Notes under the pieces: model-generated | Database searches by the model: none | Seen by the model: the letters and a program-made list of their open reading frames with translations, nothing else | What the model was told of the DNA's origin: nothing | Shown: positions 1 through 64,000 of the stretch, piece by piece | How positions within the stretch are numbered: position 1 is the first letter of the stretch | Layout: each line of letters starts with the position of its first letter | Source: Rikenellaceae bacterium | GTDB lineage: Bacteria; Bacteroidota; Bacteroidia; Bacteroidales; Rikenellaceae | Direction of reading: 5' to 3' | Assembly (NCBI GenBank): GCA_015060075.1 | Contig: SUZE01000001.1 | Span: 62,001 to 126,000, forward strand | DNA length: 64,000 nt | Program-made: the position numbers and the translations under genes

Positions 1-2152
1 AAGTAGCTTTAGCCTTGGTTGCCTGTTTAAGACAACTACACTCTGCCACAGGGAGTTTGTCGAGTCCACACGCCTTTTTAGGGGCGAATACCAAGAGATG
101 ACCTACGGGCGGAATATTGAATGAGAACTCCACCTTGCCATCTTTCACTACGGTTTTGTTGTTGCGGAAAATCTCGCCCGTGTAGGTGTCGAATACCTTT
201 ACGCCTGCTCCGCAGATAGTTACACTGCCCTTCACACACTCATCAAGTGATGAATTTGCGAGGAAGAGCACCTCGCCGTCTTTATATTCGCGGCGGTGGT
301 GGTGCAGGTCACCTCCCGTGATATTGTTAAATGCGATATGGCTGTTTGTAAGCTCTGCGATATCAAACTCTTGCTTAACATTCGGACTGCGCCAAAGTTG
401 CACAATCTCATCGTTCAAGTATCCATCTACACGGTCAGGTGTGCCGAGAGCGATTATTTTGCCACCCTCGTTTGCAAATTGTTTGAGCAAAGCTGCAGTT
501 GAGCCAAAGAGATTTTCGCTCTTTGCAGTGATTATAACGGTGGAGTAGCTGCGGTTACCCACAACGAACTTGCCATCCTTGACCTTGCCACGGTTACGGA
601 TAATCATCTCGGAGCCGAGGTCGAACTCAACCTGAGACTTGTCGAGCATTGTAATAAACGATTGGAACTCCTGCGCTATCTCCATCACCAAAGGGTGTGT
701 GTAGCGATGAGTATAGTACATCCATAATGTGGCGTTAGGCTCCAATACAAGGATATCGTTCATCTGTTCGCCTTGACTCAATACGAGTGACAGGCGTGCA
801 ACATGGTCGTTGAGGATTTTATAGTTCTTCCACCATGGCGAATAGCGGTTGAAGAAATTAGGATAATCATACTTGCGTGCGCCTGCAATGGATACCGGCG
901 AGAAGTGTTGGTTTGTGTAGTTTACACCGAGGGCGTATTGCCAATCTGCATAACGCTTGAACTCCTCGAAGGTCTGTTCCCAACCTCCTCCACCATAGCT
1001 CTCGCAGAGGGTTCGGGTTTGTCCCACTTGATTGGCAGCACTGCGCAGCTCCTTAACAATACGCACGTTACCCCAATGAGCTGTTGGCGATTTGTCGTCA
1101 AAGATATTGAAGAGAAGGTCTATGCCCGGTTGTTGGTGCCACTCGTACATCGCCATATTGTCGGCATTGCGGCGCATTACCGGCCACTCGTGATCCCAAT
1201 AGTGTCCTGTCCACAGCAAGTCATTCTCTTCACAGTAATTGTACCACAACTTTGACCAACGCTCAATAAAGAGTCGCTGCTTTGTGGCAAGGAAGTGGTA
1301 GCGCACCTGCTTCCAATTACCAACCTCCTCCTTTATCATAGGGAGATGAGTGCGGAGGTTGTAGCCCCAATCCTTCTCGAACTCCTCGAACATATCGGGT
1401 GTCCAAAACTGCCATCTTGCCTCATCTGTAAATATACCTCTGATTGCCTTGCCGAATTCGTTCCCAAAGCGCTCCTCGTATCCCTTCATAGTGATACTGA
1501 TAAAGTGCTCTGTAGTGCCCTTGTAGAGTATGTCCGGCTCTTGGAAACCGCCCAACCAACGCTTCTTAGCGGGCTTAATTCCTTCGTAGAGGAAATAGCG
1601 ACCTCTCTCATCAGTGCGAGGAGCACATGTGATATCTACAAACTCCTCTCCCACTTGCTTCAAGCAGAGGCAATATGGAGACAAATCTTCAGGTAGCTGC
1701 TCGACAATGGTTGGTCTGAGCTCGGTTGGATGTTCGACTGATTCGGGAAACTCTGTTGGAACATGACCTCCTGCAAAGCCGCTTGGGTATGAGTTTTCAT
1801 CGTACATCCAAATCTCCAGTCCCAACTCCTTCCCCTTTTTGAGGCTATAGTCCCAAAGGTCAAACCACTCATCGGTCAGATATGTGGTAATCATGCCCGG
1901 GCGTGGGTGTACATAAACGCCACCAAAACCTTGCTCCTTAAAATCTGATAACATACGGTCGATGTCCTCATAAGTTACCTTCTCGTTCCATACCCAAAAT
2001 GGGGCAGGGCGATAGGCTGCTCCTGGCTCAGCGAATTGTTGCTCCACCTCGGCGAAAGAGTGCGTGCGCTCATGTCCCAAAGGAGTACATGTACAGCTTG
2101 CTGCTATAAGTGGCAGAAGTGCGATTAGCAAAGTGTTGTAGATGTTTCTCAT
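1..2152 (-). CDS. GH106-like glycosyl hydrolase, lipoprotein signal peptide; 3' end beyond left edge of window
   Basis: Manual reverse-strand translation: MRNIYNTLLIALLPLIAASCTCTPLGHERTHSFAEVEQQFAEPGAAYRPAPFWVWNEKVTYEDIDRMLSDFKEQGFGGVYVHPRPGMITTYLTDEWFDLWDYSLKKGKELGLEIWMYDENSYPSGFAGGHVP...; open to position 1; missing from ORF track because it has no stop in the window. Confidence 0.75.
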   Translation of the reverse strand, partial: MRNIYNTLLIALLPLIAASCTCTPLGHERTHSFAEVEQQFAEPGAAYRPAPFWVWNEKVTYEDIDRMLSDFKEQGFGGVYVHPRPGMITTYLTDEWFDLWDYSLKKGKELGLEIWMYDENSYPSGFAGGHVPTEFPESVEHPTELRPTIVEQLPEDLSPYCLCLKQVGEEFVDITCAPRTDERGRYFLYEGIKPAKKRWLGGFQEPDILYKGTTEHFISITMKGYEERFGNEFGKAIRGIFTDEARWQFWTPDMFEEFEKDWGYNLRTHLPMIKEEVGNWKQVRYHFLATKQRLFIERWSKLWYNYCEENDLLWTGHYWDHEWPVMRRNADNMAMYEWHQQPGIDLLFNIFDDKSPTAHWGNVRIVKELRSAANQVGQTRTLCESYGGGGWEQTFEEFKRYADWQYALGVNYTNQHFSPVSIAGARKYDYPNFFNRYSPWWKNYKILNDHVARLSLVLSQGEQMNDILVLEPNATLWMYYTHRYTHPLVMEIAQEFQSFITMLDKSQVEFDLGSEMIIRNRGKVKDGKFVVGNRSYSTVIITAKSENLFGSTAALLKQFANEGGKIIALGTPDRVDGYLNDEIVQLWRSPNVKQEFDIAELTNSHIAFNNITGGDLHHHRREYKDGEVLFLANSSLDECVKGSVTICGAGVKVFDTYTGEIFRNNKTVVKDGKVEFSFNIPPVGHLLVFAPKKACGLDKLPVAECSCLKQATKAKAT

Positions 2153-2188
2153 GGCTTTTATTTGTTAGTTTGGTTTTTCTCTGTTTTA

Positions 2189-2671
2189 TTATCGAGTAAA
2201 CTCATAAGTCGAGATATTTTCCCGCATGATAAATGCCTTCGGGAAGGTGTTGCGCAGGCGACCGAGCAGAATCATCGCCTCCTCCTGTGAGGTGCAGTTG
2301 CCGACCGCAACCTTGAAGTATGGATTTTCGTATGTCAAGTATGACCGTTCTTGTGGGAAGAGTGTCGCAAAGTTCTCCTGGGCTGCCACTGCATCACGGC
2401 GGGCGGTCTGCGAGTTACTCATAAAGATTACAATGCGGTAGCCATTTGTCGCCTTTGTTGTGGCGTTGAGATGTTGCTCAACGATGGTGGCGGCATCTCC
2501 CTGCTCCGAAATCACAACGGTCTCGTTTACTATGGTCAGGGAGTCGCGCTGTGCGGGTGCAGCAAGTCGCTCTTTTATGTTTTTGCGGGGAGCAATCTCC
2601 TGTGGAACAATCTCTTGTGCCGATGCAGAGAGTGCCAGTCCGAGTGCCAAAAGTGTGAAAATATACTTCAT
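2189..2671 (-). CDS. SPOR-domain-like secreted protein
   Basis: 160 aa, signal peptide, C-terminal YRIVIFMSNSQTARRDAVAAQENFATLFP...YFKVAVGNCTSQEEAMILLGRLR pattern. Confidence 0.65.
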   Translation of the reverse strand: MKYIFTLLALGLALSASAQEIVPQEIAPRKNIKERLAAPAQRDSLTIVNETVVISEQGDAATIVEQHLNATTKATNGYRIVIFMSNSQTARRDAVAAQENFATLFPQERSYLTYENPYFKVAVGNCTSQEEAMILLGRLRNTFPKAFIMRENISTYEFTR

Positions 2672-2677
2672 ATTGGG

Positions 2678-3181
2678 TTACTTTTTGAGTCCGAAATTAA
2701 ATTGTTGTGCAAGTTGTTCGAGCGAAACATTCTCCTGCTCGAATATTCGATGTGATGCAAACGCAGATATGGTTATGCTGTAATCTATTGCCACATCAGA
2801 GAAATCGCCTTTGCGTAGTTTGTTCAGCAGTGCAAGCGCACCGAGTGGATTTGCAAGTGTAAGTCGTAGTGGTACTTCCACTTGGGAGCATCGGCGGCGT
2901 GGTAGCAGAACCTCGCCATCGAGTGTCATACGACCAATCTTACGACCATTGTGGCGAACAAAGGCAGAGGCTGCGGTGATGCGCATATTCGAGGCGGTAT
3001 TATTTGCTACGGTAAGGGTTATGTTCCACCCCTCACCTATCGAGCCACTAACCCTATCGAGTGATACAACTTGGAACTTCTGTTTGCGTTGGCGTTGTTG
3101 TCCCTGCTTTGTGCAACCCGACAAGCCGAGCGTGGCAACGATGATAAGTGCTAAAAAGGTATATTTTATAAATCGTTTCAT
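2678..3181 (-). CDS. small lipoprotein, LEA-like fold
   Basis: 167 aa, lipobox LGLSGC; downstream of menG. Confidence 0.5.
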   Translation of the reverse strand: MKRFIKYTFLALIIVATLGLSGCTKQGQQRQRKQKFQVVSLDRVSGSIGEGWNITLTVANNTASNMRITAASAFVRHNGRKIGRMTLDGEVLLPRRRCSQVEVPLRLTLANPLGALALLNKLRKGDFSDVAIDYSITISAFASHRIFEQENVSLEQLAQQFNFGLKK

Positions 3182-3183
3182 CT

Positions 3184-3897
3184 CTATTTGTCTTTATGTG
3201 CAATATAAATATGCGCAATGCCCATTGATTGCGATTTGCGTTCGATATGGTCAAATCCTACCTCTTCCAGCAGAGCCGTAAACTCCTCCGGCGAGGCGAA
3301 CTTATCTATCGAGTCGGGCAGATAGGTGTAAGCCGTGGCGTGTTTTGATACCATGCGACCTATTGCCGGCAGAATATAGTGCGAATATAATCTGTAAACC
3401 CAGCGTACCAATGCACAGCGAGGATTTGAGAACTCCAAAACAATGAGGTGTCCACCTTTACGGATTGTGCGCTTCATCTCGGTTAGAGCCTCCTTTTGAT
3501 GCTCGAAGTTGCGCACTCCAAAGGCTACCGTTGCTGCATCAACCGCCTCATCTTCGAGAGGAATATTCTCGGCGTTACACTCCGTCAGAGAGATGCGCTC
3601 GGCAACTCCGAGAGCCTCGATTTTCTGCTTGGCTACCGCCAACATCTCGCTCGAAAAGTCTGCTCCGTAGATGGTTGAGTCTTCGATATGTTTCGCCATT
3701 GCTATTGCCAAATCGCCCGTACCTGTCGCCATATCCATAATGCGTTTTGCTCCGAGTAGGCGGACAATGCGTACCACACGCTTGCGCCACAAGCGGTCGA
3801 TATCGAGTGATAAAATATGATTTAGTCGGTCGTATGTCGGTGCGATGTCGTTAAACATGCCCCGCACCATTTCGCCTTTGCTCTCGTTTCTTGCCAT
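3184..3897 (-). CDS. menG: demethylmenaquinone methyltransferase (UbiE/MenG family)
   Basis: MARNESKGEMVRGMFNDIAPTYDRLNHILSLDIDRLWRKRVV...MDMATGTGDLAIAMA; start trimmed from the longer ORF-track frame. Confidence 0.9.
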   Translation of the reverse strand: MARNESKGEMVRGMFNDIAPTYDRLNHILSLDIDRLWRKRVVRIVRLLGAKRIMDMATGTGDLAIAMAKHIEDSTIYGADFSSEMLAVAKQKIEALGVAERISLTECNAENIPLEDEAVDAATVAFGVRNFEHQKEALTEMKRTIRKGGHLIVLEFSNPRCALVRWVYRLYSHYILPAIGRMVSKHATAYTYLPDSIDKFASPEEFTALLEEVGFDHIERKSQSMGIAHIYIAHKDK

Positions 3898-3902
3898 ATT
3901 AA

Positions 3903-5147
3903 TTAGTTGTATTTTATCGCCTCGGCGACCTTTATGCGCCCGACAATGGCGGTGGCGAGGTACATAACTGCGATAATTACAGTTGCAAAAAGTATATCTG
4001 TCGCTACTATCCAACCTGCACCGAGCGATACAGGTACTTCCGACAAGAAATATCCGCTTTCGTCTAATTTTATGAGGTGCAGATACTTCTGTGCCAATAA
4101 TAATCCCAACGCCAAAATGTTGCCTATGACTATGCCTACTGCTATAATCTGTGCGGCACGATAGGTGAATATACGGCGTATGGTGCTGTTCTGCATGCCG
4201 AGTGATTTGAGTGTTCCGACCATGCGGGTACGCTCCAAAACAAGGATTAACAGCGCTGTTGCCATATTGAAGATGGCAACAATGAGCATTATGGTCAATA
4301 TCACCGTAGCATTTACATCGTGCGTTTCGAGCCAACCGAAGATGTCGGCATGTCTATCGTGTGAACTCACCGCTGCAAGGCTCTCTTCGCCCTCGTACTC
4401 ACGCATCAATCGCAGATTGATAATATCGGCGCTCTGCTCGGCAATCTCGCTGTCGTACAGACGGCAGGCGTAACCCGAAATCTGTGTCGGCTCCCAATTG
4501 TTTAATTTCTGCACATTGCGGATATCGGTCAGCGCCAACTCTGCCCCCGTTTCGCCCAATGCCGAACGGTATATTCCGCACACCTTGAATACCTCACGGC
4601 GAGGTGTGTCGCCTTCCAAAAGGAGTAATTCGATGCGGTCGTTACATTCGGCACCTATTTTTGTTGAAATACTCTTTGACAGCAGAACTTCTTTGCGCCT
4701 TGAATCCTCGAAGCGAGGAAGTATGCCCTCCTCCAAACGCTCGGCAAAAAGGGATAAGTCGGCCTCTTTGTCAATGCCTTTTAGTGCGATACCCATTGCC
4801 CCATCTTCGCCACGAGCAACACAACTACGCAGTGCATAACGCTCAGCATGAGCGATGTTTCCTGTTGTTGTAATGATTGAGCGCAATGGCTCGTTATCGT
4901 TTATGGGATGGAGTCCGGGCTGTCGCTCTCCGTATGGGTTGGAGATGGTAATATCGGACATACTACCCGATACAAGAGCCGAAATCTGCTCCTTAAAGCC
5001 GAATATCACCGACAGTGTGATTATCACTACGGCAATACTTACCGCCACAGTAGCCGTAGCAATACGCACCATCATATTTTGTGATGATGTACCACGCATG
5101 GCAATATGTCGGGCAAGGCTCTTCATTTGTTTTAGGCTATTAGCCAT
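3903..5147 (-). CDS. ABC transporter permease, FtsX/LolC-E-like
   Basis: 414 aa, N-terminal TM, periplasmic domain, C-terminal FtsX-like TM block (LERTRMVGTLKSLGMQNSTIRRIF). Confidence 0.8.
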   Translation of the reverse strand: MANSLKQMKSLARHIAMRGTSSQNMMVRIATATVAVSIAVVIITLSVIFGFKEQISALVSGSMSDITISNPYGERQPGLHPINDNEPLRSIITTTGNIAHAERYALRSCVARGEDGAMGIALKGIDKEADLSLFAERLEEGILPRFEDSRRKEVLLSKSISTKIGAECNDRIELLLLEGDTPRREVFKVCGIYRSALGETGAELALTDIRNVQKLNNWEPTQISGYACRLYDSEIAEQSADIINLRLMREYEGEESLAAVSSHDRHADIFGWLETHDVNATVILTIMLIVAIFNMATALLILVLERTRMVGTLKSLGMQNSTIRRIFTYRAAQIIAVGIVIGNILALGLLLAQKYLHLIKLDESGYFLSEVPVSLGAGWIVATDILFATVIIAVMYLATAIVGRIKVAEAIKYN

Positions 5148-5247
5148 TAGCCATTAGCCATTGGCTTTTGAGGATTATCAACTTTTTACTGTTAATTCTC
5201 AATTCTTAATTCTTAATTCTTAATTCTTAATTCTTAATTATTGAGTA

Positions 5248-5736
5248 CTAATACTCAATCTTGTCCTCTTTTTCAGTCCACGCCCGGAAGCCTTCGAGAG
5301 CCTCCTTGCGCATAAAGTTCTGACAAGGTATGGCACGCTTGGCATACGGTTTGCCAATCTCGTCATAAATGAACGAATCATCGAAATTTATCGCCTTGGC
5401 GTCATCTTTTGTGTTGCCATAGACGATGCGTGAAACACCTGCCCAATAGAGTGCGCTCAGACACATCGGACATGGCTCACATGAGGTGTAGCATACGCAA
5501 CCCTCCAACTTGAAGTTTCCAACTTTGGCACAGGCCTCACGAATAGCGCTCACCTCGGCATGTGCCGTAGGGTCGTTGTTGGCAGTTACGCGGTTGGTAC
5601 CTGTGGCGATAACCTCTCCGTTGTGGACTATTACAGCACCAAATGGTCCTCCTCCGTTTGCGACATTTGCAATCGAGAGGTCGATGGCCATCTGCATAAA
5701 TCGCCTATCTTCGGCAGTGAATTTGTAATCTTCCAT
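5248..5736 (-). CDS. nucleoside (guanine) deaminase
   Basis: HAEVSAIREAC ... CYTSCEPCPMC zinc motifs. Confidence 0.85.
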   Translation of the reverse strand: MEDYKFTAEDRRFMQMAIDLSIANVANGGGPFGAVIVHNGEVIATGTNRVTANNDPTAHAEVSAIREACAKVGNFKLEGCVCYTSCEPCPMCLSALYWAGVSRIVYGNTKDDAKAINFDDSFIYDEIGKPYAKRAIPCQNFMRKEALEGFRAWTEKEDKIEY

Positions 5737-5753
5737 ACTCGATAACTCTCATT

Positions 5754-5785
5754 TTTGGCAAATTTAACAATTTTTTCTATTTTTG
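5754..5785 (+). promoter_or_regulatory. Bacteroidota-type promoter (TTTG-N20-TAttTTTG) upstream of zinc metallopeptidase
   Basis: TTTG at 5754-5757 and TATTTTTG at 5778-5785, 20-nt spacing. Confidence 0.5.
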
Positions 5786-5826
5786 TGCGTATTAATAACG
5801 ATTAATAAACAAAAATCGTACACAAA

Positions 5827-6579
5827 ATGTTTCTGAATCTATTGCAAGCCTCATACGAGGGACAGAGTCATATCCTCTCGAATCTTACAACAAGTGAGGC
5901 GTTTTTTATGGTTATTATTGTCGGTATTGCGGGCTTTATCGTGCAGGCTCGTTTGCGCTCTGTGGTATCGAAATATTCTCAGGTACCAATGCCTGCCGGA
6001 TTGACTGGTGCCGAGATAGCCGAGAAGATGTTGCGAGAGAATGGCGTGCATGGTGTTACCGTTACCCATACGGGCGGATACCTTACCGACCACTTCAATC
6101 CGCAGACAATGACGGTAAATCTCTCTGACGATGTCTACTATGGTCGCTCAATTACGGCTGCCGCTATTGCGTGTCATGAGTGCGGACATGCTGTGCAACA
6201 TGCGCAGGGATATGCTCCGTTGCAGATGCGTTCAGCACTAGTTCCTCTTGTGAACTTCTCATCGCAAGCGGCATCATGGCTGATTATTATCGGACTTATT
6301 ATGACCGCTTCATCGGGTAGTCAGCTGATGTGCTGGATAGGTGTGGGTTTGATGTGCGTGTCGGCACTATTTTCGATTATAACCCTTCCCGTGGAGTACA
6401 ATGCTTCGGATAGGGCGTTGGAGTGGTTGCAGTCGAGTAGGTTGCTTGTTGGTGAGGATTTGGAGGGAGCGAAAATATCGCTCCGCTGGGCTGCTCGTAC
6501 ATACCTTGTAGCAGCATTGTCGGCTATCGCTTCAATACTCTATTATGTGGCACTTATCAATGGCAGAAGAAGAGATTAA
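5827..6579 (+). CDS. zinc metallopeptidase (YugP-like membrane family)
   Basis: 250 aa; HECGHAVQHAQGY zinc motif, TM segments. Confidence 0.85.
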   Translation: MFLNLLQASYEGQSHILSNLTTSEAFFMVIIVGIAGFIVQARLRSVVSKYSQVPMPAGLTGAEIAEKMLRENGVHGVTVTHTGGYLTDHFNPQTMTVNLSDDVYYGRSITAAAIACHECGHAVQHAQGYAPLQMRSALVPLVNFSSQAASWLIIIGLIMTASSGSQLMCWIGVGLMCVSALFSIITLPVEYNASDRALEWLQSSRLLVGEDLEGAKISLRWAARTYLVAALSAIASILYYVALINGRRRD

Positions 6580-6702
6580 AAATCGTTCTGATGAGTTCTT
6601 TTGCACGAGCGCGTCAGACGCTGAAATGCTCACATAGGTTTGCTATGCTCCGCTTTCATCGCCTAGCGCCACACAAAAATAATCTCATCATTGACGATTT
6701 TT
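6578..6702 (+). repeat. 3'-intergenic palindromic element, copy E1
   Basis: AAAATCGTTCTGATGAG...CTCACATAGGTTTGCTATGCTCCG...CTCATCATTGACGATTTTT. Confidence 0.75.
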
Positions 6703-6739
6703 CGAGGTTGGAATAGAAAAACAAAAAAACAAAAATAAT

Positions 6740-8185
6740 ATGAAGAGACAAACAAAATTGATTATTGGCCTTGCGCTTTCGATTATATCGTTGTGTTTTA
6801 GCATATTGCTGATAACCGATGCAATCCCTACATCGCCAAAGAAACCGAAGTATGTATTCTACTTTATCGGTGACGGAATGAGCTTCAATCATATCCTCGG
6901 TACAGAATTGTACAATACTGAAATGGCAGGAGCAAGCGAAACCTTGCGATTGAACTTTACGCAGTTCGATACTCGAAACTTTGTTACGAACTATTCAACT
7001 TCGAATCTCGTAACCGATTCGGCTGCGGCAGGTACGGCACTTGCTTCGGGAGTAAAGACCGCAAATGCCCATATTGGTGTTGATGTTGATGGCAATGAGT
7101 TGCGTACCATTGCCGATGTTGCTTCGGAATTGGGCTACAAGGTCGGTTTGGTTACCAATGTCGGTATCAACCACGCAACACCAAGTTGCTTCTATGGTCA
7201 CACCGCCGACCGTTTCGGTTTTCCAAGCCTTGTTGATGACTATATCGCCAGCGATGTGGCATTTATTGCCGGCTCTACGATTATGGATATGAAGAGTGGT
7301 CCACTCGACCCTAAATATGAGCGCACTACCACAGCGCAGTTGGCGGAGCGTATTCGCAATGCAGGTATAGAGTTGTGCCTTGATGTTGAGAAGGCTGCAA
7401 AGATTAGCGGCAGACGTGTCGCTCTGGTTGCGCACGACAAGGAGAATAAGCATGTGCCTTATGTTATAGACCGTGGCGAGAACGAGGAACATACCCTCGT
7501 AAATCACGCCAAAGCGGCGATTGAGTACCTCTCACACGAAGCAGAAGATGGCTTCTTTCTGATGGTGGAAGAGGGTAAACTTGACTACTCTGCGCACGAA
7601 CAAGACGCCGTGACTACTTTCCACGAGGTTAATGAGTTGGCGGCTACGGTGGAACTTGCGTTGGAGTTTGCCAAGCATCACCCTGACGAAACACTTATTG
7701 TAGTAACCTCAGACCACGAAACGGGTGGTATGTCGCTTGGTTGGGACCACTACGAAATTCGCATGAACGTTCTTGCTGCGCAAAAGACCTCTGCTTTGCA
7801 GGTAACCAAGACATTCCAACGTATGCGTGACGAAGGTGTTCGTGATTGGAATGCCTACAAGAGGGTGTTGAGCGATAATCTTGGTTTGTGGAGTGTTGTT
7901 CCTGTAACCAAAGAGGAGGAGAAGTTGCTCCTTCACGACTTCTACGACATATTCTTGAAGTATGGACCTATGGTTGATGGACTCTACAACAAAAACGAGT
8001 TTGTCACCTACCATGCACTGCGCATTTTGAATAAGCACGCATCGCTCGATTGGACAAGCCTTTACCATACAGGTATGTACACCCCGTTGTTTGTGAAGGG
8101 TGTCGGCGAGAAGGCATTTTTGGAGTGTCGTGACCAGACCGAGATTCCGAAGACTATTGCCTCTTTGATGGGCGGACAACTGTAA
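6740..8185 (+). CDS. alkaline phosphatase
   Basis: 481 aa; GDGMSFNHILG, VTDSAAAGTALASG, TSDHETGG motifs. Confidence 0.9.
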   Translation: MKRQTKLIIGLALSIISLCFSILLITDAIPTSPKKPKYVFYFIGDGMSFNHILGTELYNTEMAGASETLRLNFTQFDTRNFVTNYSTSNLVTDSAAAGTALASGVKTANAHIGVDVDGNELRTIADVASELGYKVGLVTNVGINHATPSCFYGHTADRFGFPSLVDDYIASDVAFIAGSTIMDMKSGPLDPKYERTTTAQLAERIRNAGIELCLDVEKAAKISGRRVALVAHDKENKHVPYVIDRGENEEHTLVNHAKAAIEYLSHEAEDGFFLMVEEGKLDYSAHEQDAVTTFHEVNELAATVELALEFAKHHPDETLIVVTSDHETGGMSLGWDHYEIRMNVLAAQKTSALQVTKTFQRMRDEGVRDWNAYKRVLSDNLGLWSVVPVTKEEEKLLLHDFYDIFLKYGPMVDGLYNKNEFVTYHALRILNKHASLDWTSLYHTGMYTPLFVKGVGEKAFLECRDQTEIPKTIASLMGGQL

Positions 8186-8195
8186 AAAATCGTAA

Positions 8196-8302
8196 AAATG
8201 AGACCAATGAGACTGATAAGACCAATGAGACTAATGGGTAATGTGGCTTTTGAGCGCACCCATTGGTCTCATTTGTCCCATAGGTCCCATTTCTCTTATT
8301 TC
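8196..8302. repeat. inverted array of GAGACCAATGAGAC / CCCATTGGTCTCATT words
   Basis: AGACCAATGAGACTAATGGG on the left pairs with CCCATTGGTCTCATTTGTCCC on the right. Confidence 0.65.
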
Positions 8303-8315
8303 TGCGCTCCATCTA

Positions 8316-8362
8316 TTTAATTTTTAATTTTGCATTCTGCATTCTGCATTTTGAATTTTGAA
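8316..8362. repeat. TTTTGCATTCTGCATT word repeat
   Basis: ttaatttttaattttgcattctgcattctgcattttgaattttg; same words at 14634-14671 and 30425-30462. Confidence 0.6.
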
Positions 8363-8364
8363 CT

Positions 8365-8952
8365 ATGTACACTTTCGACCACGACCTATTTTTGTTCCTC
8401 AACTTTGATGGAGGAAAAGCGATGGATTTTATTATGGAGACCATATCGGGAACGCTGATGTGGATTCCGTTGTATCTCTTTATCTTCGCCTTTGTGTGGT
8501 ATAAGTTCGGTTGGCAACGCGCCCTTGCTTTTGTTGTCTGCTTGGCGTTGGCAATTGGTTTGTCGGATATCATTTGCGGTATCTTCAAACACTCGGGACC
8601 TTTGAAACATTTGTGGGAGTCTTTCCCTGTGCGTCATCGCCCGATGTTCGACTCGGCGGTGCGTGACTTGGCACATGTTCCATCGTATGGGCATGGTGCA
8701 TACGGCACAGTCTCGGCACACGCTGCAACAACGGTTGCATTGGCGTGGTTCTCGGCACTTACAATTCGCCAAAAGTGGTACAATTGGGTGATTGCCGTAG
8801 CGGTGATTTTGATATGCTATTCACGTATCTACCTCGCCTGTCACTTTCCGATGGATATACTCCTCGGAGCGATAGTCGGTACAGTTTGCGGTCTTTCGAT
8901 GTTTTTCCTTTGGAAAAAATTTGACAGAGTGGTGGAAAAGTTGGTAAAATAG
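8365..8952 (+). CDS. PAP2-family phosphatase
   Basis: 195 aa; PSYGHGAYGTVSAHAA ... SRIYLACHFPMDILLGA. Confidence 0.85.
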   Translation: MYTFDHDLFLFLNFDGGKAMDFIMETISGTLMWIPLYLFIFAFVWYKFGWQRALAFVVCLALAIGLSDIICGIFKHSGPLKHLWESFPVRHRPMFDSAVRDLAHVPSYGHGAYGTVSAHAATTVALAWFSALTIRQKWYNWVIAVAVILICYSRIYLACHFPMDILLGAIVGTVCGLSMFFLWKKFDRVVEKLVK

Positions 8953-8967
8953 TGTATCTTTGCGCCC

Positions 8968-9091
8968 GAAAATCGTTCTGATGAGTTCTTTTTGCACGAA
9001 TCAGCGGACGCTGAAATGCTCACATACGCCAAGTATGCTGCGCTTTCATCGCCTTGCTTCGCACAAAAATAATCTCATCACCTCCGATTTT
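8968..9091 (+). repeat. 3'-intergenic palindromic element, copy E2
   Basis: AAAATCGTTCTGATGAG...CTCACATACGCCAAGTATGCTGCG...CTCATCACCTCCGATTTT. Confidence 0.75.
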
Positions 9092-9136
9092 GAATGTATG
9101 GAGATTAAGAGTAATAAAACAAAATAACATATATCT

Positions 9137-10864
9137 ATGGAACATTTAAGTGAACAAGAACAGTTGCGCCGCAATTCACTACAAGCGTTGCGCGACCTCG
9201 GTATCAACCCCTATCCGGCAGAGCGTTTCGATGTGTCGGCTACCGCTGCGCAGATAGCGGCCGAGTTCGATGCCGAGCCTGCAAAGTTCGAGTCGGTAAC
9301 CATCGCAGGTCGTATTATGAGCCGCCGTATTATGGGTAGTGCTTCGTTCTTCGAGTTGCAGGACCACACAGGTCGTATTCAGGTATATATCCGTCGTGAC
9401 GACATTTGTCCGGAGGGCGACCCAACACTCTATAACACCGTATTTAAGAAGTTGCTCGATATTGGCGACTTCGTAGGCATTGAGGGTTTTGCATTCCGCA
9501 CCAACACAGGCGAGTTGTCGGTACACTGCCGCAAGTTCACCGTTTTGTCGAAGTCTATCCGCCCACTTCCAATCGTGAAGGAGAAGGACGGACAGCAGTT
9601 CGATGCTTTGACAGACCCAGAGGTGCGCTATCGCCAGCGTTATGTCGATTTGGTGGTTAATCCGAAGGTGCGTGATGTTTTTGCAAAGCGTGCGAAGATT
9701 ATCGCTACCATGCGTGAGTACTTCAACGAGCACGGCTGCTTGGAGGTTGAAACTCCGATTTTGCAGCCAATTCCGGGAGGTGCTTCGGCTCGTCCGTTTA
9801 TCACTCACCACAACGCTCTCGATATCGACTTCTATATGCGAATAGCGACCGAGTTGTACTTGAAGCGTCTTATCGTGGGAGGTTTCGATGGTGTATACGA
9901 GTTTGGCAAGAATTTCAGAAATGAGGGTATGGATAGAACTCACAATCCGGAGTTTACATGTATGGAGATATATATCGCCTACAAGGACTACCGCTGGATG
10001 ATGGAGTTTACCGAGAATATGTTGGAGCGTATCGCTTTGGCTGTTAATGGCACTACCGAGGTGGAGATTGATGGCAAGCAGATTTCATTCAAGGCTCCAT
10101 TCCGCCGTTTGACTATGACCGATGCTATCCGCGAAAAGACGGGCTACGACATTACAGGTCAGAGCGAGGCTGAGTTGCGTGAGGCTTGCAAGCGTTTGAA
10201 TGTCGAGATTGACGACACGATGGGTAAGGGCAAGTTGATTGACGCAATCTTCGGACAGTACTGCGAGGAGGATTTGGTGCAGCCAACCTTTATCTGCGAC
10301 TACCCAATCGAGATGTCGCCACTCTGCAAGCGTCACCGCGACAATCAGGACTTGACAGAGCGTTTCGAATTGTTCGTAGCGGGCAAGGAGTTGTGTAATG
10401 CCTACTCGGAGTTGAACGACCCAATCGACCAGTTGGAGCGTTTCCAGGAGCAGATGCGATTGTCGGAGCGTGGCGACGACGAGGCGATGTTTATCGATAT
10501 GGACTTTGTTCGTGCGTTGGAGTACGGTATGCCTAACTGCTCAGGTATGGGTATGGGTATCGACCGTTTGACAATGTTTATGACAGGTCAGACTTCGATT
10601 CAGGATGTGTTGTTCTTCCCAACAATGCGCCCAGAGAAGAAGGTCGTTGCCGATAGTGAGGAGGTCTATACCGAGGCGGGAGTTCCTGCCGAGTGGGTTG
10701 AGGCTATTCAGAAGATGGGTTACATCACCCTCGAAGCCTTCGCCAACACTGCAAAGAGTGGCGGTATGAAACTCTTTAACGACCTTTGCGGCTTCAACAA
10801 GAAGAACAAGTTGGGCTTGCCTACTGCCGAGATTAAGGCGTGGATTGAGTCGCAGAAGGAGTAG
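9137..10864 (+). CDS. lysS: lysyl-tRNA synthetase
   Basis: 575 aa class II synthetase; [32 protein letters not shown]. Confidence 0.95.
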
Positions 10865-10937
10865 AACTTGTAAGGGTTATTTACAAGTTGAGTAATTTGG
10901 AATTATATTATTAAACTTAAATTAAATACAGAAAATT

Positions 10938-11693
10938 ATGGCAAGAAAGAAGATTGTTGCAGGTAACTGGAAGATGAACACCGTTCCTGCTGAGGGCGTA
11001 GAGTTGGCAAAGAATGTTGTTGCAGGTCGTGGCGAGGTTTGCGAGTGTGTAAACTTTATCGTTTGCCCTCCATTCACTCACCTTTCGCAGGTTGTTGAGG
11101 CTGTTAAGGGCTCGGATATCGCTGTTGGTGCGCAGGATTGCGCTACCGAGGCTAAGGGTGCTTACACCGGCGAGGTTGCAGCACAGATGATTGCAGCTCT
11201 CGGTTGCAAGTATGTTATCCTCGGTCACTCGGAGCGCCGTCAGTACTATGGCGAGACTTCGGAGAGTTTGAACAAGAAGATGGCCCAGGCTTATGCTAAC
11301 GGCTTGACTCCAATCTACTGCGTAGGTGAGAACTTGGAGGAGCGCGAGGCAGGTAACCACTTCGCAGTTTGCAAGGCTCAGATTGAGGAGGTAGTATTCA
11401 ACCTCACCGAGGAGCAGTTCGCTAACCTCGTTATCGCATACGAGCCTGTTTGGGCTATCGGTACAGGTAAGACCGCTACCGCAGAGCAGGCACAGGAGAT
11501 TCACGCTTACATCCGCGAGGTACTTCGCTCGAAGTTCGGTGCTGCTGCCGAGGAGTGCCCAATTCTCTACGGTGGTTCGTGCAAGCCATCTAACGCTGCC
11601 GAGATTTTTGCAAAGGCTGATGTTGATGGTGGTCTTATCGGTGGTGCAGCATTGAAGGCTGAGGATTTCCTCGCTATTGGCAAGGGCTTCTAA
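10938..11693 (+). CDS. tpiA: triose-phosphate isomerase
   Basis: GNWKMNTVP, LGHSERRQYYGE, AYEPVWAIGTGK. Confidence 0.97.
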   Translation: MARKKIVAGNWKMNTVPAEGVELAKNVVAGRGEVCECVNFIVCPPFTHLSQVVEAVKGSDIAVGAQDCATEAKGAYTGEVAAQMIAALGCKYVILGHSERRQYYGETSESLNKKMAQAYANGLTPIYCVGENLEEREAGNHFAVCKAQIEEVVFNLTEEQFANLVIAYEPVWAIGTGKTATAEQAQEIHAYIREVLRSKFGAAAEECPILYGGSCKPSNAAEIFAKADVDGGLIGGAALKAEDFLAIGKGF

Positions 11694-11695
11694 TT

Positions 11696-11820
11696 AAAAA
11701 GCGTTTTGAGGGGCTTTTACTGCGTTACGCTTGATTTGTAGATACTCACATACGCCCAAGTATGCTCCGTTCTACAAATCTTCGCAAGCCTTGTAAAATC
11801 CAACTCAAAAGCACTTTTTT
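11696..11820 (+). repeat. 3'-intergenic palindromic element, copy E3
   Basis: GCGTTTTGAG...CTCACATACGCCCAAGTATGCTCCG...CTCAAAAGCACTTTTTT. Confidence 0.75.
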
Positions 11821-11942
11821 AAAATTGTTTCTAACGGTTTTTGCCGCCTTCCTCGTAACATTGGAGTCGGTCACATACGCCAAAGTATGCTCCCTCCTTC
11901 TCTGCTACGAGAGCGTTGCAAAACCTCGTTATAAAGCAATTT
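11821..11942 (+). repeat. 3'-intergenic palindromic element, copy E4
   Basis: AACGGTTTTTGC...GGAGTCGGTCACATACGCCAAAGTATGCTCCCTCC...GCAAAACCTCGTT. Confidence 0.65.
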
Positions 11943-11963
11943 CGGGAAACCAATGAAAAGTTT

Positions 11964-11992
11964 TTGGGCTGTCAAGCGACAGCCCAATTTTA
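11964..11992 (+). terminator. Rho-independent terminator
   Basis: TTGGGCTGTC-AAGC-GACAGCCCAA followed by TTTTAT. Confidence 0.8.
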
Positions 11993-12037
11993 TAAAAATA
12001 AGCTAATGGCAAAAAGCCAATGGCTAATAGCTGACTT

Positions 12038-13243
12038 ATGAATCGTTATATCAACATAAACGACTACGACTATCCGTTGCCTGACGAGCGAATTGCGAAG
12101 TTTCCGCTTGCGGAGCGCGATTCATCGAAGTTGCTTGTCTATCGTGGTGGCGAGATTGCGGAGCGACACTTCTCCGATATTGGCGAGGAGTTGCCCGAAG
12201 GCTCTCTGCTCGTATTCAACAATACAAAGGTGGTGCGAGCGCGACTCGTTATGCACAAACCTTCGGGAGCAAGGGTTGAGGTATTCTGCTTGGAGCCTCA
12301 CAACCCTGCCGACTACGAACACGCCTTTGCAGTGAAGGGCGAGTGCGAGTGGTCGTGCATTGTGGGCAACCTCAAAAAGTGGAAAGAGGGGGCAGTGCAG
12401 ATACCTTTCGACTACGAGGGCACAGACTATACCTTGCAGGCCTACATCGCCGAGCGAGGCAGTCGTGAGCATATTGTACGCTTCGAGTGGTCGGCACCGA
12501 TGACCTTTGGCGAGTTGTTGGAGTATCTCGGTCGTATCCCTATTCCGCCATATCTCAATCGCGAGAGCGAGGAGATTGACAATACCCGTTATCAGACGGT
12601 CTATTCCCGTTTTGAAGGCTCTGTGGCAGCACCAACGGCAGGTCTGCACTTTACCGAGCCGCTTATCGAGCGAATGAAGGCGAAGGGTTTTGACTTTGCC
12701 GAGGTTACGCTCCATGTGGGCGCAGGAACATTCTTGCCGGTTAAAGATGAAGATGCGACCAAACACGCAATGCATACCGAGCATTTCGATATTACCCTTG
12801 CAACGCTACGCAAACTGCGTGCGAACTATGGTAAGATTGTCGCCGTAGGTACAACTTCGGTGCGCACTTTGGAGTCGCTGACGGCTTTGGCATGGCGCAT
12901 CAAGAGTGGCAAGGCTTACGACTGCGCAACGGTAGGGCAGTGGGAGTTGTACGATATCCCTGCGGAGTTCTCTGGCGAGGAGGTCCTCGATATACTTATA
13001 TTATATATGGAGCAAAACGGTTTGGAGCGTCTGCGTGCTGCTACCGAGATAATGATTACCCCACTTGGCTACAACTACCGCATTGTGCGCAATATCGTAA
13101 CCAACTTCCATCAACCGAAATCGACCTTGCTGCTGCTTGTGTCGGCGTATGTGGGTGATGATTGGCACAAGATTTACGACTACGCCCTCTCGCACGATTT
13201 TCGGTTTTTGTCGTATGGCGACTCTTCGTTGTTGATGCGTTAA
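12038..13243 (+). CDS. queA: S-adenosylmethionine:tRNA ribosyltransferase-isomerase
   Basis: 401 aa; PSGARVEVFCLEP, SVAAPTAGLHFTEPL. Confidence 0.88.
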   Translation: MNRYININDYDYPLPDERIAKFPLAERDSSKLLVYRGGEIAERHFSDIGEELPEGSLLVFNNTKVVRARLVMHKPSGARVEVFCLEPHNPADYEHAFAVKGECEWSCIVGNLKKWKEGAVQIPFDYEGTDYTLQAYIAERGSREHIVRFEWSAPMTFGELLEYLGRIPIPPYLNRESEEIDNTRYQTVYSRFEGSVAAPTAGLHFTEPLIERMKAKGFDFAEVTLHVGAGTFLPVKDEDATKHAMHTEHFDITLATLRKLRANYGKIVAVGTTSVRTLESLTALAWRIKSGKAYDCATVGQWELYDIPAEFSGEEVLDILILYMEQNGLERLRAATEIMITPLGYNYRIVRNIVTNFHQPKSTLLLLVSAYVGDDWHKIYDYALSHDFRFLSYGDSSLLMR

Positions 13244-13262
13244 GATAACCTGTATAATAAAC

Positions 13263-13301
13263 GAGCCTGTCAAAGTTGTTTTGACAGGCTCATCTGTTTT
13301 T
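13263..13301. terminator. bidirectional terminator between convergent genes
   Basis: GAGCCTGTCAAA-GTTG-TTTTGACAGGCTC. Confidence 0.8.
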
Positions 13302-14604
13302 AGAATGCCAAGTTGTATATAAAGGTTGTGCCGATAAGCAGTGGTGCAACCCACTTCAACAAGAATACCAATACTCCAAAAAGAGGGGCTCGAAGTGTAC
13401 CATCATTGGAAATCTCCTTGCGGAAAACCTCTCTATCGAGATGCCAACCTGCAAATACGCAAGTCAGCAAACCTCCGAGTGGCATCAATACATCGGCAGT
13501 AATCATATCGAAAAAGTCGAAAATCTTACCCGATAATAGGCATAAAATAGACGATACAACGGCAATAGCAGTCGATACAGTAGCACCGGTCTTGCGAGAT
13601 AGGTTGTGATGCTCCTGAAAATACTCGGTTATAACCTCGTGGAATGTAATTGTAGAGGTTAAAGCTGCCAATGCAATAAGCAGGAAGAAGGTTGCCGACC
13701 AAAACTCAGGCATAGACATATCCTTAAACACAAATGGTAGTGTTTCAAATATAAGTGTCGGACCTTGTGTCGGTTCCAATCCCTCCACGCTAAATACAGC
13801 AGGGAATATCACCATACCCGACAAAACTGCTACGAGGAATGTGAGCATCGAAGATGACCACGCCGTAGTTGAAAGGTTTGTACCCTTCTTGAAGTATGAC
13901 GAGAAGGTTATCAAACAGCCCAAGCCTATCGAGAGTGAGAAGAAAGCCTGACCTATGGCGCTGACAATGGTTTTAACCGTGAATGCTTTTGAGAAGTCGG
14001 GCTTGAAGAAAAATTCGTAACCCTCTCTTGCGCCCGGCATTGTGGCTGCACGCAGAGCCATTGCCAACATCATCACAAAGAGTATAGGCATAACCCACTC
14101 TGCCGTGCGCTCCAAACCCTTGCGCACACCTCGTGCCACAATGATATGGGTTACGAGGATAAAGAGCATTGTATAGAATGGCTCTTGCCACGAAGCGCAG
14201 AAATTCTCAAATATCGAATGGAACTCCTCACCCGAGTAGAGCGTGCCATTTATTGATGCAACAAAGTAGTAGAGCGACCAGCCTGCTACGATATAGTAGA
14301 AACCCGAAATGAGTGTAGAAACGATAATACTATTATAGCCGAGAGGTTTCCACCACTTCGAGAACTGCTCATACGCCTTTACAGGACCTTTGCGAGTATG
14401 TGTTCCGATTGCGAACTCTGACAACATTACGGGAATACCGAGTAGCAACACACAAATAAGATAGAGCAACACGAATGCTCCTCCGCCATTTTCGCCTGCA
14501 ATATATGGGAAACGCCAAATACTTCCCAAACCTATCGCACTGCCTGCGGCAACCAACACCGCACCTATCTTACTACCGAATGAATTGTTATTTCCTTCTC
14601 TCAT
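13300..14604 (-). CDS. sodium-dependent transporter (neurotransmitter:sodium symporter family)
   Basis: 434 aa; GSKIGAVLVAAGSAIGLGSIWRFPYIAGENGGGAFVLLY. Confidence 0.9.
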   Translation of the reverse strand: MREGNNNSFGSKIGAVLVAAGSAIGLGSIWRFPYIAGENGGGAFVLLYLICVLLLGIPVMLSEFAIGTHTRKGPVKAYEQFSKWWKPLGYNSIIVSTLISGFYYIVAGWSLYYFVASINGTLYSGEEFHSIFENFCASWQEPFYTMLFILVTHIIVARGVRKGLERTAEWVMPILFVMMLAMALRAATMPGAREGYEFFFKPDFSKAFTVKTIVSAIGQAFFSLSIGLGCLITFSSYFKKGTNLSTTAWSSSMLTFLVAVLSGMVIFPAVFSVEGLEPTQGPTLIFETLPFVFKDMSMPEFWSATFFLLIALAALTSTITFHEVITEYFQEHHNLSRKTGATVSTAIAVVSSILCLLSGKIFDFFDMITADVLMPLGGLLTCVFAGWHLDREVFRKEISNDGTLRAPLFGVLVFLLKWVAPLLIGTTFIYNLAF

Positions 14605-14632
14605 TATAACCCTAACCTAATCTTAGCTACAA

Positions 14633-15025
14633 CTAATTCTGCATTTTACATTCTGCATTCTGCATTTTCAAAATCACACTCACCCTTGCCACCTTTCCTC
14701 CCAGCGGTGGGGCGATTTTTGTTACCCGACACTCGGTTTCGTGGATTTGCGGAAAGCGCTTGTGTAGGGCATCTATAATGTTTTGTGCTACTCGCTCGAT
14801 GGTGTGTTGGGTACGCTGCATCTGTTCTCGCACCACCTCGTACACCGTCAGATAGTTTACCGCCTTCGTCACATCGTCCTCCTCGGCAACCGTTCCCAGT
14901 TCAGTTGTCAGGCGTAACGACACCTCGAAGTGGCTTCCTGTCTGCTGCTCTAACTCATAGCAACCGTGAAAGGCATGGAAATCCATGCCCTCCAACTCGA
15001 TTGTATATAATCTCTTTTCGTTCAC
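14633..15025 (-). CDS. folB: dihydroneopterin aldolase
   Basis: IELEGMDFHAFHGCYELEQQTGSHFEVSL; GTG start overlapping the tyrS stop (TAGTG). Confidence 0.85.
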   Translation of the reverse strand: MNEKRLYTIELEGMDFHAFHGCYELEQQTGSHFEVSLRLTTELGTVAEEDDVTKAVNYLTVYEVVREQMQRTQHTIERVAQNIIDALHKRFPQIHETECRVTKIAPPLGGKVARVSVILKMQNAECKMQN

Positions 15026-16323
15026 TACTCTACAATTACAAGATAGTAGTTTTTCTTACCGCGCTGTACGAGGAGATATTTCTCGGCAATCAAATCCTCG
15101 GCAGTAACCACACGTTGAATATCCGATACCTTCTCCTTGTTGAGCGATACACCGCCACCCTGAATCATCTTGCGGCACTCGCCCTTCGATGGGAATATAG
15201 AGGACTTCTCGGCGCAAAGGTCGATAAACGAGCAACCCAAATCCTCCTTTGACACCTTGAACTGCGGAACACCATCGAATACCTGCAACAAGGTCTGCTC
15301 ATCGAGGCGATGCAACGCCTCCGAAGTCGATTGTCCGAAGAGAATCTGCGAAGCCTCGACAGCCTTCTCATACTCCTCGCGCGAGTGAATCATCGTTGTA
15401 ATCTCCTCTGCCAAACGCTTTTGCAAGAGTCGCAAATGTGGTGCCTCATCGTGCTCGGCAATCAGACTCTCGATAGTTTCACGGTCGAGCAGAGTGAAAA
15501 TCTTGATATAACGCTTTGCATCGTCATCGCTTACATTGAGCCAGAACTGATAGAACTTGTAAGGCGAAGTGTAGCGAGCATCGAGCCATACATTACCACT
15601 CTCGGTCTTGCCGAACTTCGTTCCGTCAGCCTTTGTGATAAGTGGACAAGTGATAGCAAATGCCTCAGCCTCCGAGCCGAGTTTGCGGCGAATTAACTCG
15701 GTACCCGTGGTGATGTTACCCCATTGGTCTGCACCACCCAACTGCAACTTACAGTTCATAGTCTGGTAGAGGTGCAAGAAGTCGTAACCCTGCAACAACT
15801 GATAAGTAAACTCTGTAAAGGACATACCATCGCCCTCACCATTAAAACGCTTCTTCACCGAATCCTTCGCCATCATGTAGTTTACGGTGATACACTTACC
15901 GATATCACGTGCGAAGTCGAGGAACGAGAACTCCTTCATCCAATCGTAGTTATTTACCATCACGGCTGCATTTTCGGCGTCCGAGTCGAAGTCTATAAGA
16001 CGAGCCAACTGCGCCTTGATAGCCTCCTGATTATGACGCAAAGCCTCCTCGTTCAAGAGGTTACGCTCCTGTGACTTACCCGAAGGGTCGCCAATCATAC
16101 CCGTAGCACCTCCGACCAAAGCGATTGGTCGGTGTCCGCACATCTGCAAGTGTTTCAATATCATTACGCCCACCAAGTGACCGATATGCAACGAATCTGC
16201 CGTAGGGTCAATACCGAGGTAAGCGGTTGTCATCTCCTTTGCGAGTTGCTCCTCTGCACCCGGCATGATGGTATGTATCATACCGCGCCACTGCAACTCC
16301 TCAACAAAATTCTTTCTTCCCAT
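15025..16323 (-). CDS. tyrS: tyrosyl-tRNA synthetase
   Basis: 432 aa; [30 protein letters not shown]-terminal S4-like region. Confidence 0.95.
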
Positions 16324-16428
16324 TTCTTACTATTTTTTTGCCATTAGCCATTAGCCATTGGCTTTTTAGTTATCTTTTTCCGTTCTCAGTTTCCAGTTTT
16401 CCAGTTTTCCGTTTTCCGTTTCTCTCGT

Positions 16429-18237
16429 CTATTCTACATCAATATCAAACGCCTTCTGCATGTAGTCAAACTCCGGCGTAACCTTGCGGATATGCTCCAC
16501 TCTGTCTTCGAGTTTTATCGGCTTCAACTTAAAGTCCATCTCCTTGACATCAATCTTCATATCCAACGAGCCTTTAACCCCTGCTATTGCAGCAATCGAG
16601 GTCAATATCTCGTAGCGCATCTCTATCAACTCATCTCGCAATGCCTCCGATGGTACAGCCAACTTCACCACATTGCCCTCGAATTCAATCTGCTCGAATG
16701 CCGAAACAAAGCGAGGTCGCTCCTTGCACATTTGCGCCACTATGCGCTCCTTTACCTGCGACATCTTTGCCTCGCTCGCAGGGTCTATTGTGATTTTTAC
16801 ACTCTTGCCATCAACCTCCGACTCATTTGAAACCTTTTCAAGCAACGATGTTATCGAGCCACCAAGTATTACCGAAGATTTAGGTTTAACCTCTACCACA
16901 GGCGTAGGTGTAATCTCCACCTTTTGTGGCTCTATTTTTTCAACGGTTGGCACCTGCTCCGATATTGGTTGAGGAGTTGGCGCAGGTGCTACCGTAGGCT
17001 GTTTTATCTCTTGCTCCACAACAGGCTGTGGCGTAGCCGCAACCTGTGGCTGTGTTGGTACAACAACTTGCTGTCTTGGCTCATTCAAATCGGGCAAATT
17101 ATATTTTGCCTCAATTGGGGCCGTCAGTTCATTGTTTTTTTTTTCGCCGAGTGTCGAAATCTTCATCAGCGTAAGTTCAACAAGCAGACGCTGCGATGAC
17201 GAGGTGCGCAACTTCGAATCCGCCTCGGTCAATAGCGATATCGCTCCAAAGAGGAATGCCGGCTCACACACTGCCGCCTGCTGGCGATACTTTTCGAGCA
17301 ACGAACCCGTATATTCAATCAACGATATTGCAGGACCTTTTGCAACGAGCAAATCTCGAAAATGCTGATTCAGACCACTCATAAAAATCTGTCCCGAAAA
17401 ACCTTTCGACAACACCGCATCGTACTCCAATAGTGCATTTACATAGTCGCCACGCAGGAGCAACTCAGTAAAACGGAAATAGGTTTCGTAGTCGAGGACA
17501 TTCAGCGTTGCCGCTACGGCGTGATACTCCAACTTAGTACCGCAGAACGACACCGCCTTATCGAACATCGACAACGCATCGCGCATACCTCCATCGGCCT
17601 TTTGGGCGATAAGGTTTAGCGACTCATCGTCAGCCTCTACACCCTCGCTTTGAGCGATGTAGCGCAAATATCCCACCGCATCCTCTACACGGATACGGTT
17701 GAAATCGTATATCTGACAACGAGATAAGATGGTTGGGATAATCTTATGCTTCTCGGTTGTGGCGAGGATAAAAATCGCATGCTTTGGCGGCTCCTCCAAG
17801 GTTTTCAAGAAGGCGTTGAACGCTGCCGAAGAGAGCATGTGAACCTCGTCAATGATAAATACTGAATATTGACCAATCTGCGGAAGAACACGCACCTGCT
17901 CGATAAGTTGGCGGATATCTTCGACCGAGTTGTTCGATGCGGCATCGAGCTCGTGAATATTGAGCGAACGATTTTCGTTGAACAACAAACACGAATCGCA
18001 CTTGTCGCACGCCTCGGCACCTACGGGGTGCTGGCAGTTTATAGCCTTTGCGAAGATTCTTGCACAAGTGGTTTTACCCACGCCACGAGGACCGCAAAAG
18101 AGGTAGGCATGCGCCAATTGACCACGCTCGATAGCATTTTTCAATGTCGAGGTGATATGATTTTGTCCTACCACACTTGCGAAGGTGGCAGGGCGATACT
18201 TTCGAGCCGATACGATAAACTTCTCCATAATCGCCAC
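16429..18237 (-). CDS. dnaX: DNA polymerase III subunits gamma/tau
   Basis: ARKYRPATFASVVGQNHITSTLKNAI, CGPRGVGKTTCARIFAKA, IIDEVHMLS; P/Q-rich C-terminal extension. Confidence 0.95.
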   Translation of the reverse strand: MAIMEKFIVSARKYRPATFASVVGQNHITSTLKNAIERGQLAHAYLFCGPRGVGKTTCARIFAKAINCQHPVGAEACDKCDSCLLFNENRSLNIHELDAASNNSVEDIRQLIEQVRVLPQIGQYSVFIIDEVHMLSSAAFNAFLKTLEEPPKHAIFILATTEKHKIIPTILSRCQIYDFNRIRVEDAVGYLRYIAQSEGVEADDESLNLIAQKADGGMRDALSMFDKAVSFCGTKLEYHAVAATLNVLDYETYFRFTELLLRGDYVNALLEYDAVLSKGFSGQIFMSGLNQHFRDLLVAKGPAISLIEYTGSLLEKYRQQAAVCEPAFLFGAISLLTEADSKLRTSSSQRLLVELTLMKISTLGEKKNNELTAPIEAKYNLPDLNEPRQQVVVPTQPQVAATPQPVVEQEIKQPTVAPAPTPQPISEQVPTVEKIEPQKVEITPTPVVEVKPKSSVILGGSITSLLEKVSNESEVDGKSVKITIDPASEAKMSQVKERIVAQMCKERPRFVSAFEQIEFEGNVVKLAVPSEALRDELIEMRYEILTSIAAIAGVKGSLDMKIDVKEMDFKLKPIKLEDRVEHIRKVTPEFDYMQKAFDIDVE

Positions 18238-18311
18238 AAAGTTAATAAACTTTGTCTATTTCTTGACAATTTTACGCCAAAATGTCGCTCTTAACTAACT
18301 TTTTTAACTCG

Positions 18312-19406
18312 TTAGGCTCGGCTACCGAGTATAAATGCGGTAAATTTTGGCAGAAGTCGTTTCAATAAGTGGAAAAGTCCAACTCCCAAAAGCAGTATCA
18401 CTGCAAAGGTCGAAAAGTAGATAACGAAATATGCTACATCGGTTGTAGGTTTGAAAAATCTCAATGCCAATCTCTGTAACAGTGCCAACGGAACATAGTG
18501 ATATACAAAGATGAAAAAGTAGCTCGAACTAAGCCATACAGGCATTCGCCAACCTTGACTATTTACCAAATAGTGAGCGAGATACATTACAAGTATTGAA
18601 CCTACAAGTATCGCCACTTCGTATGCGATATTATCCATCACACCCTTACCAATAAACACCCCTGCGATTGCGAGGGCATAGAGCAATAGCCCCACGACAA
18701 GTACCCCAACTCGGAACTTCGGAACAGCGACCTTGTGTATCGCAAACCACGCACCCAACGAGAAGAAAAATACAAATTTGGGGAATAGCCAAATTAGCGC
18801 CCTATTCAATGGCAGGCACGATAGCCACAAGCACAACATTGTAGCTATAAAGAGTGCGCCTACCAACCTATTTTTAAGCAGTAGATAGACCAATGGCGAA
18901 AGCACAACCATAACCAGAAGGTTGCGAACATACCACAATGGTACATTTATAGGGCTTATCGTGCCATCAACGCACCAAAACGCCTTAATCCATTCAAGCG
19001 GAGTGTAGTCGCAAACTCTTGTATGCTCGCCCGAAAAGAGTTGCGGAACGATGCTTTGACCTATAAAGTAGAGCAGTATAACCACCGCATTCCAGAAGAG
19101 ATAGGGCACAACTACCGAGCGTAATCTGCGCTTTAATTTATCGCAATAGAGGCGAGGTGTAAAACTCTCTATATTGCGAAAAAAGAGATAACCCGATATA
19201 AGTAAAAAGTTTGGAACTGCCACCCTCGCAACGATTTTTGACAGTACAAACGAACATTTTGCAAAACACTCAACTTCCGCATTTGCCATTGCACTCGATA
19301 TAAACGAGTGGCACAACACTACACATACTATCAGCGGAAAGCGCAAGAAGGAGAGTGTTTCGAGCAGTGATTGCTCCTCGGTTGATGATATTTTGCAACT
19401 TTTCAT
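18312..19406 (-). CDS. acyltransferase-family (acyltransferase 3) membrane protein
   Basis: 364 aa polytopic; LRFPLIVCVVLCHSFISS start, LLISGYLFF. Confidence 0.8.
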   Translation of the reverse strand: MKSCKISSTEEQSLLETLSFLRFPLIVCVVLCHSFISSAMANAEVECFAKCSFVLSKIVARVAVPNFLLISGYLFFRNIESFTPRLYCDKLKRRLRSVVVPYLFWNAVVILLYFIGQSIVPQLFSGEHTRVCDYTPLEWIKAFWCVDGTISPINVPLWYVRNLLVMVVLSPLVYLLLKNRLVGALFIATMLCLWLSCLPLNRALIWLFPKFVFFFSLGAWFAIHKVAVPKFRVGVLVVGLLLYALAIAGVFIGKGVMDNIAYEVAILVGSILVMYLAHYLVNSQGWRMPVWLSSSYFFIFVYHYVPLALLQRLALRFFKPTTDVAYFVIYFSTFAVILLLGVGLFHLLKRLLPKFTAFILGSRA

Positions 19407-19569
19407 ACGGCAAAGTTACAATTTTACGCCAAAATGTCGCTCGTATGTCACAATTTTTGCCATCATTACGGTCAAAAAGCGTCAAAACGACACCCAAAAC
19501 CACTTGGCAGAAGATTTGTGGTCGTTGAGAGTCGAGAGCGAAAAACTAAAACTTTAAGCGCTACCTATT

Positions 19570-19640
19570 AAGCGAACGGAGTGAGCGCCCCCAGTAAGGG
19601 CGGAACGCCCGCCCCCAGTAACCCCCAGAAACTCTGCGCC
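19570..19640. repeat. hairpin/linker array with CCCCCAGTAA linkers
   Basis: AGCGAACGGAGTGAGCGC-CCCCAGTAA-GGGCGGAACGCCCG-CCCCCAGTAA-CCCCCAGAA. Confidence 0.55.
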
Positions 19641-19694
19641 TTGACAAGGGTAGGAGTTCGGAAAACTGAAAACAAAAAACTAAAATATAAAGCT

Positions 19695-21845
19695 ATGAAT
19701 AACAATCAAAAGCACGAGGCTCTATCACGCTATGCGATAGACCTCAACGAACAGGCACAAAAGGGTAAGTTGGACCCTGTAATCGGTCGTGACGAGGAGA
19801 TTCGCCGAGTATTGCAGATTCTCTCGCGCCGTACCAAAAACAACCCCGTACTCGTAGGTGAGGCGGGTGTCGGAAAGACCGCTATTGTGGAGGGCATTGC
19901 TCATCGAATTATCGATGGCGATGTACCCGAAAATCTCCGCTCGAAGCGAATCTTCTCGCTCGATATGGGCGCACTGATTGCAGGTGCAAAGTATCAGGGC
20001 GAATTTGAGGAGCGACTCAAAGCAGTAATTAACGAAGTCGTTGAGAGTGAGGGAGAAGTACTGCTCTTTATCGATGAGATTCACACCCTTGTCGGGGCAG
20101 GAAAAACAAGCGGTGCAATGGACGCAGCAAACATTTTGAAACCTGCGCTTGCGCGTGGCGAGTTGCGCACCATCGGAGCGACCACGCTTGATGAATTTCA
20201 GAAGTATTTTGAGCAGGATAAGGCGCTCGAACGCCGTTTCCAAAAGGTGATGGTCGATGAGCCTTCACCCGAGGATTCAATCTCCATTTTGCGAGGTTTG
20301 AAGGAGCGTTACGAAAACCACCACAAGGTACGTATCAAGGATGAGGCGATAGTCTCGGCTGTGGAGTTGTCGCACCGCTACATAACCACCCGATTCTTGC
20401 CCGACAAGGCGATTGATTTGGTCGATGAGGCGGCATCACGACTCCGTTTGGAGATGAACTCCGTACCCGAGGAGTTGGATTCGCTTGACCGCCGTATCCG
20501 CCAGCTCGAAATTGAGCGTGAGGCTATTCGCCGCGAGGGGGATAAGGAGCGTATTGCAGCTCTCGACAAGGATATCAAGGAGTTGAAGACAAAATCCTCT
20601 TCGATGCGAGCAAAGTGGGAGGGTGAGCGCGACCTTATCCGCAAAATTCAGCAGAACAAGGAGCGCATCGAGCAGCTCAAAATCGAGGCCCAGCAGGCGG
20701 AGCGCACAGGCGATTACGGCAAGGTAGCCGAGATTCGCTACGGCTCTATTGTTGAGGCGGAGAACAAGATTGCTGAACTCAAAGCGCAACTTAAAGAGCA
20801 GACTTCGGGCGGCTCTATGATTAAGGAGGAGGTCGATGCCGAAGATATCGCCGAGGTTGTATCTCGTTGGACGGGAATACCCGTAAAAAGAATGTTGGCG
20901 TCCGAGCGCGAAAAGTTGCTCAATATGGAGTCGGCACTCCACGCCCGTGTGGTTGGTCAGGAGCAGGCGATAAGTGTTGTTTCCGATGCTGTACGCCGTG
21001 CGAGGGCAGGACTATCCGATGCCCGCAAACCTATCGGCTCGTTTATCTTCCTCGGCTCTACGGGTGTCGGCAAGACCGAGTTGGCGCGTGCTTTGGCGGA
21101 GTTTCTGTTCAACGATGAGAATATGATGACTCGAATAGATATGAGCGAATATCAGGAGCGACACGCCGTATCGCGTTTGGTCGGAGCGCCTCCGGGATAT
21201 GTCGGCTACGATGAGGGCGGACAACTCACCGAGGCGGTGCGCCGTAAACCATACTCGGTTGTGCTGCTCGATGAGATTGAGAAGGCTCACCCCGATGTAT
21301 TCAATATCTTGTTACAGGTGCTTGACGATGGTCGTTTGACCGACAACAAAGGTCGTACGGTCGATTTCCGCAATACGATAATTATTATGACCTCGAATAT
21401 GGGGGCATTCACCATTCAAGAAAGATTTTCGCGTGCTATGAGTGAGGGTGGAGAGGTGCCGGCAGAGATTGTCGAAGATACTCGCCGAGAGGTTGTCGAG
21501 CAGTTGAAGCAGCACTTAAAACCCGAATTTTTGAACCGTATTGACGAGATTGTGATGTTCGAGCCGTTGAGCGAGAAGGATATTTACAAAATTGTCGATA
21601 TACAACTTGCTATCGTGCATAAGATGCTCAAACAGAGTGGTGTTGAGTTGCGAGTTACCGAGAAGGCTCGCAAATGGATAGCCCATATCGGCTACGATGC
21701 GGCATACGGCGCACGACCTGTAAAGCGAGTTATTCAGCGAGAGGTGATAAACGAACTGTCGAAGCGTATCTTGGCGGGCAAGGTTGATAAGTCGCAACCG
21801 ATTGTTATCGACTGCACGAATGACCAGCTAACTTTCAAAAACTAA
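19695..21845 (+). CDS. clpB: ClpB-type AAA+ disaggregase lacking the N-terminal Clp_N domain
   Basis: 716 aa from ATG 19695; begins at the NBD1 linker ([42 protein letters not shown]), ClpB-like M-domain, NBD2 [18 protein letters not shown]. Confidence 0.88.
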
Positions 21846-22012
21846 AAGTTTTCCGCTTTAACCCTGCTACGCAGGCTTTTCCTCCTTCGCGCCAAGGCAT
21901 AGTCTGCAAGCAGCCTCTGCACTCGGCTTGGCGTCGGTTCCGTTTTCCCACTCCAAGCGAAAATCGAAAAAACTAAAAGTTTTCCGCTTTCCGCTTTCAG
22001 TTTTCAGTTTTT
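21844..22012. repeat. TTTTCCG word repeat with interspersed hairpins
   Basis: aaaagttttccgctttaa-CCCTGCTACGCAGG-cttttcc...CGCCAAG...CTTGGCG...ttttcccactccaagcgaaaa; related block at 44013-44076. Confidence 0.5.
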
Positions 22013-22042
22013 TACGCTATCTTTACCGAAAATATTTCGAGT

Positions 22043-22540
22043 ATGGATAGCGTAAAATTTTGTGCTGAGGAGCGTGCGCAGCATGCAAAAAAGTACTTCC
22101 AGGAGGGGTATAATTGTGCGCAGTCGGTAGCACTTGCGTATGCTGATATAACCTCACTTGACGAGGAGATGGTGGCTAAGATAACAGCATCATTCGGAGG
22201 CGGCATGGGACGTCTGCGTGAGGTGTGCGGTGCAGTTAGCGGAATGGCTTTCTTGGCAGGTTTTATATCACCTTGTCCTACCGCAGACAATGCTGTCGCA
22301 AAAAAAGCGAACTACGCTTTGGTACAAGATTTTGCGGAGAAGTTCCGAGAGCAGAATGGTGCGATAGTTTGTCGAACACTGCTCGGACTTGACCGCCCGA
22401 AAGATGAACCGACACCATCGGCTCGTACGGCAGAGTACTACAAGAAACGCCCTTGTGCCGATTTGGTCTACGATGCGGCGTTGATTGTTGGCAAGTACCT
22501 CGCAAACGGAAAACGGAAAACGGAAAGCGGAAAACTATAA
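22043..22540 (+). CDS. C_GCAxxG_C_C-family putative redox protein
   Basis: YNCAQSVALAYA ... SFGGGMGRLREVCGAVSGMAFLAGF. Confidence 0.8.
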   Translation: MDSVKFCAEERAQHAKKYFQEGYNCAQSVALAYADITSLDEEMVAKITASFGGGMGRLREVCGAVSGMAFLAGFISPCPTADNAVAKKANYALVQDFAEKFREQNGAIVCRTLLGLDRPKDEPTPSARTAEYYKKRPCADLVYDAALIVGKYLANGKRKTESGKL

Positions 22541-22560
22541 AATTACAATACTAAACAGTT

Positions 22561-22950
22561 ATGACAAAGATTATTACTATTGCGGCACAGAACGCACCAA
22601 AGGCGGTTGGTCCTTATTCGCAAGCCCGCAAGGCTGTCGAGGCGGAGGCTACACTCTATGTTTCGGGACAACTCCCAATCAACCCTGCAACAGGTACCAT
22701 GCCTGAAACTATCGAGGAGCAGACTCGCCAGTCGCTCGATAACCTCGGTGCAATTCTTCACGAGGCGGGAATGGGCTATTCGGATATCGTAAAGACAACC
22801 GTTTTGCTCGATGATATTAAGGATTTTGCAGCGATGAATGCAGTGTATGCCGAGTACTTCGAGGGTGAGAAACCTGCTCGTATGTGTTACGAGGTTGCGG
22901 CTCTTCCGATGGGCGCAAAGGTTGAGATTGATGCGGTCGCAGTGAGATAA
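22561..22950 (+). CDS. RidA-family reactive intermediate deaminase
   Basis: 129 aa; APKAVGPYSQARK, VSGQLPINPATG, EVAALPMGAKVEIDAVA. Confidence 0.93.
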   Translation: MTKIITIAAQNAPKAVGPYSQARKAVEAEATLYVSGQLPINPATGTMPETIEEQTRQSLDNLGAILHEAGMGYSDIVKTTVLLDDIKDFAAMNAVYAEYFEGEKPARMCYEVAALPMGAKVEIDAVAVR

Positions 22951-22968
22951 CCGAAAGTCGGCAAATAG

Positions 22969-23005
22969 AGTAGTGGGTGTCCAGATAGTTTGGGCACCCA
23001 CTACT
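22969..23005. terminator. terminator hairpin between convergent genes
   Basis: AGTAGTGGGTGTCC-N-GGGCACCCACTACT. Confidence 0.75.
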
Positions 23006-23019
23006 TATTATATAATATA

Positions 23020-23445
23020 TTACACTATTGCATCTATCGTGAAACGGCGTTCTGTTGGCGATAGTATCTCTATTTTAACCTTCATTGCCTCTTCGGGCAA
23101 TAAATCCTCGATTAATTCGGGCCACTCAATAAGGCATAAGTCCCCGGAGTAGAAGTACTCCTCATATCCCATATCGAAAACCTCTTCGATGCGGTTGATT
23201 CGATAGAAGTCGAAGTGATATACAGCCTCTCCCTCAGATGTTGCATATTGATTGACGAGTGCAAAAGTCGGACTTGTAACGCTATCTTTCGAGCCGAGAT
23301 GCTCCATAATAGCACTTATAAGGGTAGTTTTGCCGGCTCCCATCGGTCCGCAAAATGCAACTATATTGCGACCATCAAGCGATGTAATAACCTCGTCAGC
23401 GACTTCTTTCAGCCCTTCGAGTGAATCAATTATAATCTCTTTCAT
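23020..23445 (-). CDS. tsaE: tRNA threonylcarbamoyladenosine biosynthesis ATPase
   Basis: 141 aa from MKEIIIDSLE; FCGPMGAGKTTLI, SPTFALVNQY, YHFDFYRI. Confidence 0.92.
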   Translation of the reverse strand: MKEIIIDSLEGLKEVADEVITSLDGRNIVAFCGPMGAGKTTLISAIMEHLGSKDSVTSPTFALVNQYATSEGEAVYHFDFYRINRIEEVFDMGYEEYFYSGDLCLIEWPELIEDLLPEEAMKVKIEILSPTERRFTIDAIV

Positions 23446-23688
23446 AAACGAACATTTCCCAATACAAAGATAATAAAAGAATTTTACAACTCCCTCTTTT
23501 TTCATTGAAATTAGGGGGACTTTGTAGTTTTTTAGAGCGTTTAGGCGCTTTTTTACCTCATTAGGGTTACATTTTAATAGTGAATACTCCTTTTGGGATA
23601 TATTTGTGTCGTGATGGTCACTGAGTGGCAAAGTCGCAATAGTCATGCACTTATTTACATTGTTAAACACATAAAAAGTAAAACTATT

Positions 23689-24588
23689 ATGAATTACAGA
23701 ACAGATGAACCCTCTACCATGACACTGTCGTCAGATGTCGTAAAGATTACCGAGCGTGAAAATTCGGGCGTACGCTCATTGTCGCTTACCCGTATGGCTA
23801 TCGGATATGTGTTGTCCGGTACGAAGTATATCTATCACAACGACCTCTCCTTCTCAATAGAGGAGGGCAGTGCCTTTGTGCTTGATGCAGGATTTCACTA
23901 CGAGGAGAATGTTGTTGGTGACAATGGTCGGTTTGAGCAGATAACATTCTTTATCACTCCGCAAACATTGCAACAAGTTATCTTCGGCTTAAATATCAAC
24001 TATGGGTTGTCATTCTCTTCACGACACTCTTGCGCCAACTGCATATCCCGCAACTTTGCTTCATGCAGGGCATCTATGCCGTTGCGAAACTTTTTCGTAG
24101 GGATAGATTTGTCGCTGCGCAATTCGGGCTTGTTGCACAATGATGTCGGGCAACGTATCAAACTTAATGAGTTGATATATCTGATTCTCTCCGATGATGA
24201 TGGGTGTATAAGGCGAAAGGTACTGCGTTCGGCAGATGCCGATTCGGGACACTTCATAAATATTATCTACGAGAACATATTTAACGACATCTCTATCGAA
24301 CACCTCGCCGAATTGACAAATCGCTCCTTGACCTCGTTTAAGAAGGAGTTTAAGCGACTCTTTAATGCTCCACCTCATCGATGGATTATCGAACAACGAC
24401 TCGACCGTGCCAAAATTATGCTTGCATCGACAAATCGTACCGTATCGGAGATTGGGACGGAGTGTGCCTTTTCAAATATTTCACACTTTATAAAGCTGTT
24501 TAAGCAGAGATACAATGACACTCCTGCATCATTTCGCCGCCGACATTCGGGAGTCGATAATAACGAAGATGTGGCAGCGGTGAGTTAA
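23689..24588 (+). CDS. AraC-family transcriptional regulator
   Basis: C-terminal double HTH: SIEHLAELTNRSLTSFKKEFKRLFNAPPHRWIIEQRLDRAKIMLASTNRTVSEIGTECAFSNISHFIKLFKQRYNDTPASFRR. Confidence 0.88.
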   Translation: MNYRTDEPSTMTLSSDVVKITERENSGVRSLSLTRMAIGYVLSGTKYIYHNDLSFSIEEGSAFVLDAGFHYEENVVGDNGRFEQITFFITPQTLQQVIFGLNINYGLSFSSRHSCANCISRNFASCRASMPLRNFFVGIDLSLRNSGLLHNDVGQRIKLNELIYLILSDDDGCIRRKVLRSADADSGHFINIIYENIFNDISIEHLAELTNRSLTSFKKEFKRLFNAPPHRWIIEQRLDRAKIMLASTNRTVSEIGTECAFSNISHFIKLFKQRYNDTPASFRRRHSGVDNNEDVAAVS

Positions 24589-24669
24589 TATGCGAATTTT
24601 TTTGCCTATAAATTAAAATAATTGTCTTGCAGAGGGGATAATCCTGCAAAAAAATATTACCTTTGCGGC

Positions 24670-25566
24670 ATGGAATTATCAATAGTTATATCAACATATA
24701 ATAATGCGGCATCTCTTGAACGAGCACTCAAATCGGTGGCGATGCAAGATGCCGACAAATCTGTTTGGGAGTGTGTGGTGGTAAATAATAACTCCACCGA
24801 TGACACAGCAGAGCGAGTAGCTGCTTTCGCAAAGGCACACAGTGATATAAATATAAAGTTGGTAGATGAGCCACAACAGGGTTTGTCCTATGCTCGTAAT
24901 CGCGGTATTGCAGAGTCGAAAGGTCAATTTGTCGCCTTCATAGATGATGACGAAACTATTAATGAGGGCTTCGTGTCGGCATATATAGACCTTTTCCGTA
25001 ATCATGGCGCATTTGTGGGTTCGGGAGCGTTGAAGGTGTGCTACGAAACAGCTCGTCCGAAATGGATGTCTTATTACACCGAAAAGATGATTGCCAATCC
25101 GTTGGATTTGGGTTCGGAGATTATAACCATCACCCGTACTATTACTCCAACGGGTGGAAACATGGCGTTCAACAGAGAGGTTTTTAATCTCTACGGCAAT
25201 TTTGATACAAACCTCGGTCGCAAAGGTGGTGAGTTGTTCGGTGGTGAGGAGAATGATTTGTTTGAGAGAATCCGCGACCTCGGCGAGAGAATATTCTACA
25301 CACCGCACGCAATCGCCTATCACCATATCTCAGACAAGAAACTCACACCTGAGTATTTCGACAAGTTGAGCTATGGTGTCGGCGTAAGTAAACGCATGCG
25401 TGCCGAGAAGAGAGATTCATTGGAGGAATTATATAGCGATGAAAAGGCTAAACGCCGCTATACACTGTTGCTGTCAATCTTCTACATTCTTACTTTTCGA
25501 CCGCAAAAGGCAATCTGGTTGCGCCGCATGCGCAATGGCATCTCGAAGGGCATTTTCGAGAAGTAG
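24670..25566 (+). CDS. glycosyltransferase family 2
   Basis: MELSIVISTYNNAASLERALKSV; FIDDDETI. Confidence 0.9.
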   Translation: MELSIVISTYNNAASLERALKSVAMQDADKSVWECVVVNNNSTDDTAERVAAFAKAHSDINIKLVDEPQQGLSYARNRGIAESKGQFVAFIDDDETINEGFVSAYIDLFRNHGAFVGSGALKVCYETARPKWMSYYTEKMIANPLDLGSEIITITRTITPTGGNMAFNREVFNLYGNFDTNLGRKGGELFGGEENDLFERIRDLGERIFYTPHAIAYHHISDKKLTPEYFDKLSYGVGVSKRMRAEKRDSLEELYSDEKAKRRYTLLLSIFYILTFRPQKAIWLRRMRNGISKGIFEK

Positions 25567-25587
25567 AGTTTAAGGCTTATTCATATC

Positions 25588-25615
25588 AGAGGGGCAATCG
25601 TATGACTGCCCCTCT
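25588..25615. terminator. bidirectional terminator
   Basis: AGAGGGGCA-N10-TGCCCCTCT followed by ATATTTTTTT. Confidence 0.8.
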
Positions 25616-25637
25616 ATATTTTTTTCGGTGGTGATTG

Positions 25638-27260
25638 TTAGTTCTTCTGCAACTCTTCGATAGCCCGCAGTACCGTACGGTCTACGGGATAGATAAAGTA
25701 GTAGAAGGCGTTATCTTCGAGGTCGGAGTTGCGAGAGATGTAGGCTCGCAGTTGCGCCTCCATGATGCTGCGTGAGCGATTTATATCTCGCCAATTTGGT
25801 TTTATGCCTTGTCGCTCGGCATAGCGAACAAAGTCCGAGAATAACGCCTTGTCGCTATCGAGCAGAGCCTTCAACTCGGCGATGTTTTTGGCACTCTCCA
25901 ACGCCTTGCGATGTTTGTCTGCGTACTCGATTGTGTAGCGGTAGAGGATATTGCGGCCACTAACCTCCGAGAAGTATTTTGTAACATTCAACGTATCGAG
26001 CGGAACAAATATATCCGGCATAATTCCTCCGCCACCATATACGACTTTGCCCTTCGGCGTGGTGTAACGCAGTGAGTCGGCAAAGTGAATACTATCTGCC
26101 GAGAAGAACTCGTTGCGGTTGAAACGGTCGATAAGGTCGTGTTCGTACGACTCTCCCTCGCCTGCGGTGTATGGTTTTTGAATTGAGCGACCTGTCGGGG
26201 TGTAGTATCGTGCTACGGTAAGGCGTAGTGCCGAGCCATCTTCAAATGGTGTTTGCGACTGCACCAAGCCTTTGCCGAATGAACGGCGACCAATAATGGT
26301 GCTACGGTCATTATCCTGCAACGCACCCGCCAAAATTTCACTCGAAGAGGCGCTTGCCTCGTCAATCAAGACCACCATTTTAAGGTCTGTTGAGCCACCA
26401 CGACCATCGCTGTATTGACGTAGTTGCTTGCCATTGCGGTCCTCGGTATAGACTATCAGCGAGCCCGCAGGCAGGAACTCGTTAGCGATGAGAATCGCTT
26501 GGTCGAGGAAACCACCCGAGTTACTGCGAAGGTCAAAAATAAGCGATTTCATGCCCTGCGCACGCAACGAAGCAATAGCCTTTTTTATCTCCGAGTATGA
26601 AGTGCGGGCAAATTGCGACAACTTTATAAAGCCAATATCATCGGTGAGCATCAACGATGCCTCTACGCTATGCAACGGAATGGCATCGCGTGTGACGACA
26701 ATATCGACCAAACCCTTGATGTCTTTGCGTTCGATTGATAGCTTTACCTGTGTGCCACGAGGACCTCGCAGGCGCTTCATAACCGATATTTGCGACATCT
26801 TCTGTCCGGCGATGAGTGTATCATTAACCTTGATGATGCGGTCACCACCCTGCACTCCTGCCTTGCGGCTTGGTCCCGATGGGATAACATTCAGGACAAT
26901 AACCGTATCTGTCGCCATATTGAATACCACACCTATACCGTCAAACTCACCTTTGAGAGGCTCCTCCGCCTCCTCAAACTGCTTGGGTGGCAGATATACG
27001 GAGTGGGGGTCCAACTTGTGAAGTATGGCAGGAATAGCCAACTCTGCCAACGAGTCGCGCGAGATGGAATCAACATAGTCATTCTCAATCATCGACAATA
27101 CTCGTGAGAGTTTGTCGTTGTGAGAGTCGTAATTGTTGAGATAGACACGCACCTGATTATTTGCAAGTTGCTTGCCGGAAAACACTCCGGCAAACCAACC
27201 CACAAAAAGTATCAAAAGTAGAACAATCGTTCTAACAAGATGCTTACCTACTCCCTTCAA
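25638..27260 (-). CDS. S41-family C-terminal processing peptidase
   Basis: 540 aa; PDZ, DLRSNSGGFLDQAILIANEF, DEASASSSEILAGALQDNDRSTIIGRRSFGKGLVQ. Confidence 0.93.
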   Translation of the reverse strand: MKGVGKHLVRTIVLLLILFVGWFAGVFSGKQLANNQVRVYLNNYDSHNDKLSRVLSMIENDYVDSISRDSLAELAIPAILHKLDPHSVYLPPKQFEEAEEPLKGEFDGIGVVFNMATDTVIVLNVIPSGPSRKAGVQGGDRIIKVNDTLIAGQKMSQISVMKRLRGPRGTQVKLSIERKDIKGLVDIVVTRDAIPLHSVEASLMLTDDIGFIKLSQFARTSYSEIKKAIASLRAQGMKSLIFDLRSNSGGFLDQAILIANEFLPAGSLIVYTEDRNGKQLRQYSDGRGGSTDLKMVVLIDEASASSSEILAGALQDNDRSTIIGRRSFGKGLVQSQTPFEDGSALRLTVARYYTPTGRSIQKPYTAGEGESYEHDLIDRFNRNEFFSADSIHFADSLRYTTPKGKVVYGGGGIMPDIFVPLDTLNVTKYFSEVSGRNILYRYTIEYADKHRKALESAKNIAELKALLDSDKALFSDFVRYAERQGIKPNWRDINRSRSIMEAQLRAYISRNSDLEDNAFYYFIYPVDRTVLRAIEELQKN

Positions 27261-27310
27261 TTTAATTAAGAATTAAGAATTAAGAATTGAGAATTGAGAA
27301 TTGAGAATTG
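27261..27310. repeat. TTAAGAATTAAGAATTGAGAA word repeat
   Basis: Tandem AATTAAG/AATTGAG words; reverse-complement words at 5192-5240 and 31315-31345. Confidence 0.6.
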
Positions 27311-27345
27311 TTTTTAACTCCTCACTCCTCACTCCTATCTCCTCA

Positions 27346-28500
27346 CTATTTATTCTTAAAGGTATACGCAAGACCTACGCCAAGGACAGTTTGCGTCTGA
27401 ACACTCTTGTTTTGTGCCTTGTTGTAGTAGAGTTGGAAGTATAACTGTGTAGAGAAGTACTTTGTAGCCTTGATGTCGATAGTATTCTCCCAACGAACGG
27501 TAGGTGCGATGCTCTCATATTGGAGAGGATTGCCGGCATTTGCAGGGTCTGCATTCCACTTCTTGCTATCGCTCTGTTGTGCTACCTGATTAATCCAACC
27601 ATAGAACGAGTAGAGAGTAGTGCGATAGCGGAAAATACCCTTCTTTCCAAATGTCTTGTCGAAATCTACCTGAATAGACGAACCGCCCTCATAGCGCTGA
27701 TTCTTGTTTCTCAAAGTCAAACCATAGACATACGGAGTGTTTTGTTGCTCCAGCGTAAGTGTGCTACTATCTGTACCTGCACCAAACTTATCGGCATAGT
27801 AGAAATCTCGTACGGTTTGATTTGTTACGAATGTTGCATTCATTGAGAGAGGTGCGATATTAATCTTGATAGGGAACTTCGCATTAGGACAAACATAGGT
27901 TACACCAATCGAAGCGATGAGGTAAGCAGGAGCAAATCCTGTGCTGGTAAGTTTTCGTGCCGCCTTGTCGGTGCTGTTCCAGCCATTTGCAAACTGCGAA
28001 CGCATAGAGAGGGTTCCTCCAACATTCCAACTCTTCGAGATAACATAAGCAGGAGAGGTCTGGATAAACCACTCGTCCTGACTCTTAGATACTGTGCTGC
28101 TATCTTCGTTACTTGTAAAGTTATAGGCATATCCCAACTTTCCAGTAACCTTTGTGCCGATGGTGAATTTACCCTTAGTGTAGGTATGGGTAAAGAGGAT
28201 ATTGCCAATTCCTGTGAGGGAATTGGTGTTTCCGTTTACCGATAGCCATTTGTCGTTAAAGTGTGCGAGTGAGCCATTGAGTGTTGCGTTAAATTCGATG
28301 GTGTTGCGCTCCTTACGAGCCGCAGCTTTCTCGGCTTTGATTTGAGCTTCGCTCTTAAACGCAGGGGCATCTTTTTCGGTCTTTACCTCATTGGCAAAAG
28401 TAACCTGCTCCTGCGGGGTTGCCGACTCCACGGTTGCCTGTGCATTAGCGATACCGGCACAAGCGATAAGTGTTGCAAAAAGTGTAAAAATTCTCTTCAT
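27346..28500 (-). CDS. DUF3078-like outer-membrane protein
   Basis: 384 aa, signal peptide, beta-rich; FNATLNGSLAHFNDKWLSVNGNTNSLTGIGNI. Confidence 0.65.
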   Translation of the reverse strand: MKRIFTLFATLIACAGIANAQATVESATPQEQVTFANEVKTEKDAPAFKSEAQIKAEKAAARKERNTIEFNATLNGSLAHFNDKWLSVNGNTNSLTGIGNILFTHTYTKGKFTIGTKVTGKLGYAYNFTSNEDSSTVSKSQDEWFIQTSPAYVISKSWNVGGTLSMRSQFANGWNSTDKAARKLTSTGFAPAYLIASIGVTYVCPNAKFPIKINIAPLSMNATFVTNQTVRDFYYADKFGAGTDSSTLTLEQQNTPYVYGLTLRNKNQRYEGGSSIQVDFDKTFGKKGIFRYRTTLYSFYGWINQVAQQSDSKKWNADPANAGNPLQYESIAPTVRWENTIDIKATKYFSTQLYFQLYYNKAQNKSVQTQTVLGVGLAYTFKNK

Positions 28501-28615
28501 ACTGATATTTTTTATTGTTTGTTGTCATTTGAACATACAAATATAGAATAAATTTTGTATATTTGTAGAGTGTTATGCAAAAATAAGGAAAATAAATTAA
28601 GAAATATATAATACA

Positions 28616-30286
28616 ATGAAATCAGACATTGAAATTGCACGCTCGGTAAAATTGAAGAATATCCGCGAGATTGCTGCTCAGGTGGGATTCCCGGAGGATG
28701 AAGTCTTTAACTATGGTAAATACATAGCAAAAATTCCGTATAAACTCATTGATAGTAAGAAGGTTAAAAAGAGCCATCTTATTCTTGTAACAGCAATTAC
28801 TGCGACCAAAGCGGGTGTAGGAAAGACTACTGTAAGTATTGGTCTGGGTATGGGACTTAATCACATTGGCAAGCGTGCTGTTATTGCACTGCGTGAGCCT
28901 TCGTTAGGTCCGTGCTTCGGTATGAAGGGAGGCGCAACCGGTGGTGGTTATACTCAGGTGCTGCCTTCGGAGGATATAAATCTTCACTTTACGGGCGATT
29001 TTCACGCAGTAACTTCGGCAAACAACCTTATTGCTGCTCTGCTCGACAACTATCTCTACCACAATCGCTCAAAGCAGGTTGGTTTGAAGAAGGTTATGTG
29101 GCGACGAGTTCTCGATATGAATGACCGTTCCTTGCGCCATATCGTTTCGGGACTTGGAGGCTCGACAAACGGAATACCAACCGAAACGGGATTCGATATC
29201 ACCCCGGCATCGGAGATTATGGCCATCTTGTGCTTGGCTCGCAATATTGACGACTTGTACGCACGCATTGGTCGTATAGTACTCGGTGTACGCTACGATG
29301 ATACCCCATTTACGGTGGAGGATTTGGGCGTTACGGGTGCGGTTGTGGCTCTGTTGAAAGATGCCATAAATCCAAATCTCGTGCAGACAACCGAGCATCA
29401 CCCCGTAATTGTTCACGGAGGACCTTTTGCGAATATTGCTCATGGTTGCAACTCGGTTATTGCAACCCGTATGGCAATGTCGTGGTCGGATTATACCGTT
29501 ACGGAGGCGGGCTTCGGTGCCGACCTTGGTGCAGAGAAGTTTTTTGATATAAAGTGCCGTCAAGCGGGGTTGAAGCCTGACCTAACGGTTTTAGTTGCTT
29601 CGACTTTGGCGTTGAAGATGCACGGTGGAGTGCCTGAAACGGAGATTAAACTGCCAAATGCCGAGGGCTTGAAGCGCGGTTTTGCAAACCTCGACCGCCA
29701 TATCGCCAACTTGCAGAAGTTTGGTCAGACCGTATTGGTGTGCTTCAATCGCTTCGCCAGTGATACAGACGAGGAGATTGCAATGGTTATGGAGCATTGT
29801 GCCGAGCAGGGTGTTCGTTGTGTAATCAACAACGCCTATATGGAGGGTAGCGCAGGTGCTGCCGAGTTGGCAACAGCAGCAGTCGAACTTATCGAAAACC
29901 AGCCATCTGCACCTCTCAATTATGCATACGACCTCGAAGATAGCATTATGACAAAGATTGAGAAGGTTGCCAAGAATATATATGGTGCCGGCTCGGTAGA
30001 GTTTAGTTTGAAAGCGCAGAAGGAAATTGCTCTAATTGAGAAGTGGGGTATGGGTAAGTTGCCTATCTGTATTGCAAAGACGCAGTATTCGTTTAGCGGT
30101 GATGCCAAGCAGTATGGTAGCGCTGAGGGCTTTACCCTTAAAATCAAGGACATAGAACTCAATGCCGGTAGTGGTTTTGTGGTGGTTTTGGCTGGCGATA
30201 TTATGCGTATGCCGGGATTGAGCAAGACGCCACAAGCGGTAAATATCCGCCTTGCCGAGGACGGAAATGTTGAGGGCCTAGTCTAA
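28616..30286 (+). CDS. fhs: formate--tetrahydrofolate ligase
   Basis: 556 aa; [63 protein letters not shown]. Confidence 0.97.
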
Positions 30287-30408
30287 AATCGTTCTGATTG
30301 GTAAATTTTGCACGAGTGCGTCGGACTCCAAATTCCTCACATAGGCTTACTATGCTGCGGATTTGTCGCCTTGCATCGCACAAAATTTCCTCAATCATTG
30401 ACGATTTT
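30285..30408 (+). repeat. 3'-intergenic palindromic element, copy E5
   Basis: AAAATCGTTCTGATTGGTAAATTTTGCACGAG...CTCACATAGGCTTACTATGCTGCG...CGCACAAAATTTCCTCAATCATTGACGATTTT. Confidence 0.75.
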
Positions 30409-30459
30409 GTAATGGTGGGAGAAAACTAATTTTGCATTTTTAATTTTGCATTTTGAATT

Positions 30460-31305
30460 ATGAAATATTTTGGCGCACATGTTAGCGCATCGGGAGGAGT
30501 GGAGAATGCTCCACATAATGCCAAGGCGATAGGAGCTACCGCCTTTGCCCTGTTTACCAAAAATCAACGCCAATGGCTTGCCCCTGCGCTGACCGAGGAG
30601 CAGTGCGAGCGATTTAAGGCGGCATGCGCAGAGTGCGGATATACGGCAAAGCAGATTTTGCCACACGACAGTTACCTTATCAACCTCGGACACCCCGAGC
30701 GTGAGGGGTTGGAGAAGTCGCGCGAATCTTTCTTCGAGGAGATGGTGCGATGCGAAAGACTCGGTTTGGATAGACTGAACTTCCACCCTGGCAGCCATCT
30801 CGGAAAAATCACCTCGTTGATGTCGCTCGACCGCATTGCCGAGTCGATAAATATGGCTCTCGACCGCACGCATGGCGTTACAGCGGTTATCGAGAATACC
30901 GCAGGTCAAGGCTCGAATCTCGGCTTTGCGTGGGAGCATATTGCGCACATTATAGACAAAGTGGAGGATAAGTCGCGTGTTGGTTTTTGCATCGATACCT
31001 GCCATACATTTGCCGCAGGATATGACCTTTCGAGTGTGGAGGCTTGTGAAAAGACATTCCAAATGGTTGATGAGATTGTGGGTATGAAATATCTGCGTGG
31101 TATGCACCTGAACGATGCCTTGAAACCTCTCGGCTCGCATGTCGATAGACACGCTTCGTTGGGCGAGGGTTTTATCGGTTGGGATTGTTTCCGATTTATT
31201 GCGCAGTCGCCACTCTTCGAGGAGATTCCGCTGACACTCGAAACTCCGAACGAGGAGATTTGGCCGCAAGAAATCGCCCAACTTAAACGCTTTGCAAACG
31301 AATAG
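30460..31305 (+). CDS. nfo: deoxyribonuclease IV (endonuclease IV)
   Basis: 281 aa; [53 protein letters not shown]. Confidence 0.93.
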
Positions 31306-31349
31306 ACCTAAAACTAAATAATTCTTAACTCTTAATTCTTAATCTAAGT

Positions 31350-32723
31350 ATGGAACTTCCTTTTGCAGAATCTTGGCGAATCAAGATGGTTGAGCCAATT
31401 AAAAAGAGCACTCGCGAGGAGCGCGAGAAGTGGATGAAAGAGGCGGACTACAACCTCTTCCAACTCCGTTCGGAGCAGGTTTACATCGACTGTTTGACCG
31501 ACTCGGGAACGGGTGCAATGAGCGACCGTCAGTGGGCAGCTGTTATGATGGGCGATGAGAGCTATGCAGGCTCATCTTCATTCTTCCACCTCAAAGAGAC
31601 TATCAACAAAATCACAGGTTTTGAGTATGTTATCCCTACACACCAGGGTCGTGCTGCCGAGAATGTATTGTTCTCGCACCTTGTAAAGGCCGGCTCGGTT
31701 GTTCCGGGTAACTCGCATTTCGATACAACCAAGGGACATATCGAGAGCCGTAAGGCGACCGCCCTTGACTGCACTATTGATGAGGCGAAAGATACTCAAC
31801 TCGAAATCCCATTCAAGGGAAATGTAGACCCTAAGAAGTTGGAGAAGGCGTTGGCAGAGCACCACGAGAATGTGCCGTTCATTATCGTTACCATCACCAA
31901 CAACACTGCGGGTGGTCAGCCTGTTTCGATGCAGAACTTGCGCGAGGTGCGTGCTATTGCCGACAAGTATGGCAAGCGCGTAGTTCTCGACTCGGCTCGT
32001 TTTGCCGAAAATGCATACTTTATCAAAACCCGCGAGGAGGGCTATGCCGACAAGACAATCAAGGAGATTGCACTCGAAATGTTCTCGTTGGCTGACGGTA
32101 TGACAATGTCGGCAAAGAAAGACGGTATCGTAAATATGGGAGGCTTTATCGCTACTCGCCACGAAGATTGGTACGAGGGTGCAAAGCGTTTCTGTATTCC
32201 ATTCGAGGGCTATCTCACATACGGTGGTATGAATGGTCGCGATATGGAGGCGTTGGCGGTAGGTCTTGACGAGAATACCGAGTTCGACAACCTCGAAACC
32301 CGTATCCATCAGGTTGAGTTCCTTGCAGGTTTGCTCGATGAGTACGGAATCCCTTATCAGCGCCCTGTGGGTGGTCACGCAATCTTCGTAGATGCCGACA
32401 AGGTGCTTACCAAAGTTCCAAAGGAGGAGTTTCCTGCACAGACTCTCGCTATCGAGTTGTATTTAGAGGCAGGTGTGCGTGGTTGCGAGATTGGCTATAT
32501 CCTTGCCGACCGTGACCCTGTAACCCGTGAAAATCGTTTTGGTGGGCTCGATTTGCTTCGTCTTTGCGTTGCTCGCCGTGTCTATACCGACAATCACATG
32601 CGAGTTATCGCTGCTGCATTGAAGAATGTGTTTGACCGCCGCAACGAGATTACTCGTGGTGTGGAGATTGTTTGGGAGGCGGAGCTTATGCGCCACTTCA
32701 CCGTAAAACTGCGTAAATTGTAA
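31350..32723 (+). CDS. tnaA: tryptophanase (beta-eliminating PLP lyase)
   Basis: 457 aa; DCLTDSGTGAMSDRQWAAVMMGDESYAGSSSF, MSAKKDGIVNMGGFIA; tyrosine phenol-lyase not fully excluded. Confidence 0.85.
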   Translation: MELPFAESWRIKMVEPIKKSTREEREKWMKEADYNLFQLRSEQVYIDCLTDSGTGAMSDRQWAAVMMGDESYAGSSSFFHLKETINKITGFEYVIPTHQGRAAENVLFSHLVKAGSVVPGNSHFDTTKGHIESRKATALDCTIDEAKDTQLEIPFKGNVDPKKLEKALAEHHENVPFIIVTITNNTAGGQPVSMQNLREVRAIADKYGKRVVLDSARFAENAYFIKTREEGYADKTIKEIALEMFSLADGMTMSAKKDGIVNMGGFIATRHEDWYEGAKRFCIPFEGYLTYGGMNGRDMEALAVGLDENTEFDNLETRIHQVEFLAGLLDEYGIPYQRPVGGHAIFVDADKVLTKVPKEEFPAQTLAIELYLEAGVRGCEIGYILADRDPVTRENRFGGLDLLRLCVARRVYTDNHMRVIAAALKNVFDRRNEITRGVEIVWEAELMRHFTVKLRKL

Positions 32724-32846
32724 AAATCATTCTGAGCGGTGAATTTTGCACTGCTCTTTGGTAAGCGAGTTCCTCACATACGTACAAGTATGCTGCGGAC
32801 TCGCTTCCTTGTTTAGCACAAAATTCCCTCGCTCACCTCTGATTTT
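32723..32846 (+). repeat. 3'-intergenic palindromic element, copy E6
   Basis: AAAATCATTCTGAGCGGTGAATTTTGCAC...CTCACATACGTACAAGTATGCTGCG...GCACAAAATTCCCTCGCTCACCTCTGATTTT. Confidence 0.75.
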
Positions 32847-32967
32847 CTGTTGGGAGCGGGGGACTCTGTTTACATAGGGCGATTTTCTTGTGTGCCTTGT
32901 ATTTACCTCCTTAAAACCAATTTTTTTGTAAGTTTTATTTCAGCCTAATCACTTACGATTTTGAATA

Positions 32968-32999
32968 AATGGGAGGTTGCTGTAAAGTAACCTCCCATT
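32968..32999. terminator. terminator hairpin
   Basis: AATGGGAGGTTgCTGTAAAGtAACCTCCCATT. Confidence 0.7.
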
Positions 33000-33041
33000 C
33001 TTTGCTCACATACGATTTAGTATGCTGCGCACTCGGCTTGT

Positions 33042-34061
33042 CTATTTTTGGTTTTCCGCAGACAAAAGTCCGCAGGCGGCTTTGATATCCTCGCCACGGG
33101 AGGCTCGAATAGTTGTCATAATGCCACGCTGTGTCAAGGCGTCACGGAAAGCAATCATCTTCTCGTCAGATGGGGAGAAATATGGCGAATCGGGAATTTT
33201 ATGGAATCGTATAAGATTTATGCGGCACTTGATGCCATCAAGCAGTCGGCACAACTCCTTAATGTGGCGAGGCGAATCATTCAAACCACTCATCACTATA
33301 TACTCGAACGATACTCGGCGTTGATGTGTGAAGTCGTACTCACGCAAAATGTCGGCAATTTGGCGAATAGGGTAGGCTCGCTCTATCGGCATAATAGCCT
33401 CACGCTCCTCGTGGAAGGGATTGTGGAGCGAAATGGCGAGATGCACTTGTGTCGAATCGAGAAAACGGCGCAACTCCTTTCCTACGCCCGCCGTGGAGAG
33501 CGTGATGCGTGTTGGTGACCAACCAAAACCCCAATCCGAAGTCATTATTTCGAGCGCACGGAGTACATTATCGAGGTTGTCAAGCGGCTCGCCCATACCC
33601 ATAAATACCACATTTGTCAGGCGGTCACGCTCGGGCAATGACGCTATTTGGTTGAGTATGTCGCAGGTCGAAAGCGAATGTTTCAAACCGAGTCGTGCCG
33701 TGGCGCAAAATTTGCAACCCATACGGCAACCTGCTTGTGACGAAACGCAGAGCGTAGCGCGCTCACGGTCAGGAATATAAGCCGACTCAATAAACTCGTT
33801 TTCGGTGGTGCGGTAGAGATATTTTTTTGTTCCGTCAGCCGATTCGTCAGCACGCTCGGGCAAGTGCAACCCCATCTCAAAACGCTCGGAGAGAGCAGTG
33901 CGTGCCGCTTTCGATAGGTTTGTCATCTCATCAATGGCGCGAATATTTTTGCGATAGAGCCAATCGACAATCTGCTTCGCAACAAAACGAGGTAGTTGCA
34001 ATTCGGCGCAAACCTCCTGCAATTCGGTTAAAGTTCTGCCATACAAAAAAGTTCTCTCCAT
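33042..34061 (-). CDS. rlmN: 23S rRNA (adenine2503-C2)-methyltransferase
   Basis: 339 aa; SSQAGCRMGCKFCATARLGLKHSLS, VFMGMGEPLDN. Confidence 0.95.
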   Translation of the reverse strand: MERTFLYGRTLTELQEVCAELQLPRFVAKQIVDWLYRKNIRAIDEMTNLSKAARTALSERFEMGLHLPERADESADGTKKYLYRTTENEFIESAYIPDRERATLCVSSQAGCRMGCKFCATARLGLKHSLSTCDILNQIASLPERDRLTNVVFMGMGEPLDNLDNVLRALEIMTSDWGFGWSPTRITLSTAGVGKELRRFLDSTQVHLAISLHNPFHEEREAIMPIERAYPIRQIADILREYDFTHQRRVSFEYIVMSGLNDSPRHIKELCRLLDGIKCRINLIRFHKIPDSPYFSPSDEKMIAFRDALTQRGIMTTIRASRGEDIKAACGLLSAENQK

Positions 34062-34219
34062 TGCGCTTAAATTTCTGCAAAAGTAGAGAAAATTTTGTCA
34101 TTTTTTGGTCGTTAGTATGTTTTTTTGAAAAATAATGCCTATATTTGTGGTTGATTAGGTGGCAAGTGAGATTTTGCCATAGTCAAAGAGTGAACGATAA
34201 ATTAAAAAACACACAATAT

Positions 34220-34903
34220 ATGGAGATTAAAAAGAACCCCAAAGTAGATGTTCAGAACAAGCGTGTCTTGTTGCTTGAAATTGGTTTGGCAGTATCGTTG
34301 CTGATTGTTATTGCAGCATTCCTCTACACCCCTCGTGAGTACAAGATTGAGCAGGTGGAGATGGTTGCCGCAGTTGTTGAGGAGGAGATTACCGAGATTA
34401 CTCGTCAGGACCAAAAACCACCGGAGCCTCCAAAGCGTACAGAGATTACCGTTATCACCGATATCCTCAATATCGTAACCAACGATGAGAAAATCGAGAC
34501 AAGTGTCGATTTCGCAGAGTTTGCCGAGGATGTTGAGATTATCCAGCAGGTGGCTGTTGAGGAGGAGAATATCGAGGACGACCAGCCATTCGTAAAGGTA
34601 GAGCAGATGCCTTCGTTTATGGGTGGTGACCTTATGACCTTCCGTAACTGGGTGCAGAGCAAGGTGCGTTTCCCTCAGATTGCACAGGAGAACAATATCT
34701 CGGGTCGTGTGCTTTTGATGTTTGTCATCGAGCGTGATGGTTCGCTTACCAATATTCAGGTTTTGCAGACACCTGATAGCTCACTTTCTGACGAGGCTAT
34801 CCGAGTTCTTAAAACCTCTCCAAAGTGGACTCCTGGTAAGCAGCGTAACCAGTCGGTGCGTGTGAAGTATACTTTGCCAATCGATTTCCGTATCCAGAAC
34901 TAA
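34220..34903 (+). CDS. energy transducer TonB-family protein
   Basis: N-terminal TM, C-terminal PQIAQENNISGRVLLMFVIERDGSLTNIQVLQTPDSSLSDEAIRVLKTSPKWTPG. Confidence 0.9.
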   Translation: MEIKKNPKVDVQNKRVLLLEIGLAVSLLIVIAAFLYTPREYKIEQVEMVAAVVEEEITEITRQDQKPPEPPKRTEITVITDILNIVTNDEKIETSVDFAEFAEDVEIIQQVAVEEENIEDDQPFVKVEQMPSFMGGDLMTFRNWVQSKVRFPQIAQENNISGRVLLMFVIERDGSLTNIQVLQTPDSSLSDEAIRVLKTSPKWTPGKQRNQSVRVKYTLPIDFRIQN

Positions 34904-35025
34904 AAGCACATTCTAAATCGTTTTACTGCGTTACGCTTGTTCTCGAAATGCTCATTTACACCAAGTAAACTCCGCTTTCTCGAACTGCGCAAGCCTTGTA
35001 AAACAATTTATAATGCACTTTTTGT
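34903..35025 (+). repeat. 3'-intergenic palindromic element, copy E8
   Basis: AAAAGCACATT...CTCATTTACACCAAGTAAACTCCG...ATAATGCACTTTTT; loop-proximal stem changed on both sides relative to E2. Confidence 0.75.
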
Positions 35026-35039
35026 AGTGCTAAAATTGT

Positions 35040-35068
35040 AAAAGCCGGGCAGCAACGCTCGGCTTTTG
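35040..35068 (+). terminator. terminator-like hairpin
   Basis: AAAAGCCG-GGCAGCAACGCT-CGGCTTTT. Confidence 0.6.
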
Positions 35069-35075
35069 TTAAATA

Positions 35076-36308
35076 ATGAAGATAATGATAGACGAAAAAC
35101 GAGATAAAAAAGAGAAGGGTGTTGTTGTTGATACGCAACAAGAGGAGCGTGCTGTCTTGGTGGCGGTTATTCGTGACGGTCAGGAGCCTCGTCAGGCGGA
35201 GGAGTTCTTAGATGAGTTGGAGTTCCTTGCCGAAACAGCGGCGATAAAGACCGAACGCCGCTTCACGCAGCGACTCTCACAACCTTCGTCACGTATTTAT
35301 GTAGGTCCGGGCAAACTTGAAGAGATAGCCGCCTACTGCGAGGAGAATGAGATAAACGTAGTGATTTTCGATGACGAACTCTCCCCCTCGCAGACTCGCA
35401 ATATCGAGCAGGCTATGCCGTGTCGCGTAATCGACCGTACCCGACTTATCCTCGACATCTTCCGTCAGCGTGCGCAGACCGCCTACGCCAAGACGCAGGT
35501 CGAGTTGGCACAGTGCGAGTATATGTTGCCTCGTTTGGCAGGTTTGTGGACCCACCTCGAACGTCAGCGAGGAGGTACGGGAACTCGTGGCGGTGCCGGT
35601 GAGCGTGAGATTGAGACCGACCGCCGTATTGTTCGTAACCGCATCTCGAAACTCAAAGAGGACCTCAAAAAGATTGACAAGCAGATGGCGGTGCAACGCT
35701 CCAACCGTGGCGGTATGGTGCGTGTGTCGCTGGTCGGATATACTAATGTCGGAAAATCGACCTTGATGAATTTGATTTCAAAGAGCGAGGTTTTTGCCGA
35801 GAATAAACTCTTTGCAACGCTCGATACTACGGTGCGTAAGGTTGTTTTCGATAATCTGCCGTTCCTCTTGTCGGATACCGTAGGGTTTATTCGCAAGTTG
35901 CCTACCGAGTTGATAGAGTCGTTCAAATCGACACTTGACGAGGTGCGCGAGGCGGATTTGTTGATACATGTTGTCGATATTTCGCACCCGCAGTTCGAGG
36001 AGCAGATAGATGTTGTGAAGCAGACTTTGCAGGATATTGGCGCAGGCGATAAACCCGTATATCTCGTGTTTAACAAGATTGATGCCTACACCTACACTCC
36101 GAAAGAGGAAGATGACCTCACCCCTGCGACCAAGGAGAATCGTTCGCTTGATGACTTGAAGCAGAGCTGGTTTGCGAAGCAGAATACACCGTGCATATTT
36201 ATTTCGGCAGCGGAGCGTATCAATATAGAGAAGTTCCGCACCGACCTTTACGGTATGGTGCGCGAAATTCACTGCGGACGCTATCCGTTCAACAATTTCT
36301 TGTATTAA
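35076..36308 (+). CDS. hflX: GTPase HflX
   Basis: 410 aa; QRGGTGTRGGAGEREIETDRRIVRNRI, VGYTNVGKSTLMN, DTVGFIRKLPTELIESFKSTLDE. Confidence 0.95.
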   Translation: MKIMIDEKRDKKEKGVVVDTQQEERAVLVAVIRDGQEPRQAEEFLDELEFLAETAAIKTERRFTQRLSQPSSRIYVGPGKLEEIAAYCEENEINVVIFDDELSPSQTRNIEQAMPCRVIDRTRLILDIFRQRAQTAYAKTQVELAQCEYMLPRLAGLWTHLERQRGGTGTRGGAGEREIETDRRIVRNRISKLKEDLKKIDKQMAVQRSNRGGMVRVSLVGYTNVGKSTLMNLISKSEVFAENKLFATLDTTVRKVVFDNLPFLLSDTVGFIRKLPTELIESFKSTLDEVREADLLIHVVDISHPQFEEQIDVVKQTLQDIGAGDKPVYLVFNKIDAYTYTPKEEDDLTPATKENRSLDDLKQSWFAKQNTPCIFISAAERINIEKFRTDLYGMVREIHCGRYPFNNFLY

Positions 36309-36349
36309 AAAACAATGGCTAATAGCAAATAATATAATAATATATAGGT

Positions 36350-37003
36350 ATGTTGCATATTTTAGACAAACAGAACACCATCATCAATAAATTTCTTGCA
36401 GAGTTGCGAAATATTGATGTGCAGAAGGATTCGATGCGTTTTCGCCGTAACTTGGAGCGTATTGGTGAATGTACCTCCTACGAACTCTCCAAAACGCTGA
36501 ACTACGCTACAACATCGGTGCAGACACCTCTTGCCGAGGCAAAGGTGGAGTCTATCTCCGATAAGGTGGTGCTTGCAACAATTTTGCGTGCAGGCTTGCC
36601 ACTGCATCAGGGACTGCTCAACTACTTCGATGATGCCGAGAATGCCTTCGTGTCGGCATATCGCAGTTACCTTAACGAGAGCGATTTCGAGATAAAGGTT
36701 GAGTATATTGCTTGTCCGTCATTGGAGGGTAAGACGCTGATTCTCTGCGACCCAATGCTCGCTTCGGGTGCTTCAATGATTGCGGCATACGAAACTCTCT
36801 GCGCTCACGGCGGAAAGCCGGCTCACACTCATATTGTGTCGGTTCTCGGCTGCACCGAGGGTGTCGATTATGTATTGGAGCACACCAATTCCGAAGAGGT
36901 TGATTTGTGGGTAGCGACTGTGGACCCCGTTCTCAATCCGCACAAATATATAGTTCCGGGATTGGGAGATGCGGGGGATTTGTGTTTCGGTGAGAAACTG
37001 TAA
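36350..37003 (+). CDS. upp: uracil phosphoribosyltransferase
   Basis: 217 aa; LRAGLPLHQGLLNYF, LILCDPMLASGASMIAAYETL. Confidence 0.92.
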   Translation: MLHILDKQNTIINKFLAELRNIDVQKDSMRFRRNLERIGECTSYELSKTLNYATTSVQTPLAEAKVESISDKVVLATILRAGLPLHQGLLNYFDDAENAFVSAYRSYLNESDFEIKVEYIACPSLEGKTLILCDPMLASGASMIAAYETLCAHGGKPAHTHIVSVLGCTEGVDYVLEHTNSEEVDLWVATVDPVLNPHKYIVPGLGDAGDLCFGEKL

Positions 37004-37007
37004 AAAT

Positions 37008-37156
37008 ATGGCGCCGCAGTCTTGCGACTACTTTATGGCGGCGGGCTTTCAGCCCTTTATGACGGCGCACCTGTGGTGCTTTACGGGGATTATAAAAAAC
37101 GCCATAGAACCGACTATGTCGGTGACGCCATGGAACGCCGCAGGCGTGACGATATA
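37008..37156. repeat. left terminal hairpin array flanking four-helix-bundle gene A
   Basis: Hairpins CGCAgtctTGCG, GGGCTttcAGCCC, GCACCtgtGGTGC, CCGACtatGTCGG, CGCCgcaGGCG separated by CTTTATGRCGG / CGCCATAGAA linkers. Confidence 0.75.
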
Positions 37157-37168
37157 AAAATAGCAATT

Positions 37169-37717
37169 ATGGATATCTCAAATCTTCATACAGGTAGTTA
37201 TCGTACATTTTTGGCTTATAGGAAGGCTGAAATTATCTACGATATGACATACTATTTTTGCGAAAAATATCTTCGCAAAGGAGATAGAACTATCGACCAA
37301 ATGGTACAAGCGGCTCGCTCTGGTAAGCAGAATATCATCGAAGGCAAGGAGGCAGCAAGAACATCTTACGAAACTCTCCTCAAATTGATGAATGTTGCAC
37401 GAGCGAGTTTGCAGGAGTTGCTCGCTGATTATGAAGACTATTTGAGGACACGACATCTGCGACAATGGGCATTGAACTCTGTTGAAGTCAAAGCAATGCG
37501 CAAACTCGGTCGCGAGCGTAAAGATTCGGACTACTTTCTCTCTTTGGCGCAGACTCGTAGCGATGAGGTTATAGCAAATATGGTTATTGTGCTTATTTGC
37601 CAAGAGGATGTATTACTCGACCGATACACGAAAAAGCAAGAAGAGAAATTTGTAAAAGAGGGCGGTTTTCGCGAAAAACTCACACGGGAACGACTTGCCT
37701 ATCGCAAGAGTAGATGA
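37169..37717 (+). CDS. four-helix-bundle protein with C-terminal suffix (23S rRNA IVP-like), paralog A
   Basis: 182 aa; YRKAEIIYDMTYYFCEKYLRKGDRTIDQMVQAARSGKQNIIEG; C-terminal GGFREKLTRERLAYR. Confidence 0.85.
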   Translation: MDISNLHTGSYRTFLAYRKAEIIYDMTYYFCEKYLRKGDRTIDQMVQAARSGKQNIIEGKEAARTSYETLLKLMNVARASLQELLADYEDYLRTRHLRQWALNSVEVKAMRKLGRERKDSDYFLSLAQTRSDEVIANMVIVLICQEDVLLDRYTKKQEEKFVKEGGFREKLTRERLAYRKSR

Positions 37718-37727
37718 TTAATGTCTT

Positions 37728-37809
37728 TCATAGAACCGACTATGTCGGTGACGCCATAGAAGGTGCTTGCACCTGACGCCATAAAGCAGCTGCAAGACTG
37801 CGCCGCCAA
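37728..37809. repeat. right terminal hairpin array flanking four-helix-bundle gene A (inverted relative to left)
   Basis: CCGACtatGTCGG-TGACGCCATAGAA-GGTGCttGCACC-TGACGCCATAAAG-cagctgcaagactgcgccgcc. Confidence 0.75.
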
Positions 37810-38029
37810 AATACTTATTCTTTGCATATTTATCGCATAAAAATTTAGAAAATCACAAATTGTTAAAAACTTATTAAAAAATCTCAAAAAATATTTGGAG
37901 AAATAAATTTCACAATATATATTTGCAATACACAAGCGGGGTGAATCCCCTTTTTGTGTTTGAGTATAATTGAAGAAAACTTACATTTTTTACTAAACAC
38001 TTATTTTTTAATTTCAAATTCTTACAATT

Positions 38030-40372
38030 ATGAAGAAGATTTTTACACTTATGCTGATGCTTGCGTTCGCATTGTTCGCAGGCGTGTCGTGTACAAACGA
38101 CCAGACTGGTGATGAGAAACCGGACCCAACTGCTCCGGTTGTAACCGTTACCGGTGTTCCTGAATTGAACTTGGCTCCTGAGGCTGGTTCGTTCACATTG
38201 AACTATGCTATCGAGAATGCAACTTTGACAGGCGTTCTCAACATCTCGACCGAGGCTGCTTGGTTGACAAAGGGTGAGGATACAGGTGCTGCTGTAACCT
38301 TCAACTATGCAGCTAACTCTGACGCTCCGGGCTCTGCTGCTCGTGAGGCTGTTATCGTATTTGCATACGAGGGTGCTGAGTCTGTATCTGTAACCGTTAA
38401 GCAGGATTCGCAGGCTCCTTCGTTCGAGATTGAGTGGGCAAATGTAACTTGTGGTTATGCACAGTACACTTGTACTCCTGCTGACGGCGAGATGCTCTAC
38501 CTCTTGGCAAGCACTCAGGAGTTGGGCCAGTTTGGTATTCAGGGAGAGACTCCACAGGAGTTGATGCAGAACTATGCACAGTTGTTGGCTTCTTATGGTA
38601 TGCTTACAGGTGAGGCTGATGGTTGGTATGTATTCAAGGGTGCTACGACCGAGATGCCAAAGGAAGCTTCTCGTTTCAGCGCAGAGGATACCGTTACTGT
38701 TTTCGCATTGGGTCTCTCTGTAACTGTTGGTGAGGTGGATCCAGAGACCGGTATGCCGGCTATCACTGTTAATCATCTCACTCCGGTACACGCTTGGGAT
38801 GTTCCATTCTTGCCTTACCCAACTCTTACCGTTCCTGAGGAGCAGTTGGTAAACAATGTTTCGGCTGCTGCTGGTGAGCTCGTTCTCGATTGCGTTTTGG
38901 AGAACGCTTTGAACGATGGTTCGGAGGTTACTCTCAATACTGAGGCTACTTGGGTTCACCCAACTTGGGCTGACAACAAGCTTACTATCGCTTACGATGC
39001 TAACGACATAGCTGTTGCTCGTCGTGCAAAGATTGCTGTTCAGTATGGTTGGTGGACTAACCCATTCGAGGTAACTGTTACGCAGGAGAAGAATGCTGAG
39101 GCTACCGCAATTACATTGAAACTCACTGTTAAGGGTACACAGTTTAATGGTATCTTGGTAGATGTTGAGCCATCTGACCCTGAGGTATACTACGCATTGA
39201 ACCACACTACTCCTGAGAAGGATTGGGAGACAGAGGCTGAGCTTCCAATCGATTGGATGCAAAAGGCAGAGGACCTCGTATCTTACACTGGCAATGCATC
39301 GTTCCACAAGGGCAATTTGACTGACTACCTGGTGAAGACCAATGTACAAAACTACGAGTATAATGGTTTGGAGTACTATGTATATGCAGTAGCAGTTGAT
39401 GCAACATCGGAGGAGAAGACTGACTACTTTGGTAAATTATATACAGAGTGGACAGTTAATAAGATTCTCAGTGAGGTGGTAGTTTCAGAGAAGACAACTG
39501 TAGATGTCAGCAAGATGCCTGCTGTAACTTGGGACCTTGAGAAGAGTGGTCTTGCTTTGAATTCGAAAAACTATTATGCTCGTGAAGTTGTAGAGGGCTC
39601 GACTGTGGTTCTTTACTTCAATGTTGAGAATCCTGTTGAGGGAGCATCGCTTAAGTTGAACGGTACTACTCTCATTGATAGCTACAATGTTGTTGATGGC
39701 GAGCCTGTGATTGACAATGTTGCTGGTACTATCACATTCAAGATTGACGCATTTGACCCAGCAAAGACATCTCACTATATCCGTCCAAACTTTAAGTATA
39801 CTAACGAGACTGACGATTTGTGGGGTATTATGACTCCAAGTTTGCAGTTGACACAAGTTGAAAACCCAGGTATGGCTCTTCCTTACCAGGAGTCGTTCGA
39901 GAATGGCATTGGTAACTTCACTATCAACGATGTTCTTCTCGGTGAAGGTTTGTCGTATGTTTGGAAGCACGAGAATGGTCAGTATGGCTACTATATGAAG
40001 GCTTCGGCTTTTGCAGGTAGCGCAAAGGAGAGTGAGAGTTGGTTGGTATCTCCAAAGATTGACCTCTCTGCTGCAACTATGCCGGGTCTTCAGTTCTCGC
40101 ACACTCACAAGTTCGCAGGTACTCCTGCTGAGGATCTCACTTTGTGGGTAAAGGAGTATGGTGCTGCTGAGTGGACACAGGTAACAATCCCTACTTACGG
40201 AACTGACTCAGATTACGACTTTGTTATTGCTGCTGTTGATTTGTCGGCTTGGGCAGGTAAGAAGGTTCAGATTGGTTTCAAGTACATTTCGTCGACTTCG
40301 GCTGCTGGTACTTGGGAAGTTAAGGATGTTGTAGTTTACGATGCTGGTGGTGCAGCTGCTCCGTTTATGTAA
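38030..40372 (+). CDS. BACON-domain surface lipoprotein with C-terminal choice-of-anchor-J-like domain
   Basis: 780 aa; lipobox LFAGVSC, BACON-like repeats, C-terminal LPYQESFENGIGNFTIND...SWLVSPKIDLS. Confidence 0.7.
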   Translation: MKKIFTLMLMLAFALFAGVSCTNDQTGDEKPDPTAPVVTVTGVPELNLAPEAGSFTLNYAIENATLTGVLNISTEAAWLTKGEDTGAAVTFNYAANSDAPGSAAREAVIVFAYEGAESVSVTVKQDSQAPSFEIEWANVTCGYAQYTCTPADGEMLYLLASTQELGQFGIQGETPQELMQNYAQLLASYGMLTGEADGWYVFKGATTEMPKEASRFSAEDTVTVFALGLSVTVGEVDPETGMPAITVNHLTPVHAWDVPFLPYPTLTVPEEQLVNNVSAAAGELVLDCVLENALNDGSEVTLNTEATWVHPTWADNKLTIAYDANDIAVARRAKIAVQYGWWTNPFEVTVTQEKNAEATAITLKLTVKGTQFNGILVDVEPSDPEVYYALNHTTPEKDWETEAELPIDWMQKAEDLVSYTGNASFHKGNLTDYLVKTNVQNYEYNGLEYYVYAVAVDATSEEKTDYFGKLYTEWTVNKILSEVVVSEKTTVDVSKMPAVTWDLEKSGLALNSKNYYAREVVEGSTVVLYFNVENPVEGASLKLNGTTLIDSYNVVDGEPVIDNVAGTITFKIDAFDPAKTSHYIRPNFKYTNETDDLWGIMTPSLQLTQVENPGMALPYQESFENGIGNFTINDVLLGEGLSYVWKHENGQYGYYMKASAFAGSAKESESWLVSPKIDLSAATMPGLQFSHTHKFAGTPAEDLTLWVKEYGAAEWTQVTIPTYGTDSDYDFVIAAVDLSAWAGKKVQIGFKYISSTSAAGTWEVKDVVVYDAGGAAAPFM

Positions 40373-40397
40373 TCAACATTTGATTAACTGATATTTC

Positions 40398-40432
40398 GCC
40401 CGACTGCTCTTTTAGAGTGGTCGGGCTTTTTT
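40398..40432 (+). terminator. Rho-independent terminator
   Basis: GCCCGACtgCTCttttaGAGtgGTCGGGC followed by TTTTTT. Confidence 0.85.
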
Positions 40433-40437
40433 GTGAT

Positions 40438-40674
40438 GGGGGTAGGGGAGATAGGGTTGCTGGGGGTTGCTGGGGTTTACTGGGGGGTACTGAGGGTACT
40501 GGGGGTACTGGGGTTTACTGGGGGTACTAGGGGTACTAGGGGTACTAGGGGTACTAGGGAATAAATGCTATATACTATATCGTATGTATAACCCTATAAC
40601 CCTCAGAATCCCCAGAATCCCCAGTTTCCCCAAAAAAACCATAACCCTCAGAGCCCTTAGTCCCCATAACCCCT
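40438..40674. repeat. G-rich (GGGGTACT)n array followed by C-rich (CCCCAGAAT)n array
   Basis: GGGGTACTA repeated 4x perfectly at 40523-40559, preceded by GGGGTTTACT variants; 40590-40674 carries CCCCAGAATCCCCAG / CCATAACCC words. Confidence 0.8.
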
Positions 40675-40747
40675 AAAAAATATAAAAAACCACAAAAAAC
40701 CTCCCGAAAAGTTGCAGAGTCTCCGTATAATTTTTACATTTGTATTA

Positions 40748-41284
40748 ATGAATAATATTGGTCCACATAGCACGCTCAAGGGATATCGCAAGGCAGAGAT
40801 TATCTACGATATGACCTACTATTTTTGTGAAAAATATCTTCGCAAAGGTGACCGTACCATAGACCAAATGGTGCAAGCGGCTCGTTCGGGCAAGCAGAAT
40901 ATCATCGAGGGTATGGCGGTTGGTGAAACCTCGAAGGAGATGTTGTTGAAATTACTATATGTGGCGAAAGGCAGTTTGCAAGAGTTGCTTGCTGACTATC
41001 AAGACTATTTGCGTGTGCGAAATCTGCGACAGTGGGAGTCGAACTCGCTCGAAGTTGAGGCTATGCGTAGGTTGGGAAAAGAACACGATGATAGTGGCTA
41101 CTTTCTATCACTGGCGGAGAGCCGTAACGATGAGGTTATTGCTAATATGGTAATAGTGCTGATACACCAAGCAGATGTGCTGATTGAACGCTATTATAAT
41201 TGGCATTACAATAAATTTTTGGAGCAGGGCGGTTTTCGTGAAAAACTGACACGAGAGCGATTGGCTCATCGTCAAAACGAGTAA
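40748..41284 (+). CDS. four-helix-bundle protein with C-terminal suffix, paralog B
   Basis: 178 aa; same YRKAEIIYDMTYYFCEKYLRKGDRTIDQMVQAARSGKQNIIEG core as 37169-37717, diverged elsewhere. Confidence 0.85.
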   Translation: MNNIGPHSTLKGYRKAEIIYDMTYYFCEKYLRKGDRTIDQMVQAARSGKQNIIEGMAVGETSKEMLLKLLYVAKGSLQELLADYQDYLRVRNLRQWESNSLEVEAMRRLGKEHDDSGYFLSLAESRNDEVIANMVIVLIHQADVLIERYYNWHYNKFLEQGGFREKLTRERLAHRQNE

Positions 41285-41295
41285 ATTATATCGCC

Positions 41296-41328
41296 TCAGA
41301 ATCCCCAGAACCCATAGAAACCCCATTT
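41296..41328. repeat. right-flank CCCCAGAA words after four-helix-bundle gene B
   Basis: CTCAGAATCCCCAGAACCCATAGAAACCCC. Confidence 0.55.
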
Positions 41329-41365
41329 TGTTTAGGTAGAAAAATTCACTTTTTCCGCCAAATAG

Positions 41366-41396
41366 TTTGCAGTTACGAAAAAACTTTGTAACTTTA
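41366..41396 (+). promoter_or_regulatory. Bacteroidota-type promoter (TTTG-N19-TAacTTTa) upstream of EF-G paralog
   Basis: TTTG 41366-41369, TAACTTTA 41389-41396, 19-nt spacing. Confidence 0.5.
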
Positions 41397-41462
41397 TAAA
41401 ACGATTTGGCGCAGTACGCCAATTTGGAGGCAAAACAAAGAACACTTAAAACTATAAATGCT

Positions 41463-43616
41463 ATGAAAAATTACTCACCAAAAGAGATTAAGAACATCGT
41501 TCTGATTGGTGCCCCTGGCTCGGGTAAAACTACCTTGGCAGAGGCTATGGCTTACGAAGGTAAGGTTATCGACCGCCGAGGTAGTATCGAAAATAACAAT
41601 ACTTTGTCGGACAACACCGACATCGAGCACGAATACAAACGCTCGATTTATGCGACCACTCTCTTCACAGAGTTTATGGGTCGCAAACTCAATATCATAG
41701 ACTGCCCGGGTTCGGACGACTTCTGCGGAAATCTCTTCTCGGCATTTAAGGTAGGTGACGTGGGCGTGATGCTCGTGAATGCGCAGACCGGCTGGGAGGT
41801 TGGTAACGTTATTCAGGGCCGTTATGCCCGTATCTTGAACAAGCCGCTTATCGCCGTAGTGAACCAACTCGATGCAGAGAAGGCTTCGTTTGAGAGCACA
41901 TTTGAGACTATCAAGGATAAGGCTTCGGTTAAGCCGGTTATCGTTCAGTATCCTGTAAATCAGGGTGTGGGCTTCGATTCGTTCATCGATGTTTTGATGA
42001 TGAAGATGTACCGCTTCACAGACGAGAACGGAACTCGTGAGGAGTTGGATATTCCGGAGAGCGAGATGGAGAAGGCAAAGGCGTTGAATCTCGAACTTAT
42101 CGAGACTGCTGCCGAGCACGATGATGCTTTGATGGAGTTGTACTTCGAGAAGGGTACTCTTACACAAGATGATATCCGTTCGGGTTTGAAGATTGGTGTT
42201 GCGAAACGTAAGGCTATGCCTGTATTCTGCGCAAGCGGTAAGAAAGATATCGGTACAAAGCGTTTGATGGAGTTCATTATCAATGTTGCACCTGGTCCAA
42301 CCGTAGCACCTGCATTCCCTGCAACTGACGGCTCGGAGGTTATGGCTGACGAGAACGCTCCTGTGGCATTGTTCGTATTCAAGTCGCAGATGGAGGGACA
42401 TATCGGCGAAATCAACTACTTCCGTGTAGTTCGTGGTAAACTCACTGAGGGTATGGAGTTGGTGAACTCGCGTACGGGCAATAAGGAGAAGTTGTCGCAA
42501 CTCTTCGCCGTAGCAGGTAAGAACCGTATCAAGGTTACCGAGTTGTCGGCAGGCGATATCGGTTGCACCGTGAAGTTGAAGGGTACTCGCACAAACGATA
42601 CTTTGTCGGCACCTTCTGCTCCTGTAACTTTGGAGCCTATCGTATTCCCTGAGCCACGCTACCGTGCAGCTGTTAAGGCGAAGGTACAGGGTGACGAGGA
42701 GAAACTCGGTAAGTTGTTGCTCGATGCACGCTTCGAGGACCCTACAATCCTCGTTGAGTACTCGAAGGAGTTGAAGCAGACCATTATTCAGGGACAGGGT
42801 GAACACCATCTCAATATCTTGCGTAACCGCATCTTGGCAGATAACAAGGTCGATATGGAGTTCTTCGCACCGAAAATCCCTTATCGTGAAACTATTACCA
42901 AGGTTGCTCAGGCAGACTACCGTCACAAGAAGCAGTCGGGTGGTGCAGGTCAGTTTGGCGAGGTACACATGGTTATCGAGCCATACTATGAGGGCATCGA
43001 AGAGCCTACAAAGTATAAGGTAAACGGCAAGGATATCACCGTAAATATCAAGGGCAAGGAGGAGTACGACCTTGAATGGGGCGGCAAACTCCAATATTAC
43101 AGCTCGATTGTAGGTGGTGCTATCGATGCACGCTTTATGCCTGCAATTTTGAAGGGTGTAATGGAGAAGATGGACGAGGGACCGCTCACAGGCTCGTATG
43201 CTCGTGACATTCGTGTAGTTATCTACGATGGTAAGATGCACCCGGTAGATTCGAACGAAATTTCGTTTAAGCTTGCTGCTCGTAATGCGTTTAAGGAGGC
43301 GTTCCGCAATGCAGGTCCGAAGATTATGGAGCCTATCTACAATGTTGAGGTTCTCACCCCAACTGATTATATGGGTTCCGTTATGAGCGACTTGCAGAAT
43401 CGCCGTGCGATGATTATGGGTATGGAGTCTGACAAGGGCTTCGATAAGCTCAACGCACGAGTACCTCTTGCAGAACTTTATCGTTACTCTACAACATTGT
43501 CATCTTTGACCTCCGGAGCAGCGACTTACACCATGAAGTTCGACTCATACGAGCAGGTGCCAAGTGATGTACAGGATAAGTTGTTGAAGGCATACACCGA
43601 CACTGACGAAGAGTAA
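41463..43616 (+). CDS. elongation factor G paralog (EF-G2-like, altered G motifs)
   Basis: 717 aa; G1 GAPGSGKTTL, G3 DCPGSDDF, G4 NQLD; EF-G domains III-V conserved. Confidence 0.9.
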   Translation: MKNYSPKEIKNIVLIGAPGSGKTTLAEAMAYEGKVIDRRGSIENNNTLSDNTDIEHEYKRSIYATTLFTEFMGRKLNIIDCPGSDDFCGNLFSAFKVGDVGVMLVNAQTGWEVGNVIQGRYARILNKPLIAVVNQLDAEKASFESTFETIKDKASVKPVIVQYPVNQGVGFDSFIDVLMMKMYRFTDENGTREELDIPESEMEKAKALNLELIETAAEHDDALMELYFEKGTLTQDDIRSGLKIGVAKRKAMPVFCASGKKDIGTKRLMEFIINVAPGPTVAPAFPATDGSEVMADENAPVALFVFKSQMEGHIGEINYFRVVRGKLTEGMELVNSRTGNKEKLSQLFAVAGKNRIKVTELSAGDIGCTVKLKGTRTNDTLSAPSAPVTLEPIVFPEPRYRAAVKAKVQGDEEKLGKLLLDARFEDPTILVEYSKELKQTIIQGQGEHHLNILRNRILADNKVDMEFFAPKIPYRETITKVAQADYRHKKQSGGAGQFGEVHMVIEPYYEGIEEPTKYKVNGKDITVNIKGKEEYDLEWGGKLQYYSSIVGGAIDARFMPAILKGVMEKMDEGPLTGSYARDIRVVIYDGKMHPVDSNEISFKLAARNAFKEAFRNAGPKIMEPIYNVEVLTPTDYMGSVMSDLQNRRAMIMGMESDKGFDKLNARVPLAELYRYSTTLSSLTSGAATYTMKFDSYEQVPSDVQDKLLKAYTDTDEE

Positions 43617-43741
43617 AAACACATTTTAAGGGGAAATTGCTTCCTTGTCTTCAAAAAATGAGATGGTTACATACGCCTTAGTATGCGCCCATCTCATTTT
43701 TCTTTGACGGCGTTGCACTTTCCTCCTTAAAATGAGTTTTT
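43616..43741 (+). repeat. 3'-intergenic palindromic element, copy E9
   Basis: AAAACACATTTTAAGGGGAAATTGC...GTTACATACGCCTTAGTATGCGCCC...GCACTTTCCTCCTTAAAATGAG. Confidence 0.7.
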
Positions 43742-43962
43742 TGGGGTAGTGGTATGCTACGGAACTCGCTTTCTTGTTTGGCACAAAATTTCCTCGCTCA
43801 TAAACGATTTTTTTGCTTTTGGGTTGCACTTTCCTCCTTAAAATGAGTTTTTTGGGGTAGTGGTATGCTACGGAACTCGCTTTCTTGTTTGGCACAAAAT
43901 TTCCTCGCTCATAAACGATTTTTTTGCTTTTGGGTTGCACTTTCCTCCTTAAAATGAGTTTT
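43712..43962. repeat. 111-bp tandem repeat, two full copies plus a partial third
   Basis: GTTGCACTTTCCTCCTTAAAATGAG starts at 43712, 43823 and 43934; two copies near-identical. Confidence 0.95.
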
Positions 43963-44093
43963 TGTAGGGTAATTCTTCGTTTCTCTCATATCGTCTGTTT
44001 TTGAAAAGTTTTCCCACTACAAGCGAAAACCGAAAAACAAAAGTTTTCCGTTTTCCGCTTTCCGCTTTCCGTTTATTTTTCTATCTTTGTATT

Positions 44094-45197
44094 ATGATAC
44101 TTGACGAACTCGCTTTGACCTTTATACCCGAACTCGGTGTTCGAGGTGTGGCACACCTTATAGATTTGTATGGTAGTGCCGAGGTGGCGTTTGCCCAACC
44201 GGAGTACAAACTGATTTTGTGTGCCGAGTTACGCAAAGATATTGCAGAGCGTGTTGTGCGTAAAACGGGATATGCCGAGGCAGAACGAGAGTTGCGCTAT
44301 TGTGAGGAGAACGGAATTAACATCACCTCTTGTGTAGATGACAACTATCCCCACCTTTTGCGAGAGATTCCCGACAGACCACATATTGTCTATTCCGTAG
44401 GAGATATCGGTGCGCTTTCGTCACGACATATCCTCTCGGTAGTCGGTACTCGCCGTATAAGTTCGTATGGAGAGAGTGTATGTGCACATCTTATACCGGA
44501 GTTGGCGGAGATGTTTCCCGATTTGGTGGTCGTTAGCGGTTTGGCATTTGGCGTTGATGCTGCGGCACATCGTGCAGCATTGGCTGCCGGGGTTAGAACG
44601 GTTGCCGTGGTGGCAAATAAGTTGCCCGATGTAACACCTGTACAACATTGCAACCTCGCCAAAGATATTGTCGAACATGGTGGGGCGATTATTACCGAGT
44701 TGAGCTCACATACTAAGCAGAATGGAGCCTACTATATCCCTCGCAACCGCATTATAGCGGGTGTGGCAGATGGTCTGTTGGTTGTGGAGTCGCCGATAAA
44801 CGGAGGCTCGCTTTCGACTGCCAAGGCAGCAGATGCCTACTCACGCTCGATTATGGCACTGCCGGGACGTATTACCGATAGCCGTTCGGAGGGTACAAAT
44901 CATCTTATAAAGACAAATGTTGCGCAACTTGTAACTTCGGCACGAGATATTGCCGATGTCCTTGGTTGGGAGGTGGAGCCTGCCATGCCCGAGAAGATGT
45001 ACTATGCACCTCGCGAGGTAAACGATAAGGAGCAGTTGGTGCTTGCGGTGTTGGCGGATAATTCTGATGGTCTTACGATGGATAATATAGCCGACAAAAC
45101 GCAACTCCACATCTCGGAACTTAGCGCAATGTTGCTCAATATGGAGCTGTCGGGTTTGGTGCGACAACTACCCGGAAGAAGATATGTAATATGCTGA
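44094..45197 (+). CDS. dprA: DNA-processing protein DprA
   Basis: VVGTRRISSYGESVC, VSGLAFGVDAAAHRAALAAG, ALPGRITDSRSEGTNHLI. Confidence 0.92.
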   Translation: MILDELALTFIPELGVRGVAHLIDLYGSAEVAFAQPEYKLILCAELRKDIAERVVRKTGYAEAERELRYCEENGINITSCVDDNYPHLLREIPDRPHIVYSVGDIGALSSRHILSVVGTRRISSYGESVCAHLIPELAEMFPDLVVVSGLAFGVDAAAHRAALAAGVRTVAVVANKLPDVTPVQHCNLAKDIVEHGGAIITELSSHTKQNGAYYIPRNRIIAGVADGLLVVESPINGGSLSTAKAADAYSRSIMALPGRITDSRSEGTNHLIKTNVAQLVTSARDIADVLGWEVEPAMPEKMYYAPREVNDKEQLVLAVLADNSDGLTMDNIADKTQLHISELSAMLLNMELSGLVRQLPGRRYVIC

Positions 45198-45979
45198 TAG
45201 ACACCCATTCACATATCTACGATGAGGCTTTTGATGACGACCGCCGAGAGGTGGTCGAGAGGGCTCGTGCCGAGGGCATAGAGCGAATTATTTTGCCTGC
45301 AATAGATGGCGAGAGCAATGAGCGACTCTTCGATATGTGCAGGGCGTATGGCGATTATGTTGTACCTCTTATGGGCTTGCACCCTACATCAGTGAACGAT
45401 AATCCTCGTTGGCGTGAGGAGTTGGCTGAGGTAGAGCGACTGCTCGCTGCGCCACCGCAAGGCGTTGAACGATTTTATGGCGTTGGCGAGATAGGCATGG
45501 ACCTCTATTGGAGTCGTGATTGGCAGACGGAGCAGACCGAGGCTTTTAGGGCGCAGGTGGAGTTGGCTTTGAAGTATGATTTACCAATCGTGGTCCATAC
45601 ACGCAATGCGTGGGAAGAGATGGCAGAGATTGTTGAGGAGTATCGGGGCAGAGGTTTGAGAGGTGTTTTCCACGCCTTCTCGGCAGATGCAGAGATGTAT
45701 GAAAGATTGCGCCAATGTGGCGAATTTGTCTTCGGTATAGGGGGTGTTGTGACCTTCAAGAAGAGCGCCTTGGCGGAGGTTGTCAAGGCGATGCGATTGG
45801 AGGATTTGGTGGTCGAAACAGATGCGCCATATCTTACCCCTACACCGCACCGAGGTACTCGAAACGAGTCTTCGTATGTGCGCTTTGTGGCGGCAAAAAT
45901 CGCTGAATTACAAGGTGTTGATTACGAGGTTGTGGCGGAGCAGACAACGCAAAATGCAAAACGAATTTTCAGATTATAG
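45191..45979 (+). CDS. TatD-family metal-dependent hydrolase
   Basis: LIDTHSHIYDEAFDDDR, GEIGMDLYW, VETDAPYLTPTPHRG. Confidence 0.92.
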   Translation: MLIDTHSHIYDEAFDDDRREVVERARAEGIERIILPAIDGESNERLFDMCRAYGDYVVPLMGLHPTSVNDNPRWREELAEVERLLAAPPQGVERFYGVGEIGMDLYWSRDWQTEQTEAFRAQVELALKYDLPIVVHTRNAWEEMAEIVEEYRGRGLRGVFHAFSADAEMYERLRQCGEFVFGIGGVVTFKKSALAEVVKAMRLEDLVVETDAPYLTPTPHRGTRNESSYVRFVAAKIAELQGVDYEVVAEQTTQNAKRIFRL

Positions 45980-45985
45980 AGCGAT

Positions 45986-47014
45986 ATGAATAAGGCTTCG
46001 ATTTTAATTATCTACACGGGCGGTACAATCGGTATGCGCCGAAATGAGAATGGTACGCTTGTTCCGTTCGATTTTAACACCATTGAGCAGGAGTTTCCTG
46101 CGGTGCGCAATCTGAATGTCGATATCTCGGTGCATAAGATGGAGGCGATAGACTCCTCGAATGTTACCCCTGCAAGATGGAGCGAGTTAGCACATATTAT
46201 TGCCGACAACTACGGCAAATACAACGGTTTTGTGGTGTTGCACGGCACGGACACCATGTCCTATACCGCTTCGGCATTGAGTTTTATGCTCGAAAATTTG
46301 TCGAAGCCTGTAATCTTCACGGGTAGCCAGATTCCGATGGGTATTCTTCGCACCGATGGCCGTGAAAACCTTATCACAGCGATAGAGATTGCTGCTGCTA
46401 CCGATGAGAAGGGTAGGGCTATTGTGCCGGAGGTTGCGCTCTACTTCCAGAATCGTCTTTTCCGTGCAAATCGAACCTCAAAACTCTCGGCGGAGGCATT
46501 GAATGCCTTTGAGTCACGCAACCTTGCGCCACTTGCTGAGGTAGGTGTGAATATCAAGTACAATAACGCTGTAATCTACAAGTCTGCTCCATATTTCGAG
46601 CCATTGCATATCTCGGATAGGTTAGACGATAGAGTGATTATCATAAAACTGTTCCCCGGATTGTCGCAAGAGTCGTTCAAGGCGATGCTCTCGATAGAGG
46701 GAGTGCGAGGAGTGGTACTCGAAACCTATGGCACGGGTAATGCTCCTACGGCGGAGTGGTTTATTGATGCCCTTCGAGAGGCGATATCGAATGGTATTGC
46801 CGTTGTGAATATTACTCAATGTCAGGGTGGGGCAGTCGCTATGCACCTATACGAAACGGGCAGGCAGTTGCAGGATATTGGAGTTATTTCGGGCTACGAT
46901 ATGACCACCGAAGCGGCTGCGACTAAACTTATGTGGCTGTTGGGCAAGGGATTGTCAAACGAGGCCCTTGCCGATGCCATGTGCCACACTTTGCGTGGAG
47001 AGTTGTCGAACTAA
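45986..47014 (+). CDS. type I L-asparaginase
   Basis: [32 protein letters not shown]. Confidence 0.93.
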
Positions 47015-47811
47015 ATACGACCGACAAAATCGAGCAGTGCCGAGGCGCACTTTTGAGCCTCCTCGATAAAGCCCATGTGTCCCGAATTTTCGAGCCATAC
47101 CACCTCGGCTTCGGGGTGTTCGGCAACCATCTTTTCGGCAACTTCGGGTACTATATAGCCATCTTTTTTGCCGAGAATAAAGAGAATAGGTCTATTCAAG
47201 GCGTGGAGCATTTCGCTCTGCGCCTTGCGCTCTATCATACCGTTCAAAAGAGCGATTATTCCCGCATCTTCGGTGAGGTAGATGGTCTGCTGTAAATCCT
47301 CTATCTCGGTGCGGAAACGGTTGCGATTTTCAACTGCAAATCCCGCTTCGGGTGCTGTGTGTGCCAGCAACTCCTTCTTGCCGGAACGTATAAGCGATAT
47401 CTCTCGTTGTCGATTTTTTCGCTTCTCCTCGCTATCGGCATAAGGGGTGGAGTGGAGCAGAACAAGCCCCTCGGTGCGGTCGGTGTGTCGCTCGGCAAAT
47501 GCGAGCGCTACATATCCGCCCATTGAGTGTCCTACAATGGTTGCACGGTCAATACCGAGTTTATCGAGTGCAGCAGCGATGGTGTCGGCGAGGTAGTCCA
47601 TTGTGTGAATTTCGCCCTTAACCTCCGAGATGCCATGTCCAGGAATATCGAGTGTGATGATGCGCACATCTTTGTAGAGTAGGGATACGAAGTTGTCCCA
47701 TACGAGCATATTTTCGAGGTAACCATGCAGTAAAACAACAGTTTTCTCTCCTACCTCCGAGTCGCAAATATGCAGAGCCGTATCGCCTGCCATGATAAAC
47801 TTTTCAACCAT
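47011..47811 (-). CDS. alpha/beta hydrolase
   Basis: 266 aa; [33 protein letters not shown]. Confidence 0.88.
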
Positions 47812-47898
47812 TTTATCTCTTTTTCGATTTTTTACTGCGTAAAATTATGGAAAATTCTTCAAATTTTACTATTTTTGGACGATTATACACTGAATAGA

Positions 47899-48834
47899 AT
47901 GAAATTTGACTATATCAAATGCCACGGCTCGGGCAATGAGTTCGTAATGGTAGATGCCGTAAAGTACAATCTTGACGGTATTGACTTTGCGGATTTTGCA
48001 CGTTTTATCTGCGACAGAGGTGGCTCTGTCGGAGCAGATGGAGTGTTGCTTTTGGTTGAGCGAGATGGCATGTTTGGTATGCGAATGTTCAACCCCGATG
48101 GCTCGGAGGCAGAGATGTGTGGCAATGGTATTCGTTGTGTTGCACGCTTGGCAGAGGAGTATACGGGAGTTGATAAGTTCGATATGTTTTCGGGTGGAAA
48201 TACCTATGCTATTACGCATGCGGAGGATATATACCTCGGCATACCGACTTATGGCGTGGATTTGAAGGTCAGACTTACAAGTAATGATTTCGGCTTTGCC
48301 AAGGGTGCCGAGAGATTTGTGTCGCAGCGTATAGAAAGACTTGATGATAATCTTCTCTGGACTGCAATAAATGTTGGTAATCCCCATATTGTGGCGGAGG
48401 TATCAGAAATAGATTATACCCACCTCACACGCCTCGGTGAGCGTGTTTTGGAGTTGCGAGAGGAGTTCCCGAAGGGGATAAATGTATCGCTCGTGAAGGT
48501 GCTGGACGAAAACCGAATATTTGTGGCGACATACGAGCGTGGTGCAGGTATTACGGCTTCGTGCGGTACTGCAATGACTTCGAGTGCTACGGCTATGGCG
48601 TTGAATGGTCGTTGCGACTATGAAGCGGTTATTGATGTGGAGAATAGGGGCGGTGCTGTGCGTTGTGTCTGCCACAAAGAGGGCGGTCTGCACACGCAAC
48701 TTATCGGAAATGCCTCCTATATTTCGTATGGTGAAGTTGTCGCTGCAGATGGTAAATTTACCTATACGGAGAGGGGTGAATTTGACGATGAGATAGCACT
48801 GTATAACGACTTTTTAGAGTTGAAAGCGGAGTAA
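47899..48834 (+). CDS. dapF: diaminopimelate epimerase
   Basis: KCHGSGNEFVMVDA, MCGNGIRCVARLA, ERGAGITASCGTAMTSSA. Confidence 0.93.
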   Translation: MKFDYIKCHGSGNEFVMVDAVKYNLDGIDFADFARFICDRGGSVGADGVLLLVERDGMFGMRMFNPDGSEAEMCGNGIRCVARLAEEYTGVDKFDMFSGGNTYAITHAEDIYLGIPTYGVDLKVRLTSNDFGFAKGAERFVSQRIERLDDNLLWTAINVGNPHIVAEVSEIDYTHLTRLGERVLELREEFPKGINVSLVKVLDENRIFVATYERGAGITASCGTAMTSSATAMALNGRCDYEAVIDVENRGGAVRCVCHKEGGLHTQLIGNASYISYGEVVAADGKFTYTERGEFDDEIALYNDFLELKAE

Positions 48835-48839
48835 CGGAT

Positions 48840-51221
48840 ATGAAGAGATTGGTCTATGTTGTATGTTGCTTGCTGGTGGGGTTGTTGTTCTCTGCCTGCA
48901 ATGTTACACGCCATATACCGTCAGATACCTATCTGTTGCAACGAATAAAGATAGAGGAGGATAAGGAGGCACCTCGTTCGGAGCGTGTCAAGAGCGATGA
49001 GGTTACAAAATATCTGCGTCAGAAACCGAATAAACACTTTCTTGGCACCGACTTCTACGCATGGATATACTTGATGGCAAATCCCGAAAAGGATAATTGG
49101 TGGAACAACCTCAAACGAAGAATGGGCGAGGAACCGGTCTTGTTCAATATGCGTGATACGGAGCGCTCGGCATCAAATCTGAAACTCTATCTCGAATCGA
49201 GAGGTTACTACTCCTCGAAGGTCGATTTCAAGGTCGATACCACCTATCGCCGTAAGCGAGCCAAGGTGTCATACTCTCTGCATCAGGGTAAACCGTATCA
49301 TATAAGCACCATATCGTACGATTTCCGTGACCGCTTTTTGGAACCAATATTGTTGCCAGATACTGTCAATACACTGCTCCATAAGGGCGATATATTCGAT
49401 ATCTCGGTTTTGGAGGCGGAGCGTGAGCGTATAGCCATCTATTTGAAGGATAGAGGATACTACAACTTCTCGGTAAATAATGTGGAGTATATCGCCGACA
49501 CGCTTGGCGGAGATAATAAGGTCGGGGTTAAGGTTATTATCAAGCAAAATCTTACAGGTTATAATGCCAGAGGTGAGGCGATGTACGACAACAATGTGGT
49601 CTATCGCCTGCGCAATATCAACATTATTCCACGATACAACGCTGTGATGGCAAAGAGTCAGGATAACTATTTCGACCGCTTTGACTCGGTAGAGTATCGA
49701 GGTTTGAATGTGATGTTCAGAGGTAAACACCCGAATGTCCGCCCGAAGGTGTTGCGAGGGGCTGTACCTCTTTATCCGAACTATCTCTACAACTATTCGC
49801 AGGTTAGTCGTACCTACTCTAATCTGATGGCAATGGGATATTTCAAGAGTGCGAGAATCAACTTTACGGAGGTTAAGGATACTGTTAAGCAAAATCTTAT
49901 AACCTTGGTGGGTGTCGATGGAGGTACGAATACTTCGCCGATAAACTATACCCGTGAGGGCTATCTCGATTGTGATATCTATTGCACTCCGGCATTGCAA
50001 CAGAGCATAAAGGCGGAGTTGGAGGCTTCGACAACATCGAGTTTCTACGGCTTGAAGGCAGTACTTGGTTATCAAAACCGCAATATATTCAGGGGTGTCG
50101 AGATGTTGGAGATAACAGGTACGGCAGGTTACGAGTATATGAAGGCTCCGAAGTCAAAGAAGCGTCACGCCATGGAGTTTGGTGTGGCTGCAAGCCTATC
50201 GTTCCCTCGATTCCTACTCGCAAAATATGCCGTGAAGAACAATGTTATTGCACCTAAAACCAAGTTTGAAATATCTTACAACTATCAAGATAGACCATAC
50301 TATCAGCGAGGTTTGTCGAGCGTGTCGTGGATATATTCATGGCGTAACAGAACAAACTCTTCGTTTGTAATTCGTCCGATAGGTATCAACTTGGTAGACG
50401 TGTCGTATATCAACCAAAACTACTTCAATTCGCTGCAAAACCAATACCTGAAACACAGTTTCGAGTCGCAATTGATAGTGGCAATCTCGGGTTCGTATGT
50501 ACTGAATAAGCAGTATAAGAGCGCACCAAATAATCATACTACCGTGCGTGCGAACTGTGAATTATCAGGAAACTTACTCAATGGAATAGAACATCTGTTA
50601 TCGAAACCTGCGGCAGGTAAGGATTATTACGAAGTTCTCGGTATTCGCTATTCGCAATATGCTCGTGCCGATGTTAATGCCAGCCATAAGGTTATGTTTG
50701 GTAAGGTTACGGCGTTGGCTGCTCGTCTATATGCGGGTGTTGCTTATGCCTACGGTAACTCCGAGGCGGTGCCGTTTGACCGTCTGTTCTATGCCGGAGG
50801 TAGTAACAGTATGCGAGGTTGGGCTCCGAGGACTCTTGGTCCGGGTGCCTCGCCTGCACCTACAAATGTGGTCTATCCTACGCAGTTGGGTGATATGAAA
50901 TTGGAGGCAAATGTCGAGTTCCGTTTCCCTATTTGGGGTATGTTCCATGGCGCAACATTCCTCGATTTGGGTAATATATGGTATATCGGTCGTGATGGTG
51001 TAAGTTATCCGGAGGGCTCGGTATTCCATTTCAACAGCTTTTACAAGCAGTTGGCGTTCAATACAGGTATTGGTCTGCGCCTCGATATCAAGTTTGCAAT
51101 TCTGCGTCTTGATTGGGGTATTCAGTTGCATAATCCGAATAATCCTGTGGGACAACGATGGATACATAACTTTAAGTGGCGTAATACTTCGTTGAACTTT
51201 GGAGTTGGTTACCCATTCTAA
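48840..51221 (+). CDS. BamA/TamA-family outer membrane lipoprotein
   Basis: 793 aa; lipobox LLFSAC, POTRA-like N-terminus, C-terminal surface-antigen barrel (RLFYAGGSNSMRGWAPRTLGPG). Confidence 0.85.
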   Translation: MKRLVYVVCCLLVGLLFSACNVTRHIPSDTYLLQRIKIEEDKEAPRSERVKSDEVTKYLRQKPNKHFLGTDFYAWIYLMANPEKDNWWNNLKRRMGEEPVLFNMRDTERSASNLKLYLESRGYYSSKVDFKVDTTYRRKRAKVSYSLHQGKPYHISTISYDFRDRFLEPILLPDTVNTLLHKGDIFDISVLEAERERIAIYLKDRGYYNFSVNNVEYIADTLGGDNKVGVKVIIKQNLTGYNARGEAMYDNNVVYRLRNINIIPRYNAVMAKSQDNYFDRFDSVEYRGLNVMFRGKHPNVRPKVLRGAVPLYPNYLYNYSQVSRTYSNLMAMGYFKSARINFTEVKDTVKQNLITLVGVDGGTNTSPINYTREGYLDCDIYCTPALQQSIKAELEASTTSSFYGLKAVLGYQNRNIFRGVEMLEITGTAGYEYMKAPKSKKRHAMEFGVAASLSFPRFLLAKYAVKNNVIAPKTKFEISYNYQDRPYYQRGLSSVSWIYSWRNRTNSSFVIRPIGINLVDVSYINQNYFNSLQNQYLKHSFESQLIVAISGSYVLNKQYKSAPNNHTTVRANCELSGNLLNGIEHLLSKPAAGKDYYEVLGIRYSQYARADVNASHKVMFGKVTALAARLYAGVAYAYGNSEAVPFDRLFYAGGSNSMRGWAPRTLGPGASPAPTNVVYPTQLGDMKLEANVEFRFPIWGMFHGATFLDLGNIWYIGRDGVSYPEGSVFHFNSFYKQLAFNTGIGLRLDIKFAILRLDWGIQLHNPNNPVGQRWIHNFKWRNTSLNFGVGYPF

Positions 51222-51238
51222 AAATGTGAAGAGAGAAG

Positions 51239-53110
51239 ATGGCAAAATTTGAGTACAAATATCTCTATAATATAGACTCGCCTGCCGATTTGCGAAAGTT
51301 GTCGATAGACGAGTTGCCACGCTATTGCGAGGAGGTACGACAATATATTATCGAACAGTGTGCCGTAAATCCGGGACACCTTGCATCTTCGCTCGGTGCG
51401 GTTGAGATTGCCGTAGCGGTTCACTATGTCTACGACACTCCGAACGATAAACTCATCTGGGACGTTGGACATCAGGCGTATGCTCACAAGATAATTACAG
51501 GACGCCGTAATGCCTTCTCTACAAATCGCCGTTTGGGTGGTATAAGCGGTTTCCCTCGTATGGCAGAGAGCGAGTACGATGCTTTCGGAGCAGGACACTC
51601 CTCGGTGTCGGTATCGGCGGCACTCGGTATGGCGCAGGCGGCAAAACTTCAAGGTAAAGTGCAAAAGACGGTTGCTGTCATTGGCGATGGCTCAATTGCC
51701 GGAGGTTTGGCATTTGAGGGTTTGAACAATGCCGGCTCTGATAAGACAACAGATATCTTGGTTATCCTGAATGATAACAACATGTCTATTGATAAGTCGC
51801 AGGGTGCATTGAACCACTATCTGTTGCGTCTTTCGACCTCATCGAAGTATAATCGTTTCAAGCAGGGATTGTGGTCGTTGTTATCTTGTACGCCAAGTGT
51901 GCTCAATTTCTGCCGTAAGGTCGGTAATGCTTTGAAACATGGCTTGTTACAGAATAGTAATCTCTTTGAGAGTCTCGGCTTCCGTTACTTTGGTCGTGTA
52001 GATGGACACGATGTAAAGCGATTGGTGCGTACTTTGAGGGCTTTGAAGGGGATTTGTTCTCCGAAGTTATTGCATGTAATAACCGAAAAGGGGCATGGTT
52101 ATGCTCCGGCAAAGAGTAACTTGTCGGTTTGGCACGCCCCGGGTTGTTTTAATCCTGAAACGGGTGAGCGCATCAAGAAGGAGTCGAAAGCCTCTCGTAT
52201 GCAAGATGTCTTCGGATATACACTCCTTGACCTTGCACGAATGGATGAGCGTGTCGTTGGAATTACGCCGGCAATGCCTTCCGGTTGTTCTATGACAATC
52301 ATGATGGAAGCGATGCCGGAGCGTTGTTTTGATGTTGGAATTGCCGAAGGTCATGCCGTAACATTCTCGGCAGGACTTGCAGCGGTAGGCGCACGACCTT
52401 TCTGTAATATCTACTCGACATTTATGCAACGAGCATACGACAATATTATCCACGATGTTGCATTGCAGAGCCTGCCGGTTATCTTCTGCCTTGACCGAGG
52501 TGGACTTGTCGGTGAAGATGGAGCAACCCATCATGGAGCATTCGATATCGCATATCTTGGTTGCGTGCCAAATATGACTATCGCAACCCCATCAGACGAG
52601 TGGGAGTTACGAAATATGATGTTTACAGCGTTACAAAGTGATACTCCGTTTGCTATCCGCTATCCTCGTGGTACGGGTAGAGGTGTAGAGTGGCAAGGTA
52701 TGCCTTTCGAGTCTATCGAAGTGGGTAAAGCTCGTCAGGTGCGAGAGGGTAGCGATGTCGCTGTGTTTGCTTTCGGAACATTGTGTGCTGATGCCGAGCA
52801 GGCTGCCGAGCAGGCTGCGGTAATAGGTGTGAGTGCAGCGGTGTATGATATGCGCTTTGCAAAGCCGTTAGACGAATCTCTTATTTTGGAGGTTGCCCGT
52901 AAGTTTAAGCGTATCGTAACTGTCGAGGACGGAGTTATTCGAGGTGGCGCAGGTGAGGCTGTTGTTAAGTTACTTAATGACAACAACATCACAACCTCTG
53001 TTGTTACACTCGGTATTGACGATAAGTTTGTTGAGCATGGCACAGTGGCAGAGTTGCGACACATGTGCGGGTATGATGTAGAGGGAATACTTAATGCAAT
53101 TATAAAGTAA
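51239..53110 (+). CDS. dxs: 1-deoxy-D-xylulose-5-phosphate synthase
   Basis: 623 aa; HLASSLGAVEIAVAVHYV, GDGSIAGGLAFEGLN, DRGGLVGEDGATHHGAFDIAYL. Confidence 0.95.
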   Translation: MAKFEYKYLYNIDSPADLRKLSIDELPRYCEEVRQYIIEQCAVNPGHLASSLGAVEIAVAVHYVYDTPNDKLIWDVGHQAYAHKIITGRRNAFSTNRRLGGISGFPRMAESEYDAFGAGHSSVSVSAALGMAQAAKLQGKVQKTVAVIGDGSIAGGLAFEGLNNAGSDKTTDILVILNDNNMSIDKSQGALNHYLLRLSTSSKYNRFKQGLWSLLSCTPSVLNFCRKVGNALKHGLLQNSNLFESLGFRYFGRVDGHDVKRLVRTLRALKGICSPKLLHVITEKGHGYAPAKSNLSVWHAPGCFNPETGERIKKESKASRMQDVFGYTLLDLARMDERVVGITPAMPSGCSMTIMMEAMPERCFDVGIAEGHAVTFSAGLAAVGARPFCNIYSTFMQRAYDNIIHDVALQSLPVIFCLDRGGLVGEDGATHHGAFDIAYLGCVPNMTIATPSDEWELRNMMFTALQSDTPFAIRYPRGTGRGVEWQGMPFESIEVGKARQVREGSDVAVFAFGTLCADAEQAAEQAAVIGVSAAVYDMRFAKPLDESLILEVARKFKRIVTVEDGVIRGGAGEAVVKLLNDNNITTSVVTLGIDDKFVEHGTVAELRHMCGYDVEGILNAIIK

Positions 53111-53164
53111 AAGTCGTTCTGGCGGGCTGTTTGACACTCTGCCTACGCCATTTCCGATACGACT

Positions 53165-54181
53165 CTACTTATCAAAGATACTGAACTTACGAAGTCGTGG
53201 GTTGCGGCGGTCGAGCAATATACCTTCGAGTAAGAGCAAACCGAGAACAATCCATAAAATCCAATAGAACTGCTCGTTATACTCATCGAAGCGGAGCGTT
53301 GAGAGTTCCGATTTCTCCATCTTCTCAATCTCGCTGACAATCTCCGACAAGCCAAATTCGGCATTCGAGGCACGAATATAACCGCCATTGCCCTTCTCGG
53401 CAATCTGTTGTAGCAACTCCTCGTTCAGGCGCGAAACGACCATTTCGCCCCTCTCGTCTTTGATAAATTCGCCACCTATCTGAATTGGCGCACCCTCCGG
53501 CGAGCCGATACCAATCGTGAATATGCGTATTCCGCGCTCGGCAGCACGCTCGGCAGCAGCCAAAGCGTCAGAGTCGTGTGCCTCGCCATCGGTGATAAGA
53601 ATCATCACTCGGCTTGCCCCCTCACGCTGCGAGTAGGAGAGTGAAGCGAGGTCTATCGCATCGGAAACATCTGTTCCCTGCACCTCGACAAGCGAAGGCG
53701 AGAGTCGTTTTGCGAAACTGCGAGCCATACGATAGTCGGTCGTGATAGGCAACTGCACCTTCGCCTCTCCTGCAAATACAACAACGCCTACTCGGTCCTG
53801 ATTCATCTGCGAGAATAGTTTGTCGATAGCGTAGCGAGTTCTATCCAAGCGGTTAGGCGAGAGGTCTTCCGCCAACATAGAGTTCGATACATCTATCACA
53901 AACATCATCTCCACGCCCTCTGCCTTCTCCTCGCGCAATTTTGCGCCGAATTGAGGTCGTGCCGCAGCAAAGACAAGGGCTGTAAAGGCGGTAGCGAAGA
54001 GTATAAATTTGGTATGCACACGCCACGAAGAGACATCGCGCAAAAGCGATTTGACGGTTGCTATATTACCGAAACGGCTCAAATTGCGCCTACGCAGTTG
54101 CAAGACCACCGCAAAAGCGACAATCATCACAGGCACCAAGGCGAGGAGCCACAATAGATGCGGGTTGGCAAATCTGAACAT
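53165..54181 (-). CDS. VWA-domain protein, BatB-like
   Basis: MFVIDVSNSMLAEDLSPNRLDRTRYAI; TM at both ends. Confidence 0.85.
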   Translation of the reverse strand: MFRFANPHLLWLLALVPVMIVAFAVVLQLRRRNLSRFGNIATVKSLLRDVSSWRVHTKFILFATAFTALVFAAARPQFGAKLREEKAEGVEMMFVIDVSNSMLAEDLSPNRLDRTRYAIDKLFSQMNQDRVGVVVFAGEAKVQLPITTDYRMARSFAKRLSPSLVEVQGTDVSDAIDLASLSYSQREGASRVMILITDGEAHDSDALAAAERAAERGIRIFTIGIGSPEGAPIQIGGEFIKDERGEMVVSRLNEELLQQIAEKGNGGYIRASNAEFGLSEIVSEIEKMEKSELSTLRFDEYNEQFYWILWIVLGLLLLEGILLDRRNPRLRKFSIFDK

Positions 54182-55170
54182 TACGGTATGCGTTTTAATA
54201 CTATATACTTAACCAAAAATTCCAAGACGAGCAGAGCAATAGCCGCCAAAACATAGAGCAAATATTCCTCGTGGACATGGGTGATATCGAACTTTTCGAC
54301 TTTCGACTTCTCCATCTTGTCAATCTGCTCGTAGATACGCTCCAACGAGAGTTTATCCGTAGCACGGAAGTACTCGCCGCCCGTCTTTTCGGCTATCTCG
54401 CTGAGCATTTTTTCGTCTATTTCGACCTTCATATCCACAGTATAGACCTCGCGACCTCGCTCGTCAAATACGGGATAAGGGGCTGTGCCGTTGCGACCGA
54501 CACCGATGGTATAGACCTTTATATTCTGCTCCTTGGCAATATCGGCAACTGTCAGCGGAGCAATCTGTCCTCGGTTATTCACACCATCAGTCAAGAGGAT
54601 TATCACCTTCGACTTCGAGTCGCTCTCGCGTAAGCGATTGACAGCCGTTGCCAAGCCGTTACCTATCGCTGTACCATCTTCCACCACACCACTATGCAGG
54701 CGACCGAGCAGCGTTTGCAACGATGATTGGTCGGTCGTGAGAGGGGTTTGGGTAAATGCCTCGCCCGCAAAAACGACCAAGCCGATGCGGTCGCCCTGAC
54801 GATTGGCTACAAATTGTGATGCCACCTCTTTTGCCGCAGTTAGGCGGTCGGGCTGGAAATCGCGAGCCAACATCGAGCCCGAAATATCGACCGCCAAGAC
54901 GATGTCGATACCATCGGTTTCGGTCTTGGTTTCGTGCTCTACGGATTGAGGTCGTGCCGAGGCGATAATAATCAGCGTAAGTGCAGCCGTACGCAATATG
55001 GCAGGCAGATGACGCAGGTAGTAGCGAATGGTGCGTGGAGCCTGTCGCAACGAGTCGGCAGACGATATAACTATCGATGCCCCACCCTGTAATGAACGCC
55101 ACACATAGTAGGCAATCCACAACGGAACGACTACCAATAGCCACAATATTTTAGGATTTGCAAACTCCAT
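54181..55170 (-). CDS. VWA-domain protein, BatA-like
   Basis: VLAVDISGSMLARDFQPDRLTAAKEVA; overlaps the next gene at 54181. Confidence 0.85.
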   Translation of the reverse strand: MEFANPKILWLLVVVPLWIAYYVWRSLQGGASIVISSADSLRQAPRTIRYYLRHLPAILRTAALTLIIIASARPQSVEHETKTETDGIDIVLAVDISGSMLARDFQPDRLTAAKEVASQFVANRQGDRIGLVVFAGEAFTQTPLTTDQSSLQTLLGRLHSGVVEDGTAIGNGLATAVNRLRESDSKSKVIILLTDGVNNRGQIAPLTVADIAKEQNIKVYTIGVGRNGTAPYPVFDERGREVYTVDMKVEIDEKMLSEIAEKTGGEYFRATDKLSLERIYEQIDKMEKSKVEKFDITHVHEEYLLYVLAAIALLVLEFLVKYIVLKRIP

Positions 55171-55178
55171 ACTCTGCT

Positions 55179-55889
55179 CTACCAATTTTTACTACCTCGA
55201 ATAAGCACTCCCGCCTTCTCTTTCAGTTTGTCCTGCGTCTTATCCTCCTCAGCCTGGATAGCCTGCAACAACGCCTCCTGCTGTTCAGGGGTCATAGCAC
55301 CCTCCGGGCGTTGTTCACCCTGCTGTTGCTCCTCCTTGCCATCTTGGTTTTGAGGTTGTTGTTGCTGGTCTTGTTTATCTTGATTTTGCTCCTTATTATC
55401 TTGATTTTGGTCTTGATTCTGCTGTTGTTGCTGTTGCTCCTGCTGCTGAATCAATCGCTTAGTGAAGGCGTAGTTGAACTTTGCATCTTCATCGTTAGGG
55501 TTACAACGCATAGCCTGACGATACGAAGACAATGCCTCCTTATATTTCTGCTGTGCGAACTGCGTATTTCCCAAGTTGTACGCCACCTCGCCACGCTCCA
55601 ACTCGGTACGGGTTGTGTCGTTCACTATGCCCAACAAGGTCTTCTCCGCCTTTTCGTATCGCTCGGTGCGATAGAGTGCCGAAGCAAGGTCATACTTCGC
55701 CTCGAACGATGTAGAATCGTGTTGCAATGCTCTTTGGTAACTATCCACACTCTTCTCGAACTGCTCTCGCTTGAATTGGCGGTTACCCTTACGCACCAAT
55801 CCTCGCTCCTTCATCTGCTGTGCCGAAACCTCATCACAAACGAGCAGAAGCAAAAGAGCAACAACGAAATATTTTATAGTTCCTCTCAT
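55179..55889 (-). CDS. TPR protein, BatC-like
   Basis: TPR repeats plus QEQQQQQQNQDQNQDNKEQNQDKQDQQQQ tail. Confidence 0.75.
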   Translation of the reverse strand: MRGTIKYFVVALLLLLVCDEVSAQQMKERGLVRKGNRQFKREQFEKSVDSYQRALQHDSTSFEAKYDLASALYRTERYEKAEKTLLGIVNDTTRTELERGEVAYNLGNTQFAQQKYKEALSSYRQAMRCNPNDEDAKFNYAFTKRLIQQQEQQQQQQNQDQNQDNKEQNQDKQDQQQQPQNQDGKEEQQQGEQRPEGAMTPEQQEALLQAIQAEEDKTQDKLKEKAGVLIRGSKNW

Positions 55890-56911
55890 TTTTGCTCCTC
55901 CTTTTCGTTTTTGGTTGTCTTATCTTCCTCCTCCTCAACAACCTCCACAGGCTTGGTATTCTCCACAAAGTAGAAGGCTTTGTCGTAGGCGAGTTCGTTA
56001 TCATTTGCTTCGGGAGTTGCCTTGGCAAACTTCACAAGGTCGGCATCGCGCAATACCGAGAGCAAGTCCATCTTCGACTTATGCTCGATATCGACCTCTC
56101 GCAATGCATCGGCAATCTCATCGGTAGTCATCTCCATCGCTCCCACCTCAAAACGACCTGCAAGGTATGTTCGCAAAATATCGCTCAAACCCGAATAGTA
56201 CTGCTTGTGCTTGTTGTTCTGCCACAACTTCTCGTTGCGCAACTTTTCGAGAGCCTCGATAGCCACAATATGCGCAGGTACGGGAGGTGCCGGTTTGAAC
56301 AAATCCGAGAGGTGTTTTCCTCGTTTATGCAGATAGCGCACCAGCAGGTAAATAACACCCGCCAACAACAGAACCACCGCCAATGCAATACCGAGATAAC
56401 CTCCAAACTCCGCAAAGCGCAATTTCAAAGTCATCTGAGGTTTCAAGTCGCGCACGGTAGTCATCGTGGAGTCAATCTGGAAGGTCTTGACAAATAACTC
56501 CTCCTCTCGCTCGGCAAAGAGCGTATCGACAATGTTTTTATCAAGATAGAGAGCCTGCGCCCTGCCAAGTTTGTAGATACCCTCATCGTAGACTGCCATC
56601 TCGTAGCGTTTGCGAAGGCGAACTCTGCGCCCCTCTTTTGAGATGGTATCGGGTACAAAGTCGTTGATAACCTCAATGCTCGGCTCTTGTTGCTCTGCCC
56701 CTTCGGGGATATTTTGGGTGAAATCGAAGGTCGGGAATACAATGTGCTGCATCACATCGGCATCGACCTCAATAGTGAGGGTTACCCTATCGCCAATCAT
56801 AACCGTATCGGCAGAGATATGCGAGGTGATGGTCGGTGTCGATTGTGCCACCGCCATACCGCCCACCAAAAGTGCCGATACATATATTATTATATAGCGT
56901 AAAAGTTTCAT
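55886..56911 (-). CDS. DUF4381-like membrane protein of bat/moxR locus
   Basis: 341 aa from MKLLRYIIIYVSALLVGGMAVAQ; TM followed by YYSGLSDILRTYLAGRFEVGAMEMTTDEI. Confidence 0.65.
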   Translation of the reverse strand: MKLLRYIIIYVSALLVGGMAVAQSTPTITSHISADTVMIGDRVTLTIEVDADVMQHIVFPTFDFTQNIPEGAEQQEPSIEVINDFVPDTISKEGRRVRLRKRYEMAVYDEGIYKLGRAQALYLDKNIVDTLFAEREEELFVKTFQIDSTMTTVRDLKPQMTLKLRFAEFGGYLGIALAVVLLLAGVIYLLVRYLHKRGKHLSDLFKPAPPVPAHIVAIEALEKLRNEKLWQNNKHKQYYSGLSDILRTYLAGRFEVGAMEMTTDEIADALREVDIEHKSKMDLLSVLRDADLVKFAKATPEANDNELAYDKAFYFVENTKPVEVVEEEEDKTTKNEKEEQK

Positions 56912-57792
56912 CGCTGTTTGAACAATTTTATCAGTTCGGCAACATAGTCCGAATCGGTTGAGATATCGGCTATATCTATACGGTTGTGCAGAAGCAACTC
57001 CCGTGTTCTCTCCTCTCGCTCCGCCCACGCCTTGGCGTAGTGGTTGCGCACCGCCTGCGAAGCAGTATCTACCCACACTTTGCGAGCGGTTTCCGCATCT
57101 TGCAACTCTACAATACCCACATCGGGCATCTCCCTCTCGCGAGGGTCCGACACCTTCAAAGCGATAATATCGTGTCGTGCAGAGGCGATTTTCAAGGCAT
57201 CATTCAACGCCTCGTCATCGCGCTTCGAATTCAAAAAGTCGGACAACAAAAATGCCGTGCAACGCTTTTTATTTACACCCGTAAGGTAGCGCACCGCCTC
57301 CGAGATGGCTGTGCCATTCGACTCCGGCACAAAGCCCACCAACTCGCGGATAATCATCAGGATATGGCTGCGTCCCTTCTTCGGTGGGATAAACTTCTCG
57401 ACCTTATCCGAGAAAAAGATGCAACCCACCTTATCGCCCGTCTGTGATGCCGAAAATGCAAGCACTGCTGCCAACTCGGTGATAATATTCTTTTTGAGGT
57501 AGTCCGTTGTTCCGAACATTCGCGAGCCGCTGACATCAACCATCAACATCATTGTCAGCTCGCGCTCCTCCTCATAGACTTTAATATGTGGTTTGCGTGA
57601 ACGAGCCGTAACATTCCAATCGATATCTCGCACATCATCGCCAATGCGATATTCGCGCACCTCGGCAAAGGACATACCGCGCCCTTTGAATGCCGTATGG
57701 TACTTTCCTGCGAAAATCTCATTCGACAAACCTCGTGTCTTAATCTCGATTTTTCGGACACGCTTCAAGATATCGTTCTCGGTCTGCTCCAC
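56908..57792 (-). CDS. DUF58-domain protein
   Basis: FAGKYHTAFKGRGMSFAEVREYRIGDDVRDIDWNVTARSRKPHIKVYEEERE. Confidence 0.92.
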   Translation of the reverse strand: MEQTENDILKRVRKIEIKTRGLSNEIFAGKYHTAFKGRGMSFAEVREYRIGDDVRDIDWNVTARSRKPHIKVYEEERELTMMLMVDVSGSRMFGTTDYLKKNIITELAAVLAFSASQTGDKVGCIFFSDKVEKFIPPKKGRSHILMIIRELVGFVPESNGTAISEAVRYLTGVNKKRCTAFLLSDFLNSKRDDEALNDALKIASARHDIIALKVSDPREREMPDVGIVELQDAETARKVWVDTASQAVRNHYAKAWAEREERTRELLLHNRIDIADISTDSDYVAELIKLFKQR

Positions 57793-57809
57793 GCTACGAC
57801 AGGTGCGTT

Positions 57810-58811
57810 TTAAGGCACGATTACATTATTCAAAATCTCGGTGATGATATCCTCCGAAGTAATATTCTCCGCCTCTGCCTCGTAGGTCAAGCCGATACGG
57901 TGACGCAAAACATCGTGGCACACCGCACGAACATCCTCCGGAATAACATATCCACGGCGGCGGATAAAGGCGTAAGCGCGCGCTGCCTTTGCCAACGAGA
58001 TACTTGCACGCGGTGAGCCTCCATAGGCAATCAGCGACTGTAACTTTTCGAGGTTGTAGGCTGCCGGCTCACGAGTTGCGAAGATGATATCTACGATATA
58101 CTTCTCAATCTTCTCGTCCATATATACATCCTCAACCACCTTGCGAGCCTTCACAATATCCTCAGGGGTGATAACCCTATTTGGTTGTGGCATTCCCGCA
58201 CCCGAGAGATTCATACGAACAATATCGCGCTCCTCCTCACGCTTCGGATAGGAGATTTTCGCCTTCAACATAAAACGGTCTACCTGCGCCTCAGGCAACG
58301 GGTATGTACCCTCCTGCTCCAATGGGTTTTGGGTAGCCAACACGAGGAATGGCTCTGGTAACTTGTAGGTATTGTCACCAATAGTCACCTGTCGCTCCTG
58401 CATAGCCTCCAAGAGTGCCGACTGCACCTTTGCAGGGGAACGGTTAATCTCATCTGCCAACACAAAGTTCGCAAATACAGGTCCCTTCTTCACGGTGAAA
58501 TCTTCCGCCTTCTGCGAGTAAATCAGAGTACCCACAATATCGGCAGGGAGCAAATCAGGCGTAAACTGAATACGCGAGAAGTCGGCATCGACAGCCTTTG
58601 CCAAGGTTGTGATTGCCAAAGTCTTTGCCAAACCCGGCACACCCTCCAACAAGATGTGTCCGTTGGACAAAAGACCAATCAAAAGTGTATCGACAAGGTG
58701 CTGCTGACCGACAATCACCTTACCCATCTCTGTACGCAGAGTATCCACAAAGAGACTTTCGCGCTCGATGCGCTCATTCAACTCTTTGATGTTGATAATG
58801 TTATCACTCAT
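57810..58811 (-). CDS. MoxR-family AAA+ ATPase
   Basis: LLEGVPGLAKTLAITTLA, FANFVLADEINRSPAKVQSALLEAMQERQVT. Confidence 0.93.
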   Translation of the reverse strand: MSDNIINIKELNERIERESLFVDTLRTEMGKVIVGQQHLVDTLLIGLLSNGHILLEGVPGLAKTLAITTLAKAVDADFSRIQFTPDLLPADIVGTLIYSQKAEDFTVKKGPVFANFVLADEINRSPAKVQSALLEAMQERQVTIGDNTYKLPEPFLVLATQNPLEQEGTYPLPEAQVDRFMLKAKISYPKREEERDIVRMNLSGAGMPQPNRVITPEDIVKARKVVEDVYMDEKIEKYIVDIIFATREPAAYNLEKLQSLIAYGGSPRASISLAKAARAYAFIRRRGYVIPEDVRAVCHDVLRHRIGLTYEAEAENITSEDIITEILNNVIVP

Positions 58812-58870
58812 ATATCTTTTCGGTTAATTTTTGTCGTAATAACTTAACGCAATGTTTTCTCTTTTATTGC

Positions 58871-59449
58871 CTACTCCTCGCCTTGCTCCTTGCGCAGACG
58901 AAGGAAGCAGTGGCGGCATACAGGCTCGTAGGTATCCTTCTCGCCGAGCATAACGAGCTTCTCGCTCTTTGCCAAGCGGTGCGAATGTTGTGCAGGGTTG
59001 CCACAATGTACGCAGATGGCGTGTACCTTATCGACATACTCCGCAATAGCCATCAATGCAGGCATAGGACCGAATGGTTTGCCAAGGAAGTCCATATCCA
59101 GACCGGCAACGATAACACGCACACCTCGATTAGCCAACTCACGACAGACATCTATAATGCTGTCATCGAAGAACTGCGCCTCATCGACACCCACAACATC
59201 AACCTCCGAAGACATCAACAAAATCTGCTGTGGCGACTCTACGGGTGTAGAGCGAATCGAAGAGTGGTTGTGCGAAACCACCTCGTCCTCCGAATAGCGC
59301 ACATCAATCTGTGGCTTAAAAATCTCAACGCGCTGATGCGCAAACTCCGCACGGCGCAAGCGGCGAATCAACTCCTCGGTCTTGCCCGAAAACATCGAGC
59401 CACAAACAACCTCAATCCAACCTTTCTGTGTACAATTCTCTAAAAACAT
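58871..59449 (-). CDS. tdk: thymidine kinase
   Basis: [38 protein letters not shown]. Confidence 0.94.
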
Positions 59450-59867
59450 TGCTATACCTTTATTTATATTTTCTGCAAAAATAGCAAAAAGAACGGAACT
59501 GACGATGCGGAGCGAGCGAAAAAAGTAAATTTATTTACATTTTTCCGAGCCGCAAGGAGGAAAAACCCACGAAGTGGGATTAAAACGAAAAACGAAAAAC
59601 TTTCAGTTTAGTTGAACAAACAACCTATCTAACCGTTTCATTGTAAATTGGACTCGAACGGTCGCAGCAGTTGAGAGCAGACCGAAGAGATATGCGATAG
59701 GAGTTAAACTGAAAGTTTCGAGAATAGATTGAAAAGCAGTAGTCAAATTTATTTGAACTATTGATTTTTAATCTGTTATCGTAGTTGCGTAGCAACAACT
59801 ACTATCGCACAACTCGCAGACAAGTTTGCCGAGACGCCCCCGACTGACCGAGCCTCCGAGCGCAACA

Positions 59868-59895
59868 AAAAAAGAGAATAGGCGACTATTCTCTT
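59868..59895 (-). terminator. terminator hairpin adjacent to tRNA 3'-end-like sequence
   Basis: AAAAGAGAATAG-GCGA-CTATTCTCTTTT. Confidence 0.7.
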
Positions 59896-59898
59896 TTA

Positions 59899-59919
59899 GT
59901 TGCGGGAGGAGGATTTGAG
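59899..59919 (-). other. tRNA 3'-end-like remnant, candidate attachment site (attL)
   Basis: Minus strand CTCAAATCCTCCTCCCGCAA: fits a T-loop end, T-stem 3' strand CCTCC, acceptor 3' strand TCCCGCA and discriminator A, followed by the terminator hairpin; no 5' tRNA body adjacent. Confidence 0.5.
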
Positions 59920-60075
59920 TATTGCTCATTATTGGAGAATTGTCAAATCTCATTTTTCTGATATTCAGTATAATACAATTTTGCGATTTTCTCATATTAA
60001 ATATCTTTTGTCCCGAATCTGTCCCGGTAAGGCGTCAGTATTTAGGTAATACATAACGCCTTCCGGCAAAATGTA

Positions 60076-60450
60076 TTACATGGCATCGGCACTGACGGCA
60101 TCTTCTTCCACTCGGACAGTGCCCCCTTTACTATTCTCTATAACTCTTTGCTGGGACTCTATTGTTCGTTGTTGAGAACTAATAGTATCGACTAACTGCT
60201 GGATAGAATTAAAGACCTCTCTACTCATAGTAATAGTATCTGATGGGAGTTCGTCTGCACTCGCCTCTATAATCATAGAGGTATCATATTCTCCGGCATT
60301 TAATAGAAACTCTATTTTCTCGGAAGATAAATGCGATTTACCTTTAATTATTTGTGAAATGAAAGGTTGTCCTACGCCAAGAATCTTTGCTAACCCTTTT
60401 TGAGTTAATTTATTTTGCTTGATAAAAGCCTGTAAATCAATCTTATACAT
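60076..60450 (-). CDS. XRE-family HTH regulator (repressor-like) of mobile element
   Basis: FIKQNKLTQKGLAKILGVGQPFISQIIKGKSHLSSEKIEFLL. Confidence 0.8.
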   Translation of the reverse strand: MYKIDLQAFIKQNKLTQKGLAKILGVGQPFISQIIKGKSHLSSEKIEFLLNAGEYDTSMIIEASADELPSDTITMSREVFNSIQQLVDTISSQQRTIESQQRVIENSKGGTVRVEEDAVSADAM

Positions 60451-60592
60451 AATACAATAAAAATTTAGACACAAAATATCACTAAATTATGTGCATATAT
60501 TAGCAATAATTTACTATATTTGCATCGGCACTCACAAAGTAACAACAAGTTCGGAACAAATATACATAAAATTTACTATAAAATACAATACC

Positions 60593-60799
60593 ATGGGAGA
60601 GATTAAATTTACGGAATTTTGGAAAAGCCTCGATTTGATACAAAAAAATCAACTTCGAGTTCTTTTGTGTCAAAAAGTAGAATGCTCGCCAGCAACAGTT
60701 GATAAGTACGGCGTTGGATATAGAACTCCAAGTCCATACAAGAAGGTTAAAATATGCAATCTTGTACGAAAGCATTTCAATAAAAACATAACCTTCTAA
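60593..60799 (+). CDS. small protein, divergent from the HTH repressor
   Basis: 68 aa MGEIKFTEFWKSLDLIQKNQLRVLLCQKVECSPATVDKYGVGYRTPSPYKK. Confidence 0.5.
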   Translation: MGEIKFTEFWKSLDLIQKNQLRVLLCQKVECSPATVDKYGVGYRTPSPYKKVKICNLVRKHFNKNITF

Positions 60800-60810
60800 T
60801 ACCTATATAT

Positions 60811-61005
60811 ATGTATGCTGATGTAGATAGTCGAGGTCGCTACTCGATAATGGATTTAACGCCTGACGAATTTGAGACTATTCGTAGGGCGATAAAGGCT
60901 TTTCGCAATGGAATGATGATGACACATACATTCACAGGCAAGGAGTCAGACAAACAGTATATCCGAGCGACTAATATACAACGCACACTCTCTGAACTTC
61001 CATAA
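60811..61005 (+). CDS. small hypothetical protein of mobile element
   Basis: 64 aa, between the regulator and the primase. Confidence 0.4.
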   Translation: MYADVDSRGRYSIMDLTPDEFETIRRAIKAFRNGMMMTHTFTGKESDKQYIRATNIQRTLSELP

Positions 61006-61035
61006 ATTTCGGGGGGGGGATTTTCCCTTATAGAT

Positions 61036-64000
61036 ATGATTTCACAAAATGTTATAGACAGAATCCAAGACCTAGATATTATCACGGTCATAGAGAATGA
61101 AGGTGTCCACCTCACAAAGAAAGGCGTGGACTACGAGTGTTGCTGTCCATTCCACGGCGAGAAAACACCTTCATTTAAGGTGTCAATCAAACGAAACAGA
61201 TATCACTGCTTTGGTTGCAATGCTGATGGCGACTCGATAAACTTCATTATGGAGACCAAGCATATGAAGTTCTACGAGGCGGTTGAGTACCTTGCAGACA
61301 AGTACGATATTCCATACGAGAAGGAAGAACCTTCTGCGGAAGAACGAGAACGAAGGTATCTCCATTCTCAACTTATGGAGATAAACCGTGTGGCGATAGA
61401 ATACTTCCGCTTATGCTATGAGCAAGCACCGGGAGCGAAAACATATGCAGAGGATAGATGGAAGGAGAATACCATCAACCTATTCCAAATTGGTTACGCT
61501 CCAGCAAGACCGGGACTGATTGAGTATTGTCAGAAAAAGGGATATAAGACCGATATCCTTCTAAAAGCAGGGTTAGTAAAGAAAAGCCAAAACGATGGAT
61601 CTCTTTACGAAACTTTTAGAGAGAGGTTGGTTTTCCCAATCCTCAATCGCACAGGAAACATTGTCGGTTTTACAGGTCGATACTTCGGTAAGAAGAAAGA
61701 CCTACCGAAATATCTCAACACGGAGGAAACAGAATTATTTTCAAAGAAGAGCATCTTGTTCGGACTCCACTTGGCACTTCGAGAGGCAAAGACAAAATCA
61801 ACGATAGTGTTAGTGGAGGGCAACCCAGATGTTGTTAGACTCCACGAAATAGGAGTTGGCAATGCAGTGGCACCGATGGGCACAGCATTGACAATTGAGC
61901 AAATAGGCATAATCAGCCAATATGCCAAGAATGTAATTATTGTTGGCGATACAGATAAAGCCGGAGTAACAGCAATTATCAAGAATGGTCAGGCTCTGCT
62001 CGAAGCTGGGCTCAATGTGCGACTGATGATTATTCCGGACAAGAGCAAAGACCCTGACGAGTATTTCAAAACACACCCAAGAGACTTTGATGATTGTCTT
62101 GCTCGACACACCCACGACTATATTCCGTGGATGTGCCAACGGCTGATGGCTGACAAGAATTCACAGACAGAGATTGCATCGACCATCACGGAGATAGCGG
62201 AGTTGCTGGCTCTTTGCCAAGACCAACGCACAGTTGATATGTATATTGAGCAGTTCTCAAAGTTATACAAGAATGCTCGTATATGGCAAGAAGAGTACTA
62301 CAAGGCAAAGAATAGTCGTGAGCGCAAACGAAATAAAGCAACAAATGAGGACTCGGAAGAAATGGCAAAAGAGTATGGCTTCTATGTCCGAGATAATTGT
62401 TACTATGGCTCTATTAGACGAGCAGACGACAAGCGTTGGTCTAATTTTATTTTGATACCAATCATTCATATCCGAGACGAGCGCAATGCCCGCCGTATCT
62501 TTTTGATGCGAAATATCAAAAAGCAAGAGGCAGTCATCAAATTCGCCCAAAGCGAGTTGGTTTCATTTGCCGACTTCAAGACTCGCATCGAGACAAAGGG
62601 TAATTATGTTTGGGAGGCATCGCAAGCAGAACTGACGCTATTGAAGAAATATCTCTATGATGATACGCCATCAGCAGACGAAATCAAGCAGCTCGGCTGG
62701 CAGAAACGATACGGCTTCTATGCTTGGGGCAACGGAGGTCTCGATGATGGACACTTCGAGAAAGCCGATGACTACGGCATTATAACAATGAAGGGGCAAA
62801 AGTTCTATTTGCCCGGCTGTTCCCGTGATACCCGTGACGACACACAGGGATATCAGCATCAACGCAAATTCGTGTATGCCGTAACAAACGACATATCTTT
62901 GATGGACTACTCGCAAATGCTGATACGCTCATTTGGCGATAACGCAAAGGTTGCATTATGCTTCCTCTTTGCGACACTCTTCAAAGATATTGTGGTGAGT
63001 GTTACGACCTCATTCCCAATTCTCAACTTATTTGGTCCGAAAGGAACAGGTAAGTCAGAACTTGGTCACTCGCTGACATCGTTCTTTATTCCAAATAATA
63101 TAGCACCGAACATCAACAACACCACAAAGGCTGCTCTGGCTGAGGCTGTCGCCGAGGTGTCTAATGCTGTCGTACATTTAGACGAGTACAAAAACTCTTT
63201 GGAAATCGAGAAGCGAGAGTTCTTGAAAGGATTATGGGACGGAGCTGGTCGCTCACGAATGAATATGGATAACGACAAGAAGAGAGAGACTACTGCTGTC
63301 GATTGCGGAGTGGTTATGTCCGGGCAAGAAATGCCAACAGCCGATATCGCTTTGTTCAATCGACTCGTATTCTTAACCTTCTCCAAGTCGGAATTTTCAG
63401 ACGAGGAGAAAAAGAACTACGAAGCTCTGAAAATTGTGGAGAAGCGAGGGCTGACACACCTAACCGGAGAGGTATTGAAACTTCGAGAAAAGTTCCGAGG
63501 CAATTTCAGATCTGCGTGGGATAATGTTATCACGGACTTATCAAACAATGTCCGTCAGCACGCAGTCGAAGACCGAACTCTTAAAAATTGGGCTACCATA
63601 CTCGCTGCGTTCCGATCTATTGAACCGTATATCTCAATGCCGTTCAATTATGGAGATATGCTCGCCATCTCAACAAAACTCTGCGTTGAGCAGAATAGCA
63701 AGACCAAGCAGAACAACGAATTGTCGGGCTTCTGGGAGATTGTCGATATTCTTGTTGCATCTAGTAAGATATGGATTGAAGCGGACTTCCGTATTAAAAT
63801 GGGTACGGGAACAGGAAAGAAGATATCGATACAGGAGTCAAGAACAGGATTGGAACTCGACTCTTCAAAGAGATACCTATATATCAACTTTGCGAGAATA
63901 TCCCAACTATACGCCAAAGAGGGTAAAGATTCTAATGGTAAGACTATACCAAGAGAAACACTAAAATACTACTTGGAGCACTCACCTGAATTTTGCGGTA
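61036..64000 (+). CDS. DnaG-like primase fused to AAA+/helicase-like domain; truncated by window edge
   Basis: Manual translation, open to the end: CHC2 finger CCCPFHGEKTPSFKVSIKRNRYHCFGCNADGDSINFIME; TOPRIM VEGNPDVVRLHE...VGDTDKAG; Walker A LFGPKGTGKSELG; at least 988 aa; absent from ORF track because it has no stop. Confidence 0.85.
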   Translation, partial: MISQNVIDRIQDLDIITVIENEGVHLTKKGVDYECCCPFHGEKTPSFKVSIKRNRYHCFGCNADGDSINFIMETKHMKFYEAVEYLADKYDIPYEKEEPSAEERERRYLHSQLMEINRVAIEYFRLCYEQAPGAKTYAEDRWKENTINLFQIGYAPARPGLIEYCQKKGYKTDILLKAGLVKKSQNDGSLYETFRERLVFPILNRTGNIVGFTGRYFGKKKDLPKYLNTEETELFSKKSILFGLHLALREAKTKSTIVLVEGNPDVVRLHEIGVGNAVAPMGTALTIEQIGIISQYAKNVIIVGDTDKAGVTAIIKNGQALLEAGLNVRLMIIPDKSKDPDEYFKTHPRDFDDCLARHTHDYIPWMCQRLMADKNSQTEIASTITEIAELLALCQDQRTVDMYIEQFSKLYKNARIWQEEYYKAKNSRERKRNKATNEDSEEMAKEYGFYVRDNCYYGSIRRADDKRWSNFILIPIIHIRDERNARRIFLMRNIKKQEAVIKFAQSELVSFADFKTRIETKGNYVWEASQAELTLLKKYLYDDTPSADEIKQLGWQKRYGFYAWGNGGLDDGHFEKADDYGIITMKGQKFYLPGCSRDTRDDTQGYQHQRKFVYAVTNDISLMDYSQMLIRSFGDNAKVALCFLFATLFKDIVVSVTTSFPILNLFGPKGTGKSELGHSLTSFFIPNNIAPNINNTTKAALAEAVAEVSNAVVHLDEYKNSLEIEKREFLKGLWDGAGRSRMNMDNDKKRETTAVDCGVVMSGQEMPTADIALFNRLVFLTFSKSEFSDEEKKNYEALKIVEKRGLTHLTGEVLKLREKFRGNFRSAWDNVITDLSNNVRQHAVEDRTLKNWATILAAFRSIEPYISMPFNYGDMLAISTKLCVEQNSKTKQNNELSGFWEIVDILVASSKIWIEADFRIKMGTGTGKKISIQESRTGLELDSSKRYLYINFARISQLYAKEGKDSNGKTIPRETLKYYLEHSPEFCG

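Follow-up and report, generated by a model that had tools for sequence, protein, structure and literature searches.

The hairpin-array unit at 37009–37808 of the window – by which we mean the whole 64,000-nucleotide stretch of DNA analysed here – is a real feature and typical of its class, and that class appears to be undescribed. We lean, by a modest degree, towards placing the locus in a broad class of small genetic elements, in which a gene of the S23/IVP type lies between, and coevolves with, clade-specific inverted arrays of short repeats, which a multimer of its protein reads and helps to spread. The protein family and the inverted ends are already known from rRNA intervening sequences (IVSs); we found no open-licence paper that ties S23/IVP-type proteins to such repeat arrays.

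The focal unit sits between upp and a lipoprotein gene, outside rRNA, and consists of an ORF flanked on both sides by hairpin arrays:

37009..37150, + strand: left hairpin array
37009..37045, + strand: left terminal inverted repeat, complementary to 37772–37808 at 31 of 37 positions
37169..37717, + strand: gene for a 182-aa four-helix-bundle protein (TIGR02436 with a TIGR04258 suffix)
37727..37808, + strand: right hairpin array
37772..37808, − strand: right terminal inverted repeat, matching 37009–37045 at 31 of 37 positions

The terminal inverted repeats are present at the place and size that the first-pass annotation had given them, and their inverted score of 44 was reached by one of 4000 placements of the same geometry in the window, a draw that may overlap the focal unit itself. 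All the hairpins that it had named were located (GGGCTttcAGCCC, GCACCtgtGGTGC, CCGACtatGTCGG, CGCCgcaGGCG and GGTGCttGCACC). The linker between them, which it had described as constant, does recur but differs between the two halves, reading TTTATGGCGGC or TTTATGACGGC in the first and TGACGCCATRGAA in the second. In the fold of the left array, the linkers TTTATGGCG and CGCCATAGA are paired and the hairpins project, with only a modest gain over shuffled sequences (z −2.0). The left array is also found without the gene elsewhere in the genome that holds the window, G000 (G000:C40:11453–11595, with a partial copy at G000:C4:19943–20005). The right array is missing from the orthologous unit in the sister genome G005, so an arm can be altered while the gene stays in place.

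The 182-aa ORF is the only plausible gene inside the unit and encodes, as first read, a four-helix bundle rather than a transposase; neither the ORF list nor the Pfam and NCBIfam profiles place any transposase within these boundaries. By the same profiles, the protein belongs to the S23/IVP family, that of rRNA intervening sequences: it scores above the cut-off of TIGR02436 and, with an E-value of 9.7e-6, under the curated cut-off of PF05635 (the latter mentioned in PMC10053308). Its AlphaFold2 model is all-helical (pLDDT 90), and the only convincing solved relatives of that model are XCC0516 (2gsc) and BT_0352 (2rld), each deposited with several chains – five in 2gsc. The only Pfam and NCBIfam families matched are 23S_rRNA_IVP and four-helix-bundle ones, with no HUH (Y1) transposase domain, and profile and fold searches recognised no catalytic domain. 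The S23/IVP-type protein of these units is under purifying selection, with dN/dS of 0.03–0.12 in related protein pairs whose dS is unsaturated; dS of the focal pair is saturated.

A second unit, spanning 40454–41325, was missed by the first-pass annotation, as were the ORF-less arrays of the window and the generality of the pattern. These additional features are the following:

5139..5239, unstranded: heptamer arrays without an ORF, TTAGCCA and AATTCTT, whose cognate genes lie in the same genome at C37:7384 and C37:62102
8195..8310, unstranded: ORF-less inverted array AATGAGACC...GGTCTCATT, of the repeat type of the C23 unit (L004/L050)
19557..19640, unstranded: ORF-less hairpin array with CCCCAGTAA linkers, the linker type of the second unit
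22504..22535, unstranded: ORF-less AAACGGA heptamer array, of a family without a recognised cognate gene
40454..40680, + strand: left arrays of the second unit, GGGGTACTGGG on one side and CCCCAGAATCCCC on the other
40748..41284, + strand: gene of the second unit, for a 178-aa suffix-type four-helix bundle about 72% identical to the focal protein
41295..41325, + strand: right array of the second unit, CCTCAGAATCCCCAGAACCC

The second-unit gene (L046, at 40748) and its counterpart in G005 (L049, on C53) encode orthologous proteins, 84% identical, and share a common fusA junction. Their arrays differ (GGGGTACTG versus GGGATAATA), and distant arrays matching those of L049 number six in G005 versus one in G000. 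Each of three ORF-less sites likewise differs in G005: 5139–5239 bears different array families there, the array at 19557–19640 is replaced by other arrays, and the junction of 8195–8310 – which in the window folds as a single long stem (z −6.2) – is taken by a different dispersed element. This last element, of about 125 bp (AAATCGTTCTGATGAGTTCTTTTTGCAC...) and of another family, also occurs in the window at 6577–6721 and 8969–9095, and at least 20 copies are present in G005. The AAACGGA/GTTTTCC heptamers make up the largest family in the sampled genome (22504–22535, 44043–44074 and about 30 places in sampled G000), and no cognate four-helix-bundle gene was recognised for them. The window also carries, at 43712–43971, a 111-bp tandem repeat in 2.3 copies with a 98% match.

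The same arrangement is found well beyond the window. G000 has seven such genes, four of the suffix type and three of the short type, and every one of them is flanked by an array of its own (TGACGCCATARAA with hairpins; GGGGTACTGG; AATGGCATTG with hairpins; AATGAGACT; TTAGCCA; AGACGAG; AATTGAG). About 100 other genes were sampled from Bacteroidota, cyanobacterial plasmids and one Gemmatimonadota; most are flanked by short-repeat arrays. As a rule these arrays face each other as inverted copies on the two sides of the gene and are private to that gene or to its close relatives; the arrangement was seen both at other Bacteroidales suffix-type genes and at short-type genes of other Bacteroidota. 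The earlier picture of a repeat-associated unit, RAYT/REP-like in layout and built on an IVP-like four-helix bundle, holds for the inverted arrays and for the clade-linked dispersed repeats. The hairpins, then put forward as a possible substrate, are non-essential to the class: plain repeats of 7 to 10 nt form most of its arrays, and the recurring element of hairpin-type arrays is the linker.

Inverted left/right similarity was scored in units with both flanks against the 95th percentile of 142 control genes. That threshold is exceeded by 63% of suffix-type and 65% of short-type units (p 4e-12 and 6e-19, values that are optimistic, like the others reported here, because units and genomes are not phylogenetically independent), while about one third of units fail. 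Median similarity is 29 for suffix-type and 23 for short-type units, against 15 for controls, and either the inverted or the periodicity test is passed by 88% and 69%, respectively, versus 7.7% of controls. Short-type arms are inverted more often than direct (65% versus 19% above their nulls). Plasmid units, mostly cyanobacterial, exceed the inverted threshold in 9 of 14 cases (p 3e-9); one cyanobacterial plasmid gene, L247, is flanked by long direct heptamer arrays. Searches of a phage collection and of Xanthomonas plasmids found no such genes, and Rfam gave only two matches, both far below gathering scores.

The array period depends on the presence of the suffix domain. It is 9–10 nt in all 40 suffix-type flanks with clear periodicity and 6–8 nt in all 16 such short-type flanks (40/0 against 0/16, p 2.4e-14). 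Among suffix-type units in unshared contexts, the more similar the proteins, the more similar the arrays tend to be (Mantel p ≤ 0.0033); the corresponding test for short-type units was not significant.

Four short-type units (L084, L086, L104 and L103) apparently interrupt another coding sequence, both halves of which are readable on either side; it may be a methylase or restriction-modification gene. On cyanobacterial plasmids, the S23-type genes L242, L247, L248 and L238 are placed variously between cas6 and cas4, between cas10/cmr2 and cmr3, and between ribonucleotide reductase genes; S23-type genes in cas loci have been reported before (PMC3936711).

Units come and go as whole array-ORF-array blocks at gene junctions. 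A unit separates ddl from a DUF3109 gene in one genome (G031), and in ten or so relatives these two genes touch or overlap, or are at most about 30 nt apart; a second site in G031 holds a related, frameshifted copy of this unit, with 3′ homology that stops at the array end. The nuoC-nuoD junction is closed (2–60 nt) in about 14 genomes of one family and filled by an array-ORF-array unit of 437–578 nt in eight genomes of the same family. In four genomes it shows gaps of 114–242 nt, some with arrays but without an intact ORF; one old insertion followed by losses explains this pattern as well as repeated insertion does. Because closed junctions lack arrays, the arrays came with the gene. Occupied junctions in the first sample comprised two nuoC-nuoD, two sucB/odhB-lpd and four fadB-fadA, and comparison of filled and empty sites by eye identified no target-site duplication. 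The empty sites foreseen for a mobile unit do, then, exist for relatives of the focal unit (ddl-DUF3109 and nuoC-nuoD), but at the focal site itself the regions downstream of upp are too divergent for a clean comparison.

Cognate arrays are dispersed genome-wide without the gene, and they turn over between sister species. Focal array DNA was found in 2 of 37 genomes of the genus, G000 and G005, precisely the two that carry the cognate protein clade (proteins 81–100% identical), and it is absent from genomes of the genus with only other suffix-type clades; repeat and clade co-occur as anticipated, albeit in just two positives that are sister genomes. Arrays of CTCTCGT, cognate to the C42 gene, gave 64 pattern hits in G000 (overlaps included), 21 in G005 and none in the 35 others; their cognate protein is present in G000 and was not found in the 85%-complete G005 assembly. 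G000 was sampled in stretches, and in the 458 kb used for distant-array matching its three short-type genes have flanks that match, respectively, 11, 11 and 13 arrays located elsewhere, compared with at most two for each of 49 foreign short-type units. Under a strict threshold, a match to a unit of the same genome was obtained for 41 of 157 solo arrays in G000 and for 12 of 128 in G005. The tandem-repeat scan is blind to hairpin-type arrays, so that counts of these come from DNA searches only. Solo arrays reach about 33 per 100 kb in the focal genus and 0–3 per 100 kb in four other Bacteroidota genomes with 9–15 such genes; the notion that arrays abound wherever these genes occur was accordingly rejected, and having the protein is not enough to yield many arrays.

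Taken as a whole, the data support spread and turnover of units and arrays in step with the protein clade. A mechanism that would produce this begins with a protein that probably forms a multimer, as the several chains of its solved relatives suggest, with successive repeats contacted by successive protomers, some four to five per arm. Arms hold a median of 4.4 heptamers, about what a single pentamer per array would call for, a correspondence that is only suggestive. The repeats might be read as single-stranded DNA, as RNA or as duplex; the arms would serve as recognition ends, and the protein, with host enzymes, would place new copies of arrays and of entire units elsewhere. Such a pairing would resemble that of RAYT proteins with REP sequences, although the protein is unrelated and has no recognised catalytic domain.

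The main rival, which we consider rather unlikely, is an IVS-like RNA element: inverted arrays would pair in the transcript, RNase III would cut the stem and the unit would leave the mRNA, with the protein protecting or processing RNA and spread being incidental or RNA-mediated. The protein family is indeed that of IVS ORFs, known with 28-bp terminal inverted repeats and RNase III excision (PMC4990558), and the arms are complementary in many units. It is the operon placement of short-type units that keeps this route in contention, since both neighbours are co-directional in 42 of 52, against 154 of 277 controls (56%; p 6e-4), with median gaps to the neighbours of 58 and 19 nt. Suffix-type units, however, are co-directional on both sides in only 22 of 44; the arms of L247, L035 and L072 are direct rather than inverted; and an inverted partner is missing for most solo heptamer arrays, with 12% lying above the 95th percentile of the null, so that the idea of solo arrays as usually inverted pairs was rejected for most of them.

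Less probable again is a regulatory network, in which the protein would regulate by binding RNA or DNA and the arrays, in its own leader and at dispersed intergenic sites, would be operators rather than mobile ends. The uniform arm size of about 4–5 heptamers, the intergenic position of the arrays and the strong constraint on the protein would all suit a regulator. Orthologous intergenic sites of the two sister species G000 and G005, however, carry different, unrelated array families, a difference that is hard to reconcile with conserved regulation, and junctions differ in the presence of entire units. Arrays are common in the focal genus whatever gene adjoins them, yet the passenger reading, in which slippage-born arrays act as insertion hot spots where four-helix-bundle genes land with no functional tie, is the least probable of the three and is disfavoured by closed junctions free of arrays, by the excess of inverted over direct short-type arms, by an array period set by protein type and by dispersed arrays that match own flanks far more than foreign ones.

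Spread by a protein that reads its own repeat is the reading we modestly favour, and a broader version of it is, in our estimate, slightly short of an even prospect: that S23/IVP bundles are widespread, transposase-free repeat propagators, each reading a private 7- to 10-nt array, that they lie behind a large part of the heptamer and nonamer arrays still unexplained in Bacteroidota, Cyanobacteria and perhaps Xanthomonas, and that rRNA intervening sequences are a special case of them. Two old puzzles – the role of the S23/IVP protein and the origin of short intergenic tandem arrays – seem to be one, and the link gives each of them a partner that can be tested. Should the protein indeed read its own repeat, the private families would amount to many natural protein–sequence pairs, from which to learn the rules of nucleic-acid recognition by a protein that is all-helical and probably pentameric.

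Among known systems, Avd, the accessory protein of diversity-generating retroelements, is a nucleic-acid-binding relative, likewise a four-helix bundle and pentameric; the ORFs listed around the focal unit include no recognised reverse transcriptase or template/variable repeat. The BrickBuilt MITE of P. gingivalis, with its 23-nt repeats and IS5-like ends, was set aside as unrelated. The heptamer arrays, or STRRs, of cyanobacteria, Xanthomonas and Beggiatoaceae resemble the present arrays in being intergenic, heptameric and low in copy number within each array (about four copies in Xanthomonas; PMC4692102). They were published without a partner protein (PMC4692102, PMC4679880), whereas the arrays described here flank S23-type genes, the Xanthomonas arrays being compared by their published description. 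The 23S rRNA intervening sequences with an S23/IVP ORF have in common with our units the protein family and fold, the ORF between terminal inverted repeats and the scattered distribution, and PMC4990558 cites an early proposal that the IVS ORF has a mobile-element function (Ralph and McClelland 1993). Our units differ in lying between protein genes (upp-lipoprotein, ddl-DUF3109, nuoC-nuoD, fadB-fadA and sucB/odhB-lpd) rather than in rRNA, and in having tandem arrays as arms, with dispersed gene-less cognates. A parallel in layout is offered by REP/REPIN-RAYT systems, where a short repeat likewise stands in inverted orientation on the two sides of a gene, further copies populate intergenic DNA without the gene and the repeat family is tied to the protein clade. 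RAYTs, however, are HUH single-strand transposases; here the protein is a four-helix bundle without that domain, and its repeats, 7 to 10 nt long, are arranged in tandem and form hairpins in some families only.
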